Shown: one piece after another, positions 1 to 64,000 of the stretch
Layout of the letters: each line of letters starts with the position of its first letter
How positions within the stretch are numbered: the stretch's first letter is position 1
From: Lysobacter sp. K5869
Lineage (GTDB): Bacteria; Pseudomonadota; Gammaproteobacteria; Xanthomonadales; Xanthomonadaceae
Assembly: GCF_018847975.1 (NCBI RefSeq)
Contig: NZ_CP072597.1
Coordinates: forward strand, 5,123,001 to 5,187,000
DNA length: 64,000 bases
Direction of reading: 5' to 3'
The notes under the pieces: generated by a model
What the model saw: the letters and a program-made list of their open reading frames with translations, nothing else
Databases searched by the model: none
Told to the model about the DNA's origin: nothing
Made by a program: the position numbers and the translations under genes

Positions 1-275
1 ACGCGCGGGAAGCGCACCTGCAGGTGCGCGTGCAGCTCTTCGTTGAGCTCCAGCACCAGCAGGTCCTGATCGCGGATGCCGGCGTCGAGCAAGGCGCGGG
101 TGATCGCGCCGGTGCCGCCGCCGAGTTCGATCACGCGCGCCGCGTCGTCGGGCAGTTCGGCGATCATCGCCGCGGCCAGTTCCGCGCTCGACGGCGCCAC
201 CGCGGCCACCCGCAGCGGGTTCTTGAGCCACTGGCGGAAGAACGTCCAGGCGCCGGGTTTGCGCTGCGGCTTCAT
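1..275 (-). CDS. PmtA-like phospholipid N-methyltransferase (partial, C-terminus outside window)
   Basis: Reading leftward from ATG at 275, the 91 visible residues begin MKPQRKPGAWTFFRQWLKNP and continue with a RVAAVAPSS segment and the class I SAM-binding motif ELGGGTGAIT at about residues 50-59. This arrangement is characteristic of PmtA-type phosphatidylethanolamine methyltransferases, which methylate membrane lipid head groups using S-adenosylmethionine. The gene follows rlmKL on the same strand after 49 bp and may be cotranscribed. The C-terminal half is cut by the window edge, so a generic small-molecule or rRNA methyltransferase of the same fold cannot be excluded. Confidence 0.7.
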   Translation of the reverse strand, partial: MKPQRKPGAWTFFRQWLKNPLRVAAVAPSSAELAAAMIAELPDDAARVIELGGGTGAITRALLDAGIRDQDLLVLELNEELHAHLQVRFPR

Positions 276-324
276 GCGCGGCTCCGCGGCGCGGCGACGA
301 GGCAAGCGATGGTCGAGGCGATCA

Positions 325-2670
325 TCAGCGCGGCTCCAGTCGCCAGCAGCGGTGGATGCGCGCATCGCGCTCGAAGTCCGGCGGAATCGTCGCGGCGGTG
401 ATGTCCTCGCAGCGCGCGAACTGGGCGATGGCGTCCTCGTCCAGGCGGAAGCGGCGGAAGTTGTTGGAGAAATACAGCACGCCGTTGTCGGCCAGACGCG
501 CCACCGCCGCGCGCAGCAAGCGCACGTGTTCGCGCTGGATGTCGAAATCGTCGGCGCGCGCGGAGTTGGAGAACGTCGGCGGGTCGCAGAAGATCAGGTC
601 GAAGCGGCCGCGGTCGGCCTCCAGCCAGGCGATCGCGTCGGCGTGGATCAAGCGGTGCTGGGCGCCGCCGATGCCGTTCTCGCGCAGGTTGTCGGCGCAC
701 CATTGCAGGTAGGTCGCCGACAGATCGACCGTGGTGGTTTCCGCCGCGCCGCCGACCGCCGCGTGCACGCTGGCCGCGCCGGTGTAGGCGAACAGGTTGA
801 GGAAGCGCTTGTTGCGTGCCTCCTCGGCGATGCGCAGGCGGATCGGGCGGTGGTCGAGGAACAGGCCGGTGTCGAGATAATCGAACAGGTTCACGCGCAG
901 GCGCGCGGCGCCCTCGCGCACCGGCACGAACTCGCCGCGCTGGTCGAACTGGCCGTACTTGCTGCCGCCCTTGCCGCGCGCGCGGGTCTTCAGCGCGATG
1001 CGGTCGCGCGGCACCTCGAACACTTCGCGCGCGGCCGCCAGCAGTTCGTTGCGGCGGCGGCGCTGGTCGGCTTCGGGGATGTCGGCCGGCGCGGCGTATT
1101 CCTGCACGTGCAGATAGACCCGCGGCGCGGCTTCGTCGCTGGCGTAGACGTCGATGGCCGCGGCGTATTCGGGCAGATCGGCGTCGTAGGCGCGGAAGCA
1201 GCTCACGCCCTCGCGCTGGCGCCAGGACTTGAGCTTGCGCAGGTTCTTGCGCAGCCGGTTGGCGACCATCTGCGCGCCTTCGCTGAGCGGCTGCGGCGCG
1301 GCGTCTTGTTCCTTGGCGCGCTGCTCGGCGTGGCCGACGCGGGCGATGGGATCGCAGACGATCAGCGCGCATTCGATCGCGCCGTTGAACAGCTGGTATT
1401 TCTTGCTCGCACGCAGGCCGGTGGCCTGGGCCAGCGCGGGATCGCCGCACAGCAGGCTGGCGCGCCACGACGGCACCAAGCGCTTGAGCGCGTCGCCGAG
1501 GCCGCGGTAAAGCGCGGGATCGGCGGCGAGGCGGGCGTCGTAGGGAGGGTTGCAGACGGCCAGTCCAACTGGGGTAGCCGAATCGCCAACCGCCGGAGAA
1601 CCGTCGGCGGAGCCGCGCGGCTGCCCGGCTTCGCTGTTGTTGTTCGCGCTGGCGGATTCGTCGCGGTGAAGCCCTGGATCACCGCTTTCGCGGGGATCAC
1701 GGTCGGAGGAGGACGTGGCGTCGTTCGCGACGTCGGCTCGCGCCGTCGCGCGCAACGGCTCCGGCACGACCCGCAACGACTCCACCGCCGCCACGTCCCA
1801 GCGGATCAATCCCGCCAAACCCGCCATCGCCTCGTTCTCGCGCGCCGCGCGGATCGCCTGCGGGTCGATATCGCTGCCGGCGAACACCGGCCGCAGCGCG
1901 GTCAAACCGGCGGTTTCGCGCGCGCGCGCTTCGTCGCACAGCGCGCGCCAGCCGGCGAAATCGAAGCCGCGCCAGCGCGTCGGCGGCAGCAGGCCGTGGC
2001 GCAGCAAGCCCGGCGCGACGTCGGCGGCCATCAGCGCGCCTTCGATCAGCAGCGTGCCGCTGCCGCACATCGGGTCGAACAGCGCGCCGCCCTGCGCGTA
2101 GAGCTTCGGCCATTGGCCGCGCAGCAGCACCGCCGCGGCCAGATTCTCCTTCAGCGGCGCCTCGCCCTGATGCTGGCGCCAGCCGCGGCGATGCAACGGG
2201 CCGCCGCCCAGATCGATCGACAACACTGCGCGGCCCTTGCGCACCACCAGATTCAAGCGCAGGTCCGGCGCTTCGGTGTCCACGTCCGGACGCGCGCCGG
2301 TCTGCGCGCGCATGACGTCGACGACCGCGTCCTTGACCCGCTGCGCGGCGTAGCGCGCGTGGGTGATGGCTTCGCCGGACACGTGCGCGTCCACCGCCAG
2401 GGTGTGCACCGCTTCCAGGTGCTCGGGCCACGGCAGCGCGGCGACGCCGGCGTACAGCGCGTGTTCGTCGGGGCAATCGAATTCGGCGATCGGCCACAGC
2501 ACGCGGCTGGCCAGCCGCGACCACAGCACCGCGCGCTGGGCGTCGGCCAGGGTGCCTTCGACATTGGCGCCGGCGGTGGCGGCGGTGGCGCGCGCGCAAC
2601 CCAGCGCGGCCAGTTCGTCGGCCAACAGGTATTCCAAACCCTTGCCGCAGCTTGCGTAGAACTTGCTCAT
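325..2670 (-). CDS. rlmL: Bifunctional 23S rRNA methyltransferase RlmKL
   Basis: This protein of 781 residues has the RlmKL architecture: an N-terminal THUMP-containing region (about 1-155), a first methyltransferase with DPMCGSGT and an NPPYD catalytic motif near residue 373, and a second C-terminal methyltransferase with DPPTF near residue 696. The family installs m2G2445 and m7G2069 in 23S rRNA in the cytoplasm. It is about 70 residues longer than usual. The excess lies just before NPPYD (about 310-367), a Ser/Asp/Gly-rich stretch containing [10 protein letters not shown], which is the translation of an intergenic-type palindrome (1677-1698). Start is the ATG at 2670, 6 bp after the stop of the upstream hydrolase gene, which suggests an operon. 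Confidence 0.95.
1677..1698. repeat. Palindromic element inserted in frame in rlmKL
   Basis: The arms GATCACCGC and GCGGGGATC surround a TTTC loop, with one G-T mismatch. The same consensus (CCCTGG-ATxCCxGC-TTCGCGGG) occurs between genes in many proteobacteria. Here it lies inside a coding sequence and is read as [10 protein letters not shown], so the reading frame is maintained. The non-conserved flanks extend over roughly 1560-1760. Confidence 0.7.
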
Positions 2671-2676
2671 GCGTGT

Positions 2677-3207
2677 TTACAGACTCTGCAGCAGACGGGC
2701 GAAAGCGTCGGCGCTGGCGTCGACGTTGCGTTCCAAACGGTGGTTGTCGTCGACCAGCAACAGACGCGCGCGGCGCGGCTGGGTCCAGGCTACGACCTCG
2801 GCGGCGGGGATCAGTTCATCGTCCCAGCCGTGCAGCACGCTGATCGGCACGTCGGCGGCCTGCAAGCGTGGCGCCGGGCCCATCTGGATCGGCGGCGCCA
2901 TCAGGAACAGCGCGGCCGGCCGCACGTGCAGCGACACCGCGCCGGAAATGTAGGCGCCCAGGCTCGATCCGGCCAACACCACCGGCCCGCGCTCGGCGGC
3001 CGCGCGCGCCAGACCGAGCAGACGGTCGATGCGCGCATAGACGTCGCCCAGGTCGCTGACCTCGCGCTTGGCGTCCAGATCGGTGTAGTCGGGGCGTTCA
3101 TGGGTCCAGCCCAGGCGTTGCGCGGCGTCGGCCAAGGCTTTCACCTTGGTGGCGTTGGGGCCGCTTTCGAAGCCATGAGACAGGATGCAATGTCCGGAAG
3201 TGATCAT
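2677..3207 (-). CDS. Small alpha/beta-hydrolase fold protein
   Basis: The 176-residue protein carries SHGFESGP near the N-terminus (oxyanion region), the nucleophile elbow GSSLG, and a late LHGWDDE plus DDNHRL, which supply the Ser-Asp-His triad of a compact alpha/beta hydrolase (YqiA/RBBP9-like esterases). No signal peptide is visible, so it is expected in the cytosol. Its substrate cannot be read from the sequence. The ATG at 3207 is preceded by a purine-rich GGAG. It lies 6 bp upstream of rlmKL on the same strand. Confidence 0.8.
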   Translation of the reverse strand: MITSGHCILSHGFESGPNATKVKALADAAQRLGWTHERPDYTDLDAKREVSDLGDVYARIDRLLGLARAAAERGPVVLAGSSLGAYISGAVSLHVRPAALFLMAPPIQMGPAPRLQAADVPISVLHGWDDELIPAAEVVAWTQPRRARLLLVDDNHRLERNVDASADAFARLLQSL

Positions 3208-3423
3208 CTTGGAGCCGAGGTGAAGGAGTAGCGGATCGCTTCGCGAAAAAATCGAAACTCAAAAACAATCATCTGAAAACAGAAACGCAACAGCCGCGGA
3301 TCGTCCGCAAGCCCAGCGTCGGGCGCGACGTCGTCATGCCGATGCGCGAACGCGGCAACGACGCCTCACCGCATCGATCGCGATCGAAACCCGCCGCGCG
3401 CGATCCGGACCGCAAGCGAAAAC

Positions 3424-3936
3424 TCACGCCGCCGCATCGCCCGCCGGCACCAACGCGTCGCCGCGGCGGATGATCCCGCCCTCGACGATGCGCGCGCACC
3501 AGCCGCCGTGCCCGCGCATCGCGTTGTAGCCGCCCGGGCCGAGCGCGGCTTCCATCATCGAACACGGATCGCAGGATTCGGTGGTCTCCAGCAGCGCCTC
3601 GCCGAGACGGAAGCGGCGGCCCTTGAGCGCCATCAGCGGCAGACCCGACACCACGATATTGCGGCGCAGGGTCGCCGGCGCGACCGCGTCGAGCCCGGCC
3701 AGGGCCGCGATCGCCGGCAGGTGTTCGGCCTGGATCAGGGTGATGCCGCGCTTGCCGCTGCCGCCTTGGTAGCGGTCGCCGTCCAGGCCCATGCCCGCCT
3801 GCGCCACCACCTCGTCGACCTCGCGCATCGCGACCCCGCGCGCCGGCCGCACGCCGATCCACTCGACCCGGCCCGGCCGCGGCAGCGTGGCCATGAGTTT
3901 TCCTAGCGCGGAATCGGCGGGCGGCAGGGTGGTCAT
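3424..3936 (-). CDS. MOSC domain-containing protein
   Basis: A 170-residue single-domain MOSC protein, the module named after the molybdenum-cofactor sulfurase C-terminus. Recognisable features are GLDGDRYQGGSGKRGITLI in the first half and the conserved Cys in ESCDPC (the family's likely sulfur or Mo-cofactor contact), followed by GGWCARIVEGG. I chose the ATG at 3936 because GGAG sits 6 bp upstream; an upstream in-frame start at 3969 would overlap the divergent amidase promoter. Stand-alone MOSC proteins are thought to move sulfur or bind molybdopterin, but the exact reaction is unknown. Confidence 0.85.
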   Translation of the reverse strand: MTTLPPADSALGKLMATLPRPGRVEWIGVRPARGVAMREVDEVVAQAGMGLDGDRYQGGSGKRGITLIQAEHLPAIAALAGLDAVAPATLRRNIVVSGLPLMALKGRRFRLGEALLETTESCDPCSMMEAALGPGGYNAMRGHGGWCARIVEGGIIRRGDALVPAGDAAA

Positions 3937-3977
3937 GGGGGGCTCCGAAGCAGGGGCGAATGGTAGCATCCGGCCCC

Positions 3978-4541
3978 ATGCCGCCCCTGAATTTCGCGCT
4001 CGCGCCCCTGCCCTACGAAGCCCGCCTGGAGCCGCGCGATCCGGCCGCGATCGATCTGGCGGTGATCCACTGCACCGAGTTGCCGGATCTGGCGACCGCG
4101 CGCGAATACGGCGAGCGCGTGCTCTATCCGGCCTCCGGCACCGGCAACAGCGGCCATTACTACATCGACCGCGACGGCGCGACGCTGCGCTACGTCGCCG
4201 ACGAGCGCGTCGCCCACCACGTGCGCGGCTACAACCCGCGTTCGGTCGGGATCGAACTGGTCAACACCGGGCGTTATCCGCATTGGCTGGATTCGCGCCA
4301 TCAGGCGATGGACGAGGCCTATCCGCCGGCGCAGATCCAGGCGCTGCTGGCCCTGCTCGCCGACCTGCGCGCGCGCTTGCCGGCGCTGCGCTGGATCGCC
4401 GGGCACGAGGATCTGGACACCGCTCTGACCGAAGCCAGCGACGATCCGGCCGTGCAAGTGCCGCGCAAGCGCGATCCCGGCCCGCTGTTCCCGTGGCCGC
4501 GGGTGCTCGCCGGCTGCGGCCTGGAACGTCTGCGGCCCTGA
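3978..4541 (+). CDS. AmpD-type N-acetylmuramoyl-L-alanine amidase
   Basis: This 187-residue Amidase_2 protein cleaves the amide between N-acetylmuramic acid and L-alanine of (anhydro)muropeptides during cell-wall recycling. The zinc ligands are visible as His31 (VIHCTE), the His of AGHEDL and the Asp of KRDPGP, in the spacing seen in AmpD. No signal peptide is present, so like AmpD it should act in the cytoplasm. The start at 3978 was preferred over the in-frame ATG at 3960, which lies in the compact divergent promoter shared with the MOSC gene. Confidence 0.85.
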   Translation: MPPLNFALAPLPYEARLEPRDPAAIDLAVIHCTELPDLATAREYGERVLYPASGTGNSGHYYIDRDGATLRYVADERVAHHVRGYNPRSVGIELVNTGRYPHWLDSRHQAMDEAYPPAQIQALLALLADLRARLPALRWIAGHEDLDTALTEASDDPAVQVPRKRDPGPLFPWPRVLAGCGLERLRP

Positions 4542-4632
4542 CGCTCGGCGGGCGCCGCACGGGCGCCCCGCCCCGCCGCGCGAGCCGCGCCGGCCGCCGC
4601 GGTCGCGCCCGGAGCGTGTCCGCCGTCCCGCT

Positions 4633-4638
4633 ATACTC
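4633..4638 (+). promoter_or_regulatory. Likely -10 box for tesB
   Basis: TATACT lies 26 bp before the tesB ATG in otherwise very GC-rich sequence. No convincing -35 hexamer is seen. Confidence 0.4.
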
Positions 4639-4664
4639 CCCGCGACTCCTCTCCCGGCCGGCCG

Positions 4665-5564
4665 ATGACCTCCTCTCCCGTCTCCGAACTGATCGAACTG
4701 CTGTCGCTGGAACGGCTCGAAGACAACCTGTTCCGCGGCCAGAGCCGCGACATCGGCACCAAGTACGTGTTCGGCGGTCAGGTGCTCGGACAGGCGCTGT
4801 CGGCGGCGCAGGCGACCTTGGATTCGGCGCGCTCGGCGCATTCGCTGCACGCGTATTTCCTCAAGGCCGGCGACATCGAGGCGCCGATCGTCTATCAGGC
4901 CGACCGCACCCGCGACGGCGGCAGTTTCTCGGTGCGCCGGGTCACCGCGATCCAGCACGGCCAGCCGATCTTCTTCCTCGCCGCCTCGTTCCAGGTCGAC
5001 CAAGAAGGCGGCGAGCATCAGCTGTCGATGCCGGAAGTGCCCAAGCCCGAGGACATCGCGCCCGCGCCGCCGGTGCCGCCGGAGGTGATGGCGACGCTGC
5101 CGAACAAAGTGCAGCGCTGGCTCTCGCGGCAGGGGCCGTTCGAGTTCCGCCACGTGTATCCGCGCGACGAACTCAACCCGCCCAAGCGTCCGCCGTATCA
5201 GCAAGTGTGGTTCCGCCTGAGCGAACGCGTCGGCGACGCGCCGGAGCTGCATCGCGCGCTGCTGGCCTACGCGTCCGACTTCCATCTGCTCGGCACCGCC
5301 ACGTTTCCGCACGGCATCAGCTACTACCAGCCGAACGTGCAGATGGCCTCGCTCGATCACGCGCTGTGGTTCCATCGCCCGTTCCGCGCCGACGAGTGGC
5401 TGCTGTATTCGATCGACAGCCCCAGCGCGCAGGGCGCGCGCGGTTTGGCGCGCGGGCAAATCTACGACCGCGACGGCCACCTGGTGGCCAGCACCGCGCA
5501 GGAAGGCTTGATCCGCGTCGTGACCGATCAGGCCGCGGCCGCGCACGTACCGGCGAAGGAATGA
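4665..5564 (+). CDS. tesB: Acyl-CoA thioesterase II
   Basis: The 299-residue protein has the double hot-dog arrangement of TesB: an N-terminal half with FRGQS and VFGGQVLGQAL, and a C-terminal half with YASDFHLLGTA, LDHALWFHRPF and ASTAQEGLIR. It hydrolyses medium- and long-chain acyl-CoAs to free fatty acid and CoA in the cytosol. The catalytic Asp (YASDF) and Gln (AQEG) of the family are present. The position usually held by Thr in ATIDH reads Ser (ASLDH). It is followed after 1 bp by the next gene, so the two are probably cotranscribed. Confidence 0.93.
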   Translation: MTSSPVSELIELLSLERLEDNLFRGQSRDIGTKYVFGGQVLGQALSAAQATLDSARSAHSLHAYFLKAGDIEAPIVYQADRTRDGGSFSVRRVTAIQHGQPIFFLAASFQVDQEGGEHQLSMPEVPKPEDIAPAPPVPPEVMATLPNKVQRWLSRQGPFEFRHVYPRDELNPPKRPPYQQVWFRLSERVGDAPELHRALLAYASDFHLLGTATFPHGISYYQPNVQMASLDHALWFHRPFRADEWLLYSIDSPSAQGARGLARGQIYDRDGHLVASTAQEGLIRVVTDQAAAAHVPAKE

Positions 5565-5565
5565 A

Positions 5566-6420
5566 ATGAGGCAGGTTTTCACCAGTTCGCGCCTGGAAAA
5601 CGTCGAAGGCGTCGCGCAGTTGCTGCGCGAGGCCGGGATCGAGGTGCGGGTCACCAACGACCGCTCCTACAAGGGCAATCGCCGCTCCAGCTTCAGCTAT
5701 CGCGAGGACGCCGGCGAGCGGCCGACGGTGTGGGTGATCCGTTCGGAAGATCAGCTGCGCGCGCGCGATCTGCTGCGCGAGGCCGGTTTGATCGACAGCA
5801 CCCGCGGCGAGCAGGTCAATCAAGCGCCGTACCGCTTCCGTTCCGACGCCGAACTGGCGCGCCAGCCGCGCGACAAGCGCATGCTGCGGATCAAGGTCGG
5901 GCTGTTGGTGTGCATCGCGGTGGCGATGGGTTTGGCGCTGTTCCAGGGCGTGCGCACGCTGCCGGCGACGAAAGCGCCGGTCGATCCGGCCGAGGCCGCG
6001 CTGGCGACGCACGCCTTCGACGGCAGCGTCGCGGCCACGCCGCGCGCGTTGGCGCAGGCGGTGTTCGCCGCGCAACTGGCCGAAGCCGACCAAGCCACCC
6101 AATGCCTGCGCGTGGACCGCCGCGACGCCCCGCGCCCGCTGCTGACCGCGCTGGCGCGGCCGAACCTGCGCCTGCTGCCGGCCAGCCAATGCGAAGAAAT
6201 CGCCGACGAGGCCGGCGGCAGCCGCGCGCGCGACGGCCAGCCGGCCGAGGTGATCGAAGTGCACGCGTTCCGGCCGACCTCGAAGGACGGCGGCACGGTC
6301 GAGTACAGCGCGTACTACAACCGCTCGGTGGCGGTGTACAAGACCTTGGAGGTCAAGCGCGCCGGCGGGCAGTGGAGCGTGGCGAAGACGGTCAAGACCG
6401 TGCGGGCGATGGGGGGCTGA
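5566..6420 (+). CDS. DUF2007-like domain membrane protein
   Basis: A 284-residue protein whose first 80 residues (RQVFTSSRLENVEGVAQLLR...RSEDQLRARDLLREAGL) resemble the DUF2007 putative signal-transducing domain, a small ferredoxin-like fold. One transmembrane segment follows at about residues 110-127, then a C-terminal region predicted to be periplasmic with two Cys. Homologues in xanthomonads carry vague pathogenicity-like names and no proven function. The start is 1 bp after the tesB stop, so it is likely in the same transcript. Confidence 0.7.
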   Translation: MRQVFTSSRLENVEGVAQLLREAGIEVRVTNDRSYKGNRRSSFSYREDAGERPTVWVIRSEDQLRARDLLREAGLIDSTRGEQVNQAPYRFRSDAELARQPRDKRMLRIKVGLLVCIAVAMGLALFQGVRTLPATKAPVDPAEAALATHAFDGSVAATPRALAQAVFAAQLAEADQATQCLRVDRRDAPRPLLTALARPNLRLLPASQCEEIADEAGGSRARDGQPAEVIEVHAFRPTSKDGGTVEYSAYYNRSVAVYKTLEVKRAGGQWSVAKTVKTVRAMGG

Positions 6421-6441
6421 CGCGCCCCCGCCCACCCGTCA

Positions 6442-6459
6442 TTCCGGCGAACGCCGGAA
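6442..6459. repeat. Short intergenic palindrome
   Basis: TTCCGGC - GAAC - GCCGGAA, preceded by CCGTCA. It belongs to the same general class of palindrome as the copy inside rlmKL, and here it has the usual intergenic position downstream of a stop codon. Confidence 0.6.
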
Positions 6460-6707
6460 CCCATTTTGATCTTGCTCCGCAGGCCGCCGCGGAACCGCTC
6501 GTGCCGCTCGCGCCGCTCCCGCCGATCCGCGAACGGCCCAACCTCAGCCGCCGCAACGCCCCCGGTCCCGCAAGATTTCCTGCGCCGAGCGGTCACATTC
6601 TCCCGGCCGCGCCGTCCAGGACTGCAACGCATCGCCCGATGCCGCCGCCAGGAGCCCGACCGCATGCGCCGCCCCGCCGCCCGCCACGCCCTCGCGCACC
6701 GCCCGCG

Positions 6708-7961
6708 ATGAACGCCGACGCCCTGCACTCGCTGATCGGCCACGACCTGCCGCTGGCCTCGCGCGGCGACACCGCCGCCTATTCGCGCATCGTCGGCGCC
6801 TGCCAGAACTCGATCACCGCCATCGCCCTGGCGATGGTGCGCGACGTCCACGCCAGCGAGGACATCGCCCAAGAGGCCTTCCTCAGCGCGTGGCAGAACA
6901 TCCGCAAGCTGCACAATCCGTCCAGCTTCCTGCCGTGGCTGCGCCAGATCACCCGCAACCTCGCCCGCGACCACCTGCGCGGGCGCGGACGCCAGCCGCG
7001 CGAGGTCGAGGACGCCGAACTGGCGATCGAACTGGCCGCCGATCCCGAACCCGGCGCGATCGAGCGCCTGCTCGAAGCCGAACGCACCCGCGTCGCCGCC
7101 GAGCTGATCTCGGCGCTGCCCGACGAAAGTCGCGAAGTGCTGTTGCTGTACTACCGCGAAGGCCAGAGTTCGCAGCAAGTCGCCGCCCTGCTCGGTCTCA
7201 GCGACGCGGCGGTGCGCAAGCGCCTGTCGCGCGCGCGCGGCGCGGTGCGCGAGGAATTGATGGACCGCTTCGCGGCCTTCGCCCGCGCCAGCGCGCCGTC
7301 GGTCGGCTTCACCACGCTGGTGGCTTCGGCGCTGGGCGTGCTGGCGCCGCCGACGATCGCCACCGCGGCGCTGGTCGGCGGCGCCGCCGGTTCCGGCCTG
7401 GCCGGCAAATTCGGGCTCGGCGCGGCCAGCGCCAGCGGCGGCGCGGCCGGCGGCGGCGCGCTCGCGCTGTTGCAGCAGGCCGCCGCGCCGCACGGCGCGC
7501 ACGCCGCGTTGCAGGTGTTCCTGCGCGAAGGCGGACTGGGCGGCATCCTCGGCGGCGTCGCCGGCGGCGCCATCGTCGGCTATGTCATGACGCGTTACTT
7601 GTTCGCGTACGCCGCCGACGGCGACGAGCGCCGCGACATCGTGCGCGTGGTGATCTGGCTGTGCATGAGCGCCGCGGCGGGGTGCCTGGGGTTTCTCGCG
7701 GTCATGGCGGCCACCCCGGGCTGGATCGCCTCCGGCGCGTACACCTTGTTGTTCGTGGCGCTCGCGACCTGGCAAAGCCTGGTGTGGATGCCGCGCCGCC
7801 TCGCGCCGATGTTCGAGCGCGTGCATCGCGAAACCGGCCGCGACCCGCGCCGAAGCCGCTGTTATCGCTGGCTGATGAGCGTGCCGGCGATGGTGTGGAG
7901 CAACGCCTTGCTGCTGTTGACGATGGCCTGGGTGCTGTATCGCGAAGGCCGCTTCGGCTGA
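6708..7961 (+). CDS. ECF-type RNA polymerase sigma factor with hydrophobic C-terminal extension
   Basis: Residues 1-190 are a sigma-70 family ECF factor: region 2 around SEDIAQEAFLSAWQNIRKL and region 4 around LPDESREVLLLYYREGQSSQ with the HTH GLSDAAVRKRLSRAR. The remaining 225 residues form Gly/Ala-rich hydrophobic segments and at least three transmembrane helices near the C-terminus. ECF factors are normally about 180-200 residues and are restrained by a separate membrane anti-sigma protein. Here the membrane part is fused to the sigma factor and no anti-sigma gene follows. The ATG at 6708 was chosen because sigma region 2 homology starts just after it; no good ribosome site is seen. Confidence 0.85.
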   Translation: MNADALHSLIGHDLPLASRGDTAAYSRIVGACQNSITAIALAMVRDVHASEDIAQEAFLSAWQNIRKLHNPSSFLPWLRQITRNLARDHLRGRGRQPREVEDAELAIELAADPEPGAIERLLEAERTRVAAELISALPDESREVLLLYYREGQSSQQVAALLGLSDAAVRKRLSRARGAVREELMDRFAAFARASAPSVGFTTLVASALGVLAPPTIATAALVGGAAGSGLAGKFGLGAASASGGAAGGGALALLQQAAAPHGAHAALQVFLREGGLGGILGGVAGGAIVGYVMTRYLFAYAADGDERRDIVRVVIWLCMSAAAGCLGFLAVMAATPGWIASGAYTLLFVALATWQSLVWMPRRLAPMFERVHRETGRDPRRSRCYRWLMSVPAMVWSNALLLLTMAWVLYREGRFG

Positions 7962-8032
7962 GCCGCGCGTCGCTGCGAGCCGCGCACGCGGCGGCGCGAA
8001 CCTAGCGGCGCAGAAGCAGCCGCCGCCGCGGA

Positions 8033-8058
8033 TAAAAACAGGGCGCCTCGCGGCGCCC
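8033..8058 (-). terminator. Rho-independent terminator of the EF-hand gene
   Basis: GGGCGCC - TCGC - GGCGCCC (8041-8058). Read on the minus strand it is followed by TGTTTTTATC. It lies 49 bp beyond the stop codon at 8107. Confidence 0.85.
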
Positions 8059-8106
8059 TGAACTACAGCCAGGGAGGGGTCCGCGGCCGCATCCGGCCGC
8101 CGGGAT

Positions 8107-8760
8107 TCAGCGCGGGCGATCCGGCTTGAGTTCGTCCTTGCTCAAGAACCCGTCGCGGTTCTCGTCGAGGAAGGCGAACTGCTCGGCCAGCCGCGGCATC
8201 TTTTCCTGCACTTCGATCTTGCTCAGCTTGCCGTCGTGGTTGAGGTCGGCTTCGGCGAATTTCGCGTCGAAGCGCTTGGCCCGTTCGGCTTCCCACTTCG
8301 GACGCTCGCGCTGGAAGTAGGCGCGCAGCTCGCCGCGCACGAGGTAACCGTCCTTGTTCGCGTCGATCTGGGCGAAGTTCTGCGCCAGCCGCGGCGACTT
8401 GGCCGCTTCGGCGCTGCTGATTCGGCCGTCGCCGTCGGTGTCGAGCTTGGCCGCGCCGCCCGGCCCGCCGTGGCGGCCGCCGTGCTCGCGCCCGCCGCGG
8501 CGCTGCGGACGCTCGCTGGCGTCGAGCTTGCCGTCGTGGTTCTTGTCGAGTTCGTCGAAACGCTCGGCCAGACGCGGGAACTTGGCGGCTTCCTCACGCG
8601 AGATCACGCCGTCGCCGTTGGCGTCGATCTTCATGCGCGGACGTTGGCCGGCATCCGCGCCGGCGCCGGCGGCCGGCGGTTGAGCGAACACGGCGGTCGC
8701 CGCGCCGGCGAACATGGCCGCCGCGGCGATCGCGGCGAGATACAGCGGGAAACGGGTCAT
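8107..8760 (-). CDS. Secreted six-EF-hand calcium-binding protein
   Basis: The 217-residue protein has a signal peptide (MTRFPLYLAAIAAAAMF...AVFA|QPP) and six canonical 12-residue EF-hand loops: DANGDGVISREE, DKNHDGKLDASE, DTDGDGRISSAE, DANKDGYLVRGE, DLNHDGKLSKIE and DENRDGFLSKDE. A Gly/His/Arg-rich linker separates loops 2 and 3. Calcium binding in the periplasm or outside the cell is therefore likely; no enzymatic domain is present. The start at 8760 has AGGAG 8 bp upstream and begins the signal peptide, whereas the longer frame up to 8808 has neither. Confidence 0.9.
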   Translation of the reverse strand: MTRFPLYLAAIAAAAMFAGAATAVFAQPPAAGAGADAGQRPRMKIDANGDGVISREEAAKFPRLAERFDELDKNHDGKLDASERPQRRGGREHGGRHGGPGGAAKLDTDGDGRISSAEAAKSPRLAQNFAQIDANKDGYLVRGELRAYFQRERPKWEAERAKRFDAKFAEADLNHDGKLSKIEVQEKMPRLAEQFAFLDENRDGFLSKDELKPDRPR

Positions 8761-8966
8761 CGTCGGACTCCTGCGGGGGCGCCACCGCGGCGCCGATGAC
8801 CGGATCAACGCCCCGGCCGCGTGGCGGTTGACAAGGGGGCGCGCCGACGCGTTTTCGCGCCGGCGCCGTCCAGCACCGATTCAGCGCCGCGCCGGCCCCG
8901 GGCGCGGTCGCGCAAACCGGGAGCCATTGCATGCGCAACTCACCGACCCGGCGCTATGCTGAGCCC

Positions 8967-9701
8967 ATGGGCACGCAACCGCAGCCGGACAGCGACGACC
9001 TCCGCCTGTTCCACACCGGCGAGCACGCTTGCGGCTATTGGCCCGAGCGCATCGCCCGCGATCTGGTGCTCGACCCGCGCGATCCGCGCCTGCGCGACTG
9101 GTATCCGCACGCGCTGGGCTGGGGCTTCCGCCGCTCCGGTGACATCGTCTACCGCCCGCATTGCAGCGGCTGCCGCGCCTGCGTCGCGGTGCGCATTCCG
9201 GTGGATCGCTTCCAGCCCGACCGCAGCCAGCGCCGCTGCCTCGCGCGCAACGCGCAGGTGGAGATGCGCGTGCACCGCGCCGAGCGCACGCCCGAGCAAC
9301 TGGCGCTGTACCGGCGCTATCTCGCCTCGCGCCACGCCGGCGGCGGCATGGACGGCCACGGCGCGATCGAGTTCGATCAATTCCTGATCGGCAGTTGGAG
9401 CGAGAACCGCTTCCTGGAACTGCGCGAAGCCGGTCACGGCCGCTTGCTCGCGGTCGCGGTCACCGATGTGGTCGAGGACGCGCTGTCGGCGGTCTACACC
9501 TTCTACGACCCCGACCTCGCCGACCGCAGCCTGGGCACGCTGGCGATCCTGCGCCAGATCGAATGGGCGCGGCGCGAGCGGCGCAAGCATCTGTACCTGG
9601 GTTACTGGATCGCCGGCCATCCGAAGATGGACTACAAGCGCCGTTTTCGACCGTTGGAGGCCTTCGATGGCCGCGACTGGCGGGTTTTTACACATTCGTA
9701 A
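8967..9701 (+). CDS. bpt: Aspartate/glutamate leucyltransferase (arginyltransferase family, Bpt)
   Basis: A 244-residue protein of the bacterial aminoacyl-tRNA-protein transferase family. Features are the N-terminal [11 protein letters not shown], the paired-cysteine motif [12 protein letters not shown], and the C-terminal [15 protein letters not shown] of the GNAT-like half. Bpt enzymes attach leucine to N-terminal Asp or Glu of proteins, marking them for ClpAP degradation in the N-degron pathway. The ATG at 8967 was chosen because TATGCT, a likely -10, lies at 8954-8959, inside the longer alternative frame that would start at 8931. Confidence 0.92.
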
Positions 9702-9826
9702 CACGCGTCACGTTCAGGTCGTGTATCTCGTAGCCGCGTCGTGAACACGACGAGCGGGATGGCGCCACTCGCTGGCCTGGCAATGGAGCCGCCGCCCTCA
9801 TCACTTACCGCCACATGGAGTCCGCA

Positions 9827-10279
9827 ATGAAATTGAAGGTCCTGTTCCTGGCCGCCGCCGTCACCCTGGCGCTGGCCGCCTGCAACAAGCCCGCCGACAA
9901 GCCGGCCGACGCCGCTCCGGCCGACGCCGCCGCTCCGGCCGCCACGGCCCCGGCCGACGCTGCCCCGGCCGCCACCCCGGCTCCGACCGACGCCGCTCCG
10001 GCCGCCCCGGCCGACGCCGCTGCCGCTCCGGCCGCCGCGCCGACCGCCAGCGTCGGCGTGCCCGAGTGCGACGACTACCTGAGCAAGGTCCGCGCCTGCC
10101 TCACCGACAAGGTCCCGGCCGACCAGCGCGCCGGCCTGCAGGCCGCGCTCGACCAGAGCCAGAGCTCGTGGGCGCAGATGGCCGCCACCCCGCAGGGCAA
10201 GACCGCCCTGGCCGGCGCCTGCAAGACCGCGCTGGAGCAGAGCAAGGCGCAGTACTCGGCGCTGGGTTGCACGCTGTAA
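9827..10279 (+). CDS. Ala/Pro-rich lipoprotein
   Basis: The 150-residue precursor has a lipoprotein signal peptide with lipobox LAAC (Cys about residue 21). It continues with a low-complexity Ala/Pro/Asp linker (repeated PADAAPA) and a small C-terminal domain of about 70 residues holding three Cys (ECDDYLSKVRACL, GACKTAL). The layout suggests an outer-membrane-anchored protein with a flexible stalk through the periplasm. Function unknown. TGGAG precedes the ATG by about 7 bp, and a strong terminator closes the unit. Confidence 0.85.
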   Translation: MKLKVLFLAAAVTLALAACNKPADKPADAAPADAAAPAATAPADAAPAATPAPTDAAPAAPADAAAAPAAAPTASVGVPECDDYLSKVRACLTDKVPADQRAGLQAALDQSQSSWAQMAATPQGKTALAGACKTALEQSKAQYSALGCTL

Positions 10280-10300
10280 TTCGTTCGCTTCGTTCCGCGA

Positions 10301-10332
10301 CGACGCCCCGGCTTGCCGGGGCGTCGTTTTTT
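10301..10332 (+). terminator. Rho-independent terminator of the lipoprotein gene
   Basis: A 12-bp perfect stem (CGACGCCCCGGC / GCCGGGGCGTCG) with a TT loop, followed directly by TTTTTT. Confidence 0.95.
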
Positions 10333-10346
10333 GGGGCGAGTGAATG

Positions 10347-10400
10347 AAGGGAGTCAGGGGAAAAAGGGAAAGAGGGGAAAGAGGGAAAGAAGGGAATGGG
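10347..10400 (+). repeat. Purine-rich tract complementary to the downstream tandem repeat
   Basis: A run of GGGAAAAAGGGAAAGAGGGG-type sequence on the + strand, followed after 50 bp by the pyrimidine repeat at 10450. The two could pair as an imperfect hairpin or form a triplex. Similar purine-rich intergenic tracts are common in xanthomonads. Confidence 0.6.
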
Positions 10401-10449
10401 GGAATGGCGGCCTCCATCGGAATCGGGCTTGGCCGGCGATCCAACCATT

Positions 10450-10539
10450 CCCTTCTTTCCCTTCTTTCCCTTCTTTCCCTTCTTTCCCTTCTTTCCCTTC
10501 TTTCCCTTCTTTCCCTTCTTTCCCTTCTTTCCCTTCTTT
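10450..10539 (+). repeat. Tandem repeat, 10 copies of CCCTTCTTT
   Basis: Ten uninterrupted identical 9-bp units followed by a partial CCCTTTCCCCC. The array sits 58 bp before the ATG of the endonuclease/exonuclease/phosphatase lipoprotein gene, probably in its promoter or leader. A unit of 9 keeps the surrounding frame open (it would read FFP or SFP repeats), but no sensible protein starts upstream of it. Confidence 0.97.
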
Positions 10540-10597
10540 CCCTTTCCCCCTGCCTCCCTTCATTCGCCTGCCTCATCCCCATGCCATCATCCCCGCC

Positions 10598-11833
10598 ATG
10601 TCCAGACTCCTCCTCCCCTGCGCCGCGCTCGCCGCGGCCCTGCTCGCGGGCTGCACGCAAGTGAACGTCCACGGCGATCCCAAGGCCTACGCCGACGCCC
10701 AGACCCCGGCCGGCGCGCCGGCGCGGCTGCGCGTGGCGACCTACAACACCTCGCTCTACGACGAAGCCGACGGCGGCCTGATCCGCCGCTTCCAGGCCGG
10801 CGACGACAACGCGCGCAAGATCGCCGCGGTGCTGCAGCGCGTGCGTCCGGATCTGGTCCTGCTCAACGAATTCGACTACGACCCGCAACAGCGCGCGGCC
10901 GACCTGTTCCAACACGACTACCTCGAAGTCGCCCAACCCGGCGGCGGCGAAGCGCTGCGCTATCCGTACCGCTACCTCGCGCCGGTCAACACCGGCGTGC
11001 CCAGCGGCCTGGACCTCGACGGCGACGGAAAATCCGGCGACGCCGCGCGCGGCGACCGCGCGCGCGGCAACGACGCCTGGGGCTACGGCCTGCACCCCGG
11101 CCAATACGGCATGCTGGTGCTGTCGAAGTACCCCATCGACGCCGCCGCGGTGCGCAGCTTCCAAACCTTCAAGTGGGCGAACCTGCCGAACGCGCGGCAA
11201 CCGCGCGACCCGTCCACCGGCAAGCCGTGGTACTCGGCGAGCGTGTGGCCGCAGATGCGCCTGTCGTCGAAATCGCATTGGGACGTACCGGTGCGCACCC
11301 CGCTCGGCGTGCTGCACTTCCTCGCCGCGCACCCCACCCCGCCGGTGTTCGACGGCCCCGAAGACCGCAACGGCGCGCGCAATCACGATGAAATCGCGCT
11401 ATGGGCGCGCTACCTCGACGGCGGCCGCCCCGCATGGCTGTGCGACGACCAAGGCCGTTGCGGCGGCCTGGCCGACGACGCGCGCTTCGTCATCGTCGGC
11501 GACATGAACGCCGACCCCGTCGACGGCGACGGCGTGCCCGGCGCGATCAAGCAACTGCTCGACCACCCGCGCGTGGATTCGACCCACGTCCCGCGCAGCG
11601 AAGGCGCGAGCGAACGCGCGCAAGGCTACGGCTTCCCGCGCAAGGGCGACATCGCCACCCACACCGGCGACTTCGGCCCGAAGGCGGGGACGCTGCGGCT
11701 CGACTATGTATTGCCGTCGCGCGGTTGGAAGGTCGAGGGCACGGGGGTGTTTTGGCCTAAGGCCGGCAGCGAGGAGTCGAAGATTTCCGAGGCGAGCGAT
11801 CATCATTTGGTGTGGGTGGATTTGGCGCAGTAA
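10598..11833 (+). CDS. Endonuclease/exonuclease/phosphatase-family lipoprotein
   Basis: The 411-residue precursor begins with a lipoprotein signal peptide (MSRLLLPCAALAAALLAGC, acylated Cys about 17). It has the EEP-fold signatures RVATYNTSLY, LLNEFDY (metal-binding Glu), VIVGDMNADP and a terminal SDHHLVWVDL. The fold hydrolyses phosphodiesters of nucleic acids, phospholipids or inositol phosphates; the substrate here is not evident. It should be membrane-anchored and face the periplasm or exterior. The start at 10598 is chosen because it begins the signal peptide just after the 9-bp repeat array. Confidence 0.85.
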   Translation: MSRLLLPCAALAAALLAGCTQVNVHGDPKAYADAQTPAGAPARLRVATYNTSLYDEADGGLIRRFQAGDDNARKIAAVLQRVRPDLVLLNEFDYDPQQRAADLFQHDYLEVAQPGGGEALRYPYRYLAPVNTGVPSGLDLDGDGKSGDAARGDRARGNDAWGYGLHPGQYGMLVLSKYPIDAAAVRSFQTFKWANLPNARQPRDPSTGKPWYSASVWPQMRLSSKSHWDVPVRTPLGVLHFLAAHPTPPVFDGPEDRNGARNHDEIALWARYLDGGRPAWLCDDQGRCGGLADDARFVIVGDMNADPVDGDGVPGAIKQLLDHPRVDSTHVPRSEGASERAQGYGFPRKGDIATHTGDFGPKAGTLRLDYVLPSRGWKVEGTGVFWPKAGSEESKISEASDHHLVWVDLAQ

Positions 11834-11847
11834 GTCGCCGCTCCACG

Positions 11848-12399
11848 ATGGACGACACGCATCGGCAATCGCTGCGCACGCGAATCCGCGCCATCGAGAT
11901 CGGGCCCCCGCCCGATCCATGGCACGAAGTCGCTCGGATCGCAATCGGCGGATTGGAATGGGTTGGCTTCGAACCAGACGGCGATCTGCTGCTGGTCGCA
12001 TCGAGCCGGGGACGCGGCGTGTTCGACATGCGCAGCGGAGAAAAACTCGCGCGCGATTACCACGACATCGGATTGGATGATCGCCGCATGGAGACTGAAG
12101 GCATCGGCCCCCTACAAGGCCAAACCGTACGCATGGCCGGCATAGGCGGCGGCGGTTTGAACCGCGGCGCCCACGACGGTTGGCATTTGGAAATCGCCGC
12201 TCCCGACTGGCCGCAACAGGATGTCTTCCTGATCGAACCTTTTTCGATGCTGTTCGATCCGCGCCCCGCGCATGCGGGCAAGGCGCATAAGCTGCTCTCG
12301 ACATGGCCCCTCGTCGCTTACGGTTTTTCGCCCACCGGCCAAAGTTTTATCGTGGCCACCAGCAGCGACATCGTGCTGTTCGCGCGGGATTCGACCTGA
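11848..12399 (+). CDS. Conserved hypothetical protein
   Basis: A 183-residue protein without signal peptide or transmembrane segment. It is rich in short beta-strand patterns (LEWVGFEPDGDLLLVASSRGRGVFD and, near the end, YGFSPTGQSFIVATSSDIVLFAR) that look like two blades of a propeller-like repeat. I do not recognise a named family. The ATG at 11848 comes 14 bp after the preceding stop, so it could be cotranscribed. Codon use is slightly less GC-biased than in neighbouring genes. Confidence 0.65.
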   Translation: MDDTHRQSLRTRIRAIEIGPPPDPWHEVARIAIGGLEWVGFEPDGDLLLVASSRGRGVFDMRSGEKLARDYHDIGLDDRRMETEGIGPLQGQTVRMAGIGGGGLNRGAHDGWHLEIAAPDWPQQDVFLIEPFSMLFDPRPAHAGKAHKLLSTWPLVAYGFSPTGQSFIVATSSDIVLFARDST

Positions 12400-12517
12400 A
12401 CTTCGGCGACGCCCTTCGTCGCCGCCGAACGGTCGGCGCCGTTCGCTTCGCCGCAAGCGCGCTAGCATGGCGCGCGGCCGCAGGACCGGCCGCGACGTTC
12501 GACGCCAAGGATTCGTC

Positions 12518-13318
12518 ATGAACACGCCCGTTACCTGGGCCATCCAGACCAACTTCATCGCCGACGATCAAATACGCCGGGTCTGGCGCGCCGCCGAGAA
12601 TGCCGGCGCGCGCGTGCAGGAAATCCAGGTGATCCCGTTCTCAGACGATCTCGGCAACGAAGTGCCGGAGCTCGGCGGCGTGGTGATTCCCTACGGCGCG
12701 ACCAAGCTCACCCGGCTGGCGCAAAAGCGCGGCTGGCGCGGACTGTGCTTCGACGAAGGCTTGTTCCGCGTCGACGCCTGGAACCGCCATCGCGACGACA
12801 TGCTCAACCAGCGCGTGCGGCAGATGAGCGTGCGCGAATGCATGGCGGCGATGCTGGACGAGGACGAGGACAGCCGCTGGTTCGTGCGGCCGGTGCAGGA
12901 CCTCAAGCACTTCGACGGCACCGTGACCGTGGCCAAGGAGATCCGCCGCTGGATGAGCAGCGTGGATTCGGGCAACTACAGCTTCGACGCCGAAACCGAA
13001 GTCATCGTGGCACCGGTGCAGACGCTGCACGGCGAGTGGCGTTTCTTCGTGGTCGGCGGGAAAGTCGTGGACGGCTCGTCCTACCGCATCGCCGGCCAGC
13101 GCATGGCCAATGCGGTGGCCCGGCCGGAGCTGTACGAAATCGCGCAATCGCTGGCCGACGGCTGGCTGCCGCACCCGGTCTGTGCGATGGACGTGGCGCT
13201 GACCGACGAGGGCTACAAGGTGATCGAGTTCAATACCTTCAATTCGTCGGGGTTCTACTCGCACGACATCGAAAAGATCGTCGCCGCGGTGACCGCGCAT
13301 TTCGCCCACGCCGCATGA
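12518..13318 (+). CDS. ATP-grasp domain protein (DUF4343-like)
   Basis: The 266-residue protein contains the C-terminal half of an ATP-grasp fold, with WRFFVVGGKVVDGSSYRI and the metal/ATP-binding VIEFNTFNSSGFY. DUF4343 ATP-grasp proteins are presumed carboxylate-amine ligases that use ATP through an acyl-phosphate; substrates are largely unknown. There is no export signal. Its stop overlaps the start of the next gene (ATGA at 13315-13318), implying translational coupling with the SUKH protein. The ATG at 12518 has AAGG 7 bp upstream. Confidence 0.8.
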   Translation: MNTPVTWAIQTNFIADDQIRRVWRAAENAGARVQEIQVIPFSDDLGNEVPELGGVVIPYGATKLTRLAQKRGWRGLCFDEGLFRVDAWNRHRDDMLNQRVRQMSVRECMAAMLDEDEDSRWFVRPVQDLKHFDGTVTVAKEIRRWMSSVDSGNYSFDAETEVIVAPVQTLHGEWRFFVVGGKVVDGSSYRIAGQRMANAVARPELYEIAQSLADGWLPHPVCAMDVALTDEGYKVIEFNTFNSSGFYSHDIEKIVAAVTAHFAHAA

Positions 13319-13662
13319 GCGCAATCGAGACGCTCGCGCAAGTCGAACACTGGCACGGCGCCCCGCTCGCCGCCGCGCTGCGCGCGTTCCTGCTCGCTCG
13401 CGCGGACTGCGAGAACGGCGCGGTGCGGCTGTACGCGCTCGACGAAATCGTCGAGCGCAATCTGACTTACGAAATCCGCGAATACTGCCCCGGCTTCGTG
13501 ACCATCGGCGACGACGGCGGCGGACGCGCGGTCGTGGTGCACGGCGCGCTGACGCCGCCGACGGTGTTCGTGGTCGGCCACGGCAGCATGAGCGAAGCGG
13601 ATTTCGTCGCGGTGGGCGCCGATCCGCACGAATGGTTCGACCGGGCTTGCCCGGTCGATTGA
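13315..13662 (+). CDS. SMI1/KNR4 (SUKH) family protein
   Basis: A 115-residue single-domain protein with the SUKH signatures VRLYALDEIVERN, YCPGFVTIGDDGGG and a C-terminal DPHEWFDR. In bacteria this superfamily includes many immunity proteins of contact-dependent or secreted toxins, but stand-alone housekeeping members also exist. No toxin gene is adjacent; its only partner is the overlapping ATP-grasp gene upstream. Confidence 0.75.
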   Translation: MSAIETLAQVEHWHGAPLAAALRAFLLARADCENGAVRLYALDEIVERNLTYEIREYCPGFVTIGDDGGGRAVVVHGALTPPTVFVVGHGSMSEADFVAVGADPHEWFDRACPVD

Positions 13663-13699
13663 GATCGCCCGGCGTCTCGCCGCGAGCGAAATCCGAGGC

Positions 13700-14053
13700 T
13701 CACTCCGCGCGAAACTCGCGCACCACCTCGATCACCCCGACGATGTGGTCGTTGAGCGCCTCCAACTCCTCGGCCGGCACCCACCACTCGGTGTGGTGCG
13801 CGCCGCCGACTTTCTGGATCGGGTAGCGGGCCATGAAACCGGCGTCGACTTCGAAGCGGGTCACCGCGCCGTAGCCGCTGTCCTTGACGTTCCAGCGCTC
13901 GGCGATTTCGGCGGCGTAGCGCTCGTTGGTCACCGGATAGAAGATCGGTTGTTCCGGCAGGCGCGGCGGCCAGCGCTTGAATGCGTTCTCGCGCAGACGT
14001 TCGAGTTCGTTGGGGCCGACGGGGCGGTAGAGCGTAACGGTGTCGCCTTGCAT
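13700..14053 (-). CDS. Conserved protein (annotated ADP-ribosylation/crystallin J1 in relatives)
   Basis: A 117-residue cytosolic protein beginning MQGDTVTLYRPVGPNELERL, with PPRLPEQPIFYPV and EWWVPAEELEALNDHIVG. Xanthomonas homologues with the same layout carry the name ADP-ribosylation/crystallin J1, but the catalytic features of ADP-ribosylglycohydrolases are not visible, so the name is not evidence of activity. The start at 14053 has AAGGA 8 bp upstream; a longer frame to 14116 would run through the terminator at 14074-14100. Confidence 0.7.
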   Translation of the reverse strand: MQGDTVTLYRPVGPNELERLRENAFKRWPPRLPEQPIFYPVTNERYAAEIAERWNVKDSGYGAVTRFEVDAGFMARYPIQKVGGAHHTEWWVPAEELEALNDHIVGVIEVVREFRAE

Positions 14054-14073
14054 GACACGAATCCTTGTGAACG

Positions 14074-14100
14074 AAAAACGGCCGCGTCGCTCGCGGCCGT
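14074..14100 (-). terminator. Rho-independent terminator
   Basis: ACGGCCGCG - TCGCT - CGCGGCCGT, followed on the minus strand by a TTTTT run (14074-14078). It separates the 14219-14650 gene from the gene at 13700-14053. Confidence 0.85.
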
Positions 14101-14218
14101 GCGCAGGGTAAACCAAGGCGCCGTGCGCAACCAGCGCACGCAGAACGTCAGATTCGACGCGCCGCGCTCGGATCGTCGCGATCCGAGCGCGAAGCCGCGG
14201 AGCCGAAGGCCGCGTGCA

Positions 14219-14650
14219 TCACTTCGGTTTGTCTTCGCTCGCGATCACCGGCGACGGCGCGTCCGGCACCGCCGGCGCGGGCGTTTCCGGCGCAGGCACC
14301 GCCGGCGGCGATGGCGGTTGCGCGGGCGCCGCGACCGGCGCGGGCGCGCTCGCCGGCTTCGCCGCGGGTTTCGCCGCGTTGCGCGGGCCGAAGCCGAACG
14401 AGCCCTCGCCGTGCGCGGACACGATCATCCGCAGCATGCTGCCGGGCACCATCAGTTCCAAGGTGAGGTCGCGCCCGTCGGCGGTGCGGCCTTCCAAGGT
14501 CATTTCGGTGAACGCGCCGCCGGTGTCGATCTCCTTGCACAGCACGTGCGGCCCGGCCGGTCCGTCGAGCAAATAAGGACGGATCGCCTCGCCCAGCGCT
14601 TCCAGCGCCTGCGGGAAGAAGAACACGGCGTAGCCTTGGGTTTCGTTCAT
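14219..14650 (-). CDS. Conserved hypothetical protein with Pro/Ala-rich tail
   Basis: The 143-residue protein has a compact N-terminal domain (about 1-85) with VFFFPQALEALGEAIRPYL and a beta-rich part ending in SFGFGP, then a low-complexity Pro/Ala tail of about 55 residues. No signal peptide is evident. Similar proteins occur next to purT in xanthomonads, where their role is unknown. It follows purT on the same strand with an 85-bp gap and is closed by its own terminator. Confidence 0.7.
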   Translation of the reverse strand: MNETQGYAVFFFPQALEALGEAIRPYLLDGPAGPHVLCKEIDTGGAFTEMTLEGRTADGRDLTLELMVPGSMLRMIVSAHGEGSFGFGPRNAAKPAAKPASAPAPVAAPAQPPSPPAVPAPETPAPAVPDAPSPVIASEDKPK

Positions 14651-14735
14651 CGTCGTTCCGCTCTCGAAGGTCGCGCGGTGGAAGATCGCGTCCGCGCGAA
14701 GCGCGTGCGCAGGAGTCGTAAGGCTTGGACCGCGC

Positions 14736-15935
14736 TCAGCGCAATTCGATCCGCAGCTGCGCCGCGGCTTCGCGCGCCTTGGCGCGGGCCTCGTCGATGT
14801 CGGTGCCGAGCGCCAGGGTCACCGCGACGCGGCGGTGGCCTTCCACGCGCGGCTTGCCGAACAATCGCAGTTGCGTGTCGATCTGCCCCAGCGCAGCATC
14901 GACGCCGGAGAACACCGGCACGCCATGGCCCTGCGCCAGCACCGCGCAGGACGCGGACGGGCCGTGTTCGCGGATGGTCGGGATCGGCAGGCCGAGGATC
15001 GCGCGCGCGTGCAGCGCGAACTCGCTCAGGTCCTGCGAGATCAGCGTGACCAGCCCGGTGTCGTGCGGCCGCGGCGAGACTTCGCTGAACCACACCTCGT
15101 CGCCCTTGACGAACAACTCGACGCCGAACACGCCGAAGCCGCCGAGATCGTCGGTGATGGCGCGGGCGATGTCCTGCGCGCGCGCCAGCGCCACCGGGTT
15201 CATCGGCTGCGGCTGCCAGCTTTCGCGGTAATCGCCGTCGCGCTGCAGGTGGCCGATCGGCGCGCAGAACGTGGTGCCGGCAGCGTGGCGCACGGTCAGC
15301 AGGGTGATTTCGTAATCGAAGTCGATGAAGCCCTCGACGATGACCCGGCCGGCGCCGGCGCGGCCGCCGGTCTGGGCGTAGTCCCAAGCCGCGTCGATGT
15401 CGGCGTCGCCGCGCACCAGGCTCTGGCCCTTGCCCGAGGACGACATCACCGGCTTGACCACGCACGGCAGGCCGACGTCGGCCACGGCCGCGCGGTAGTC
15501 CTCGCGCGTGTCGACGAAGCGGTACGGCGAGGTCGGCAGTTTCAGCGTTTCAGCGGCGAGGCGGCGGATGCCTTCGCGGTCCATGGTCAGGCGCGCGGCG
15601 CGTGCGGTCGGGATGACGCGGGTGTCGCTGCCGCGGCGGGCGAACTCGTCTTCCAGCTCGACCAGGGTCTGGGTGTGGATCGCCTCGATCTCCGGCACGA
15701 TCAGGTTCGGCCGCTCGGCCGCGATCAGCGCGCGCACGGCCTGGCCGTCGAGCATGTCCAGCACGTGGCTGCGGTGGGCCACCTGCATCGCCGGGGCGTC
15801 GGCGTAGCGGTCGGCGGCGATCACTTCCACGCCGAAGCGCTGCAGCTCGATCGCCACTTCCTTGCCCAGCTCGCCCGAACCGAGCAGAAGCACGCGGAAA
15901 GCGTGTGGGGACAGCGGCGTGCCGAGCGTGGTCAT
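14736..15935 (-). CDS. purT: Formate-dependent phosphoribosylglycinamide formyltransferase 2
   Basis: This 399-residue ATP-grasp enzyme makes formyl-GAR from GAR, formate and ATP, the folate-independent third step of purine synthesis. It shows the N-terminal nucleotide-fold motif [12 protein letters not shown], the ATP-binding [14 protein letters not shown], and the metal-binding [25 protein letters not shown]. The length matches E. coli PurT. The ATG at 15935 was preferred over an upstream TTG at 15944 because GAGG lies 9 bp before it. Confidence 0.96.
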
Positions 15936-16046
15936 GGCGTGCAACCTCAGAAACAGTGGGGAGGGATGAGCCTAGTCTAACTTTCCGCGTCCGCCGCGGC
16001 CTTGCCGGGCTATGGCGCCGCCGGGGCGCATGCGATGCTTTAGGCC

Positions 16047-17051
16047 ATGTCCTCTGCGTCCCAACGGCACGCCGACCGTGCCGCCGCCCCTCGCCTCGCC
16101 GACGCGCCGCCCGCGCCGCGCGGCGCGCGCCGCTGGCGTTGGCTGGCCGCCGGCGCGCTGCTCGCGGCCGCGCTGGCGAGCGCGCTGGCGCTGTGGCGCG
16201 CGCACCGCGCGCAGCCGCCCGCACCGGGCACCAGCGAGCTGGCCGGCATGCTGCTGGACCCGCAGTTGTCGGAAATCAGCGGGCTGGCCGCTTCGCGCCG
16301 GCATCCCGGCGTGCTGTGGATGCACGACGACGGCGGCAACCCCGAGCGGTTGTTCGCCGTGGCCGAAAACGGCGACCGCCTCGCCACCGCGCGGATCGAA
16401 GGCGCGATCAAGACCGATTGGGAAGACATGGCGGCCTTCGAACTCGACGGCCGCCATTACCTGCTGATCGCCGACACCGGCGACAACGGCGGCCTGCGCC
16501 GCAGCCTGCAGCTGCACATCATCGAAGAACCCGAGCGGATCGAGAACGCGCGGCTCAAGCCGGCGTGGTCGATCGCCTTCCGCTGGCCCGACGGCGCGCG
16601 CGATTGCGAGGCGGTGGCGGTGGACGTGGCGCGCAAGCAGATCCTGCTGATCTCCAAGAAGCGCCAGCCGCCGGAACTGTTCTCGCTGCCGCTGATGCCG
16701 GCCGGCAACGCGCTGCAGACCGCGACCAAGCTCGGCGAGCTGGCCGGCGTGCCCGAACCCGACGCGCAACTGCGCCAGTCCAACCCGTTCCGGGCCAAGA
16801 TCCAGGGCCAGGTCACCGCCGCCGACGTCTCGCCGGACGGCCGCACCCTGGCGGTGATGACCTACCGCTACCTGCTGCTGTACCCGCGCCAGCCGCAACA
16901 GGATTGGGCGCAGGCCGTGGCCGGCCCGCCGCGGGTCAGCGAACTGCCGTGGCTGCCGCAGGCCGAAGCGCTGGGCTGGTCGGCCGACGGCCGCTTCCTC
17001 TACGCGACCGGCGAATTCATCCCGGCGCCGTTGTACCGGATCGCCCCGTAA
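16047..17051 (+). CDS. Membrane-anchored beta-propeller-like protein
   Basis: A 334-residue protein with one N-terminal transmembrane segment (about 30-50, WRWLAAGALLAAALASALAL) and a presumed periplasmic domain. Its repeats (SEISGLAASRRHPGVLWMHDD, LLIADTGDNGG, AEALGWSADGRFLYATGE) look like the blades of a phytase-esterase-like propeller. The catalytic function is not determinable. It has its own promoter region, 111 bp from the divergent purT. Confidence 0.7.
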   Translation: MSSASQRHADRAAAPRLADAPPAPRGARRWRWLAAGALLAAALASALALWRAHRAQPPAPGTSELAGMLLDPQLSEISGLAASRRHPGVLWMHDDGGNPERLFAVAENGDRLATARIEGAIKTDWEDMAAFELDGRHYLLIADTGDNGGLRRSLQLHIIEEPERIENARLKPAWSIAFRWPDGARDCEAVAVDVARKQILLISKKRQPPELFSLPLMPAGNALQTATKLGELAGVPEPDAQLRQSNPFRAKIQGQVTAADVSPDGRTLAVMTYRYLLLYPRQPQQDWAQAVAGPPRVSELPWLPQAEALGWSADGRFLYATGEFIPAPLYRIAP

Positions 17052-17066
17052 AGCCGGTTTCCTCCC

Positions 17067-17254
17067 TGTAGGAGCGGCGTAAGCCGCGACCGCGACACCA
17101 CGCCTACGCCGGAACCCCCTGCCCGACCGGCCCCACCGCAAATCGGCCCGCCCCCTGTAGGAGCGGCGCGAGCCGCGACCGCGACATCGCACCTACGCCG
17201 AAAGCCCCGCCGCGAGCGGCCACCCCGCAGTCGCGGCTCACGCCGCTCCTACAG
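17067..17254. repeat. GTAG-type REP cluster (two direct, one inverted copy)
   Basis: Copies start at 17067 and 17156 (TGTAGGAGCGGCG..GCCGCGACCGCGAC), with an inverted copy at about 17229-17254. Each contains the hairpin GCGGC-N4-GCCGC and the GTAG head that defines RAYT-mobilised REPs in xanthomonads. Confidence 0.9.
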
Positions 17255-17349
17255 GATTCCGGCCCGTCGAACCTCATCCCGACCAACGGCAGCTGACGAT
17301 CTGATATCAATCTGATATCAAACCACCAGAACCCCAAGGACGAGCCGCC

Positions 17350-18213
17350 ATGAAAGAGAACCCCACCCAGTCCCTCCCCGGTATCCCGGCCCTGCTCGGC
17401 CTGCTGCTGATCCTGGCCGGCTGCGGCTACGTCTTCGTCTCCAGCGCCGCCGCCGGCCCCAGCGCGGTCACCGTGATCGCGGTGCTGCTCGGTTTGGTCA
17501 CCGGCTTCTGCCTGTTCGGCCTGTACATGGTCGAGCCCAATCAGGCCGCGGTGCTGAGCCTGTTCGGCAAATACGTCGGCACGGTCAAGGACAACGGCCT
17601 GCGCTGGAACAACCCGCTCTACGCCAAGCGCAAGGTCAGCCAGCGCGTGCGCAACTTCGAGAGCGGCAAGCTCAAGGTCAACGAACTCGACGGCAGCCCG
17701 ATCGAAATCGCCGCGGTGATCGTCTGGCAGGTGGTCGACTCGGCCGAGGCGGTCTACAACGTCGACGACTACGAAACCTTCGTCCACATCCAGTCCGAAT
17801 CGGCGCTGCGGGCGATGGCCACCAGCTATCCCTACGACCAGCACGAGGACGGCCAGCTCTCGCTGCGCAGCCACGCCACCGAGATCTCCCAGCACCTCAA
17901 GGAAGAACTGCAGGAACGCCTCGCCGACGCCGGCGTCAACGTCTCCGACGCGCGCATCAGCCATCTGGCCTATGCGCCGGAAATCGCTCAGGCGATGCTG
18001 CAGCGCCAGCAGGCCAACGCGGTGATCGCCGCGCGCACGCGCATCGTCGCCGGCGCGGTCGGCATGGTCGAAATGGCGCTCGCCGAATTGCAGAAGAACG
18101 GCGTGGTCCAACTCGACGAAGAGCGCAAGGCGCAGATGGTCAGCAACCTGCTAGTGGTGCTGTGCGGCGAGCGCGGCACCCAGCCCATCGTCAACACCGG
18201 CAGCCTGTACTGA
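17350..18213 (+). CDS. SPFH/Band 7 domain membrane protein
   Basis: The 287-residue protein has two N-terminal hydrophobic segments (about 10-32 and 38-60) followed by an SPFH domain: [26 protein letters not shown], then the central [24 protein letters not shown] and a helical C-terminal region. Such proteins oligomerise on the membrane and organise microdomains or protease complexes. It is the first gene of a tight four-gene operon (17350-18968) and starts after a REP cluster and an AT-richer stretch with a repeated TGATATCA (around 17301-17319), probably the promoter or operator. Confidence 0.9.
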
Positions 18214-18223
18214 GGAGCGCGCC

Positions 18224-18595
18224 ATGAACCTGCCCGACAACGCGCTCGCGCTGCCGCTGATCCTGGCGATCAGCGGCGTGCCGGTCCTGGTCGCCGCGGT
18301 GCTGGTCGCGCGCGGCAATCTGCATCTGATCAACGGCCTCGACGCCTCGCGCCTGCGCGACCCCGCCGCCGCGGCCGCGCGCTTCGGCCGCCTGCTGGCG
18401 CTGGTGGCGATCTCGATGTTCCTGGCCGCGCTCGGTTTCTACTGGGCCCACGGCGACTACAACCGCATCCTCGTCGTCACCGTGTTGCTGTTGGTCTCGG
18501 TCAACGGCCTGGCGGTGGTGATGCTGGTGGCGCTGTCGCGGCTCAAGCGCGACTACCGCGCCCCGCGCGACGACCAGCGGGCCGGCCGGCGGTGA
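18224..18595 (+). CDS. Small integral membrane protein (DUF3784-like)
   Basis: A 123-residue protein with three hydrophobic segments (about 9-28, 54-74 and 80-102) and an Arg-rich C-terminal tail. It sits 10 bp after the SPFH gene, and its stop overlaps the next start (GTGA at 18592-18595). The size and the motif [13 protein letters not shown] resemble DUF3784 membrane proteins. Its job is probably structural, with the SPFH partner. Confidence 0.7.
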
Positions 18596-18792
18596 GCGAG
18601 AAGAAGGCCTACCCGCTGCGGATCAGCGCCGAGGTGCTCGCCGCCGCGCAGCGCTGGGCCGACGACGAGTTGCGCTCGCTCAACGCCCAGATCGAATATG
18701 TGCTGCGCGACGCGCTGCGCCGTAACGGCCGCTTGCCGCGCCAGGAACCGCCCCCGTCCCCGCCGCCCCCCTCCCCCGAGGAAGACGCATGA
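18592..18792 (+). CDS. Arc-like ribbon-helix-helix protein
   Basis: A 66-residue protein starting with GTG that overlaps the preceding stop. Residues 6-45 ([20 protein letters not shown], then [16 protein letters not shown]) match the Arc/MetJ ribbon-helix-helix pattern, where the strand reads PLRIS. The C-terminal tail is Pro-rich. RHH proteins are dimeric DNA-binding regulators or antitoxins. Here it is more likely an operon-specific regulator, since no toxin is adjacent. Confidence 0.8.
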
Positions 18793-18968
18793 GCCAGCTG
18801 TGGAAGCACCTCGTCATCGAACTGACCTACAAACTGTTCGAGGCGCCGATGCGCGAACGCATTCAGGACGAACTCGACCGCCAGGGCGCGCTGGGGTGGG
18901 AACTGGTCGCGGTCGAACACGACCCGGGTGTGCTCGGCACGCGTTTGTACTTCAAGCGTCCCGCCTGA
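18789..18968 (+). CDS. DUF4177-like small protein
   Basis: A 59-residue protein whose ATG overlaps the preceding stop (ATGA at 18789-18792). It begins [20 protein letters not shown] and ends with [10 protein letters not shown]...LYFKRP, the pattern of DUF4177 proteins (E-L-N...G-W-E-L-V). No membrane segment is present. It completes the SPFH-membrane-RHH-DUF4177 operon, all genes of which are coupled by overlaps or a 10-bp gap. Function unknown. Confidence 0.8.
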
Positions 18969-19021
18969 ACTGCACGCGCGTCGCCTTGGCGATGCGCGCG
19001 CCCGCGCGCTACCCTGCCCGC

Positions 19022-19825
19022 ATGCGCACTCCCGGCCGCGTCCTGATCAACACCCCGGACATCGAACTCTGGCCCGGCGGCCTGCTGCGCGCGCGCAGCA
19101 ACGCCGACGCCCGCGCCCTGGCGCGCGCGCGCCACGTGCTGCGGCGCAAGCGCGACGGCCGCTTCCTCGCCGCCGACCTGCCCGAAGGCCTGCTGCCGCT
19201 GGTGCACCGGCTGATGCGCGAGGACGGCATCGACGCCGCGCTGGACGCGCTCGAACGCGTCGTCGACTACCGGCGCGAAGGATTGCAACGGGTCGGCGAA
19301 CTGCCGCTGGACCGCTTGGAAGAACGCCTCGACGCGCTCGGTCTGGACGCCGACGGATACGAAGCGCGCACGGGCTTGGCGCTGATCGCCGAACCCGACC
19401 GCCTCGCCCTCGCCGGCTTCGACCGCTACCGTCGCCCGCTGTGGCTGCATCCGGCCGCCGCGCGCGCCTGGACGCATCTGCGCGACGCCGCGCTGCGCGA
19501 AGGCGTGGTGCTCGAAGCGATCTCCGGCTACCGCAGCCACGATTACCAACTCGGGATTTTCGAGCGCAAGCTCGCGCGCGGGCAACGCGTCGAGGAGATC
19601 CTCACCGTCAACGCCGCGCCCGGCTACAGCGAACACCACAGCGGGCTGGCGATCGACATCGGCGCGCCGGGCGAGCCGCCGGCGGAAGAATCCTTCGAGC
19701 GGACGCCCGCGTTCGCTTGGCTGCGCGGGAACGCCGGCGGCCATGGCTTCGTGATGAGCTATCCGCGCGACAACCCGCACGGGATCGTTTACGAGCCTTG
19801 GCATTGGCGGTATTCGCCGGCGTGA
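19022..19825 (+). CDS. VanY-type D-alanyl-D-alanine carboxypeptidase family protein
   Basis: A 267-residue protein whose C-terminal half is a LAS-family (VanY/DacB-like) zinc carboxypeptidase. It shows SGYRSHDYQ, the zinc ligands in EHHSGLAIDIG (His and Asp) and PWHWRY (second His). The N-terminal about 140 residues, which include DRYRRPLWLHP, are a family extension. It should trim D-Ala from peptidoglycan stem peptides. No classical signal peptide is seen, so the site of action is unclear. An alternative ATG 30 bp upstream (18992) overlaps a TACCCT that resembles a -10 box. Confidence 0.85.
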   Translation: MRTPGRVLINTPDIELWPGGLLRARSNADARALARARHVLRRKRDGRFLAADLPEGLLPLVHRLMREDGIDAALDALERVVDYRREGLQRVGELPLDRLEERLDALGLDADGYEARTGLALIAEPDRLALAGFDRYRRPLWLHPAAARAWTHLRDAALREGVVLEAISGYRSHDYQLGIFERKLARGQRVEEILTVNAAPGYSEHHSGLAIDIGAPGEPPAEESFERTPAFAWLRGNAGGHGFVMSYPRDNPHGIVYEPWHWRYSPA

Positions 19826-19917
19826 GCCTTGGGGCACGGCAGCCGGCGAGCAAGCCGCCCGATCCTCGGTCGCCGGACGCGCGATACCTCAGCCCGTAAT
19901 AAACCGGCCGGAGCCAC

Positions 19918-20318
19918 TGTAGGAGCGGCGCAAGTCGCGACCGCCACAACCGGCCTGCGGCGAAAGCTCCGCCGTAGTTGCGGATTCGCGGTCGCAGCTC
20001 GCGCAGTTCCTACAGTCGGAAACGAACCGGCCGAAGTCCCTTGTAGGAGCGACGCAAGTCGCGACTGCGACAACCGGCCTGCCGCGAAAGCTCCGCCGTA
20101 GTTGCGAATTCGCGGTCGCAGCTCACGCAGCTCCTACAGTCGGAAACGAACCGGTCGAAGCCCTTGTAGGAGCGACGCAAGTCGCGACCGCGACCATCGG
20201 CCTGCGGCGAAAGCTGCGTCGTAGTTGCGGATTCGCGGTCGCGACTCGCGTCGCTCCTACAGTCGCAAACGAACCCGGCCGGAGCGCCTGTAGGAGCGAC
20301 GCAAGTCGCGACCGCACA
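19918..20318. repeat. Tandem GTAG-REP array, about 124-bp period
   Basis: Direct copies begin at 19918, 20042, 20165 and 20289 (periods 124, 123, 124). Each unit contains a forward REP (TGTAGGAGCGACGCAAGTCGCGAC) and an inverted partner (GCGGTCGCAGCTCGCGCAGTTCCTACAG) separated by a conserved spacer, so the unit is a BIME-like inverted pair. The rest of 19826-20363 holds no gene. Confidence 0.93.
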
Positions 20319-20363
20319 ACGGCGGATCGCCTCGCAGGCCCGATGCCGCGGCCACGCCAACGC

Positions 20364-21053
20364 TCACCCTTGCGACCGATTCACCGGCTTAGCCGCCCCT
20401 TCGGCGACATCCGCGATCCGCCATAAATACAAACTCGCGTACGTCCGATACGGTCCCCAACGCTCGCCGATTTCGGCCAACGCCTTCGGCGCCGGCATCG
20501 CCTCGAGCCGGTCGACGTATTGCGCGCCCTTGCGGATGCCCAGATCGTCCACCGGCAGGATGTCGGGGCGGCCGAGGCGGAACATCAGCATCATCTCCAC
20601 CGTCCAGCGGCCGATGCCGCGGATCGGCACCAGCGCGGCGACGATGGCGTCGTTGTCCATGTGCGCCATCGCGCGCAGGTCGGGAATCTCGCCGCGCGCC
20701 TCGCGCGCGGCCAAGTCGCGCAGCGCCAGCAATTTGTTGCCCGATACGCCGCAAGCGCGCAGCGTGGCGTCGTCGCAGCGGCCCAGCGTGTCGTGATGCA
20801 AGCGCGCGCTGCCGATGGCGGTTTCGACCCGGCCCACGATGGTCGAAGCGGCCTTGCCGCTGAGCTGTTGGAACAAGATCGCGCGCGCCAAGGCATCGAC
20901 CGGATCGAAGCGCTGGCGCCAACGCGGGTCGTTGGGAATCGGCCCGTTCTCCAGCGTGTCGACTTTCTTGATCCACGCGCCGAGCCGCCGGCACGCGCGG
21001 CTCAGGTGCGCGTGCGCGGCCTGCGCGTCGAACCCGCGGACGTGGCGCGGCAT
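20364..21053 (-). CDS. DNA-3-methyladenine glycosylase (AlkA-type HhH-GPD)
   Basis: A 229-residue base-excision repair glycosylase. It carries the helix-hairpin-helix LVPIRGIGRWTVEMML followed by the catalytic-aspartate loop ILPVDDLGIRKG (Asp pair at about 169-170), and an early LARAILFQQLSGKAA helix. It removes alkylated purines such as 3-methyladenine. Compared with E. coli AlkA (282 residues) it lacks the N-terminal regulatory-like domain, as in many short bacterial homologues. It starts 1 bp after the stop of the DUF423 gene, so the two form an operon. Confidence 0.9.
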   Translation of the reverse strand: MPRHVRGFDAQAAHAHLSRACRRLGAWIKKVDTLENGPIPNDPRWRQRFDPVDALARAILFQQLSGKAASTIVGRVETAIGSARLHHDTLGRCDDATLRACGVSGNKLLALRDLAAREARGEIPDLRAMAHMDNDAIVAALVPIRGIGRWTVEMMLMFRLGRPDILPVDDLGIRKGAQYVDRLEAMPAPKALAEIGERWGPYRTYASLYLWRIADVAEGAAKPVNRSQG

Positions 21054-21054
21054 G

Positions 21055-21438
21055 TCAGCGCCGCACCGCGTCGGCGGCGTAGCCGAGCCACGCCAGGATC
21101 ATCAGGCTGCCGCCGAACGGCACCAGCCGGGTCGAGGCATCGAAGAAATGCGCCGCGGCCAAGCCGCCGGCGAACACGATCACGCCGAGCAACAACGCGC
21201 CCAACACCCCGCGCGTCGACGCTCTCCGTGCCGGCGGCGCCAGCGCGGCCAGAGCGATGCCGTGGCCGAAGGCGAACACCGCGGCGGTCTGCAGCCGGGT
21301 CTGCGCATGCGGATCGGCCGCCGCGTGCGCGGCGTACGCCGACAGCGCGACCGCCAACGCGGCGAGCACGGCGCCGCTGGCGGCGAGCAAGCGCGCGGAC
21401 AGCGGCGCGCGGTGAGTCTCGGGAACGGTTGCGCTCAT
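21055..21438 (-). CDS. DUF423 family membrane protein
   Basis: A 127-residue protein with four hydrophobic segments and the DUF423 hallmarks SAYAAHA, RLQTAAVFAFGHGIALAAL and LVPFGGSLMILAWLGYA. Members (YwdK, YgdD) are small inner-membrane proteins of unknown role. First gene of the pair with the AlkA-type glycosylase. Confidence 0.88.
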   Translation of the reverse strand: MSATVPETHRAPLSARLLAASGAVLAALAVALSAYAAHAAADPHAQTRLQTAAVFAFGHGIALAALAPPARRASTRGVLGALLLGVIVFAGGLAAAHFFDASTRLVPFGGSLMILAWLGYAADAVRR

Positions 21439-21555
21439 GCGGGCAACACGGGAAGTGGAAGGCGTCCAACGATAGCAGCGTTGGCGCGGGGCGCGAGCGG
21501 CGATGCGTCGCGTGTGCGCCCCCCTCGCGATCTTCGCGTTGCGACGGGCTCGCCC

Positions 21556-21846
21556 TGTAGGAGCGGCGTAAGCCGCGACCGCGGCAATCGGCTTGCCGGC
21601 GGAAGTTTCGTCGTAGCCGCGGTTTCGCGGTCGCAGCTCGGGCAGCTCCTACCGTCTGAAACGCGGCTTGCCGGGGGCGTTCGGCTTGCCGGCGGAAGTT
21701 TCGTCGTAGCTGCGGTTTCGCGGTCGCAGCTCGCGCAGCTCCTACCGTCTGAAACGGGACTTGCCGGAGGCGTTTGGCCGGACCGCGAAACCCATTGCGC
21801 GGCGCGAGACCGGCACAGTGCGGTCGCGGCTCACGCCGCTCCTACG
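21556..21846. repeat. GTAG-REP cluster
   Basis: A forward copy at 21556 is followed by two inverted copies separated by about 110 bp (GCGGTTTCGCGGTCGCAGCTCG..GCAGCTCCTACCGTCTGAAACG) and a final inverted copy ending at 21846. The cluster occupies most of the 516-bp gap between two minus-strand units. Confidence 0.9.
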
Positions 21847-21883
21847 AAGGGCCAGCCGGCCGACGCGATGGCATCGCGCAAAC

Positions 21884-21912
21884 AAAAACGCGCCGCGGAA
21901 TCCGCGGCGCGT
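21884..21912 (-). terminator. Rho-independent terminator of the SRPBCC gene
   Basis: ACGCGCCGCGGA/TCCGCGGCGCGT stem at 21888-21912, followed on the minus strand by TTTTTGTTT. Confidence 0.9.
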
Positions 21913-21954
21913 TCGTGTTTCGCATCCGACCCGCGCGTCGCGCGGGCGGCGGTC

Positions 21955-23040
21955 TTACTTGACCGGCCAGTAGACGTCGAACTGGCCCAGGGCCGGGTCG
22001 AAGCTCTGGTCGATGCCGGCCTTCCACGACTCGTACGGACGGTCGGCGGTGGCGTAGCCGCGGGTCATGGCCCACGCGCGCACGGCGTCGCGCACCGGCG
22101 GCAGCGCGGCGAAGTTGTGGCCGCCGCTGGAGGCGACGACGACCTTCGAGGCCGGCAGCAGCGAGGCCTTGACCGGGCCTTCGATCTTCACGTCGATCGC
22201 GGCGGCGTCGCCGGTGGCGGTGTCGCCCTTCTTGCGCACGACCTGCACGGTGTCGAAGTCGTAGGTTTCGGTGCCGAACTCGTTGGTCACGATGCGCACC
22301 GGACCGACCGCTTCCAGGCCGTTGGCGGCGATGACCTTGTTGATCCATTCCATGTTGGAGTGGATCTGCGCCTTGATCTTGTCGTTGTTGCGCTCGACCG
22401 CGGCGTTGACGCTGAGGATGTTCTCGGCCGGACGGTCGACGACCTTCGGCGCGTTGTTCGGATCGGTTTCCGACAGCTTGGCGTAGTCGTAGTTCGGGAC
22501 CGTCGCCAGCAGGTTGCTCAGGCGCTGCAGACCCATCTTGATGTCTTCGCCGACGCTGCTGCTGACGTACAGGCCGGAGTAGCGGCCGAGCAGGTTGAAG
22601 CCGTAGTCGACGTCGTAGGTCTGGGTGATCTCGACGTTGCGGTTGTTCTTGCCGGTCGGCTTGAAGGTGAACTCGGAACGCTTGTTGTCGCCGCGCTCCG
22701 GGTTGGTGATCTTGTAGCCGACCAGCTTGCCCGGCTCGCTCTTGACGATTTCCCAGCTGCCGTTGCCCAGGCCGCGTTCCTTCGACGAGTACTCCAGGCG
22801 GGCGCCCACGCCCTCGTCCTTGCCGACCAGCTTGATCTCCATGGCGGGGTCGCGCAGCGCCAACGGGTTCCACTCCTTGAAGCGACGCAGGCTGTTCAAG
22901 GTGTCGAACACGATGGTCATCTTGCGGTTGGTCTCCACCGAATGCGACAGGTGGCGGCTCGACGGCAGAATGATGCCGACGACCAGGAACAGCACGGCGA
23001 CGATCGCCAGGGAAATCAGAATCTCGATCAGACGGGTCAT
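21955..23040 (-). CDS. SRPBCC/polyketide cyclase-like membrane-anchored protein
   Basis: A 361-residue protein with one N-terminal transmembrane helix (about 4-26, LIEILISLAIVAVLFLVVGI). An SRPBCC-like domain follows (about 35-185, with LNSLRRFKEWNPLALRDP and NGSWEIVKSEPGKLV), then a second domain (about 215-361) of the GyrI/SOUL-like class. SRPBCC folds enclose hydrophobic ligands. The protein is probably exposed to the periplasm; its ligand is unknown. A terminator follows its stop. Confidence 0.75.
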   Translation of the reverse strand: MTRLIEILISLAIVAVLFLVVGIILPSSRHLSHSVETNRKMTIVFDTLNSLRRFKEWNPLALRDPAMEIKLVGKDEGVGARLEYSSKERGLGNGSWEIVKSEPGKLVGYKITNPERGDNKRSEFTFKPTGKNNRNVEITQTYDVDYGFNLLGRYSGLYVSSSVGEDIKMGLQRLSNLLATVPNYDYAKLSETDPNNAPKVVDRPAENILSVNAAVERNNDKIKAQIHSNMEWINKVIAANGLEAVGPVRIVTNEFGTETYDFDTVQVVRKKGDTATGDAAAIDVKIEGPVKASLLPASKVVVASSGGHNFAALPPVRDAVRAWAMTRGYATADRPYESWKAGIDQSFDPALGQFDVYWPVK

Positions 23041-23563
23041 TCAGGGTTCTCCAGGGCCGGGCCCAGGTGCGGGCCAGGGGCGCAGACCCGCAATCGTAGC
23101 AAGATAAATCCCGGCAAGGGCAGCCGTCACAAGCAAGAAACCCCATCGGAACGCACCGCGACGGGCCAGGGCGGCGAAAAGCGCGCAATTGGCCGGCTTT
23201 GTGCCGTCTCGATGCCGCATTCGCCCTGGTATGCAGGCGCGGCGGGAGCGCGGAAGCGCAAATCAAGTCAAGTCGGAATGCCGCCGCGGCGCCCGCTCGG
23301 GCGGGTTCGCGCGCCGCGGGATGCGTTCGCGCGCGGGCGCATGCGACGAAAGTAGAACGCGGGGCGGAAACGCCGGACGGCGGCGAGCTTCGTGCCCATC
23401 GCGATCCGAAAGTCCGGCGTCGTGCCCGGGCGCGGCCGCGCAGCCGGGCTTGGGCGAGCGGCGCCGCCCGGATGCGGTCGCGCAAACCGAGCTTGGACCG
23501 GCGAGCCGACGGCCCGCGCGCCCGCGAACGCCCGACGCAACGCGCCGGGCCGGTACGACGGCC
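23041..23563. other. 523-bp intergenic region with a fragment resembling the LuxR-type HTH
   Basis: No gene was found. Bases 23465-23498 match 23597-23630, inside the adjacent response-regulator gene, at 31 of 34 positions. On the minus strand the stray copy would read SKLGLRDRIRA beside SKLGVRDRTRA of the gene. The upstream part (23090-23250) is moderately AT-richer and may carry the promoter of the SRPBCC gene. Confidence 0.6.
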
Positions 23564-24217
23564 TCAGACCAATTGCAGCTCGAACGCCTTGAGCACCGCC
23601 CGGGTGCGGTCGCGCACGCCGAGCTTGGACAGGATGTTGGACACGTGGTTCTTGATCGTGCCCTCCGCCACGCCCAGCGAATTGGCGATTTCCTTATTGG
23701 AAAAACCGCCGGCCATCAGCCGCAGGATCTCGGTCTCGCGCTCGGTCAGCGGGTCGGGCCGGTCCAGGCTGACGAAGTCGTTGCGCATGTGCTCCAGGCC
23801 CGAGAGCAGGCGCTGGGTCATCGCCGGCTGCACCAGCGAGCCGCCGTCGGCCACGGTCTGGATCGCGCCGACCAGTTGCTCCAGCGACACGTCCTTGAGC
23901 AGGTAGCCCTTGGCCCCGGCCTTGAGCCCAGCCAGGACCAGTTGGTCGTCGTCGAAGGTGGTGAGAATGATGGTCGGCGGCAGGTAGCCGCTGCGGGCCA
24001 GGGCCTGCAGCGCCTCCAGGCCGGACATCACCGGCATGCGCATGTCCATCAGCACCACGTCCGGGCGCAGGTTCGGGATCATGTCGACCGCCTGGCGGCC
24101 GTCGCCGGCCTCGGCCACGACCTCGATGCCGTCGGCCAGGGCGAGCAGCGAGCGCACGCCTTGCCGGACCAGGGTCTGGTCGTCGACGAGCAGCACGCGG
24201 ATGGGGTTTGGGATCAT
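23564..24217 (-). CDS. NarL/LuxR-family response regulator
   Basis: The 217-residue protein has a receiver domain (1-120) with the acidic pair Asp12-Asp13, phospho-acceptor Asp58 (VVLMDMRMP) and Lys of GYLLKDVS. The C-terminal LuxR HTH contains LTERETEILRLMAGGFSNKE and LGVAEGTIKNHVSNIL. Its start overlaps the stop of the histidine kinase gene (ATGA at 24214-24217), so kinase and regulator are made together. Targets are not identifiable from the window. Confidence 0.95.
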   Translation of the reverse strand: MIPNPIRVLLVDDQTLVRQGVRSLLALADGIEVVAEAGDGRQAVDMIPNLRPDVVLMDMRMPVMSGLEALQALARSGYLPPTIILTTFDDDQLVLAGLKAGAKGYLLKDVSLEQLVGAIQTVADGGSLVQPAMTQRLLSGLEHMRNDFVSLDRPDPLTERETEILRLMAGGFSNKEIANSLGVAEGTIKNHVSNILSKLGVRDRTRAVLKAFELQLV

Positions 24218-25416
24218 GTCGGAGCTCCTTCGCGGCCCATCGCGGCCGCGGTGGCGGGCAGAGTCAGGCGCAGGCTGAAGCCGGCCTCGGCCCGGGTTTC
24301 GATTCGTAGCTGGCCACCGTACTGCATCAGCCGCTCGCGCATGCCGCGCAGGCCGTTGCCGGCGATCAGATGGTCGGCGCCGCGGCCGTCGTCGCGCGCG
24401 CTCATGACGATGCGGCCGTCGTCGCGGCGCACGTCGATCCACAGATGCTGGGCGCCGGCGTGGCGCACCGCATTGGTGATGATTTCCTGGGTGCAGCGCA
24501 GCAGCACGTGGGCGCGCTCGGGGTCGTCCAGGGTCAGCGGGGTTTCGATGTCCATGCGGATGTCCAGCGCGGGCACGTTCTCGGCCAGCGGGCGCAGCGC
24601 CAGCGACAGGTCGATGGCGCCGTTCTCGCGCAGCTGGCTGACCGCCTCGCGCACGTCGGTGAGCAGCAATCGCGCCAGAGTATGCGCCTGCTGCACGTGT
24701 TCCTTGACCCGCCCTTCCGACAGGTGCCCGGCCACTTCCAGGTTGAGGCTGAGCGCGGTGAGGTGGTGGCCGAGCAGGTCGTGCAGTTCGCGCGAAATGC
24801 GCGTGCGCTCGTTGATGCGCGCGCTTTCGGCCAGCAGCGCGCGGGTCGCGCGCAGCTCGGCGTTGAGCCGGCGCTGGTCCTCGCGCGCCTGGGCCTGCTG
24901 CATCGCCACCAGCGAGCTGACGAACACCAGGCTGGAGAACCCGGCGTAGGCCACCGATTGCACGATCGCCACCACCAGCGGCTGGCCGATCGCGATCACG
25001 AACACCGGGATGATCGACAGATTGCTCAGGATCAGCCACGCCACCCCGACCCGCAGCGGCAGCAGCCACGGCAGCAGCCCGGCCACGACCATCAGCAGGA
25101 TGCTGCCGATGCCGGAGTTGGAGTAATAGCCCACGCCGATGGCGCAGGCGGTCAGCACCAGCAGCAAGGCGTGGTCGGCCGGCCCCGGCCGGCGCTGGCC
25201 GAGCCCGCGGCTGGCCCACCAATAGACCGCGCCGAACGCCAGGTGGATCGCCACCCAGCGCAGGATCAGCAGGAAAAAGGTGTGCTCGCCGCCGCCGGGC
25301 AGCGACGCCGCCGCCTCCGGTTCCAGCCACATGATCACCAGCCAGCACCCGGCCACCCCCCAGGTGAACAGCCCGGCGAATCGCATCAGTTGGGTGGGGG
25401 TAAGGCGGGCCAGCAT
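24214..25416 (-). CDS. DesK/NarX-type sensor histidine kinase
   Basis: The 400-residue protein has five or six transmembrane helices (about 15-165) without a large periplasmic loop. A HisKA_3 dimerisation helix follows, with RISRELHDLLGHHLTALSLN (phospho-acceptor His about 212), then an HATPase_c domain with the N-box EIITNAVRHA and the G-box DDGRGADHLIAGNGLRGM. The membrane-embedded sensor resembles DesK-type kinases that read membrane state. It phosphorylates the response regulator encoded immediately after it. Confidence 0.94.
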   Translation of the reverse strand: MLARLTPTQLMRFAGLFTWGVAGCWLVIMWLEPEAAASLPGGGEHTFFLLILRWVAIHLAFGAVYWWASRGLGQRRPGPADHALLLVLTACAIGVGYYSNSGIGSILLMVVAGLLPWLLPLRVGVAWLILSNLSIIPVFVIAIGQPLVVAIVQSVAYAGFSSLVFVSSLVAMQQAQAREDQRRLNAELRATRALLAESARINERTRISRELHDLLGHHLTALSLNLEVAGHLSEGRVKEHVQQAHTLARLLLTDVREAVSQLRENGAIDLSLALRPLAENVPALDIRMDIETPLTLDDPERAHVLLRCTQEIITNAVRHAGAQHLWIDVRRDDGRIVMSARDDGRGADHLIAGNGLRGMRERLMQYGGQLRIETRAEAGFSLRLTLPATAAAMGREGAPT

Positions 25417-25502
25417 GAATGCATGCTAACGGTAGCGGCCGTCGGCCGGAGCCGTCCGAAAGTCATGGACCCCGGCGTTCGCCCCCCGGCCTCCCCCCGT
25501 GC

Positions 25503-25508
25503 GATAAT
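25503..25508 (+). promoter_or_regulatory. Likely -10 box of the GNAT-minCDE operon
   Basis: GATAAT lies 52 bp before the GNAT start codon. No clear -35 is visible. No other promoter-like site occurs before minE. Confidence 0.45.
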
Positions 25509-25560
25509 CGCGGCCGCCGGCACGGATTGCGCGCCGGCTTGTAAATATCTGGAGCCTGGA

Positions 25561-26175
25561 ATGTCGATCGTCGTCCGCGACGTGCGCGAGCACGAGCTGG
25601 ATTCCGTCCTTGCCCTCAACAACGCCGCCGGGCCTGCGATCCTGCCGCTGGATGCGGCGCGTCTGCGTCACTTCTTCGATACCGCCGAATATTTCCGCGT
25701 CGCCGAACGCGACGGCACCCTGGCCGGTTTCCTGATCGGCGTGGGTTCGGCCGCCGGCCACGACAGCAGCAATTTCAGCTGGTTCCGCGAGCGCTACCCG
25801 GACTTTTTCTATATCGACCGCATCGTCGTCGCCAGCCGCCGCCGCGGCGGCGGCGTCGGCCGCGCGTTCTACGCCGACGCGCAGAGCTACGCCGAGCTGC
25901 GTTACCCGCAGCTGGCCTGCGAAGTGTTCCTGGAAGGCGGCAACGACCCGGCGCTGCTGTTCCACGGCAGCTTCGGTTTCCGCGAGGTCGGCCAGCACGT
26001 GATGGAAGAATCCGGCCTGCGCGCGGCGATGCTGATGAAATCCCTGTGCAGCTACGAATGGGTGCGCCAGACCTACGGCGACGCCCTGCCCGAAGCCTCG
26101 TGGCTGACCCGCCCGCGCGTGCCGGCCGCGCGCCTGCACGCCGACGCGCCGCGTCCCACCGGGACCTGCCCGTGA
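25561..26175 (+). CDS. GNAT-family N-acetyltransferase
   Basis: A 204-residue protein beginning MSIVVRDVREHELDSVLALN. The acetyl-CoA-binding strand-loop-helix is visible as IDRIVVASRRRGGGVGRAFY, the Q/R-x-x-G-x-G/A motif, followed by CEVFLEGGNDPALLFHGSFGFREVG. The substrate is unknown. The stop overlaps the minC start (GTGA at 26172-26175), so translation of minC is coupled to it. It heads the minCDE operon. Confidence 0.88.
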   Translation: MSIVVRDVREHELDSVLALNNAAGPAILPLDAARLRHFFDTAEYFRVAERDGTLAGFLIGVGSAAGHDSSNFSWFRERYPDFFYIDRIVVASRRRGGGVGRAFYADAQSYAELRYPQLACEVFLEGGNDPALLFHGSFGFREVGQHVMEESGLRAAMLMKSLCSYEWVRQTYGDALPEASWLTRPRVPAARLHADAPRPTGTCP

Positions 26176-26978
26176 GCGTGGCCGTGGATTACGAACAGGC
26201 CGGCGAACTCAAAATCGGCCAGGTCGGCATCGCCAACCTGCGCATCCGCACCCTCGACGTACCGCGTCTGGTCGAGGAAATGCGCAGCCGCGTGCAGCGC
26301 GCGCCGAACATGTTCGGCCGCGCCGCGGTGGTGATCGATTTCGGCGGACTCACCCACACGCCCGACGCGGCCACCGCGCAAGCCTTGCTCGACGGATTGC
26401 GCGCCGCCGGCGTGCTGCCGGTGGCGCTGGCCTACGGCACCAGCGAGATCGAAAAGCTCTCACAGGCCTTGGGGCTGCCGTTGCTGGCCAAGTTCCGCGC
26501 GGGTTACGAGCGCGGCGAAGGCGCGGTGGCGGAAGCGGCTCCGGCCGCGGCGCCGCGGCGCGAGGCGCCGGCGCCGGCGCCTGTCGCCGCCGAGCCGGCC
26601 AAGGCGCCGCGGCCTCTCGGAAACGCAGCGGCGGTCGCGCCGGCCTCTTCGGTGGGCATGATCCAATCCGCCCCGGTGCGCTCGGGCCAGCAGATCTACG
26701 CCGACAACCGCGACCTGACCGTGCTGACCACCGTCGGCGCCGGCGCGGAAGTCATCGCCGACGGCTCGGTGCACATCTACGGCCCGCTGCGCGGCCGCGC
26801 CCTCGCCGGCGCGCAAGGCAACGCCCGCGCGCGAATTTTCTGCCGCGAGTTCTATGCCGAACTCGTGGCGATCGCCGGGCACTACAAAGTGCTCGAAGAC
26901 ATCCCCAAGGACCTGCGCGGCAAGCCGGTGCAGGTCTGGCTGGAAGACGAACAAATCAAGATTGCGGCGCTGGACTGA
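26172..26978 (+). CDS. minC: Septum site-determining protein MinC
   Basis: The 268-residue FtsZ inhibitor starts with GTG. The N-terminal domain (1-105) includes VVIDFGGLTHTPDAATAQAL. An Ala/Pro-rich linker follows (about 115-160), then the C-terminal beta-helix dimerisation and MinD-binding domain with VRSGQQIYADNRDLTVLTTV and VIADGSVHIYGPLRGRALAG. The linker is longer than in E. coli MinC (231 residues). It precedes minD by 25 bp. Confidence 0.96.
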   Translation: MSVAVDYEQAGELKIGQVGIANLRIRTLDVPRLVEEMRSRVQRAPNMFGRAAVVIDFGGLTHTPDAATAQALLDGLRAAGVLPVALAYGTSEIEKLSQALGLPLLAKFRAGYERGEGAVAEAAPAAAPRREAPAPAPVAAEPAKAPRPLGNAAAVAPASSVGMIQSAPVRSGQQIYADNRDLTVLTTVGAGAEVIADGSVHIYGPLRGRALAGAQGNARARIFCREFYAELVAIAGHYKVLEDIPKDLRGKPVQVWLEDEQIKIAALD

Positions 26979-27003
26979 CGCCGCACGAACGGAGGAACGT
27001 ATT

Positions 27004-27813
27004 TTGACCGAGATCATTGTTGTCACTTCGGGCAAGGGCGGCGTCGGCAAGACCACGACCAGCGCCAGCCTGTCCTGCGGCCTCGCCCGACGCGGCCACA
27101 AAGTCGCGGTCATCGACTTCGACGTCGGCCTGCGCAACCTCGACCTGATCATGGGCTGCGAACGCCGCGTCGTGTACGACTTCGTCAACGTCGTCAACGG
27201 CGAAGCCACGCTCAAGCAAGCGCTGATCAAGGACAAGCGTTTCGAAACGCTGTTCATCCTGGCCGCGTCGCAGACCCGCGACAAGGACGCGCTGACCAAG
27301 GAAGGCGTGCAGAAGGTGCTGGAAGACCTCACCGCCGACGGCTTCGACTACATCGTCTGCGATTCGCCGGCCGGCATCGAAAAGGGCGCGTTCCTGGCCA
27401 TGTACTTCGCCGACCAGGCGGTCGTGGTGGTGAACCCGGAAGTGTCCTCGGTGCGCGACTCCGACCGCATCCTCGGCCTGCTCTCGTCCAAGACCCGCCG
27501 CGCCGAGAACGGCGAGCGCGTCAAGGAACACTTGCTGCTGACCCGCTACAGCCCCAAGCGGGTGGAAACCGGCGAGATGCTCAGCATCGGCGACGTCGAG
27601 GAAATCCTCGGCCTCAAGACCGTCGGCGTGATCCCCGAGTCCGGCGACGTGCTCAACGCCTCCAACAAGGGCGAGCCGGTGATCCTGGAAACCGAATCCG
27701 ACGCTGCCCAGGCTTACGACGATGCCGTCGCCCGCCTGCTCGGCGACACCCGTCCGATGCGCTTCACCCAAGTGGAAAAGAAGGGCTTCTTCAGCAAGAT
27801 CTTCGGAGGCTGA
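27004..27813 (+). CDS. minD: Septum site-determining ATPase MinD
   Basis: The 269-residue deviant Walker ATPase has GKGGVGKT at residues 10-17 with signature Lys11, the switch region [15 protein letters not shown], and a C-terminal amphipathic membrane-targeting helix (GFFSKIFGG). It recruits MinC to the membrane and oscillates with MinE. The start is TTG at 27004, supported by GGAGG at 26991-26995 and by homology starting exactly at [11 protein letters not shown]. Confidence 0.97.
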
Positions 27814-27817
27814 GCTC

Positions 27818-28084
27818 ATGGGTCTGTTCGACTTCCTGCTGGCCAAGAAGCAAACCGCCGCGGTCGCCAAGGACCGCCTGCGGATCATCGTCGCGCACGA
27901 GCGCGCCGGCCGCGGCGGCCCGGACTATCTGCCGATGCTGCAGCGCGAACTGTTGGAAGTGATCCGCAAGTACGTCAACGTCGATGTCGAAGCGGTCAAG
28001 GTCGATGTGGTCAAGGAAGGCCAGCACGACGTGCTCGACATCTCGGTGGCGCTGCCCGATGCGCCGGGGTCGACGCCGGCGTAA
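27818..28084 (+). CDS. minE: Cell division topological specificity factor MinE
   Basis: The 88-residue protein starts [20 protein letters not shown], the membrane and MinD-contacting segment, followed by LRIIVAHER and the topological domain [19 protein letters not shown]. It stimulates MinD ATPase and drives pole-to-pole oscillation. The start is 4 bp after the minD stop, with GGAGG inside the end of minD. Confidence 0.96.
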
Positions 28085-28164
28085 GGCCGAGGATGCGACG
28101 GCGGCCGGGGTCCGGCCGCTTTTGCCGCGTTGCGACGATCGCCGCGCGGCTTCGCGATCCGCCT

Positions 28165-28332
28165 GTAGGAGCGGCGTGAGCCGCGACGCGCGCAATCTGC
28201 GCGCGAGCGTCGTCTTCGTGTTCGCGGCGGTTCGCGCCGTTGCGCTTTGAATGCATGGGCCGGGCGTTTTTCGCTTCGGTCGGTGCGTGGTATTGAACTT
28301 CTTCGGTTGGTCGCGGCTCACGCCGCTCCTAC
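28165..28332. repeat. GTAG-REP inverted pair downstream of minE
   Basis: A perfect 23-bp inverted repeat: 28165-28187 (GTAGGAGCGGCGTGAGCC...) and 28310-28332, with a 122-bp spacer. Each arm has its own small hairpin. It fills the gap between minE and the next gene. Confidence 0.95.
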
Positions 28333-28365
28333 AAAGACCGATCCGCAACTCCGGCTCCACTCGCC

Positions 28366-28833
28366 ATGCTCACCCTCGCCGACATCGCCTTCGACGACGC
28401 CTCCGCCCTGCTCGCCCGCTACGGGCTGAGCCTGGTGCATGTGGCCGACGGCGAAGCCATTCCCGGCAGCTATTGGGGCGACAGCGAGGCCGGCATCATC
28501 GCCAGCACCGTCTACGTGCGCGACGACACCCCGGTGCATTCGATGCTGCACGAGGCCTGCCATCTGATCGTGTTGCCGCCGCAGCGGCGCGCGGCGGTGC
28601 ACACCGACGCCACCGATTCGATCGAGGAAGAGGACGCGGTGCTGGTGCTGCAGACCGTGCTCGCCGAAGCCATTCCCGGCGCCGGGCGCGAGCGCATGTT
28701 CGCGGACATGGATGCGTGGGGCTACACCTTCCGCCTGGGCTCGGCCAAGGCTTACGTCGAGCAGGACGCGGAGACGTCGTGGCGATGGCTGGCCGAACGC
28801 GGCCTGGTGAAGCTGCCCGAACGCACGCTGTGA
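28366..28833 (+). CDS. HExxH-containing conserved hypothetical protein
   Basis: A 155-residue soluble protein with SMLHEACHLI at residues 59-68, giving the metallopeptidase motif His62-Glu63-x-x-His66. A downstream acidic cluster SIEEEDAVLVLQ at about 82-93 could supply a third zinc ligand. No signal peptide is present. Small proteins of this layout occur in xanthomonads without a named function. A zinc-dependent activity is an inference from the motif only. Confidence 0.65.
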   Translation: MLTLADIAFDDASALLARYGLSLVHVADGEAIPGSYWGDSEAGIIASTVYVRDDTPVHSMLHEACHLIVLPPQRRAAVHTDATDSIEEEDAVLVLQTVLAEAIPGAGRERMFADMDAWGYTFRLGSAKAYVEQDAETSWRWLAERGLVKLPERTL

Positions 28834-28842
28834 CTCGCGCAG

Positions 28843-28927
28843 GGGCCGTCAGGCCCGGCACGCGGTGATTTGCGGGAGGGCCGTCAGGCCCGATGCGCTG
28901 CGACTCGCGCAATGGCCGTCGGGCCCG
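28843..28927 (+). repeat. Three direct copies of a GGGCC-GTCA-GGCCC hairpin
   Basis: Copies at 28843-28856, 28878-28891 and 28913-28927 (the last imperfect), spaced about 35 bp, with partly conserved flanks (GATGCGCTGCGACTCGCGC). They follow the stop codon of the HExxH gene. The rest of the 316-bp gap up to 29149 shows nothing further. Confidence 0.8.
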
Positions 28928-29149
28928 ATGCGCTTCGCTGGGAACGTCGCGCCGCTTTAAGTAAGCCGCAAGCGAACCGTCCGACTCCATCGTTCCGAGC
29001 GGCCACCGACGCCCTCCCTGGCGCCGACGCCATTCGAACCGTGCGGAGCGGCTATCCCCATAACCGGCCCCGGCTTGCACTACTGGTGCTTCCCTTCCCC
29101 TGAAGCGCCATCCAAGGCGCCACTCTCCCCGAGTTCCTGCGCGGCGCGC

Positions 29150-29530
29150 TCAGTGCGCGGCCAGATGCTCGCGCGGCTCGCGCACGACCGGCGCGGCCAA
29201 ATCTGGCAGCGCCACGGCGCGGTCGACTTCGACCTCCGCCTCGGCGACCGGATCGGGCAAGGCGCGCGCGGCGCTGCGGTTGGGGCCGGCGTCGGCCGGC
29301 CCGTTGATCATGACCACGCCCACCGCGGCCATCGCCAGCAGGGCGAACAAGACGATGCGGACGGCGCGGCGGGCGAACGAACGGCGGCTGCGGACCGGCG
29401 CGTCGGGCGCCTGGGCCCAGCTCAAGTCCGCGCTGAACAAACGGGCGCCGCCGTCGCGTCCGCTCAGCGGCAAGGCCGTCAGCGTGGCGGTGTGCAACTT
29501 GCCGTTGGCGGAACCCAAGCTCTGTTTCAT
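29150..29530 (-). CDS. Hypothetical single-pass membrane protein
   Basis: A 126-residue protein with a cytoplasmic-type N-terminus (Arg-rich SRRSFARRAVR just before the helix), one transmembrane segment at about 58-76 (IVLFALLAMAAVGVVMING) and an acidic, Val/Glu-rich C-terminal tail. No family recognised. The start codon has only a weak AAGG close to it, so the start is less certain. Confidence 0.55.
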   Translation of the reverse strand: MKQSLGSANGKLHTATLTALPLSGRDGGARLFSADLSWAQAPDAPVRSRRSFARRAVRIVLFALLAMAAVGVVMINGPADAGPNRSAARALPDPVAEAEVEVDRAVALPDLAAPVVREPREHLAAH

Positions 29531-30047
29531 GCCTTATCCGTTGCAGCCTATACACGGTGCCGGAGTCCCCACCCCGGCGCGGCCAGCCGATGAACGGCTG
29601 CCCTTGGACGTCACTTTTTCCGTTTTCGCGTCACAAATCAAATCGATTTTCGTGACAAGGGCCCGATTCGTTCCATCACGCGCTGTTTCCCAGGCTGAAC
29701 GAAAACGCGATTCAGGTCGCGTCCGTTGCGCGGGGACCGCGTGAATACCGAATATTTAACAATCTAACCGATTACACGAAACGAAATTTTTACATTATTT
29801 CGCGAACCTGTCAGCAGTTTGTCATGAACGAAACGACCGACTCAGCCAAAAACGGCCGTCGGGCCACATTCCGGTAATCGTTTTCACGGGCCCGACTGTG
29901 CCGGATTTGCGCAAACCCGTCTCAGCGCATGTCGCGCCGGCGCCTGGCTTCGAGACGCGTCGCACTGCGGCTTGCGCCATCCCGACCCGCCCTCTAGCCT
30001 TCCGGTTCGCGCGCCAGGCGCGACACTTTTTTCTGGAGAGAGCACAC
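29531..30047. other. Long AT-rich leader of the M2 peptidase gene
   Basis: The region contains the most AT-rich stretch of the window (29740-29830, with ATACCGAATATTTAAC and ACGAAATTTTTACATTATTT), including a CGAAAT..ATTTCG inverted repeat at about 29784-29802. It is presumably the promoter or operator region of the peptidase and of the divergent 29530 gene. No ORF with coding character was found in it. Confidence 0.5.
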
Positions 30048-32081
30048 ATGAAACCTGTCCGCGCCCTTTTGGCGCTCGGCGTCGCCGCGGCCGTGTTCGG
30101 CCTGGCCGGCTGCAAGAAGGAACCCGCCCCCGCCCCGAGCGCCAACGCCCCGGCCGCCGCGCCGGCCGGCGAAACCGCGGACCAGTTCATCGCTCGGGTC
30201 AACGACGAATACAAGAAGATGTATCCGGAGATGACCGCCGCGCAGTGGCTGTCGTCGACCTACATCAACGACGACAGCCAGCTGCTCTCGGCCAAGGCCA
30301 ACGAGCGCTATCTGACCCAGCTCAACAGCTGGATCGAGCAGTCCAAGAAGTTCGAAGGCCAGCCGATGTCGCCGGCCACCGCGCGCGCGATCCAACTGCT
30401 GAAGATCGGCACCGCGATGCCGGCGCCGAAGGATCCGGCCAAGCTCGCCGAACTCACCCAGATCGCCACGCGCATGGAAGGCATGTACGGCTCGGGCAGC
30501 TATTGCAGCGGCCCTGGCGACACCGATTGCCGCCAGCTCGGCGAACTCGAGGACGTGCTGCGCAACAGCCGCGACTACGACGCTCAGCTCGACGCCTGGA
30601 AGGGCTGGCACACCATCTCCAAGCCGATGCGCAAGGACTACACGCGCTTCGTCGAACTGGTCAACGAAGGCGCGCGCAACCTCGGCTACGCCGACACCGG
30701 CGAGCTGTGGCGCTCGGGCTACGACATGAGCCCGGCGGAACTGTCGGCCGAGACCGACCGCCTGTGGGGCCAGGTCAAGCCGCTGTACGAACAGCTGCAC
30801 TGCTACACCCGCTCGCGCCTGGAAACCAAGTACGGCAACGACAAGGGCCAGGTCGGCGGCGGCATGCTGCCGGCGCATCTGCTCGGCAATATGTGGCAGC
30901 AGGATTGGGGCAACTTGTGGGACGTGCTGGCGCCGTACAGCGAGCAGCAGGCCGGCAGCCTCGACATCAACGGCGCGCTGGCGCGCCAGTACCAGCAAGT
31001 GCTCGACGCGCAGCGCAACAAGGCCGGCGGCGAAGGCGACACCGCGCAGCAGGCGCAGGTCGAAGTCGACGCCGCGCTCGCCAACGCCAAGCGCATGACC
31101 GAACGCGCGCAGGACTTCTACGTCTCGCTCGGCATGCCCAAGCTGCCCGACAGCTATTGGAACAAGACCCAGTTCGTGAAGCCGCGCGACCGCGACGTGG
31201 TCTGCCACGCCAGCGCCTGGGACATGAACATGAGCGGCGACGTGCGCACCAAGATGTGCATCAAGCCGAACGAAGAAGACTTCACCACGATCTATCACGA
31301 GCTCGGCCACGTCTATTACTACCTGGCCTACAACAAGCAGCCGCCGCTGTTCCAGACCGGCGCGCACGACGGCTTCCACGAAGCCATCGGCGACACCATC
31401 GTGCTGGCGATGACGCCGAAGTACCTGTCCTCGATCGGCATGGTCGGCAGCCCGCAGCAGAGCCAGGAAGCGCTGATCAATGCGCAGATGCGCATGGCCC
31501 TGGCCAAGGTGTCGTTCCTGCCGTTCGGCCTGATGATCGACCGCTGGCGCTGGGGCGTGTTCGACGGTTCGATCAAGCCCGACCAGTACAACAAGGCGTG
31601 GTGGGAACTGAAGGCCAAGTACCAGGGCGTCGCGCCGACGCAGGCGCGCGGCGAAGAGTTCTTCGACGCCGGCGCCAAGTACCACGTGCCGGGCAACACG
31701 CCGTACACGCGCTACTTCCTCTCGCACATCCTGCAGTTCCAGTTCTACAAGTCGCTGTGCGACGCGGCCGGCTACAAGGGCCCGCTGTACGAGTGCAGCT
31801 TCTACGGCAACAAGGCCGCCGGCGCCAAGTTCGAGGCGATGCTGAGCAAGGGCGCGAGCCAGCCGTGGCAGCAGACGATGAAGGAACTGACCGGCGGCGA
31901 GAAGATGGACGCCTCGGCGGTGCTGGAATACTTCGCGCCGCTGCAGACCTGGCTCAAGCAGCAGAACGAAGGCAAGAGCTGCGGCTGGCAGGCCTCGGCC
32001 GCGGGCGCTCCGGCGCCGGTGTCGCCGGCCGCCAAGCCGGCGGCGAAGACCGAGGCGCCGGCCAAGCCCGCCAAGGGCTGA
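30048..32081 (+). CDS. M2-family (ACE-like) peptidyl-dipeptidase lipoprotein
   Basis: The 677-residue zinc peptidase is homologous to animal angiotensin-converting enzyme and to the Xanthomonas ACE homologue. The active site is visible as YHELGHVYYY (His417, Glu418, His421) with the third zinc ligand Glu445 in GFHEAIGDT. It has a lipoprotein signal peptide ending LAGC (Cys about 22) and an Ala/Pro/Lys-rich C-terminal tail. The family cleaves dipeptides from peptide C-termini, here probably in the periplasm. ATG at 30048 is preceded by GGAGAG. A strong terminator follows. Confidence 0.95.
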   Translation: MKPVRALLALGVAAAVFGLAGCKKEPAPAPSANAPAAAPAGETADQFIARVNDEYKKMYPEMTAAQWLSSTYINDDSQLLSAKANERYLTQLNSWIEQSKKFEGQPMSPATARAIQLLKIGTAMPAPKDPAKLAELTQIATRMEGMYGSGSYCSGPGDTDCRQLGELEDVLRNSRDYDAQLDAWKGWHTISKPMRKDYTRFVELVNEGARNLGYADTGELWRSGYDMSPAELSAETDRLWGQVKPLYEQLHCYTRSRLETKYGNDKGQVGGGMLPAHLLGNMWQQDWGNLWDVLAPYSEQQAGSLDINGALARQYQQVLDAQRNKAGGEGDTAQQAQVEVDAALANAKRMTERAQDFYVSLGMPKLPDSYWNKTQFVKPRDRDVVCHASAWDMNMSGDVRTKMCIKPNEEDFTTIYHELGHVYYYLAYNKQPPLFQTGAHDGFHEAIGDTIVLAMTPKYLSSIGMVGSPQQSQEALINAQMRMALAKVSFLPFGLMIDRWRWGVFDGSIKPDQYNKAWWELKAKYQGVAPTQARGEEFFDAGAKYHVPGNTPYTRYFLSHILQFQFYKSLCDAAGYKGPLYECSFYGNKAAGAKFEAMLSKGASQPWQQTMKELTGGEKMDASAVLEYFAPLQTWLKQQNEGKSCGWQASAAGAPAPVSPAAKPAAKTEAPAKPAKG

Positions 32082-32104
32082 GCGGCGTTCTCAGCGCGAA
32101 ACCG

Positions 32105-32135
32105 ACGGGCCGGCTCATGCCGGCCCGTTTTTTTT
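32105..32135 (+). terminator. Rho-independent terminator of the M2 peptidase gene
   Basis: ACGGGCCGGC - TCAT - GCCGGCCCGT followed by an eight-T run. Beyond it (32190-32280) lies a pyrimidine-rich stretch (TTTCTCTTCTCTCGTTCC-like) resembling the strand complement of purine-rich intergenic sequence common in xanthomonads. No gene occurs up to 32393. Confidence 0.95.
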
Positions 32136-32393
32136 GGGCGGCGGCGCCGCAGCCGCAAATGCGCGCGCGGATGCTGCGACGCTCATCGCCCCCGCCATTT
32201 CGCAGCGACCTGCATTCCCCGTTTCTCTTCTCTCGTTCCTCGATCCTCATCTCTCGTTCCCAGTTTCCCGTCCCCAACCGCCCGATCCGATCAATCCCCC
32301 CCGCCCGACCCGGTACTGGCGCCCGGCCCGGCGCCGGCCGATGATCCGGGCCTGACCGGCGACCTCCCGCCGCTTCCGACGAGCCCGACCCGC

Positions 32394-33902
32394 ATGACCG
32401 CTTCCCGCCGCACCGCCCCCCGCCGCACCGCCCTCGCTCTGCTCGCGGCCGTCTTCGCCGCCGGCGGCGCCCACGCCGCCGAACGCGCCGCCGAGCCGGT
32501 GGATCTGCTGATCCGCCACGCCAACGTCGTCGACGTGATCGCCGGCCAGCTGCGCGCCGACCGCCTGATCGCGGTGCGCGGCGACCGCATCGTCGCGGTC
32601 GAACCCGACGCCCGCGCCGCGCGCTTCGCCGCGCAGCGCAGCATCGACGCCCACGGCAAGTACGCGATTCCCGGCCTGTGGGACATGCACGTGCACTTCG
32701 GCGGCGGCGACCAACTGATCGAAGAGAACAAGAACTTGCTGCCGCTGTACGTCGCCCACGGCATCGCCGCGGTGCGCGACGCCGCCGGCGACCTGAGCCC
32801 GAGCGTGTTCGAATGGCGCGACGCGGTCGCCGCCGGCCGCCTCGACGGCCCGACGATCTTCACTTCGGGCCCGAAGCTGGAAGGCTACAAATCGATTTGG
32901 CCGGGCGACATCGAAGTCGGCAGCAGCGCCGAAATCGCCAAGGCGCTGGATCAGCTGCAGGGCTGGAAGGTCGACTTCGTCAAGATCACCGACAACACCT
33001 TGTCGCCGGAATTGTTCATGGACGCGCTCAAGCAGGCGCGCGCGCGCGGGCTGCGGGTGTCGGCGCACGTGCCGTTCGTGTTGCCCATCGACGAAGTCAG
33101 CCAGGCCGGTTTGAGTTCGATCGAACACGTCGAATACGCGTACAAGGCCGGCTCGTCGAAGGAAGCCGAGATCAGCGCGATGGTCCGTCGCGGCGAGATC
33201 GACAGCCGCGAAGGTTGGAACCGCATCCAAGCGACGTTCGACCGCAAGACCGCGCTCGCCGCCTACCGCCGCCTCGCCCAGCGCGGCACGGCGGTGACGC
33301 CGACGCTCAACGGCAGCTTCGTCACCACGTATCTGGATCGCGACGACCACAAGAACGATCCCTACCTGCAGTACATCGGGCCGGGGTTGCAGGCGACGTA
33401 CGCGTGGCGGGTCGAGCGCGCGGCCAAGGACGACGCCGCGGCGATCGTGCGCCGGCACGAGCGCTACGAGCGCAACGCTTCGATCCTGCCGCTGTTGCAG
33501 CAGGCCGGCGTCAACATCCTCGCCGGTACCGACGCAGGCTTCCTCAATTCGTTCAACTACCCGGGCGTCGGGCTGCACGATGAGATGCAGCGCTTCGTCG
33601 AGAACGGCCTGACCCCGCTGCAGACGCTGCGCGCGGCGACGATCAACGGCGCGCGCTTCCTCGGCCAGGACAAGGAACATGGGTCGCTGGCGGCGGGCAA
33701 GGCGGCCGACATCGTGTTGCTCGATGCCGACCCGCTGCGCGATATCGGAGCGACGCGGAAGATCGATACGTTCGTGCTGCGCGGCAAGGTGCACGACCGC
33801 GCGGCGCTGGATGCGATGTTGGCGCAGGTGCGCGGGGAAGTGGCGGCGCAGCGGGCGGCGGCGGATGCGGCGAAGGCGAAGCAGGACGGCGCTAAGCGTT
33901 GA
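32394..33902 (+). CDS. Secreted metal-dependent amidohydrolase
   Basis: A 502-residue protein with a signal peptide (MTASRRTAPRRTALALLAAV...AHA|AE) and an imidazolonepropionase-like amidohydrolase fold. The metal ligands appear in order as MHVHFG, the Lys of FVKITDN, RVSAHVPF, IEHVEY and ILAGTDAG. The C-terminal composite strand is GSLAAGKAADIVLLDADPL. Such exported members hydrolyse cyclic amides or dipeptides such as Xaa-Pro or Xaa-Arg substrates. The exact substrate is unknown. It has its own start region 312 bp after the ACE-like gene. Confidence 0.88.
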   Translation: MTASRRTAPRRTALALLAAVFAAGGAHAAERAAEPVDLLIRHANVVDVIAGQLRADRLIAVRGDRIVAVEPDARAARFAAQRSIDAHGKYAIPGLWDMHVHFGGGDQLIEENKNLLPLYVAHGIAAVRDAAGDLSPSVFEWRDAVAAGRLDGPTIFTSGPKLEGYKSIWPGDIEVGSSAEIAKALDQLQGWKVDFVKITDNTLSPELFMDALKQARARGLRVSAHVPFVLPIDEVSQAGLSSIEHVEYAYKAGSSKEAEISAMVRRGEIDSREGWNRIQATFDRKTALAAYRRLAQRGTAVTPTLNGSFVTTYLDRDDHKNDPYLQYIGPGLQATYAWRVERAAKDDAAAIVRRHERYERNASILPLLQQAGVNILAGTDAGFLNSFNYPGVGLHDEMQRFVENGLTPLQTLRAATINGARFLGQDKEHGSLAAGKAADIVLLDADPLRDIGATRKIDTFVLRGKVHDRAALDAMLAQVRGEVAAQRAAADAAKAKQDGAKR

Positions 33903-33959
33903 GGTTCGCTGGGCTGCGGGTTTCGCGGGGATAGTCGGGTATCGCCGTAGTCGCGTTGT

Positions 33960-34093
33960 CGCGGTCGCAGCTCGCGCAGCTCCTACAGGGGGCTATGTAG
34001 GAGCTGCGCGAGCTGCGACCGCGAAAATTCGGCGACGGCGCGGCTTCCATCGCGCCGGAACGTTCGCGGTCGCGGCTCACGCCGCTCCTACAC
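33960..34093. repeat. Perfect 28-bp GTAG-REP palindrome plus an inverted copy
   Basis: Arms 33960-33987 and 33996-34023 are exact reverse complements (28 bp) with only an 8-nt loop, and a further inverted REP follows at about 34069-34093. The element lies between the convergent amidohydrolase and AraC genes and would form a very stable hairpin in either transcript. Confidence 0.97.
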
Positions 34094-34110
34094 GCGCATC
34101 GCGCCGCCGC

Positions 34111-34932
34111 TCATCCTTTCTTCGCCTGCCGGAACTTCTGCGGCGTCGTCCCGCTGAACTGCTGGAACATCGCGATGAACGCCGACGCGCTCGCGTACCC
34201 CATGTCGGCCGCCACTTGCTGCACGCTGCGGCCCTGCTCCAACAACGGCACCGATTGCTGGAAGCGCAGGCGCTGCCGCCATTGCGCGAACGACATCCCC
34301 AACTCGTCGCGGCAACGCCGGCTCAAGGTGCGCTCGGTGGTGTGCACGCGCTGCGCCCATTCCTCCAGCGTGGTGTTGTCGCCCGGCGCGTGCTGCAGCG
34401 CGTCCAGGATCGGCCCGAGCAGGCGGTCGTCGCTGTGCGGGACGAAGCTGAGCAGCATCGGCGTGGCCAGCAACTTATCGATCAGCACCCGCGCCAGCCG
34501 CCGGTCGGCGGGCGAGTCGGGAATCTCGACGCCGCGGTCGAACAAATCCTCGACGCCGGCCAGGAACAACGGATGCAGGCGCACGATGCCGGGCGTGGCC
34601 GGCAGCGCCGGGGTGTAGCGCTCGGCGATGTTGATCAACCGGCATTTCACCTCGCGCCGGTTGTGCGAGGTGTGGTCCATGCCGGCCGGAATCCAGGCCG
34701 CGTAGCCCGGCGGCGCGAACAGCGGCTGGCCCTCGACCACGAACGACATGCTGCCGGATTCGACGAACGCCAGCTGGCCCCAGGGATGGCGGTGCAGCGC
34801 GCTCTCGGTGTCCACCGCCAGCGCCTCGTAGCGCAGCAGCAGCGGGCCGGGCAATGAACGGTAGGGGTAATGGAACTGGCGGCTGCGGCGCATTTGTCCG
34901 GGGCTCGCTACGGCGTGTCGGGTTATCGGCAT
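34111..34932 (-). CDS. AraC-family transcriptional regulator
   Basis: The 273-residue regulator has an N-terminal cupin sensor (about 20-120, HRHPWGQLAFVESGSMSFVV) and a C-terminal double HTH (about 165-270) including TTERTLSRRCRDELGMSFAQ and VAADMGYASASAFIAMFQQF. The start at 34932 was chosen because an in-frame ATG at 34950 overlaps a TAGAAT that looks like the -10 box. The gene is divergent from an EamA transporter, the likely target. It is probably a ligand-responsive repressor or activator of that exporter. Confidence 0.88.
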   Translation of the reverse strand: MPITRHAVASPGQMRRSRQFHYPYRSLPGPLLLRYEALAVDTESALHRHPWGQLAFVESGSMSFVVEGQPLFAPPGYAAWIPAGMDHTSHNRREVKCRLINIAERYTPALPATPGIVRLHPLFLAGVEDLFDRGVEIPDSPADRRLARVLIDKLLATPMLLSFVPHSDDRLLGPILDALQHAPGDNTTLEEWAQRVHTTERTLSRRCRDELGMSFAQWRQRLRFQQSVPLLEQGRSVQQVAADMGYASASAFIAMFQQFSGTTPQKFRQAKKG

Positions 34933-34948
34933 TTGCCGGCTACCCGAC

Positions 34949-34987
34949 ATTCTAAAATAAGCGGCCCCCACGTTGTACCCGTTGTAC
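34949..34987. promoter_or_regulatory. Divergent promoter/operator between araC-type regulator and eamA
   Basis: Overlapping -10-like boxes face opposite ways: TAGAAT on the minus strand (34954-34949) and TAAAAT on the plus strand (34953-34958). Just downstream of the plus-strand box is a direct repeat CGTTGTAC-C-CGTTGTAC (34971-34987), spaced by 9 bp and suited to bind a regulator. Confidence 0.5.
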
Positions 34988-35001
34988 GAAGGATGTCCGC
35001 G

Positions 35002-35901
35002 ATGCACCTGTTACTGCCGATCCTGGCCACCTTGATCTGGGCCGGAAACACGATCGTCAGCAAGCTCTCGGCCGGCGCGATCGAGCCGGCGGCGATCTCG
35101 TTCTACCGCTGGCTGGTCGCGCTGCTGGCGCTGACCCCGTTCCTGCTGCCGCGGGTGTGGGCGCTGCGCGCGCAGGTGCGGCCGTACTGGCGCAAGCTGG
35201 TGGTGCTGGCCGCGCTGGGCATGGTCATGTACCAGTCGCTAGCTTATTTCGCCGCGCACAGCGTCAGCGCGATGACGATGGGCCTGGTGGTGGCGGCGAT
35301 TCCACCGATGACGATGGTCATCGGCATGGTCGTGCTCAAGACCCGTCCCTCGCCCGGGATGTTGATCGGCGCGGCGGTGTCGTTCGTCGGCCTGACCTGG
35401 CTGCTCAGCGGCGGCCACCCGGCGCTGCTGGTCCAGCAAGGCCTCGGCCGCGGCGAACTGATGATGCTGCTGGCCGCGTTCTCCTACGCGCTGTACGGCG
35501 TGCTGGTGAAGCGCTGGGCGCTGCCGATCCCGAACGGCGAATCGCTGTACCTGCAGATCCTGTGCGGCACCGTGCTGTTGCTGCCGGGCTTCCTGCTCGC
35601 GCCGTCGGTGGCGCTGACCGCGCACAACCTGCCGCTGGTGCTGTACGCCGGCATCCTCGCCTCGACCCTGGCGCCGTGGTTCTGGATGCACGGTCTGCTG
35701 CGCTTGGGCACGGACAAGACCGCGGTGCTGATGAACCTCACCCCGGTGTTCACCGCGGCGCTGGCGGTGATGCTGCTGGGCGAACCCTTGCAGCTGTATC
35801 ACTGGATCGGCGGCGGATTGACCCTGCTCGGCGTGGCGGTGGCGCAGGCGTTGAAGCAGAAGCCGGCGCCGGTGTTGCGGGTGCAAGAGTGCGCGGGCTG
35901 A
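35002..35901 (+). CDS. EamA/DMT-family transporter
   Basis: The 299-residue inner-membrane protein has about ten hydrophobic helices in two EamA repeats (MHLLLPILATLIWAGNTIVS ... and LMMLLAAFSYALYGVLVKRW ...). These transporters export amino acids, metabolites or drugs. The ATG at 35002 was preferred to the one at 34993 because AAGGA then has 8-bp spacing. It is expressed divergently from the AraC-type gene. Confidence 0.9.
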   Translation: MHLLLPILATLIWAGNTIVSKLSAGAIEPAAISFYRWLVALLALTPFLLPRVWALRAQVRPYWRKLVVLAALGMVMYQSLAYFAAHSVSAMTMGLVVAAIPPMTMVIGMVVLKTRPSPGMLIGAAVSFVGLTWLLSGGHPALLVQQGLGRGELMMLLAAFSYALYGVLVKRWALPIPNGESLYLQILCGTVLLLPGFLLAPSVALTAHNLPLVLYAGILASTLAPWFWMHGLLRLGTDKTAVLMNLTPVFTAALAVMLLGEPLQLYHWIGGGLTLLGVAVAQALKQKPAPVLRVQECAG

Positions 35902-35929
35902 GTTTCGGGTTGCGCCGTAGGCCGGTTGT

Positions 35930-36292
35930 CGCGGTCGCAGCTTGCGCGGCTCCTACAGCCCGAAACGAGACTCGGCGGAGATCTTGTAGGAGCGGCGTGA
36001 GCCGCGACCGTGAAACCGCGCCTGCGTCGTCGGCCGCCTAGCGCGGTCGCAGCTTACGCAGCTCCTACCGTCTGAAACGCAACTCGCCGGAGCCCTTGTA
36101 GGAGCGGCGTGAGCCGCGACCGCGAAACCGCGCTTGCCTCGTCGGCCGCCTAACGCGGTCGCAGCTTACGCAGCTCCTACCGTCTGAAACGCAACTCGCC
36201 GAAGCCCCCTGTAGGAGCGGCGCGAGCCGCGACCGCGCAACCGCGCTTGCGTCGTAAGCCGCCTATCGCCGTCGCCGCTCACGCCGCATCTC
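35930..36292. repeat. Tandem GTAG-REP array, about 113-bp period
   Basis: Forward copies start at 35985, 36097 and 36210 (periods 112 and 113). Each is preceded by an inverted copy (GCGGTCGCAGCTTACGCAGCTCCTACCG), making about three BIME-like units. It fills the 501-bp gap after eamA; nothing else was found there apart from the start region of the next gene. Confidence 0.93.
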
Positions 36293-36402
36293 CACGCGAA
36301 CGACCGCCGACATTCCTCGCCCCACGCGCACCCCGCGCCGCCGCATCCGCCCTGTGAGCCGCGTCAAGTTCGCCGTCTGCGCGCGCTGTTAGGGTCGCAG
36401 AC

Positions 36403-37041
36403 ATGTCGTCGCCACCCGACAGCGTTTCCGCCGCCAACCCGCGTCCGCCCTACGTCTTGTGGGCGGCGCTGGCCTTGGCGAGCGCGCTGGTGGTGGCGCT
36501 GGGTTGGCAGCTCATGCGCTTGCGCGAGGATCAGCGTTGGCTGGTCGATCGGGTCAACCTTCCTTATGTCGGCATGTTCGTGCCGCAGGTCGCGGCGACC
36601 GCGCTCGACGGGCGCGCGGTGGCGCTGGGCCAGCCGCACGGGCAGCGGCAGGTGCTGTTCTTCTTCAACACCACCTGCCCGCACTGCCGCGCCTCGCTGC
36701 CGCAACTCAAGCTGGCCGCGCGCGAGCTGCGCAAGCACGCCGGCGTCGAATTGGTCGGCGTGGCCTTCGCCACGCCCGCGCAGACCGCCGCCTACGCGCG
36801 CGAGCACGCGCTGGACTTTCCGCTGATCGCCGTCGACGACGACCGCCGCACCCAGGCGCTGTTCCGCGCGCGCCGGGTGCCGTCGCTGTTGGTGATCGGC
36901 GGCGACGGCCGGGTGCGCTATCAGCGCGTCGGCGAGCTCAACGGCAAAACCCCGTTGCACGAATTGCTGCGCGCGGCGACGGCGGCGGAACCGCCGGCGG
37001 CGACGCGCGAGGTTTCACCCAAAGCGCTCGCGGCGCGTTGA
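36403..37041 (+). CDS. TlpA-like membrane-anchored thioredoxin
   Basis: A 212-residue protein with one N-terminal transmembrane helix (about 18-38) followed by a periplasmic thioredoxin-like domain. The redox motif FFNTTCPHCRASLP (CxxC at about 91-94) matches TlpA/ResA/redoxin proteins, and the cis-Pro loop is RRVPSLLVIGGDG. It should reduce or isomerise disulfides in exported proteins. A possible client is the Cys-rich peptide encoded 174 bp downstream on the same strand. Confidence 0.85.
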   Translation: MSSPPDSVSAANPRPPYVLWAALALASALVVALGWQLMRLREDQRWLVDRVNLPYVGMFVPQVAATALDGRAVALGQPHGQRQVLFFFNTTCPHCRASLPQLKLAARELRKHAGVELVGVAFATPAQTAAYAREHALDFPLIAVDDDRRTQALFRARRVPSLLVIGGDGRVRYQRVGELNGKTPLHELLRAATAAEPPAATREVSPKALAAR

Positions 37042-37215
37042 CCGGCGCGCCCGGCGGCGCGGCGACGCGCGCGGCACGGGGCGGCGAAACGCGACGCGGG
37101 CTTGCAAGCGCTAGGCGCGCGCCGCGGCACCGCGGGCGCGCCGAACGTCGCGGCGACGACGACGCCGCACCGCCGCCGCGCGGGGAACGCGGCGACCGAC
37201 GACAGGAGCAAGACC

Positions 37216-37437
37216 ATGACCGAACGCAAGCGTGGTGTCCGGATCGCCCTCGCGGCGCTGTTGTTCTGCGCAGCGATGGGATTCGGCGCGTTCCAGGTGG
37301 TCGCCGGCAACGGCGCCGCACCGTCCCAATCCGATTACTGCGACAACATCGCCTGCCGCGCCGAATGTCCCGGCTTCGGCGGCGACCTCGGCCCCGGCGG
37401 GCCGGGCCGTCCGGATGTTTGCTATTGCTGCGGCTGA
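37216..37437 (+). CDS. Small secreted cysteine-rich peptide
   Basis: A 73-residue precursor with a basic start and hydrophobic segment (residues 8-30, probably a signal peptide cleaved after about Gly31). The mature part is about 42 residues long with six Cys at 42, 47, 51, 69, 71 and 72. The C-terminus VCYCCG and a Gly/Pro-rich loop (GDLGPGGPGRPD) are striking. AGGAG lies 8 bp before the ATG and a very strong terminator follows. No family recognised; a disulfide-knotted bioactive or signalling peptide is inferred. Confidence 0.75.
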   Translation: MTERKRGVRIALAALLFCAAMGFGAFQVVAGNGAAPSQSDYCDNIACRAECPGFGGDLGPGGPGRPDVCYCCG

Positions 37438-37459
37438 TCCCCCTCGGCCGCACGCCTGT

Positions 37460-37497
37460 GCCGGCCGCGGGGGGTGGCCCCCGGCCGGCTTTTTTTT
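37460..37497 (+). terminator. Rho-independent terminator of the Cys-rich peptide gene
   Basis: GCCGGCCGCGGGGG / CCCCCGGCCGGC stem with one bulged C, followed by eight T. It starts 22 bp after the stop codon. Confidence 0.95.
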
Positions 37498-37876
37498 GAT
37501 CGATCCGCGCACCGCGCCCACCCCAGCCCCCTCGATCCGCGCCCGCGCCCCGCTTCCGAAACGCCGCCCGCGACGACCGTCCGTCGCGCGCCCGCGCGCG
37601 TTACGCAAAACGCGACCGCCAGCGGACAAGCGTGGCGGCGAGTTTGCCCATACTGCACGCGCGCGCTTCGCTTGCAGATTCGATACAGACGCAAGCCACA
37701 AGGTTTGTTAGTTTGCGCACGGCAACACACCCCGCCCGACGTCGCGAAGGGGCGCGACGTCCACGGCGGCCTCTCGCCCGTCGCGCCGGCCTTGGCCGCG
37801 GATGCGGGGCGCGCATGAGGCCTCATGCGACACCGGCCCCGACGTAGACCAGACACGAACGCGAGCGGACGCTGCG
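37498..37876. other. Intergenic region upstream of the wHTH-STAND gene
   Basis: About 380 bp without a supported gene. Between 37660 and 37730 the sequence is AT-richer (CTTGCAGATTCGATACAGACG ... AAGGTTTGTTAGTTTG, split here) and is the likeliest promoter region of the large gene. In-frame ATG at 37802 could extend the protein by 25 residues, but homology starts later. Confidence 0.4.
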
Positions 37877-40800
37877 ATGCCCCAACGCATCGAACGGATC
37901 AAGAACCTGGCCAGCGTGTCGCAGTTCCGCATCGGCGCGTCGCTGGTGCAGCCCGACCGTCTGGCGATCGTGCGCGAGGGCCAGTCCACGGCGCTGGAAC
38001 CGCGCATGATGGAAGTGCTGATCGCGCTGGCCGAACGCGCCGGCGAAGTGGTCAGCGCCGAGCAGTTGCTGATCGAGATCTGGCGCGGCACGTTCTACGG
38101 CGACAACCCGGTGCACAAGACCATCGCCCAGCTGCGCCGGCGTTTGGGCGATAGCAGCCGCGAACCGGAATACATCGAGACCATCCGCAAGCGCGGCTAT
38201 CGCTTGGTCGCGCCGGTGACCTTCCCCGACGACTACCGCAGCGGCCTGCCGCGCGCGGCGGCGTGGACCCAGGGCAGCCCGTACGTCGGCCTGCGTTCGT
38301 TCGACCAAGACCACGCCGGCGTGTTCTTCGGCCGCAGCCGCGCCACCGCCGAGTTGCTGGCGACGCTGCGCGAGCAGATCGACAACCAGCGCCGCTTCGT
38401 CCTGGTGTCCGGCGCCAGCGGCTGCGGCAAGACCTCGCTGCTGCGCGCCGGCGTGCTGCCGCTGCTGCGCCAGGACGGCGGTTTCGACGGGCTGCACGCG
38501 CTCGCCAGCGCCTACTTCGACCTCGGCGCCTGCCGCGGCGGCGACCTGCTCGCGCGGCTGGCGCAGTCGCTGTGCGCGTGGTCGCTGGACGGCCGGCCGG
38601 TGTTCCTGGACAGCGAAGCGCCGTGGCTCGAGCAACAACTGCGCGCCGCGCCCGAGGCGGTGCGCGCGCGCATCGACGACGCGTTCGCGCGCCGCACCGC
38701 GCCGCTGGCCGAGCGCGCGCATCTGCTGCTGGTGGTCGATCACGCCGAAGCCGCGGTCGCCGCGCCCGGCATCGGCGAGGCCGACCGCCGCGACTTCGGC
38801 GCCGCGCTCGACGCGCTGTGCGCGAGCGCGCGGGTCGCCGCCATCGCCATCACCCGCAGCGATTTCTATCCGGCGCTGGTGGAGAAAGTGCCGGGGCTGG
38901 CCGAACTCAAGGCCGGCGACGGCCACATCGATCTGCTGACCCCGCGCATCGGCGAGATCGGCCAGATCATCCGCGCGCCGGCGGCGCTGGCCGGATTGAG
39001 CTTCGAGGAAGACCCCGACAGCTCGCTGCGCCTGGACGACTTGCTGCGCGACGCCGCCGCCGAGCATCCCGATTCGCTGCCGCTGCTGCAGCACACCTTG
39101 CAGGCGCTGTACGAACGCCAGGGCGACGGCGGCCTGCTGCGGCTGGCGACCTACCGCGAACTCGGCGGCCTGGAGGGCGCGCTGGCGCACCGCGCCGAGC
39201 AAGTGTTCGGCGAACTGCCGGCGACGGCGCAGGCCAGTCTGGAACGGGTGCTGGCGGCGCTGATCGTGATCCGCCCCGACAGCGACGCGGTCACCGGCCG
39301 GCGGGTGCCGTGGTCGAGCCTGGACGACGCGGCCGCGCGCGAACTGGCCGAAGCCTTCGTGCGCGCGCGCCTGTTCGTCGGCGAACTCAGCGGCGGCGAA
39401 CCCGGTTTCGGCGTCGCCCACGAAGCGCTGCTGCGGCAATGGCCGCGCGCGCGCGAGTGGACGCGCGAGAACCGGCAACTGCTGCAAGCGCGCGAGCGCC
39501 TGCAACGCGCGGCGCGGCGCTGGGCCGCGGAAGGCCGGCGCAACGATCACTTGCTCAATCCCGGCCGGCCGCTGGCCGAAGCGCGCGAGGCCGCGCGCCG
39601 CCTGCCCGATCAGCTCGACGGCGACGACCGCGAATTCCTGCACGCCTGCGAACGCCAGCAGCGGCGCAAGCAATGGCTGCGCGCGGGCGCGATCGGCGCG
39701 CTGTGCGCGCTGGCCCTGGTCGCCACCGGCCTGGGCCTGCAGGCGTGGCAGGCGCGGCGCGAGGCCGAGCAGCGGCGCGATCAGGCGCAGAAGCTGGTCG
39801 CCTTCATGCTCGACGACTTGGCCGAACAGCTGCGCCCGCTCGGCAACCTCAAGCTGCTGCGCAGCATCGGCAATCAATCCTTGTCCTATCTGGAGCGCAT
39901 GCCGGAAACCGACATGCAGCCGCGCGAATTGGTCAGCCACGCGCGCGCGCTGCGCACGGTCGGCGAAGTGCTGCTGGACCAGGGCAAGTTCGACGACGCA
40001 CGGGCCGCGTTCGAGCGCGCCCAGGCCGCCTCGGCGCGCGCGCTCGAGCAAGAACCGCAATCGCTGGAAGCGCTGGCCGAGACCGGCACGACCGCTTACT
40101 GGCTGGGCTACCACGACTACAAGCAGAAGAAGTACGACACCACGCGCACCCACTGGCAGGCGTATCTGCGCGCCTCCGAACGTCTGGTCCAGCGCGCGCC
40201 GGGCGATCCGCGCTGGCGCCTGGAGCTGTCCTACGCGCTCAACAATCTCGGCACCTTGGCTTACAGCAGCCAGCGCCTGGACGAGGCCGGCGACCTGTTC
40301 GCGCGCTCGGTGGCGATCAAGCGGCAATTGCTCGCCGACAAGCCCGACGACAGTTCGCTGCGCTACGAACTGGTCGACAGCCTGTCGTGGCTGAGCAGCG
40401 CGCAGGACGCGCGCGGCTTGTTGGCCGAAGCCGCGCAAGGCTATGCCGCGCAAACCCGGATGCTGCGCGAACTGGTCGACAGCGAGCCCAACGCCGACGA
40501 ATGGCGGCGCAAGCTGGCGACCTCGCTGCTGCGCAGCTCGGTGTTGGCGCTGGACCGCGGCGAACTCGATCAGGCCGAGCGCGAGAGCGCCGAATCGGTG
40601 CGCATGCTGCGAAGCCTCGCCGAGCAGCAGCCCGACAACCAAACCTGGCAGCGCAACCTCGGCCACGCCTACGCGCACGCCGGCTGGGTCGCGGCGATGG
40701 CCGGTTCGCGCGAGCGCGCGCTCGAACGCCTGCGCGCGGCGCAGCGCACGCTGGCGCCGATCATGCAGGCCAGCGACCGGCCGCCGGAGTGGCGCTTGCT

Positions 40801-41197
40801 CGACGCGACGGTGCGGCTGCGATTGGTCCAGGCCGATCCGCTGGCCGCGGCCGAGGACGCCGACGCGGTCATCGCCGACCTGCAGAAATTGCAGGAAAGC
40901 GCGCCGACCGATCTGCCCAACCGCTCCAGCCTCGCGCGCGCGCTGGTCTGGCGCGGCGAGCGCTACGCCGCGGCCGGCGACGCGGCGCGCGCGCGCCAGG
41001 ATTTCGTCCGCGTCGATCAACTGCTGACCGCGTTCGCGCCCGACACCCGCGAACGCGTCGCGCTCGACGCCTGGACCCGCGCGCTGGTGCGCCTGGGCGC
41101 GCGCGCGCGCGCCGCGCGCCAGATCGCCTGGCTGCAACACGCCGGCTACCGCCATCCCGGTTTCGTAGCGCTTTACGAAACCGCTCCCCAGCCCTGA
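37877..41197 (+). CDS. wHTH-STAND ATPase-TM-TPR regulator (nSTAND1 type)
   Basis: An 1106-residue multidomain protein. Residues 14-113 form an OmpR/CadC-type winged helix (LEPRMMEVLIALAERAGEVV, HKTIAQLRRRLGD, ETIRKRGYRL). Residues 130-590 form a STAND-class NTPase with Walker A GASGCGKTS (179-187) and a Walker B-like LLLVVDHAEA (about 282-291). A single transmembrane helix lies at 600-622, followed by a TPR-like region (650-1100). This combines a CadC-like DNA-binding module with a ligand-gated oligomerising ATPase, on opposite sides of the membrane from the TPRs if the topology holds. The next gene begins 16 bp later. Confidence 0.85.
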   Translation: MPQRIERIKNLASVSQFRIGASLVQPDRLAIVREGQSTALEPRMMEVLIALAERAGEVVSAEQLLIEIWRGTFYGDNPVHKTIAQLRRRLGDSSREPEYIETIRKRGYRLVAPVTFPDDYRSGLPRAAAWTQGSPYVGLRSFDQDHAGVFFGRSRATAELLATLREQIDNQRRFVLVSGASGCGKTSLLRAGVLPLLRQDGGFDGLHALASAYFDLGACRGGDLLARLAQSLCAWSLDGRPVFLDSEAPWLEQQLRAAPEAVRARIDDAFARRTAPLAERAHLLLVVDHAEAAVAAPGIGEADRRDFGAALDALCASARVAAIAITRSDFYPALVEKVPGLAELKAGDGHIDLLTPRIGEIGQIIRAPAALAGLSFEEDPDSSLRLDDLLRDAAAEHPDSLPLLQHTLQALYERQGDGGLLRLATYRELGGLEGALAHRAEQVFGELPATAQASLERVLAALIVIRPDSDAVTGRRVPWSSLDDAAARELAEAFVRARLFVGELSGGEPGFGVAHEALLRQWPRAREWTRENRQLLQARERLQRAARRWAAEGRRNDHLLNPGRPLAEAREAARRLPDQLDGDDREFLHACERQQRRKQWLRAGAIGALCALALVATGLGLQAWQARREAEQRRDQAQKLVAFMLDDLAEQLRPLGNLKLLRSIGNQSLSYLERMPETDMQPRELVSHARALRTVGEVLLDQGKFDDARAAFERAQAASARALEQEPQSLEALAETGTTAYWLGYHDYKQKKYDTTRTHWQAYLRASERLVQRAPGDPRWRLELSYALNNLGTLAYSSQRLDEAGDLFARSVAIKRQLLADKPDDSSLRYELVDSLSWLSSAQDARGLLAEAAQGYAAQTRMLRELVDSEPNADEWRRKLATSLLRSSVLALDRGELDQAERESAESVRMLRSLAEQQPDNQTWQRNLGHAYAHAGWVAAMAGSRERALERLRAAQRTLAPIMQASDRPPEWRLLDATVRLRLVQADPLAAAEDADAVIADLQKLQESAPTDLPNRSSLARALVWRGERYAAAGDAARARQDFVRVDQLLTAFAPDTRERVALDAWTRALVRLGARARAARQIAWLQHAGYRHPGFVALYETAPQP

Positions 41198-41213
41198 CCG
41201 ATAGGAATCGCTC

Positions 41214-41726
41214 ATGCCCAAGAAAGAATCCGCCAAGCCGGCGACCGCGTCCGACAAAAGGAAGAAGCCCACGCCGTGGGACGGCCAATACCCGGTCCAC
41301 CCGATCGAGCTGACCGTCGCCCACGTCGGTTTCGGCGGCAACGCCGGCAAGGGCCATTACTTCTACAGCTTCGCCCCGGACGTGGTGACCTTCCAGCAGC
41401 CCGGCGGGCTGTGGATCGAATACGTGTTCGAGATCCAGGTGCCGGAGCGCTTCGAGATCATCAACGTGCTGACCTCCGACGCCAAGGGCCAGATCGAGCC
41501 GCCGGTGTTCGATCCGCCGCAGGAGAAGGACGTCTACCGCCGCCGCGTGTACCTGTTCAACCACAACACCGAATCGACGCTGATCTTCTTCACCGTGCTG
41601 GTGCGCGACAAGTTCAGCAACTACAACGACGTGCAGGTGATTTCCTGCGATCCGCAGGTCGGCAACGATCCGCAGATCGTGCCGGGCACGGGCAAGGGCG
41701 GCGGCAAGAAGGGCAAGAAGGGCTGA
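41214..41726 (+). CDS. Hypothetical beta-rich protein with Lys-rich ends
   Basis: A 170-residue soluble protein with Lys-rich N-terminal (MPKKESAKPATASDKRKK) and C-terminal (GKGGGKKGKKG) tails. The core is full of alternating hydrophobic strands (IELTVAHVGFGG, LWIEYVFEIQVPERFEII, STLIFFTVLVRDKF), suggesting a beta-sandwich. No signal peptide. The 16-bp gap to the STAND gene implies cotranscription, so it may be a ligand, partner or output of that protein. Family not recognised. Confidence 0.7.
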   Translation: MPKKESAKPATASDKRKKPTPWDGQYPVHPIELTVAHVGFGGNAGKGHYFYSFAPDVVTFQQPGGLWIEYVFEIQVPERFEIINVLTSDAKGQIEPPVFDPPQEKDVYRRRVYLFNHNTESTLIFFTVLVRDKFSNYNDVQVISCDPQVGNDPQIVPGTGKGGGKKGKKG

Positions 41727-41735
41727 GCCCACGGG

Positions 41736-41763
41736 CCACGGGCGGCGCGCGCGCCGCTCGTGG
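41736..41763. terminator. Strong hairpin between convergent genes
   Basis: CCACGGGCGGCGCG / CGCGCCGCTCGTGG, one G-T mismatch, starting 10 bp after the stop of the 41214 gene. There is no T-run, so a role in termination is uncertain. Confidence 0.5.
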
Positions 41764-41901
41764 TCGCCGCGGCTCGGTTCGGAACGAAGGCATCGGGCCC
41801 GCAGCGCTCGCGCGAGCCGTTGGACCCGATGCTGCACGCGCGACGGCGACGGCGGCGCTTCGGCCGACGTTCTTCGCCGCCGCGGCCTCATCGCGCGACG
41901 A

Positions 41902-42285
41902 TCAAGTGATCTCGCAGAAATTCGCGTAATGATCCGGCGTGTAGTAGCGCATCGCGATCGTTTTCTTGGTCCCGTCGTTGACCAGATACACCAGCCGGCG
42001 CAGCCCGGCGTCGCCGTTGTCCTTGCGGATCTTGCCTTCCCAATACACCTGCCCGCGGCCGGCATTGGGCAGCTTGCCTTCGTTGTTGGAGAAGATCTGC
42101 ACGTCCATGCCGGCGCGGCCGCATTCGGCCACCGGGTCGACCGCGGTGATGCAGAACGACATGGTGCGCATGGCTTCGCGGATGTCCGGCGGCAAGCTGG
42201 TGCAGGCGCGCGGCTTGGCCGCGGCCGGGGCGGCGGCGAGCAGGCACAGACTCAGCGCCAGGGCGGCGCGGGTGAACGGATTCAT
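41902..42285 (-). CDS. Secreted barnase-like ribonuclease, catalytic residues present
   Basis: The 127-residue precursor has a signal peptide (1-23). Its C-terminal half aligns by eye with barnase: IFSNNEGKLPNAGRG against IFSNREGKLPGKSGR, VYWEGKI against TWREADI, RLVYLVND against RILYSSDW, and TPDHYANF against TTDHYQTF. The residues equivalent to barnase Glu73, Arg87 and His102 are Glu83, Arg97 and His119, so RNA cleavage is likely. Arg59 of barnase is Asn68. Four mature Cys (28, 45, 55, 124) suggest two disulfides. No barstar-like inhibitor is adjacent. GAGGAG lies 8 bp before the ATG. Confidence 0.85.
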   Translation of the reverse strand: MNPFTRAALALSLCLLAAAPAAAKPRACTSLPPDIREAMRTMSFCITAVDPVAECGRAGMDVQIFSNNEGKLPNAGRGQVYWEGKIRKDNGDAGLRRLVYLVNDGTKKTIAMRYYTPDHYANFCEIT

Positions 42286-42328
42286 GGCGATGCTCCTCGA
42301 TAGGGACGGATCGGCGATGCGGGACAAC

Positions 42329-42358
42329 GCGGCGGCGGCGCCCCCGCGCCGCCGCCGC
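42329..42358. promoter_or_regulatory. 12-bp perfect hairpin between the two RNase-like genes
   Basis: GCGGCGGCGGCG - CCCCCG - CGCCGCCGCCGC lies in the 83-bp gap between the paralogous genes. Without a T-run it is more likely an RNA-processing or attenuation site than a full terminator. Confidence 0.5.
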
Positions 42359-42368
42359 ATCCGGGCCC

Positions 42369-42752
42369 TTAGGTGCCCGCGACCTGACAGAAGCTCTTGA
42401 AGTTGTCCTGGGTGAAATAGCGCTTGGCGATCGGCTTGCCCTTGGCGCCGACGGCGACGTTGTAGACCAGCCCCTGCGGCGAACCCAGCAGCGCCGGCGA
42501 GGCGCGCCAGTACTGGGCGCCGATCCCGCCCAGCGGCGGCAGCAGGCCCTGGGCGTTGTCGTAGACGCGGGCGTTGAGGCGGAACTTGAGGCAGCCCTTG
42601 ACCGGGTCGGCGCCGCGCACGCAGATGTCGAAGTCGCGGACCATCGCGGCCGGCGGCGGGGTCTTGCAGGCCGGCGGCTCGGCGGCCAGGGCCGGCGCGG
42701 CGGCGGCGAGCAGGACGGCCGACAGCGACCACTTCACAAGTTTGGCGTTCAT
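42369..42752 (-). CDS. Degenerate barnase-like paralogue (catalytic residues replaced)
   Basis: A 127-residue precursor with a signal peptide (1-24) and the same length, four-Cys pattern (29, 44, 54, 122), Tyr-Trp position (81-82) and ending (RYFTQDNFKSFC) as the downstream RNase. At the three catalytic positions it has Arg83, Gln93/Gly94 and Asn117 instead of Glu, Arg and His. It is therefore probably folded, secreted and catalytically inactive. It lies 83 bp upstream of the intact gene on the same strand. Possible roles are a binding partner, decoy or regulator of the active paralogue; none is shown. Confidence 0.75.
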   Translation of the reverse strand: MNAKLVKWSLSAVLLAAAAPALAAEPPACKTPPPAAMVRDFDICVRGADPVKGCLKFRLNARVYDNAQGLLPPLGGIGAQYWRASPALLGSPQGLVYNVAVGAKGKPIAKRYFTQDNFKSFCQVAGT

Positions 42753-43207
42753 GAGTTCTCTCTCTCCGGAAGAAGGTGGGCCCGCGCCGGCCCGGCCCGG
42801 AGGCCGCCTGCGCGTGGCTGCGGCTGAAACCGCGCCGCCACCTTGGGCGCGCCGCCGCGCCCGCGCCTTCCGGCAACCTTACGGTCGCGGCCGGAGGCGG
42901 CGGCGCCGGTGAGGCTCGGTGGGGACGCCGTAGACCGGCGGTGAGCGGGCCGCGAACCACGGTGAGGCAGGCGCCCGGACCCGCCCTCCTGCGCCGGCGG
43001 ACACCGTCCCAGCGCCCACACGCACGCGCCAACCCATTGAAAGAAAAGCGCTTCGCGCTCCGTAAGGTTGCCGTAAGGCGCGAAAGCGGGCGCCGCGCGC
43101 AGCCTGCGCGGCAACGGATCGCCGCCCGCCGCGTTCCGCCGCCGACGCGCCGCCAGGCGCGCGGCCACCGGCGCGCACGCCGCCCCGCGGCGAGGCAGGA
43201 GCGCGAC
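42753..43207. other. Divergent intergenic region with shared 23-nt element
   Basis: CCGTAAGGTTGCCG(G/T)AAGGCGCG occurs on the minus strand at 42884-42862 (110 bp before the degenerate RNase start) and on the plus strand at 43060-43082 (126 bp before the 476-residue protein start), 22 of 23 identical. Each copy has the same orientation relative to its own gene, as expected of a shared operator or leader element. Confidence 0.75.
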
Positions 43208-44638
43208 ATGACCGCATACGAGCCCCCCTATTCCCATGTCGGCGAAGCGTCGGCGCCGACGCTGGAGTCGCCGGACGAAGAGGTCGGGCCCTTGTCGCAG
43301 TTCCGCCACGGCGCCCAGGACCGGCGCCTGCTGGAGCTCGCCCGGCTCGACGCCGGGCTGGCCGCCAACGCCGACTTCGACGACAAGCCCTGGGGGCTGC
43401 TGTACCGCGCCCTGGTCGATTCGATCGGGCTGTCGCCGGACGACTTCCAGCTCTCCTACCCCGCCACGCCCTGGGACTGGCCCTGCCCGCAGGAAGGTTT
43501 CATCCACGCCGCCCAGTACGACTTCTGCGCCACGGCGCCGCAGTGGAGCGCGATCGGCGCCTACGTCTCCAGCGGCGACACCGTGCACCAGGGCTATCAG
43601 CAGTTCCTCAACGTCGCCCTGGCCCAGACCGACTACCGCACCCTGCGCCAGCACCTCAACGACGCCGACGACGCGCTGACCACGGCCACCAACCAGTACA
43701 CCCTGGCCACCACCTCGGCCGCCTCGGCCTACGCCGCCCAGGTCGAGGACAACCAGCCCAGCTTCACCCACTGGCTCGGCGGCGCGCGCGGGCGCAGCTA
43801 CCAAGGCCGCATCGTCGCCGCGCAGGTGGCGATGAATCAGGCCCAGGCGCATTACGCCGCGCTGGTCGCGCAGTGCCAGTCGCCGGAACTCGGCCACGCC
43901 CAGCGCCGCTGCGGCGACGAGCGTTTCCACGTGCGCCTGTCCGATCTCAACCTGATCCGCATGCCGAAGGTGCCGGACTGGCGCTTGGCCCAGAGCAGCG
44001 ACGACTGGGTCGCGCAGGTCGAAGCCGGACGCGGCCCGGCCGGGGTCACGCTCGGTTTCAGCAACCGCGAGGCGCCTTACGACTTCGCCCAGACCTGGGC
44101 CGGCCGCCGCGGCCGCATCCGCCAGTTGTTCTGGCAGGCGCGCATCAACGGCCGCTGGGAGCGCATCGACGAATTCGAGTTCGACAACAAGCTGGAGCTG
44201 TCGCTGGACTTCCAGGCGGTGGACACCATCGCGATCCGTCCGGGCGAATGGTTCGACGGCGAGTTCGCGCGCTCGATGATCGACGGACCGTTCATGCCCG
44301 GCTACAGCGCCTTCGGCGGCGACACCGTGGAAACCCGCGGCCAGCCGGTGTTCGGCGAGCGCGGCTTCTTCGGGTTGGTGAAGAGCGGTTTGTGCGTGGG
44401 CTACCGGCCCTCGTTCGCGATCCGCACCAACACCTCGACCTTCCGCCGCTTCGCCGATCCGTTCAAGGCCGCCACCGCGCTGCGGATCGGGCCGTTCGTG
44501 TTCGAAGCCGACGGCGGCAGCGTCGCGGCCGGCTGGAAGGCCGACGCGGCGACCCAAACCTTCACCGGCGCCAGCACCTCGCGCAGCCCGCTGATCCTCG
44601 GCGCGACCGTGGCGGAGTTGCCGAACGCCGGCGGCTGA
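43208..44638 (+). CDS. Hypothetical 476-residue protein
   Basis: A 476-residue protein with no signal peptide or transmembrane segment. The N-terminal third includes WDWPCPQEGFIHAAQYDFC. A helical, Ala/Gln-rich segment at about 135-230 is likely coiled-coil. The C-terminal half is beta-rich (LFWQARINGRWERIDEFEFD, AIRPGEWFDGEF, GFFGLVKSGLCVGYRP). GGCAGGAG is 6 bp before the ATG. Family and function are not recognised. The promoter shares an element with the divergent RNase-like gene, so a common regulon is inferred. Confidence 0.75.
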   Translation: MTAYEPPYSHVGEASAPTLESPDEEVGPLSQFRHGAQDRRLLELARLDAGLAANADFDDKPWGLLYRALVDSIGLSPDDFQLSYPATPWDWPCPQEGFIHAAQYDFCATAPQWSAIGAYVSSGDTVHQGYQQFLNVALAQTDYRTLRQHLNDADDALTTATNQYTLATTSAASAYAAQVEDNQPSFTHWLGGARGRSYQGRIVAAQVAMNQAQAHYAALVAQCQSPELGHAQRRCGDERFHVRLSDLNLIRMPKVPDWRLAQSSDDWVAQVEAGRGPAGVTLGFSNREAPYDFAQTWAGRRGRIRQLFWQARINGRWERIDEFEFDNKLELSLDFQAVDTIAIRPGEWFDGEFARSMIDGPFMPGYSAFGGDTVETRGQPVFGERGFFGLVKSGLCVGYRPSFAIRTNTSTFRRFADPFKAATALRIGPFVFEADGGSVAAGWKADAATQTFTGASTSRSPLILGATVAELPNAGG

Positions 44639-44657
44639 AGCGCGCTACCGAACAAAA

Positions 44658-44682
44658 CCGCCGGCGCGCGCAGCGCCGGCGG
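44658..44682 (-). terminator. Hairpin with T-run on the minus strand
   Basis: CCGCCGGCGC - GCGCA - GCGCCGGCGG. On the minus strand it is followed by GGTTTTGTTCGG. It could end the leftward kinase operon (whose last stop is at 45068) and also forms a stem just past the 44638 stop. Confidence 0.6.
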
Positions 44683-45067
44683 CAGCAGCAAGCATCGGCT
44701 CGCCGCGGCAGCGACCCCAGCGCGGTCGCGGCACAGCATCCGCGGGGATCGTCCAGCGACGGCGATCCCCGTCCGGGCCGATGGGGAACCGGCTTGCAGG
44801 AGCCGGTTCCGGCAATCCGGCCGGTGCGCGTCCGTCAGGGGGCGGGCGCGCACCGGCCGGAGCTTGCACATCCGTGCGGTGCGAGGCGTTGGCGATGCGC
44901 GTGAATCGACGGCGGACGGCGAGGCTCGATGAGCGCCGATCCGTATGCAGCGATCTGTGCGATCGCTCTCGCGCAACGAAGCACGCCGAACCGTCGGGCG
45001 CAAGATCGTCAAGGGAATCGCAGCGCGGCATCGGACCCAGCGCGCCGTCGGCCGCCGCATCGCCTGC
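44683..45067. other. Intergenic region between convergent units
   Basis: About 385 bp. It contains an imperfect GGAACCGGCTTGCAGGAGCC..GGTTCC-type stem near 44786-44810. No ORF with coding character or recognisable RNA was found. Confidence 0.4.
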
Positions 45068-45415
45068 TCAACGCAACTGCGTCACCACGGTCACCAGCCA
45101 AATCACCGCCGCCACGCCGGCCATCACGCCCGCGTCCAGATCGCGTTCGCGCCACGCGCGCCAGCCGACCACGGCCAGACACGGCACGCCGGCGGCGACC
45201 ATGCCCGCGCCGAACCAACGCGCGCCGGGTTCGCGCTGGCCCGAACCGAGCAGGAAACCCAGCACGTCCATCGCCCACATCGGCAGCGAAAACAGCCACG
45301 CGGTGACCGGCGCCAACACCAGGATGGTGAAGAACACCATCACCAGGATCTTGATCCCGGCGAAGCGCGTGGGCACGCGCATGTTCCAGCGGTGGGTCGG
45401 CGGACGCCAGCTCAT
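45068..45415 (-). CDS. Small membrane protein of the kinase operon
   Basis: A 115-residue protein with three hydrophobic segments (about 22-46, 68-86 and 94-113). Its ATG overlaps the kinase stop (ATGA at 45412-45415), so it is translated with the kinase. The N-terminal PPTHRWNMRVPTRFAGIKIL precedes the first helix. Family not recognised. It is probably an accessory membrane component of the VWA-PP2C-kinase module. Confidence 0.7.
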   Translation of the reverse strand: MSWRPPTHRWNMRVPTRFAGIKILVMVFFTILVLAPVTAWLFSLPMWAMDVLGFLLGSGQREPGARWFGAGMVAAGVPCLAVVGWRAWRERDLDAGVMAGVAAVIWLVTVVTQLR

Positions 45416-46914
45416 GAGCGCGCCAGCCTGCGCGGGATCGCGACCAAAAACACGTAGCAGGCGATCGCGAAGCCCATGCCGAGAAAGGTCAGCAGGATCG
45501 AATTGGTCCAGCGGTCCAGCGGCGTCGCCGCGGCCGCGCGCAGGCTTTCGTAATAGCCCTGCACGAATTTCATCAACCAGCCGAACGCCAGCGGCGCGGC
45601 GAGCGCGCCCAGCGCGCGCAGGCGTCCGGGCAAGCGCGCGCGCCAGCCGCTGCGCGGCGGCGCCGGCGCGACCGGAGCGCTTTGCGGCGGCGCGTAATAC
45701 GGATTCCACTGCAACGGCGGCGGCCGCGCCAAGCGTTGCCGCGGCTGCGCGGTCGGCGCCGGCGCCGGCGGTGCGGTGCGCGCGGTCCACCACCAACGCT
45801 GCGGCTGCGCTTGCGCCGGCGCGCGCGCGGCGGCGGCGCGCGGCGACGGCGGCGGGCGCGAGGCGGCCTTGCGCGCGGTGGCGTTGAGCAGATCGTGGCG
45901 CACGCAGGCCGCGCAGGGTTCGCCGTTGTAGTGCTGATGTTCGCGGTTCTTCGCGCAGATCACGATCAGCCCGCGCGACGGCTGCGCGTAGGCGCGCAAG
46001 GTCTCGCTCCACTCCGACGAACTCGGCCGCTTGCCCGCGTCCTCGCCGAAAGCGCGGTCGAACAGATCGCGCAGGCCGCGCGGCATCAGCGCGTGGCCGC
46101 TGACCGGATTGGGCGCCATCATCGGATTGCCGCGCTGCGAATACGCGTAGCAGCGTTCGCGGATGCGCCCCGGCACGTCGGTCGGCACCCGGTCGTAGGC
46201 GGGCCGGCCGCTGTAGGGATGGATACCGAAGTTGAGCAATTGGAAGATCACCACCGCCAAGGCGAAGCGGTCCTGGGTTTCCTCGCCGGCTTCGTCGAGC
46301 GCGCGGACCTGATACTCCGGCGCCAGATAGTCGGGGGTGAACTGCGGCGCGTGGAAACGCCGGCCGCGGCCCTGGATGCTGAAGCCGTCGCAGTCGAGCA
46401 GCGCGATGTACAGCGAGGCGCGGTAGAAACGCAGGTTCACCGGCTTGAGATCGACCACGTAATGGTGTTGCGCGTGCAGCGCCGCCAGCACCGAGGCCAG
46501 ATTCGCCGCCAGCGTGACCTTGTGGCCGAGACCGACCGGCAGGCCCGCCGCGCGCGCTTGCCGCTCCTGCAGGATCTGCTCGACCTCGTTGGTGGACTGC
46601 ACGTCCAGCGCCGGCATGGTGAAGCCGACGAAGCGGCCCTGCGCGTCGCGCACGGTCGCATCCGGCCAGGCGATCTGCACGTAGCGCTTGCCCGCCTCGT
46701 ACTGGTCGGGCAGCTTCGGGCGCAGCTGCAGCATCGCCTCGATGCGGTCGGTGTAGCTCGGCGGATCGACCCGCGCGTGGTAGATCTTGGCCACGCTGTG
46801 CGGATCGTCGGCGAGCAGGTACACGCTGCCCGCGCCGCCGCTCTTGATCAGCGGACCCAGGCGCGAACGGCGCGAGCCGATCACGATGGCGCTGCCGGTG
46901 GTGAGGCTGCTCAT
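45412..46914 (-). CDS. Protein kinase with membrane C-terminus (TerY-P type)
   Basis: A 500-residue protein whose residues 20-300 form a eukaryotic-like kinase: glycine loop SGGAGSVY (25-32), VAK Lys43, catalytic loop VVDLKPVN with Asp155, and metal-binding DCDGF (Asp176). A short Cys-containing NGEPCAACVRHD follows, then a long Pro/Ala/Gln linker (about 355-415) and two transmembrane helices near the C-terminus. The HRD motif reads VVD, as in kinases of VWA-PP2C-kinase triads. Such triads are known from TerY-P loci linked to stress and tellurite islands. It should phosphorylate partners encoded beside it. Confidence 0.88.
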   Translation of the reverse strand: MSSLTTGSAIVIGSRRSRLGPLIKSGGAGSVYLLADDPHSVAKIYHARVDPPSYTDRIEAMLQLRPKLPDQYEAGKRYVQIAWPDATVRDAQGRFVGFTMPALDVQSTNEVEQILQERQARAAGLPVGLGHKVTLAANLASVLAALHAQHHYVVDLKPVNLRFYRASLYIALLDCDGFSIQGRGRRFHAPQFTPDYLAPEYQVRALDEAGEETQDRFALAVVIFQLLNFGIHPYSGRPAYDRVPTDVPGRIRERCYAYSQRGNPMMAPNPVSGHALMPRGLRDLFDRAFGEDAGKRPSSSEWSETLRAYAQPSRGLIVICAKNREHQHYNGEPCAACVRHDLLNATARKAASRPPPSPRAAAARAPAQAQPQRWWWTARTAPPAPAPTAQPRQRLARPPPLQWNPYYAPPQSAPVAPAPPRSGWRARLPGRLRALGALAAPLAFGWLMKFVQGYYESLRAAAATPLDRWTNSILLTFLGMGFAIACYVFLVAIPRRLARS

Positions 46915-46925
46915 CGCCGGCGTTC

Positions 46926-47684
46926 TCAGACCCGCAGCGCGATCAGCAAGGTCTTGTCGTCGGAGGTGATGCCGTGCGTGCGCGGATCGGCCAAGGTGCC
47001 GTGCAGCGCGCGGCTGCCCTCGGCCTCGTCCACCGACGCCAGATAGCGCGACACCGGATCGATGAACGGCGCGTACAACTCGGCGTTGCCGCGCGCCATC
47101 GCGAACGGCATCGCGCCGTCGGACATCAGCGCCAACCGCGCGGTCGGCGCCGGCACGGGCAGCACCCGCAACTGCTCGCGCCAGCTTTCGCCGGTGACGA
47201 AATAGGTTTCGTTGGCGTACTCGCCGTTGGCCGGCAGCGACACCACCGCGTCCTCGTCGTCGCTCGCGGCCTCGGCCACGCCGATGCCGTCGCCGATGTG
47301 CAGGAACCAGCCGCGCCGCGCGTCGCCGGCATAGCCGACCACGGTGGCGGCGTAGTCGCCCAGCGCGCGCCCGTCGGCCTGCGCGCGTTCGACCACGCCC
47401 TCGCGCGCCTGCGCCACCGCCTCGACGGCGGCCGCGAAGAAGGTCTCGCGCGGCGCGTCGAGCAATTCCGGTTCGCGCCCCAGGCGTTCGCCGAGCGCGC
47501 GCGCCAACGCATCGGCGATCAGCCGCGCGCCGATGTCGCTGTGCGCGGCCGAACCCGCGCCGTCGCAGACCACCGCGGCCAGGACATCGCCGCTGACATG
47601 GAACGCGCACGCGTCCTGACAGGGAATGCCTTTGTCCAGGTGCGAGCTGCCCACCGCCGAAGCGGCATAGATCCGCCAGCCCAT
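46926..47684 (-). CDS. PP2C-family protein phosphatase
   Basis: The 252-residue Mg/Mn-dependent Ser/Thr phosphatase shows SSHLDKGIPCQDA, the metal-binding VVCDGAGSAAHSDIG (Asp41), GDYAATVVGY, LALMSDGA and the terminal ITSDDKTLLIAL. It likely removes phosphate from substrates of the kinase encoded 11 bp downstream. It starts 11 bp after the VWA gene stop. Confidence 0.9.
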   Translation of the reverse strand: MGWRIYAASAVGSSHLDKGIPCQDACAFHVSGDVLAAVVCDGAGSAAHSDIGARLIADALARALGERLGREPELLDAPRETFFAAAVEAVAQAREGVVERAQADGRALGDYAATVVGYAGDARRGWFLHIGDGIGVAEAASDDEDAVVSLPANGEYANETYFVTGESWREQLRVLPVPAPTARLALMSDGAMPFAMARGNAELYAPFIDPVSRYLASVDEAEGSRALHGTLADPRTHGITSDDKTLLIALRV

Positions 47685-47695
47685 GCGCGCCCCGC

Positions 47696-48376
47696 TCAGG
47701 TCGGAACCGAGGACCAGGTGTCGGTCGCCGGCAGCTGCGCCGCGCCGCCCGGACGCGACTGCGAGACCACCTGCATGCTCGCGCTGAGCCACAGGAACAG
47801 CTCGCGGAACTGCAGACCCTGCAGACGCTTGACCCCGCCGGGGCCCTTGCTGCTGAACTGGCTCATGATGCGTTCGTCGCCCTGCCCGACCGCGATCGGG
47901 AAGATCGCCACCTTGTTGGCGGTTTCCGCGTCGCGCGCGCGCTGCGCCGAGGCTTCCCAGGCGTCGGTCGGCGCGCCGTCGGACATCAGGAACAGCCACG
48001 GGCGGGTGTACGCCACGCCGGCGGCCTTGAAGCGCTGCTTCTCGTTTTCGATCTCGGCCAGGGCCAGATCGATCGCGCGGCCGGTCGGGGTGGTGCCCGC
48101 GGCTTCCAGCGCCGGCGCGTCGAAATCCATCGCGTCGCACCATTCGCCGGCGAGCTCGGCCTGATCGAAGCCGCCGTAGCGCACCACCAGCACGCGCACG
48201 CGCTTGGCCGCGATCACGTCGCTCTTGAGCTCTTCCTCCAGCAGCTTCAAACCCTGATTCAGCTGGTCCATCGGCGCGCCGGTCATGCTGCCGGAGCAGT
48301 CCAACACCAGCACCAGCGGGGTGCGCTGCTCGGTGTTGTCGACCAGGGCGACATCGGGGATGGCGGGTTGATTCAT
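47696..48376 (-). CDS. VWA-domain protein (TerY-like)
   Basis: A 226-residue single VWA domain with an intact MIDAS: DCSGSM (Asp26, Ser28, Ser30), the Thr of GTTPTGRA and the Asp of MSDGAPTD. TerY-like VWA proteins form a conserved triad with a PP2C phosphatase and a protein kinase, as here. It is cytosolic by sequence. It heads the leftward four-gene operon. AAGG lies 9 bp before the ATG. Confidence 0.9.
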   Translation of the reverse strand: MNQPAIPDVALVDNTEQRTPLVLVLDCSGSMTGAPMDQLNQGLKLLEEELKSDVIAAKRVRVLVVRYGGFDQAELAGEWCDAMDFDAPALEAAGTTPTGRAIDLALAEIENEKQRFKAAGVAYTRPWLFLMSDGAPTDAWEASAQRARDAETANKVAIFPIAVGQGDERIMSQFSSKGPGGVKRLQGLQFRELFLWLSASMQVVSQSRPGGAAQLPATDTWSSVPT

Positions 48377-48571
48377 GACATTCCCTTGCGTTGACTGAAC
48401 CGGGAGTATAGCCAGCGCGGGCCGGAGGGGGCCATCGCGCACGTTCGCGGCGCGAACGCCCGCACAGGTCGGCGGCGCGGTCCGCGAACCGTCACCGCAC
48501 TGCCATACGCCCGCAGCAGGCTGCCGGAGCGGTTCTGCCACCGCATCCCCCAGCATCTCGCCCGGATCGCC

Positions 48572-50659
48572 ATGACCGACCAACACGACACCTCGCGCCG
48601 CGGCTTCCTGCGCGGCGCCGCCGGCGCGACCGCCGCCGGCCTCGCCCTGAACCTGTTCCCGCCCTCGATCCAAAAAGCGCTGGCCATCCCCGCCGCGCGC
48701 GTCACCGGCACCCTGCACGACGTCCAGCACGTGGTGATCCTGATGCAGGAAAACCGCTCGTTCGACCATTACTTCGGCGCGATGCGCGGCGTGCGCGGCT
48801 TCGGCGACCGCTTCCCGGTACCGCTGCCCAGCGGCCACCCCGTGTGGCGCCAGACCGACGCCAAGGGCCGCGAAATCCAGCCCTGGCACATCGACACCCA
48901 GACCACCAGCGCGCAGCGCATCGGCGGCACCCCGCACACCTGGCCCGACGCGCAAGCGGCCTGGAACAACGGCAAGATGGACCAGTGGCTGCCGGCCAAG
49001 ACCGAGCGCTCGATGGGCCATTACGTCGAAGCCGACATCCCGTTCCAGTACGCGCTCGCCAACGCGTTCACCCTGTGCGACGCCTACCACTGCTCGCAGC
49101 TCACCGGCACCAATCCCAATCGCCTGTTCCTGTGGACCGGCAGCAACAACCCCGCCGCCGACCGCGGCGGCCCGGCCATCGTCAACACCTTCGACGATTC
49201 CGGCCCGGCCGGCGAAGGCTATTTCTGGACCACCTACCCCGAGCGCCTGGAGCGCGCGGGCGTGAGCTGGAAGCTGTACCAGGACATGGACGACAACTTC
49301 TCCGACAACCCGCTGGAAGGCTTCCGCCAGTTCCGCGCGGCGACGCCGGGTTCGGCGTTGGCCGAGAAAGCGCTGAAAACCTGGACGCTGGAAGACCTCG
49401 CCAACGACGTGCGCAGCGGCAAGCTGCCGCAGGTGTCGTGGCTGGTCGCGCCGGCCAAATACTCCGAGCATCCCGGCCCGTCGGCGCCGATCTGGGGCGC
49501 GGACTACACCGCGCGCGTGCTCGACGCGCTCACCGCCGATCCCGAGGTTTGGGCGCGCACGGTGCTGATCGTCAATTTCGACGAGAACGACGGCTTCTTC
49601 GATCACGTGCCGCCGCCGGCGCCGCCGTCGCTGGACGCGCAGCGCAAGCAGATCGGCGGCTCCACGGTCGATCTGCGCGGCGAACACCACTTCGCCCGCA
49701 CCGGCCCGTCGCACGGCACCTCCGCGGATCCGGCGATCTATTACGATCGGCCCTACGGCCTCGGCCCGCGCGTGCCGATGTACGTGATCTCGCCGTGGAG
49801 CCGCGGCGGCTGGATCGACTCGCAGGTGTTCGACCACACCTCGGTGATCCGCTTCCTGGAAAAGCGCTTCGGCGTGATCGAACCGAACATCAGCCCGTGG
49901 CGGCGCGCGGTGTGCGGCGACCTCACCAGCGCGTTCAATTTCGAGAACCCGAACCACGAGCCGATCCCGACCCTGCCCTACACCGGCGACGCCGACCGCA
50001 TCGTCGCCGAGCAAAGCAAGCTGCCCGCGCCCAAGCCGCCGGCGCAGCCGAGCGCGGCGCGCCAGGAACGCGGCATCAAGCCCTCGCGCGCGCTGCCCTA
50101 CGACCTGCACGTGGGCGAACGCTTCGACCGCGACGCGCGCTCGCTGCGGCTGAACTTCGGCAACAGCGGCCGCGCCGCGGCGGTGCTCCACGTCTACGAC
50201 TTGCTCGACCCCGACGCGGTCCCGCGCCGCTACACGGTCGAAGCCGGCCGCTCGCTCAACGGCGACTGGGCCCTGCGCAGCGGCGCCCGCGCCTACGCGC
50301 TGCAAGTGTTCGGCCCGAACGGCTTCTTCCGCGAATTCCGCGGCTCGCCGCACGGCGCCAACCCCAGCGCGACCACGATCCCCGACCTGCGCGTGCGCCA
50401 TCGCAAGCTCGTGCTCGCGCTGCGCAACCCCGGCCGCAAACCGCTGCGGCTGGAACTGACCGATCAGTACGGCTTGTACGAACCGCGCCTGGAGCGCCTG
50501 GGCGCAAGCTCGCTGCGCTACCGCCCGATCCGCCTGGACGAAAGCGGCCAGTGGTACGACTTCGTGCTGACCGACGCGAACGATCCGGAGTACTACCGCC
50601 GCATCGCGGGTCGCGTGGAGACCGGGGCGCATGGCATCACCGATCCGGGCTTGATCTGA
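48572..50659 (+). CDS. Tat-exported phosphocholine-type phospholipase C
   Basis: The 695-residue member of the PlcH/PlcN family starts with a twin-arginine signal (SRRGFLRG, residues 8-15). The catalytic phosphoesterase domain follows: HVVILMQENRSFDHYFGAMR, LTGTNPNRLFLWTG, VNFDENDGFFDHVPPP and EHHFARTGPSHGT. Two small C-terminal beta domains lie at about 510-690. It cleaves phosphatidylcholine or sphingomyelin head groups outside the cytoplasm, a trait of predatory or lytic bacteria. It is divergent from the VWA operon, with 195 bp between. Confidence 0.93.
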   Translation: MTDQHDTSRRGFLRGAAGATAAGLALNLFPPSIQKALAIPAARVTGTLHDVQHVVILMQENRSFDHYFGAMRGVRGFGDRFPVPLPSGHPVWRQTDAKGREIQPWHIDTQTTSAQRIGGTPHTWPDAQAAWNNGKMDQWLPAKTERSMGHYVEADIPFQYALANAFTLCDAYHCSQLTGTNPNRLFLWTGSNNPAADRGGPAIVNTFDDSGPAGEGYFWTTYPERLERAGVSWKLYQDMDDNFSDNPLEGFRQFRAATPGSALAEKALKTWTLEDLANDVRSGKLPQVSWLVAPAKYSEHPGPSAPIWGADYTARVLDALTADPEVWARTVLIVNFDENDGFFDHVPPPAPPSLDAQRKQIGGSTVDLRGEHHFARTGPSHGTSADPAIYYDRPYGLGPRVPMYVISPWSRGGWIDSQVFDHTSVIRFLEKRFGVIEPNISPWRRAVCGDLTSAFNFENPNHEPIPTLPYTGDADRIVAEQSKLPAPKPPAQPSAARQERGIKPSRALPYDLHVGERFDRDARSLRLNFGNSGRAAAVLHVYDLLDPDAVPRRYTVEAGRSLNGDWALRSGARAYALQVFGPNGFFREFRGSPHGANPSATTIPDLRVRHRKLVLALRNPGRKPLRLELTDQYGLYEPRLERLGASSLRYRPIRLDESGQWYDFVLTDANDPEYYRRIAGRVETGAHGITDPGLI

Positions 50660-50726
50660 GGCCATAGCGCGGTCGCGCACCGGGACGGCCGCTGCCTCCC
50701 GGAACGACCGCAATGCGGCGCCCGCT

Positions 50727-51200
50727 TCAGGCTTCGGCCTGGAGCGGCTGGCAGCAGGACGCGTCGAACCCCGCGGCGATGTCTGCGCACGCCGACGACG
50801 CGGTCCGGCACCCGAACAATTCCCGCGCGAGCAATCGCGCCGTGGCCAGATTGGTCGCATACGGGACCTCGCACACATCGCACAGGCGCAGCAACGCCAA
50901 GATGTCGGCTTCGTGCGGCTGCGCGGTCATCGCATCGCGCAGGAAGAACACCGCCGAGATTCCGCCGGCCACGATCCGAGCGCCGATCTGCACATCGCCG
51001 CCGGCCGGCCCCGCCTTCACCGCGACGGCCTCCAACCCCAGCCGCTGGCGCAACACCCGCGCCGTCGCCTCGGTCGCCACCACCTCGCACCCGGACAGAT
51101 ACTCCAGGTGGCAGCGGGCGAACTCGATCAAGTCGCCCTTCTTCGAGTCGTGCGCTATCAACGCCACGCACGCACGCGGATGCATCCGCTCTTCGCTCAT
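50727..51200 (-). CDS. mgsA: Divergent methylglyoxal synthase
   Basis: A 157-residue protein of the MGS-like fold: IAHDSKKGDLIEFA, the catalytic-Asp loop AGPAGGDVQIGA, and AQPHEADILALLRL holding the active-site His. MgsA converts dihydroxyacetone phosphate to methylglyoxal and phosphate. The phosphate-binding loop, ATGTTG in classical enzymes, reads ATEATA here, and the usual FFWDP is FFLRD. Activity or substrate may therefore differ. The C-terminal part is unusually Cys-rich (CRTASSAC, CC). Confidence 0.75.
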   Translation of the reverse strand: MSEERMHPRACVALIAHDSKKGDLIEFARCHLEYLSGCEVVATEATARVLRQRLGLEAVAVKAGPAGGDVQIGARIVAGGISAVFFLRDAMTAQPHEADILALLRLCDVCEVPYATNLATARLLARELFGCRTASSACADIAAGFDASCCQPLQAEA

Positions 51201-51623
51201 AACTCCTCATCGGCTCGCATCGAGACAGCGACGGTGCAGGCGATTGTTCGCGGCGCGCGTCGCTTCGGGATGAAGATCGAATGCCGCACGACGCCGGTCG
51301 CCGAGCCCGATCCGCGCGCGGCGAGCGCGAATCTCACTCTCGCTCCCGAGGGCTTAACGCGCGCCTCTCAAAGCGGCGCCCTTTCCGACGATCCGGACGA
51401 AGAACGCACATCGCGGGCGATGCTTATTGTTTCTGCTCATAAGCAGCGATGTATGGCGACGGTCACCATCCTCAAAACCACGATCGATAAGTTCCTCGAA
51501 GCCGGGACGAGACGAAGCGCAACGCCCATCGCTGCGCGGCGACGCTCTTCGCCCCCGCACTATTCTCCCACCGGACGACACGCGGCCGCACCGATCGCGG
51601 CGACATCCCAACCGGAGCGCGCC
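51201..51623. other. Intergenic region before the ThDP enzyme gene
   Basis: About 420 bp with lower GC than the neighbours. It has a small CTGCT-CATA-AGCAG hairpin at 51434-51447 and a likely ribosome site GGAG just before 51624. An open frame continues upstream of 51624 but has no homology or coding bias. Probably a promoter or leader. Confidence 0.4.
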
Positions 51624-53342
51624 ATGAACGAAGCCCCATTCCGCAACGGTTATCACCGCCTCACCGAAGCGATGCACGAATGGGGCGTAAGCGTTTGCTT
51701 CGGCGTCAACGGCGGCGGCATCATCCACCTGCTCAAGCATTTCGCGCCCTATCGGCACCGCGAACGCGACGGCGATTCGATCGAATTCTTCAGCGTCAAC
51801 GAATACGTCGCGGGCTTCATGCCGCTGGGCCACTACCTTTCCAGCGGCCGCATCGCCGCCGCGGCGGCCACCACGGGCGCGGCGACCAAGCTGCTGCTGT
51901 GCGGCCTGAGCGATGCCAAGCTGCATAATCTGCCCGCGCTGTATCTCGTCGCCGCCACGCCCGCCCGCCTGCGCGATCGGGCGCCGCTGCAAGACACCAC
52001 CGAATCCGGCGCGAACATCGCCGCGCAAATCGCCGCCGAGTTGCCGCGCGGCACCTTCGTGATCGACGATTTGACCCGACTGGACGCGCAATTGGCCGCA
52101 GCCGCGGCCGAGTTGTCCCACAATGCGCCGGTCGCGCTGGTGCTGCCTTCCGATGTACTGGCCGCGCCGATGCCAGCACAAGTTCCCGCGACGCCGGCGG
52201 CCGTGCCCGCGTGTCCGCATTTGCCGGCGCGGACGGTGCTGGAGCGCTATTTGACGCCGCGCCCGCGCGGCCGAACGCTCGTCCTCGTCGGCGACGAAGC
52301 CCATGCCGTGCCCGACATCGCCGCGCTGACCACCCGGTTATGCGCGGCTCTGGACGCTCCAGCGGTATGGAGCATCAACGGCGCCAACGCGGTCGCGCAC
52401 GACAATCCGCACGCCGTGGGCTATCTCGGTTTCGGCGGAAGCGCGGCGGCGGCTCGGCTGTGGCGGGACCTCGGCCCGGACGACACGCTGGTTTCGGTAG
52501 GCTATTGCGCGGACGAATACACCGTGAATTTCGCCGCCCCCGGTGCCGGCGTGGTCTGGAACCTCGCGGAACGCGTTCCCGGCTACGGCAGTCTCGACGG
52601 CGGCTTCGCCCATCTGGTCCCGGGCCGGTTCGTACAGACAGTGGCGCCGTTGCGGGAAACGGTAGCGACGATCGTCGATTGGAGCCCGTCGCGGCTTCAT
52701 CGCGGTCCCGCGCCGCCGACGCACCGGATCGCACCGCCCAGGACACCGCGCGCCGACGCGCAGTGCGTGGACTTGATCGATTTTTATCGGCGCTTGGACA
52801 CCCTTTGGCGCCCGGACAGCATCGGTTTCGACGATGTCTGCATGGCTTACAAGGACCGCCAGCACGTGCTCGGGCTGCCGCACCCGCACATACGGTTCTA
52901 CTCGCTGTATCGCGGCTCGGCGATGGGCGGCGCGTACGGCGCCGCGCTCGGCGCCAAAGCCGCCGACCCGCGCCGCCACGTGTTCGCGTTCTCCGGCGAC
53001 GGCTGTTTCCGCCTTTACGGCGGAGCGCTCACCGAAGCTCGCGATATGGGCATCGCTTTGTTCGTCCTGGACAACGGTTCCTACGGCCTGGTCGAACAAG
53101 TGCTGGAAGGCGTGTTGCCGAACACCCAGCGCGAGCGCTATCACGCGCGGCTTCCACGAGCGGACTACGCCGGCATCGCCGCCGCCTGCGGATGGAACGG
53201 CTATCGCTTGAATCCGGATCTGAGCAACCTCGAAGAACTGATGGAACGCGCCTACTTGCCCGGCCGGCGTTCCTTACTGATACAGGTCCCCGTCGATGCC
53301 GCTCAAGTGCTCGGCGACAATCCCCGCGCCGCCAACCTATAG
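51624..53342 (+). CDS. ThDP-dependent enzyme (acetolactate synthase/decarboxylase-like)
   Basis: A 572-residue protein with the three-domain layout of thiamine-diphosphate 2-oxoacid enzymes. The N-terminal Pyr domain has VNEYVAGFMPLGHY, holding the activating Glu, followed by a central domain and a C-terminal PP domain with the cofactor motif SGDGCFRLYGGALTEARDMG ending in LDNGSYG. The reaction class is 2-oxoacid decarboxylation or carboligation; the substrate cannot be read. The family normally exceeds 550 residues, so it is complete. A MEKHLA-domain gene follows after 12 bp. Confidence 0.82.
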   Translation: MNEAPFRNGYHRLTEAMHEWGVSVCFGVNGGGIIHLLKHFAPYRHRERDGDSIEFFSVNEYVAGFMPLGHYLSSGRIAAAAATTGAATKLLLCGLSDAKLHNLPALYLVAATPARLRDRAPLQDTTESGANIAAQIAAELPRGTFVIDDLTRLDAQLAAAAAELSHNAPVALVLPSDVLAAPMPAQVPATPAAVPACPHLPARTVLERYLTPRPRGRTLVLVGDEAHAVPDIAALTTRLCAALDAPAVWSINGANAVAHDNPHAVGYLGFGGSAAAARLWRDLGPDDTLVSVGYCADEYTVNFAAPGAGVVWNLAERVPGYGSLDGGFAHLVPGRFVQTVAPLRETVATIVDWSPSRLHRGPAPPTHRIAPPRTPRADAQCVDLIDFYRRLDTLWRPDSIGFDDVCMAYKDRQHVLGLPHPHIRFYSLYRGSAMGGAYGAALGAKAADPRRHVFAFSGDGCFRLYGGALTEARDMGIALFVLDNGSYGLVEQVLEGVLPNTQRERYHARLPRADYAGIAAACGWNGYRLNPDLSNLEELMERAYLPGRRSLLIQVPVDAAQVLGDNPRAANL

Positions 53343-53354
53343 CGAGCGAGCCGC

Positions 53355-53801
53355 ATGCCCGACTCCATCGAAATCGCCGCCGCCCACGCGTTGATCGACA
53401 GCAGCTACCGCCATTGGTTCGGACGCTCGTTCGCTGGCGACGCCGACGCCAGCGATTGGCTGTATCGGGAAGCGCCTTTCGCGTTGCTCGCCCACGGGAA
53501 TCAAGACGACCCCGAGTTCATCTACGCCAACGCCGCCGCGCAAAGGCTGTTCGAGTACACCTGGGACCAGATCGTCGGCCTGCCCTCGCGCTTATCCGCG
53601 CCAGCGGATCAGCGACCGGCGCGCGTCGCGTTGCTGCAGCGAGTCGAGCGCGACGGTTTTGCGCGCGACTATGAAGGCCTGCGCGTATCGCGCAGCGGCC
53701 GCCGGTTCTGGATCGAACGCGTCACCGTCTGGCAGTTGCGCGATGCCGCGGGGTGTCCGGCCGGCCTGGCCGCGTTGATTCCGTCGTGGCGCCCGGATTG
53801 A
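53355..53801 (+). CDS. MEKHLA-domain (PAS-like) protein
   Basis: The 148-residue protein is a single MEKHLA domain, a PAS-related ligand or signal module first described in plant HD-ZIP III proteins. It starts HALIDSSYRHWFGRSF and contains FIYANAAAQRLFEYTWDQIV, LPSRLSAPADQ and SRSGRRFWIERVTVW. No other domain is present. Tight linkage to the ThDP enzyme gene suggests it binds a small product or cofactor or regulates the enzyme. Confidence 0.82.
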   Translation: MPDSIEIAAAHALIDSSYRHWFGRSFAGDADASDWLYREAPFALLAHGNQDDPEFIYANAAAQRLFEYTWDQIVGLPSRLSAPADQRPARVALLQRVERDGFARDYEGLRVSRSGRRFWIERVTVWQLRDAAGCPAGLAALIPSWRPD

Positions 53802-54036
53802 AACCGCGTCGCGAACGCCCGGGGAGGCGTCCGGTTGCTTCGTCGCAAGAGGCGGTCGCGCGAGGCCGAATCAGCGCGGTGTTTGAGCGCCGACGCCGAT
53901 CCGCGGCGCCACGGCCGCCGCTTGCGCGACGACCGGAGAACGCCGCCCTTCGACGGCGAGGCGAAGGCAGGAACGCGGTTCACGTCCCGCCCATTGCAGA
54001 CCCGACCGCATGCGCGAGCGCAAAACCGACAGCGGC

Positions 54037-55305
54037 TTACAACGCATCCTGCGGCTCGACCACCACCGCATCCTCCGGCGCGCGCGCCACGCCGCTGCGC
54101 GAGACCCGCGCTTCCCAGCGCCAGAACAGCCACGCCACCGCGGTCAGGCACGAGCCCGCGACCGCGAGGTGGATCGCCTTGTCGCTGAGCATCGGCGACA
54201 CGATTCCGGCCAGGATCGCGTTCGTCACCAAGCTGGCGAAGGCCTGCAGCGACGAGGCCGAGCCGCGCTGGTGCGGGTACATGTCGAGGATCGTCAAGGT
54301 CACGATCGGGAACACCAGGGAGATGCCGAACGAGCCGATGCACATCGGAATCACCGCCCACGGCACCTGCGGCGCATCGGTCCACAGGTTGTAGCTGAGG
54401 TTGATGGCGATGGCCACGGCGCTGCAGGCGAAGCCGAAGTTGACCAGACGGTCGCCGCTGACCTTGCCGGCCGCGCGGCCGGAGACGAACGAGCCGGCGA
54501 TCATGCCGCCGATGGTCGGCACGAAGAACCAGGCGAAATCGCGCTCGCCGAGCTTGAGCAGGTCGAGCACGAACGCCGGCGCCGAGGCGATGTAGAGGAA
54601 CATCGCGCCGAAGTTGAACGCGCCGACCGCGCTCAGCCGCAAGAAGCGCGGGTTGAGGCAGATGGCCAAATAGTCGCGCAGCAAACGCTTGGGCTTGATC
54701 GGCAGCCGCGCCTGCGGCGGATGGGTTTCCGGCAACAGCAGCGCCACCGCGATCCACAGCGCCACCGAGAACGCGACCAGGAACCAGAAGATCGCCGGCC
54801 AATGCGACCAGCCCAGGATCCAGCCGCCGATCACCGGCGCGATCGCCGGGGCGATGCCGAAGATCATCATCACCTGACTCATCAAGCGCTGCGCGTCGTC
54901 GCCGTGCAGCACGTCGCGGATCACCGCGCGGCCGACGATCAATCCAACACCCGCCGACAAACCCTGGATCGCGCGAAAGCAAAGCAAAGTAGGCAGATCG
55001 GTGGCCAAAGCGCACGCCGCCGACGCCAGCGTGAACACCGCCAGCCCCGCCAGAATCACTTTGCGCCGCCCCACCGCGTCCGACACCGGCCCGTGCACGA
55101 TGCTCATCAGCGCGTAAGCGATCAGATAGACGCTGATGGTCTGCTGCATCTGCAGCTTATCGGCGTGCAATTGCGCGCCCATCGCCGGGAACGCCGGGAA
55201 GATGGTGTCGATCGAGAACGGCCCGAACATCGCCAGCCCGCCCAGCAACAGGGCCAGACGGCGGATCGGGATCGGGGCTTTGACGGCAGCGGCGTCTTGG
55301 CTCAT
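54037..55305 (-). CDS. Bcr/CflA-type MFS drug exporter
   Basis: A 422-residue twelve-helix major facilitator with the DHA1 signature GPVSDAVGRRKVI (loop 2-3), FRAIQGLSAGVGLIVGRAVIRD (motif C region) and LPETHPP after helix 6. It exports small toxic compounds by proton antiport. It follows the VOC gene by 16 bp on the same strand, so the two may act on the same compound. The start at 55305 begins MSQDAAAVKAPIPIRR, directly before helix 1. Confidence 0.88.
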   Translation of the reverse strand: MSQDAAAVKAPIPIRRLALLLGGLAMFGPFSIDTIFPAFPAMGAQLHADKLQMQQTISVYLIAYALMSIVHGPVSDAVGRRKVILAGLAVFTLASAACALATDLPTLLCFRAIQGLSAGVGLIVGRAVIRDVLHGDDAQRLMSQVMMIFGIAPAIAPVIGGWILGWSHWPAIFWFLVAFSVALWIAVALLLPETHPPQARLPIKPKRLLRDYLAICLNPRFLRLSAVGAFNFGAMFLYIASAPAFVLDLLKLGERDFAWFFVPTIGGMIAGSFVSGRAAGKVSGDRLVNFGFACSAVAIAINLSYNLWTDAPQVPWAVIPMCIGSFGISLVFPIVTLTILDMYPHQRGSASSLQAFASLVTNAILAGIVSPMLSDKAIHLAVAGSCLTAVAWLFWRWEARVSRSGVARAPEDAVVVEPQDAL

Positions 55306-55321
55306 CGCGGGGTAGGCTCGA

Positions 55322-55765
55322 TCAGGTGCGGCTTGAGGAATCCGACGGCGCGTCGGGCGGGCCCTTGAGCTCGACCATGTTGCCTTCCGGATCGAACAGA
55401 TACTGCGAGGGACCTTCGCCTTCCGCGCCGTAACGCGAACCGAAGTCGCCGACGCGCGCGCCGTGGGCGTTGAGATGGGCGACGATCGCGTCGCGGTCGA
55501 ACGGCTCGGCGCGCAGGCACAGGTGATCCAGGTTGCGGCCCTCCTCGCCCGGCGCGGCGCCGCCGTAGCGGCCGAGCTTGCCGGCGACATCGACCAGATC
55601 GATCAGCGACTCGCCGGCGCGCAGCTGGACCAGACCGATCTCGTCCTGGCGCCGCTCCACGCTGCAGCCGAGCACCTCGCAATAGAAGGCCACCATCGCC
55701 GCGGTGTCGCGCACGCGCAGCACCACGTGGTCGAGTTGCAGCAAGCGGAACGGGCGCGCGGCCAT
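55322..55765 (-). CDS. VOC-family (glyoxalase/bleomycin-resistance fold) protein
   Basis: A 147-residue protein with paired beta-alpha-beta-beta-beta modules. LDHVVLRVRD starts module 1, NLDHLCLRAEPF starts module 2, and DPEGNMVELKGP ends it with the metal-binding Glu. VOC proteins bind metals and act as dioxygenases, lyases or resistance proteins. The substrate is unknown. First gene of a pair with the MFS exporter. Confidence 0.85.
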   Translation of the reverse strand: MAARPFRLLQLDHVVLRVRDTAAMVAFYCEVLGCSVERRQDEIGLVQLRAGESLIDLVDVAGKLGRYGGAAPGEEGRNLDHLCLRAEPFDRDAIVAHLNAHGARVGDFGSRYGAEGEGPSQYLFDPEGNMVELKGPPDAPSDSSSRT

Positions 55766-55880
55766 GGCCGGACCTCATCGCATGAACGGGGGGCGACAGC
55801 ATACTCCCGCGCGGCGCGCCGAACGGGCGGCGGATTTGTTTCGATCTGTCGGCAGCCGCGCCGCGGCGATGGGCCCTTGC

Positions 55881-56033
55881 AGGAGCGGCGTGAGCCGCGA
55901 CCCACCGCAGCGGCGTACGCGAGCGCTACTGCCCGAAACGGCCGGCAGTCGGTCGGTGGCCGGCGCGGGGCCGGGCTTCGGGAGAGGGCGCTTTCGTGCG
56001 CCGCTGCGGTGGGTCGCGGCTCACGCCGCTCCT
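55881..56033. repeat. Extended GTAG-REP inverted repeat, 35-bp arms
   Basis: Arms 55881-55915 and 55999-56033 are exact reverse complements over 35 bp, separated by 83 bp. The arms include the REP hairpin plus ACCCACCGCAGCGGCG. The element lies between the VOC gene and the gcvP promoter. Confidence 0.96.
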
Positions 56034-56095
56034 ACAGGGGCTCCGGCCCCTTCCGGGACCGCCCCCGCCCCGGCCCGCCAGCGGCTATAATCGCC

Positions 56096-56101
56096 GCTTC
56101 G
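56096..56101 (+). promoter_or_regulatory. -10 box of the gcvP riboswitch transcript
   Basis: A perfect TATAAT consensus about 100 bp upstream of the riboswitch. The -35 region is GC-rich and not clear. Confidence 0.6.
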
Positions 56102-56202
56102 ACCACGCGGTGGGAGAAGCGTCCGCCCGGGCTCCCCGGCCGGCCGCTGCCGAAGGCGCAACGCCCGTAATCGCTCAGGCCCCAGACCGCCGCGTGTACA
56201 AA

Positions 56203-56372
56203 ACTCTGGAGAGACCGCCCGGCCGCAGCGTCATCGCGGACGGAACCGGCGCCGAAGGGGCACGAAGCGAGCGCGGACAGGAGCGGCCCCAGCGGCCCAC
56301 CCCTCCCCCAAGCGGCCTGAGCCGCAGCCGCTTCCAAACTCTCAGGCAAAAGGACAGAGGGGCGCCTCGCGT
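56203..56372 (+). ncRNA. Glycine riboswitch (single aptamer)
   Basis: The conserved blocks of the glycine aptamer are present in order: 5' CTCTGGAGAGACC, a core GGCGCCGAAGGGGCACGAAGC, a GC-rich variable stem, and the 3' signature CTCTCAGGCAAAAGGACAGAG ending near 56371. Only one aptamer is seen. It lies directly before gcvP, so it senses glycine and most likely turns on glycine cleavage. Confidence 0.9.
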
Positions 56373-56408
56373 GCGGCACCGCACGTTCGCCTTAGGACGC
56401 CCCCTGCC

Positions 56409-59267
<2,859 letters not shown>

Positions 59268-59295
59268 GCTTTCCGCGGATTTCCTGCTGTGACGC

Positions 59296-59328
59296 AAAAG
59301 GCCCCGCTCGCGCGGGGCCTTTTGTTTT
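59296..59328. terminator. Rho-independent terminator of gcvP (bidirectional)
   Basis: AAAAGGCCCCG - CTCGCG - CGGGGCCTTTT with TTTTTG on the plus strand. The A-run on the other side could also serve the convergent gene. Confidence 0.93.
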
Positions 59329-59364
59329 TGGGGCCGGTCGTGTCCGCTGCGCGCAGGCGCGACA

Positions 59365-59718
59365 TCAGTCCCGGCGGGGCAGCCGCTGCTTGAGCCTTCG
59401 CCCGATGAGGTACGCCGAGACGATCGCGAAGGCCAGGCCGGTCGCGACGCCACCGGCGTACATCAAGGCCCGCGGCCAGAAATCCGGACGGTCGGGACGG
59501 TTTTCAGTCACCACCGCGGCGATCAAGTAGATCGGCACCAGCGCCGCGGCGAACGTGTTGACGATCAGATACAGGTACCACGCCGCCGTGCGCCAACGCG
59601 CCTTTCCCGTCACATGGATCTGCCGCAGGATCGAAAGGATGAAGCCCGAGGACACCGCCAGTCCGCAGACGTAGCCCGTGCCGAAAAGAAAGAAAATCGT
59701 GGAGCCATTCATGCCCAT
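59365..59718 (-). CDS. Hypothetical membrane protein
   Basis: A 117-residue protein with three hydrophobic segments (about 6-25, 45-67 and 82-104), the last followed by a basic tail (RRLKQRLPRRD). No family recognised. Two in-frame ATGs (59718 and 59712) are possible; neither has a strong ribosome site. Confidence 0.6.
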   Translation of the reverse strand: MGMNGSTIFFLFGTGYVCGLAVSSGFILSILRQIHVTGKARWRTAAWYLYLIVNTFAAALVPIYLIAAVVTENRPDRPDFWPRALMYAGGVATGLAFAIVSAYLIGRRLKQRLPRRD

Positions 59719-59872
59719 TACCGACGACGCTCGCGAAGCGAGATTATGGCCGGGCCGTCGCGATGCGGACCGAACCGAGTCTGGCCACATGCGTGGCACG
59801 CCGAACGCGGTCGCCACAGGTCTCTCTGATCGAACCGGTGCGTCTCTGCCGGATTCGAATGCGCGGCATGCC

Positions 59873-60346
59873 TCAACCCTGCGACGTCGCCAACGTCCCT
59901 TCCGCGACGAGCACCACGAACGCTCCCGCTCCCGCGGCCTCGCGCAGCACGCGCGCATCGTCGAAGCCTTGCGACGATTTGTAGACCACGCGCCCGTCGC
60001 TCACCGCCGCCCAGAACGGCGCGAACGCCGTCAGTAGAATCTCGCCTCGAAAGGAGTTCTGGATACCGCCCGGCAGCGGAACCAAGCGGTCGAACACGTA
60101 AGGCTCGCCGTCCTCGCTGCGCCATAGCCAATCGTAATCGGCACCGAGGCTGCGAAAGCCGCCGCCGGAACGCACCGTCAGCGGCGCCACGCCTTGACGC
60201 AGCGCCGTTTCCAGCAACAGCGTCACAATCGCCAAGTCCAGCGGCTCGTCGTCCGGCAAGAACATCCACGCGCGGCGGCGGATGACGTCCAGCGAGTTCA
60301 ATACCTGCAGTTCTTCGCTTGCGTCGTGCGTTCCCTCGTCCGACAT
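59873..60346 (-). CDS. Hypothetical cytosolic protein
   Basis: A 157-residue acidic protein beginning MSDEGTHDASEELQVLNSLD, with alternating helix and strand patterns (PLDLAIVTLLLETALRQGVA, AAGAGAFVVLVAEGTLA). AAGGAGG with 6-bp spacing supports the start at 60346. No signal peptide or known domain. It is divergent from the diguanylate cyclase gene. Confidence 0.65.
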   Translation of the reverse strand: MSDEGTHDASEELQVLNSLDVIRRRAWMFLPDDEPLDLAIVTLLLETALRQGVAPLTVRSGGGFRSLGADYDWLWRSEDGEPYVFDRLVPLPGGIQNSFRGEILLTAFAPFWAAVSDGRVVYKSSQGFDDARVLREAAGAGAFVVLVAEGTLATSQG

Positions 60347-60594
60347 TGCGGCCTCCTTCCACCCATCGCGAATCCAGCGCCGATGATCGCAATGACATAG
60401 CGGCCGGCACTGTGCCGAATCCGCCGGCAACGCCACTTCGCCATCGCAAGCCTAACCGTATACGGGTCGCGCCGGCCGAACGCTCGAACGTCCCGTTTCC
60501 CGACCCGCAACGACGGCCGCCGCCCCTGAATGCGGACCCCAGACCACCGCAAGCCAGCGATATACTCCTCTCAATCGCCGGGGGGCGCATAGCC

Positions 60595-61611
60595 ATGAAC
60601 ATGCAGGAACCGAAACTGCAGGCGTTCTCCGAGCGCCTGTTGAAAGTGATCGAAACGCAGACCGAGATCGCGCGGCTGGGGTTGGACCTGGGCGGCGTGA
60701 TGGATTTGGTGGCGCATCGCGCGCAAGGCCTCACCGGCGCCGTCGGTGCGGTGGTCGAATTGGCCGAAGGCGAAGAGATGGTGTATCGCGCCGCGGCCGG
60801 CATCGCTCAATCCAGCCTGGGCATGCGCCTGCGCCGCGCCGCCAGCCTGTCGGGGCATTGCGTCGCGCAAGGCCGGCCGCTCAATTGCGAAGACTCCGAA
60901 ACCGACGACCGCGTCGATCGCGCCGCCTGCCGCGCGGTCGGCTTGCGTTCGATGATCGTGGTGCCGCTCAAGCATCACGACACCGTGGTCGGCGTGCTCA
61001 AGGTGATGTCGCGCGAGCCGACGTCGTTCGACGACGACGATCTGCGCGTACTCGACATGATGTCGGGCCTGATCGCCGCGGCGATGTACCACGCCGCCAA
61101 GTACGAAACCAACGAGCTGTTCTATCAGGCCACCCACGATGCGCTGACCGGCCTGCCCAATCGCGCGCTGTTCTACGACCGCTTGCGCCACAACCTCGCG
61201 CAAGCGCATCGCGAATCGCGCCGCGTCGGCATCCTCAATCTGGACATGGACGGGCTCAAACCGGTCAACGACCAGCTCGGCCATCGCGCCGGCGACGCCG
61301 CGATCCGCGAATTCGCCGAGCGCATGAAGCTCAGCGCGCGCACCGGCGACACCGTCGCGCGCGTCGGCGGCGACGAGTTCGCGGTCATTCTACCGCGCAT
61401 CGAGCACCGCGAAGGCGCGTTCGCGCAGGCGCAGCGCTTGGCGCAAGCCCTGCGTTTCGGTTTCGAGTTCGAGCAGCGCGCGATCGCGCTCGACGCCAGC
61501 ATCGGCTGCGCGATCTATCCCGACGACGGCGAAGATCTGAGCGAGTTGCTGGAGAAGGCCGATCAGGCCATGTACGACGTCAAGCGGTCGAAGAAAAGCT
61601 CGCGCGGCTGA
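60595..61611 (+). CDS. GAF-GGDEF diguanylate cyclase
   Basis: The 338-residue soluble protein has a GAF domain (about 25-175; SLSGHCVAQGRPLNCED, LRSMIVVPLKHHDTVVGVLK) and a GGDEF domain (about 185-335) with DALTGLPNRALFYDRL, NLDMDGLKPVND and an intact GGDEF at 258-262. The inhibitory I-site RxxD (Arg249, Asp252) lies five residues before GGDEF, so product feedback is expected. It makes cyclic di-GMP in response to a small ligand sensed by the GAF domain. TATACT at 60560-60565 is a likely -10. Confidence 0.92.
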   Translation: MNMQEPKLQAFSERLLKVIETQTEIARLGLDLGGVMDLVAHRAQGLTGAVGAVVELAEGEEMVYRAAAGIAQSSLGMRLRRAASLSGHCVAQGRPLNCEDSETDDRVDRAACRAVGLRSMIVVPLKHHDTVVGVLKVMSREPTSFDDDDLRVLDMMSGLIAAAMYHAAKYETNELFYQATHDALTGLPNRALFYDRLRHNLAQAHRESRRVGILNLDMDGLKPVNDQLGHRAGDAAIREFAERMKLSARTGDTVARVGGDEFAVILPRIEHREGAFAQAQRLAQALRFGFEFEQRAIALDASIGCAIYPDDGEDLSELLEKADQAMYDVKRSKKSSRG

Positions 61612-62054
61612 GCCACGCGAGCGCTGCGCCGCCGGCGTTGTTCCCGCGGCGTCGGCGTTGCCGTTTCCCATTCGAGCGTTCTTCTTGCTGATCTTGCGCG
61701 AGTCATGCGCGGTCAATTGCGTCTCGCCGCGTCGCTGTTCCTCCGCGTCTTCCACATTCAACAGACGCGCCGCCACCATCGGTACGCGGTCGCGATTCGC
61801 TTCCGCATACCCGATAAATTCGTGCCGAACAGTCGCGCACGGGCACCAGTCCGCTGGTTCATGCGCACGCACTGCGTATCGCGCTGCATAGAAAAATCAT
61901 ATTTCCTGGGCCTATCCCCGTTGAGGGCGAGTTCGTAGCATTTCTCTGCCCGCGCTCGCGCCGAAAACCGTTGTCCCGGCGTCGACGCTGAGGACATCGG
62001 AATCACCGGCCCGCACGGCAGCGCGGCGAAATCCAACGGAACAGGAAGTTCTGC
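61612..62054. other. Intergenic region before the type IV secretion genes
   Basis: About 440 bp. No supported gene. An AT-richer stretch at 61889-61912 (TAGAAAAATCATATTTCCTG) is the most promoter-like segment before the small ORF at 62055. Confidence 0.4.
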
Positions 62055-62228
62055 ATGCATCGCATCGAAATCGAACTCGTCGCGCACTCCGCCCGGAACG
62101 AAACGGCTTCGCGGACGCCCACGCAATCGGGTGCCGGAGCCAGCGCGAGCTTCCTCCCGCCCGTGTCGCACCGCCCCATCGCGCCGGAGCGCGAATGCGA
62201 ACCCGGCACCTCGGAGCCCCGCTTATGA
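62055..62228 (+). CDS. Small ORF coupled to the VirB5-like gene
   Basis: A 57-residue ORF (begins MHRIEIELVAHSARNETASR, ends EPGTSEPRL) with AGGA about 8 bp before its ATG. Its stop overlaps the next start (ATGA at 62225-62228). It has no signal peptide, hydrophobic helix or recognised domain. It may be a true small protein of the secretion cluster or a leader peptide that couples translation. Confidence 0.5.
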   Translation: MHRIEIELVAHSARNETASRTPTQSGAGASASFLPPVSHRPIAPERECEPGTSEPRL

Positions 62229-63010
62229 AGACCGTCGCCCGGCTCGCCGCCGTTCTCGTCGCCGCCGCGCTCTGCGGCCCCGCGCTGGCCCAAAACGCCT
62301 GGGAAGTGCACGACCAGCACGCCAACGATCATCTGGCCGAAATCGAAAAGCGCATCGGCAGCGACGGCACCGTCAACGGCAACCTCAAGAAACTGACCAA
62401 GATCGGCGGCGCCAAAAAAAGCGGCGACGACGCCAAGGAGCCTGAGGAAAAGCTCGATGCGAAAGAGCCGAGCGCGCAGGTCAAGAAGAGCGTGGACGAT
62501 CGCTGCCCGAACCCCGGCGGCGCGGCCGGCGCCGCGCAGCAGCAGTGGCAGCTGTGCCAGGAAATCGTCAAGACCGAACTGGCCCAATACAAGTACTCGA
62601 TGACGATGTACGAACTGGCGCGCAAACGCCAAGAGCGCCTGCAAGAGATCGAGAACGACCGCTCCAACCTCGGCGGCGAAGACCAGGGCAAGCTCCAGGA
62701 CAACACCAACAAGCTGCTGGCGCTGCTCTCGCGCATGGAAGTGGACCGTCAGCAGAGCCGCGCCTACATGGACGCCTACAGCGCGCGCCTGACGTATCTG
62801 CGCGCGGTGCGCGACATGCTCAGCAACGAGGTGCTGCGCGGCAAGGACAGCGGAGGCGGGGCCGGCGGCGCCGGCGGAGTGCCCAAGAAGATCGTCGCCG
62901 CGGTCGTCGGCATGGCGGCGATGAAGACGGCGTTGAAGAGCGCGGAATCGGTGCGCTTGTGCAGTCCCTGGATCCCGCTCGCCGCTGGCGAAACCTGCGT
63001 GAATCCCTAA
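62225..63010 (+). CDS. VirB5/TrbJ-like type IV secretion protein
   Basis: The 261-residue precursor has a clear signal peptide (MKTVARLAAVLVAAALCGPALA|Q), a charged linker (GAKKSGDDAKEPEEKLDAKE) and long amphipathic helices (about 105-210, CQEIVKTELAQYKYSMTMYE..., NDRSNLGGEDQGKLQDN). The pattern is that of VirB5/TrbJ pilus-tip or periplasmic components. Gly-rich segment and two C-terminal Cys follow. The VirB6-like gene starts 11 bp later, supporting the assignment. Confidence 0.65.
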   Translation: MKTVARLAAVLVAAALCGPALAQNAWEVHDQHANDHLAEIEKRIGSDGTVNGNLKKLTKIGGAKKSGDDAKEPEEKLDAKEPSAQVKKSVDDRCPNPGGAAGAAQQQWQLCQEIVKTELAQYKYSMTMYELARKRQERLQEIENDRSNLGGEDQGKLQDNTNKLLALLSRMEVDRQQSRAYMDAYSARLTYLRAVRDMLSNEVLRGKDSGGGAGGAGGVPKKIVAAVVGMAAMKTALKSAESVRLCSPWIPLAAGETCVNP

Positions 63011-63021
63011 GGAGACAGCGC

Positions 63022-64000
63022 ATGTCCGAACTCTGCGTGGCGGCCTGCTCACTGTTCGATCTGCTCGATGGCCTGAGCGCCCAGTTCGAGAGCCTGGGGC
63101 AATGGATCTTCTTCAAGACCATCTTCGACCACCTCGATCACGAGATCCTGGTGTTCCGCGAGAACATGATGCACCGGATGACCAGCGTCATCGGCGCCGT
63201 CGCGGCCACCTTGGCGACGATGTGGATCGTCGCCCAGGGCTACCGGATCATGACCGGCCAGTCGCGCGAGCCGCTGATGGGGCTGGTGGTCGGCTCCTTG
63301 CGCGCCTTTCTCATCGTGACCGCCGCCGGCTCGGCGACCTTCGTCAGCGGAAACATCTACACGACCCTGGGGCACGACCTGCCGCGATCCATCGCCGTGG
63401 TGGTGACCGGCCGCGACGAAGACCCGGCCGAAACCATCGACGACGGCCTGACCAAGATGCAGTTGGCGATGGCCGCCATCGACGCGCTGCCCGCGCTCGA
63501 CAACGCCGCCATCAAGGAAGACAAGGACCGCGCCCTGCTCATGACCGGCATCGGCGTGGCCGGCCCGGCGGTGATGGGCGGCGCGCTGTTGATGATGTAC
63601 AAGTTCGCCGTCGCGCTGTTCATCGGCTTGAGCCCGCTGTTCATCCTCAGCCTGTTGTTCGAACGGACCAAGCCCATGTTCGGGCGCTGGCTCCAGTACG
63701 GCATCGGCACGATGTTCTCGATGGCGGTGCTGAGCTTCACCGTCACCGTCGCGATGAAGATGGTCGCCGCGGTCGCCGCGAACTTCGCGGCGCAATACCT
63801 GACGATGATGGCGCTGGGCGCGGGCGACTCGCCGGGCGTGAATACGATGGCGTTGCAGCAGGGCGGGCTGGGGATCTTCTTGACGGTGTTGATTCTTTCG
63901 GTGCCGCCGATGGCGTCCAGTTTCTTCCAAGGGGCGTTGGGGAATTTCACGCCGCAGTCGATTTTTGGAGCTAATGCTGCGGCCAACTCGTCCAGTCAGT
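63022..64000 (+). CDS. VirB6/TrbL-like type IV secretion membrane protein (partial)
   Basis: At least 326 residues, open at the right edge. Several transmembrane helices are visible (about 53-73, 87-107, 175-225 and 235-262), with the family's central LFIGLSPLFILSLLFERTKPM, typical of TrbL/VirB6 channel components of type IV secretion systems. AAGGAG lies 7 bp before the ATG. The cluster continues outside the window, so its cargo (DNA or antibacterial effectors) cannot be judged. Confidence 0.85.
   Translation, partial: MSELCVAACSLFDLLDGLSAQFESLGQWIFFKTIFDHLDHEILVFRENMMHRMTSVIGAVAATLATMWIVAQGYRIMTGQSREPLMGLVVGSLRAFLIVTAAGSATFVSGNIYTTLGHDLPRSIAVVVTGRDEDPAETIDDGLTKMQLAMAAIDALPALDNAAIKEDKDRALLMTGIGVAGPAVMGGALLMMYKFAVALFIGLSPLFILSLLFERTKPMFGRWLQYGIGTMFSMAVLSFTVTVAMKMVAAVAANFAAQYLTMMALGAGDSPGVNTMALQQGGLGIFLTVLILSVPPMASSFFQGALGNFTPQSIFGANAAANSSSQ

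Follow-up and report, generated by a model that had tools for sequence, protein, structure and literature searches.

A pseudo-RNase retained beside, and in some genomes without, its intact RNase relative in Lysobacter

The window, i.e. the whole stretch of 64,000 nucleotides from Lysobacter sp. K5869 that was analysed, encodes two small proteins on the minus strand, here called A (upstream, transcribed first) and B (downstream). Both are ORFs of 127 codons and lie together with the following features (window positions):

37802..41197, plus strand: candidate regulator (STAND protein) with a Trans_reg_C winged helix, an nSTAND1 NTPase, a hydrophobic segment and TPR repeats
41214..41726, plus strand: conserved protein of 170 aa without clear family, convergent with B
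41902..42285, minus strand: gene B, RNase Sa/barnase family, 127 aa, exported-looking, Glu83/Arg97/His119 kept
42326..42361, minus strand: GC-rich hairpin between A and B, with a 16-bp stem in the predicted fold
42369..42752, minus strand: gene A, pseudo-RNase, 127 aa, exported-looking, promoter-proximal, with Arg83, the Arg97 segment deleted, and Asn117
42864..42884, minus strand: likely operator, a direct-repeat box oriented towards A and about 110 bp upstream of the start codon of this gene
43060..43080, plus strand: the other box, oriented towards the divergent gene
43208..44638, plus strand: divergent gene, 476 aa, without clear family, probably of the same regulon

A and B shared 33% identity over 101 columns (BLASTP, E 6e-15) and four colinear Cys in the alignments (29/44/54/122 in A, 28/45/55/124 in B). 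This confirmed an earlier sequence-only reading of this DNA, which had described two 127-residue proteins with four matching Cys; the identical length holds for this pair and not as a family trait, as relatives of A have 127-131 aa and relatives of B 126-131. The N-termini of both proteins read like Sec signal peptides when judged by eye, in agreement with the export proposed before. The operon proposed in the same reading was not upheld: the 83-bp spacer between A and B contains a strong GC hairpin in the predicted fold, and, by eye, a separate GAGGAG-like ribosome-binding site seems to precede B. Stable folds with GC stems were predicted in all seven A-B spacers examined, and A and B therefore need not be made in equal amounts.

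Protein B matched PF00545 at 37.5 bits (cut-off 24) in a Pfam profile search, and its best PDB relative by sequence was the ribonuclease of 1py3. Residues Glu83, Arg97 and His119 were in register with the catalytic residues in alignments to RNase Sa2 and binase and invariant in 15/15 B relatives, so that the catalytic residues assigned to the downstream copy stood. Likeness to barnase and binase extends over a colinear C-terminal half, with Glu73, Arg87 and His102 matched in B. The description of the proteins as barnase-like held for B at the level of the family and in the first Foldseek rows by E-value, which were barnase; the model of B has the RNase Sa fold, and by VIA-align Z the fold of the two proteins was closer to RNase Sa than to barnase. 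The guanyl-specific RNases Sa, Sa2 and Sa3 of Streptomyces (PF00545) share with B the fold and the catalytic Glu/Arg/His. RNase Sa is a secreted protein with Cys near both ends; B differs from that family in two further Cys and in Asn at the place of barnase Arg59. Some B relatives (e.g. P0017, P0024) also lack the base-binding Glu (Glu69 in B), unlike the RNase Sa family. The profile search thus placed B within the RNase Sa/barnase family, and B is predicted to be an ordinary exported RNase.

Protein A, unlike the RNase Sa family, is without all three catalytic residues. In the alignments it has Arg83 at the place of the Glu and Asn117 at that of the His, as had been read from the sequence before; Gln93, named earlier as the third substitution, is not the counterpart of Arg97, where A has a 3-residue deletion. 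Immediately ahead of the LVY that both proteins share, A has Gly94. A matched no Pfam family at E <= 1, no NCBIfam or PHROGs family and no PDB chain, and a profile of its relatives found no RNase in the PDB. Nevertheless its structure model has the RNase Sa fold, and homology to B together with this model is why we assigned A to the RNase Sa/barnase family and conclude on common ancestry. As neither A nor its own profile found such a match, the fold assignment draws partly on B-like rows in the alignment. The proposed profile-search check therefore gave no family for A, and the modelling part of it did give the expected fold.

We compared 18 A rows (database and genome copies, among which species may repeat) with 15 intact-type and two g45 rows. 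The catalytic Glu and His were absent from 18/18 A rows; position 83 was Arg in all of them and Glu in 15/15 intact-type rows. Gln93 was likewise fixed in 18/18, and position 117 was Asn in 6, Ser in 7 and Gln in 5. A is most conserved around the former active site: residues 59-97, a segment picked after the alignment had been seen, were invariant at 28/39 positions vs 15/64 in the remaining mature protein (p 2e-6). Lysobacter B (10 rows) was without such a contrast (21/41 vs 25/63 invariant). Net charge was +5 to +8 in A (18 rows) vs +1 to +4 in Lysobacter B (10 rows), +3 to +4 in g7 and g38 homologues (5 rows) and +2 in g45 (2 rows).

By a test in which the observed base changes were placed at random with base composition kept, A is under purifying selection. 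Seven of eight A pairs, taken from 45 possible pairs and with genomes shared among them, had fewer amino-acid changes than expected (p<0.05), as did all six B pairs tested. Among the A-only pairs two of three reached p<0.05, and G004-G011, both A-only, gave p 0.08. Nei-Gojobori dN/dS for A ranged from 0.16 to 1.23, with values >1 for several distant pairs; it was set aside because third positions of A are 95% G+C, which hides synonymous change. Homology, models and the substitution test thus support the earlier reading of an intact RNase beside a retained pseudo-RNase.

The survey for the pair that had been suggested was run on 20 Lysobacter genomes. A and B were each present in 10. Seven genomes had the pair, three (G003, G004, G011) had A without B, three (G007, G008, G016) had B without A, and seven had neither gene. 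The A frame was open in 10/10 A-bearing genomes; B of G007 is broken by a stop, for which an assembly error might be responsible since this genome is a 180-contig draft. In the window and in 12 other A- or B-bearing genomes, the copies are flanked by the STAND and 41214 genes or their homologues on one side and by the 43208 gene or its homologue on the other. G001 and G002 kept the locus except for its RNase slot, with neither A nor B matched at E <= 0.01, and in the other five genomes without A and B no match to 43208 was found at E <= 0.001; this gene is thus at the locus in 15/20 genomes. Outside the genus, G117 has B alone in the same arrangement, and its B equals P0026 of Agrilutibacter solisilvae. 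Across 16 syntenic loci the slot held A and B in 7, A only in 3, B only in 4 (one broken) and neither in 2. A remnant of B was sought in the spacers of the three A-only genomes and none was found (best E 0.12).

A tree of the STAND and 43208 proteins, rooted with G117 and thus on one long outgroup branch, separated two sister groups, one of B-only and empty genomes (95/95) and the other of A-bearing genomes (99/97); within the latter, A-only and A+B genomes were sisters. With the STAND protein alone (without G001 and G002, G117 partial) the A-bearing clade received less support (81/81). The simplest history suggested by this would start from an ancestral locus with B, to which A was added a single time; B would later have disappeared from the A-only clade and from G001/G002. 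In a placement tree of 43 rows, from which five canonical rows and L079 were left out, A, Lysobacter B and G117 B grouped apart from the g7 and g45 homologues, at a support (86/98) that is not decisive; this grouping fits an origin of A as a local copy. A placement of A inside or outside Lysobacter B was not rejected in either case (AU p 0.25 and 0.37), and A may instead be an older paralogue or an import. At 1.93 changes per column the stem branch of A was long, and the program gave a warning that branches of this kind may be put in the wrong place.

A-type genes appeared to be confined to Lysobacter in the material searched. A protein search with A returned 10 proteins including A itself, of which the two named ones were from Lysobacter, and a scan of genome contigs gave four A loci, all in this genus. 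A mixed-alignment protein search over the 7,993 candidates sharing most words added 10 proteins, none of A type. A mixed profile matched 35 of 395 genomes of the family, 13 of the genus and 22 others. The latter comprised 12 strong matches (8 g7, 1 g38, 3 g45) and 10 weak ones; among those examined, i.e. all 12 strong and 5 of the 10 weak (L080-L084, of canonical type), no A-like gene was found. A mobile origin of A was also considered and rejected, as neither 50,697 phage records nor 72,556 plasmid records gave a match to A. In the homologues of the three g45 genomes (P0030, P0031), and also in P0032 and P0034, which are similar, Ala replaces the catalytic Glu and the His is kept; the catalytic base was therefore probably lost twice in the family.

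The same genome encodes a canonical barnase followed by barstar at 777 kb (776670-777355; G000:C1, L005), and this barstar was the only match in the genome at E <= 1, with A and B lying at 5,165 kb. No barstar was found at the A/B locus, which differs in this from the barnase-barstar pair. The earlier statement that no barstar-like inhibitor is visible hence applies to the locus and not to the genome. An adjacent pair of canonical barnase and barstar was present in 20/20 genomes of the genus.

The box facing A is a 21-bp direct repeat, CCGTAAGG-TTG-CCGGAAGG-CG. In the form CCGTAAGG-TTG-CCGKAAGG-CG the box occurs twice in the window, where shuffled sequence would give 0.01, and the rest of the 5.97-Mb genome has no copy with 2 mismatches or fewer. 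The box was present in 15/20 genomes of the genus, the same 15 that have gene 43208, with 0/20 for a reversed control; G004 and G019 have one extra box each elsewhere, with 2 mismatches each. Such a nearly locus-specific box would indicate a small regulon. Both outward-facing boxes were present in 10/10 A-bearing genomes (the window and nine loci), and G001 and G002 kept only the copy facing 43208. No box faces B in G007 and G008 at 3 mismatches, and the one facing B in G016 has 3 mismatches, which argues against a box for every RNase gene; G117 has both copies with 1-2 mismatches to a looser pattern. Judged from sequence, the paired boxes probably drive A, with B behind it, and the divergent gene. 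An 8-bp direct repeat with an 11-bp period, as in this box, is typical of OmpR/PhoB-type winged helices. The protein encoded at 37802-41197 has a Trans_reg_C domain (Pfam) and a hydrophobic segment near 628-646, and we infer that this STAND regulator plausibly acts on the boxes. It looks like a membrane-anchored regulator with the STAND NTPase next to the DNA-binding part.

Our preferred reading, to which we give a probability of roughly 0.55, is that A is a neofunctionalised, exported, non-catalytic binding protein of RNase Sa fold, derived from a copy of B and independent of it. A would most likely have begun in one Lysobacter lineage as a duplicate of the B gene at this locus, inserted between B and the promoter region of B. 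A burst of change would have stripped A of the catalytic Glu, Arg and His, after which A would have been fixed with a newly conserved surface in place of the active site. It would work as a secreted or periplasmic binding protein; given its raised positive charge, suitable ligands would be RNA or another polyanion, or an acidic protein. A would not need B; it would be switched on, with B behind it, together with 43208-44638 via the paired boxes, plausibly by the STAND regulator. By a disulphide argument, the four Cys of B hint that export precedes its folding, and this would account for the absence of a dedicated inhibitor.

The sequence-only reading had instead suggested for A a function such as binding, targeting or regulating its active sister. 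As a dedicated partner of B, A might be an inhibitor, a folding or export helper, or a targeting subunit. In 7 of the 20 genomes, which are 7 of the 10 with A, the two genes are adjacent on the same strand with A first, as a partner would be and against independence, and the box before A makes a shared promoter likely. Against this, A occurs without B in 3/20 genomes (3/10 of those with A, and there with no B remnant found), and B without A in 3/20 and in G117. The rate of A relative to the flanks was 1.1-2.1 in A-only pairs and 0.8-2.4 in A+B sister pairs, so that A was no faster where B is missing. Distances of A and B did not covary more than the flanks account for (partial r 0.10, Mantel p 0.19, at the low power of 7 genomes). 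These results weaken the partner hypothesis, which seems to us possible but rather unlikely. The presence of only the inactive A in some related species suggests that A has a job of its own, and we think it likelier that A was retained as an independent protein than that it is dedicated to regulating B. A may act on another RNase, e.g. the canonical barnase present in 20/20 genomes, which might be its partner in genomes that lack B, a partnership to which the A-B distance test is blind.

The closest parallel to A are the RALPH effectors of powdery mildew, such as CSEP0064/BEC1054, which according to the account in PMC6464244 are small secreted proteins of RNase-like fold without the catalytic triad; one is described there as binding RNA weakly (PMC6464244). 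A resembles them in an RNase-like fold that lost its triad and, to judge by eye from its N-terminus, may also be secreted; as portrayed in that source the RALPH effectors are fungal, of T1 type and organised in large families, whereas A is bacterial and single-copy, and the likeness is an analogy of kind. It is a tentative and somewhat doubtful extension of our preferred reading that A is a bacterial counterpart with a basic binding surface made from an active site, which would act on prey or host without RNA cleavage and, in some species, displace its catalytic parent from a regulated slot.

Improbable, in our view, is that A is an enzyme with a new activity, in which Arg83, Gln93, Asp116 and invariant Tyr/Trp form a new active site in the old cleft. 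The old active-site region is indeed the most conserved part of A, with residues fixed in 18/18 rows, but family and structure searches point to no other enzyme, and a conserved binding surface would look alike. We judged it very unlikely that A serves as a decoy for barstar-like inhibitors of the own cell or of competitors: although barstar adjoins canonical barnase in 20/20 genomes of the genus, barstars are cytosolic and A looks exported. A also lacks, in the alignments, counterparts of barnase Arg59, Arg87 and His102, which contact barstar as described in PMC4207830. A decaying duplicate without function would fit the loss of all three catalytic residues and, by relaxed constraint, the long stem, but is just as unlikely as the decoy given the open frame of A and the box before it in 10/10 A-bearing genomes, its fewer amino-acid changes than under random placement and its family-specific invariant residues; the substitution test and the open frames disfavour a pseudogene.

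Secreted pseudo-RNases are known from fungi, where they form a large effector group. Among the papers listed in searches of an open-access library we met no report of a conserved, catalytically dead protein of RNase Sa fold outliving its active sister in a bacterium, and nothing on Lysobacter barnase, a barnase pseudo-RNase or extracellular nucleases of L. enzymogenes. If A is a bacterial counterpart of the RALPH effectors, the RNase Sa scaffold would have been recruited independently in bacteria for a non-catalytic effector, and a neighbouring genus would add a second loss, a partial one (Glu to Ala). The series of loci with B, A+B, A or neither within one genus might serve as a natural experiment on an enzyme becoming a binding protein.

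Three loci of the neighbouring genus (L076, L077, L078) show the catalytic Glu replaced by Ala and the preceding Trp by Arg, with the His kept. For the family of 43208-44638 (about 460-480 aa), searches of Pfam, PHROGs and the PDB gave nothing significant. The three B-only genomes of the genus have a further copy with about 50% identity (L058:4600-5985, plus strand; L059:7187-8572, minus strand; L060:7310-9169, minus strand), and a box precedes each copy. In B-only genomes vWA-like, PP2C-type phosphatase-like and kinase-like genes adjoin the locus (L059:390-2583, plus strand, a stretch without the vWA-like gene; L058:10558-13448, minus strand; L060:34-2924, plus strand), an arrangement that we take to recall the TerY-P triad.
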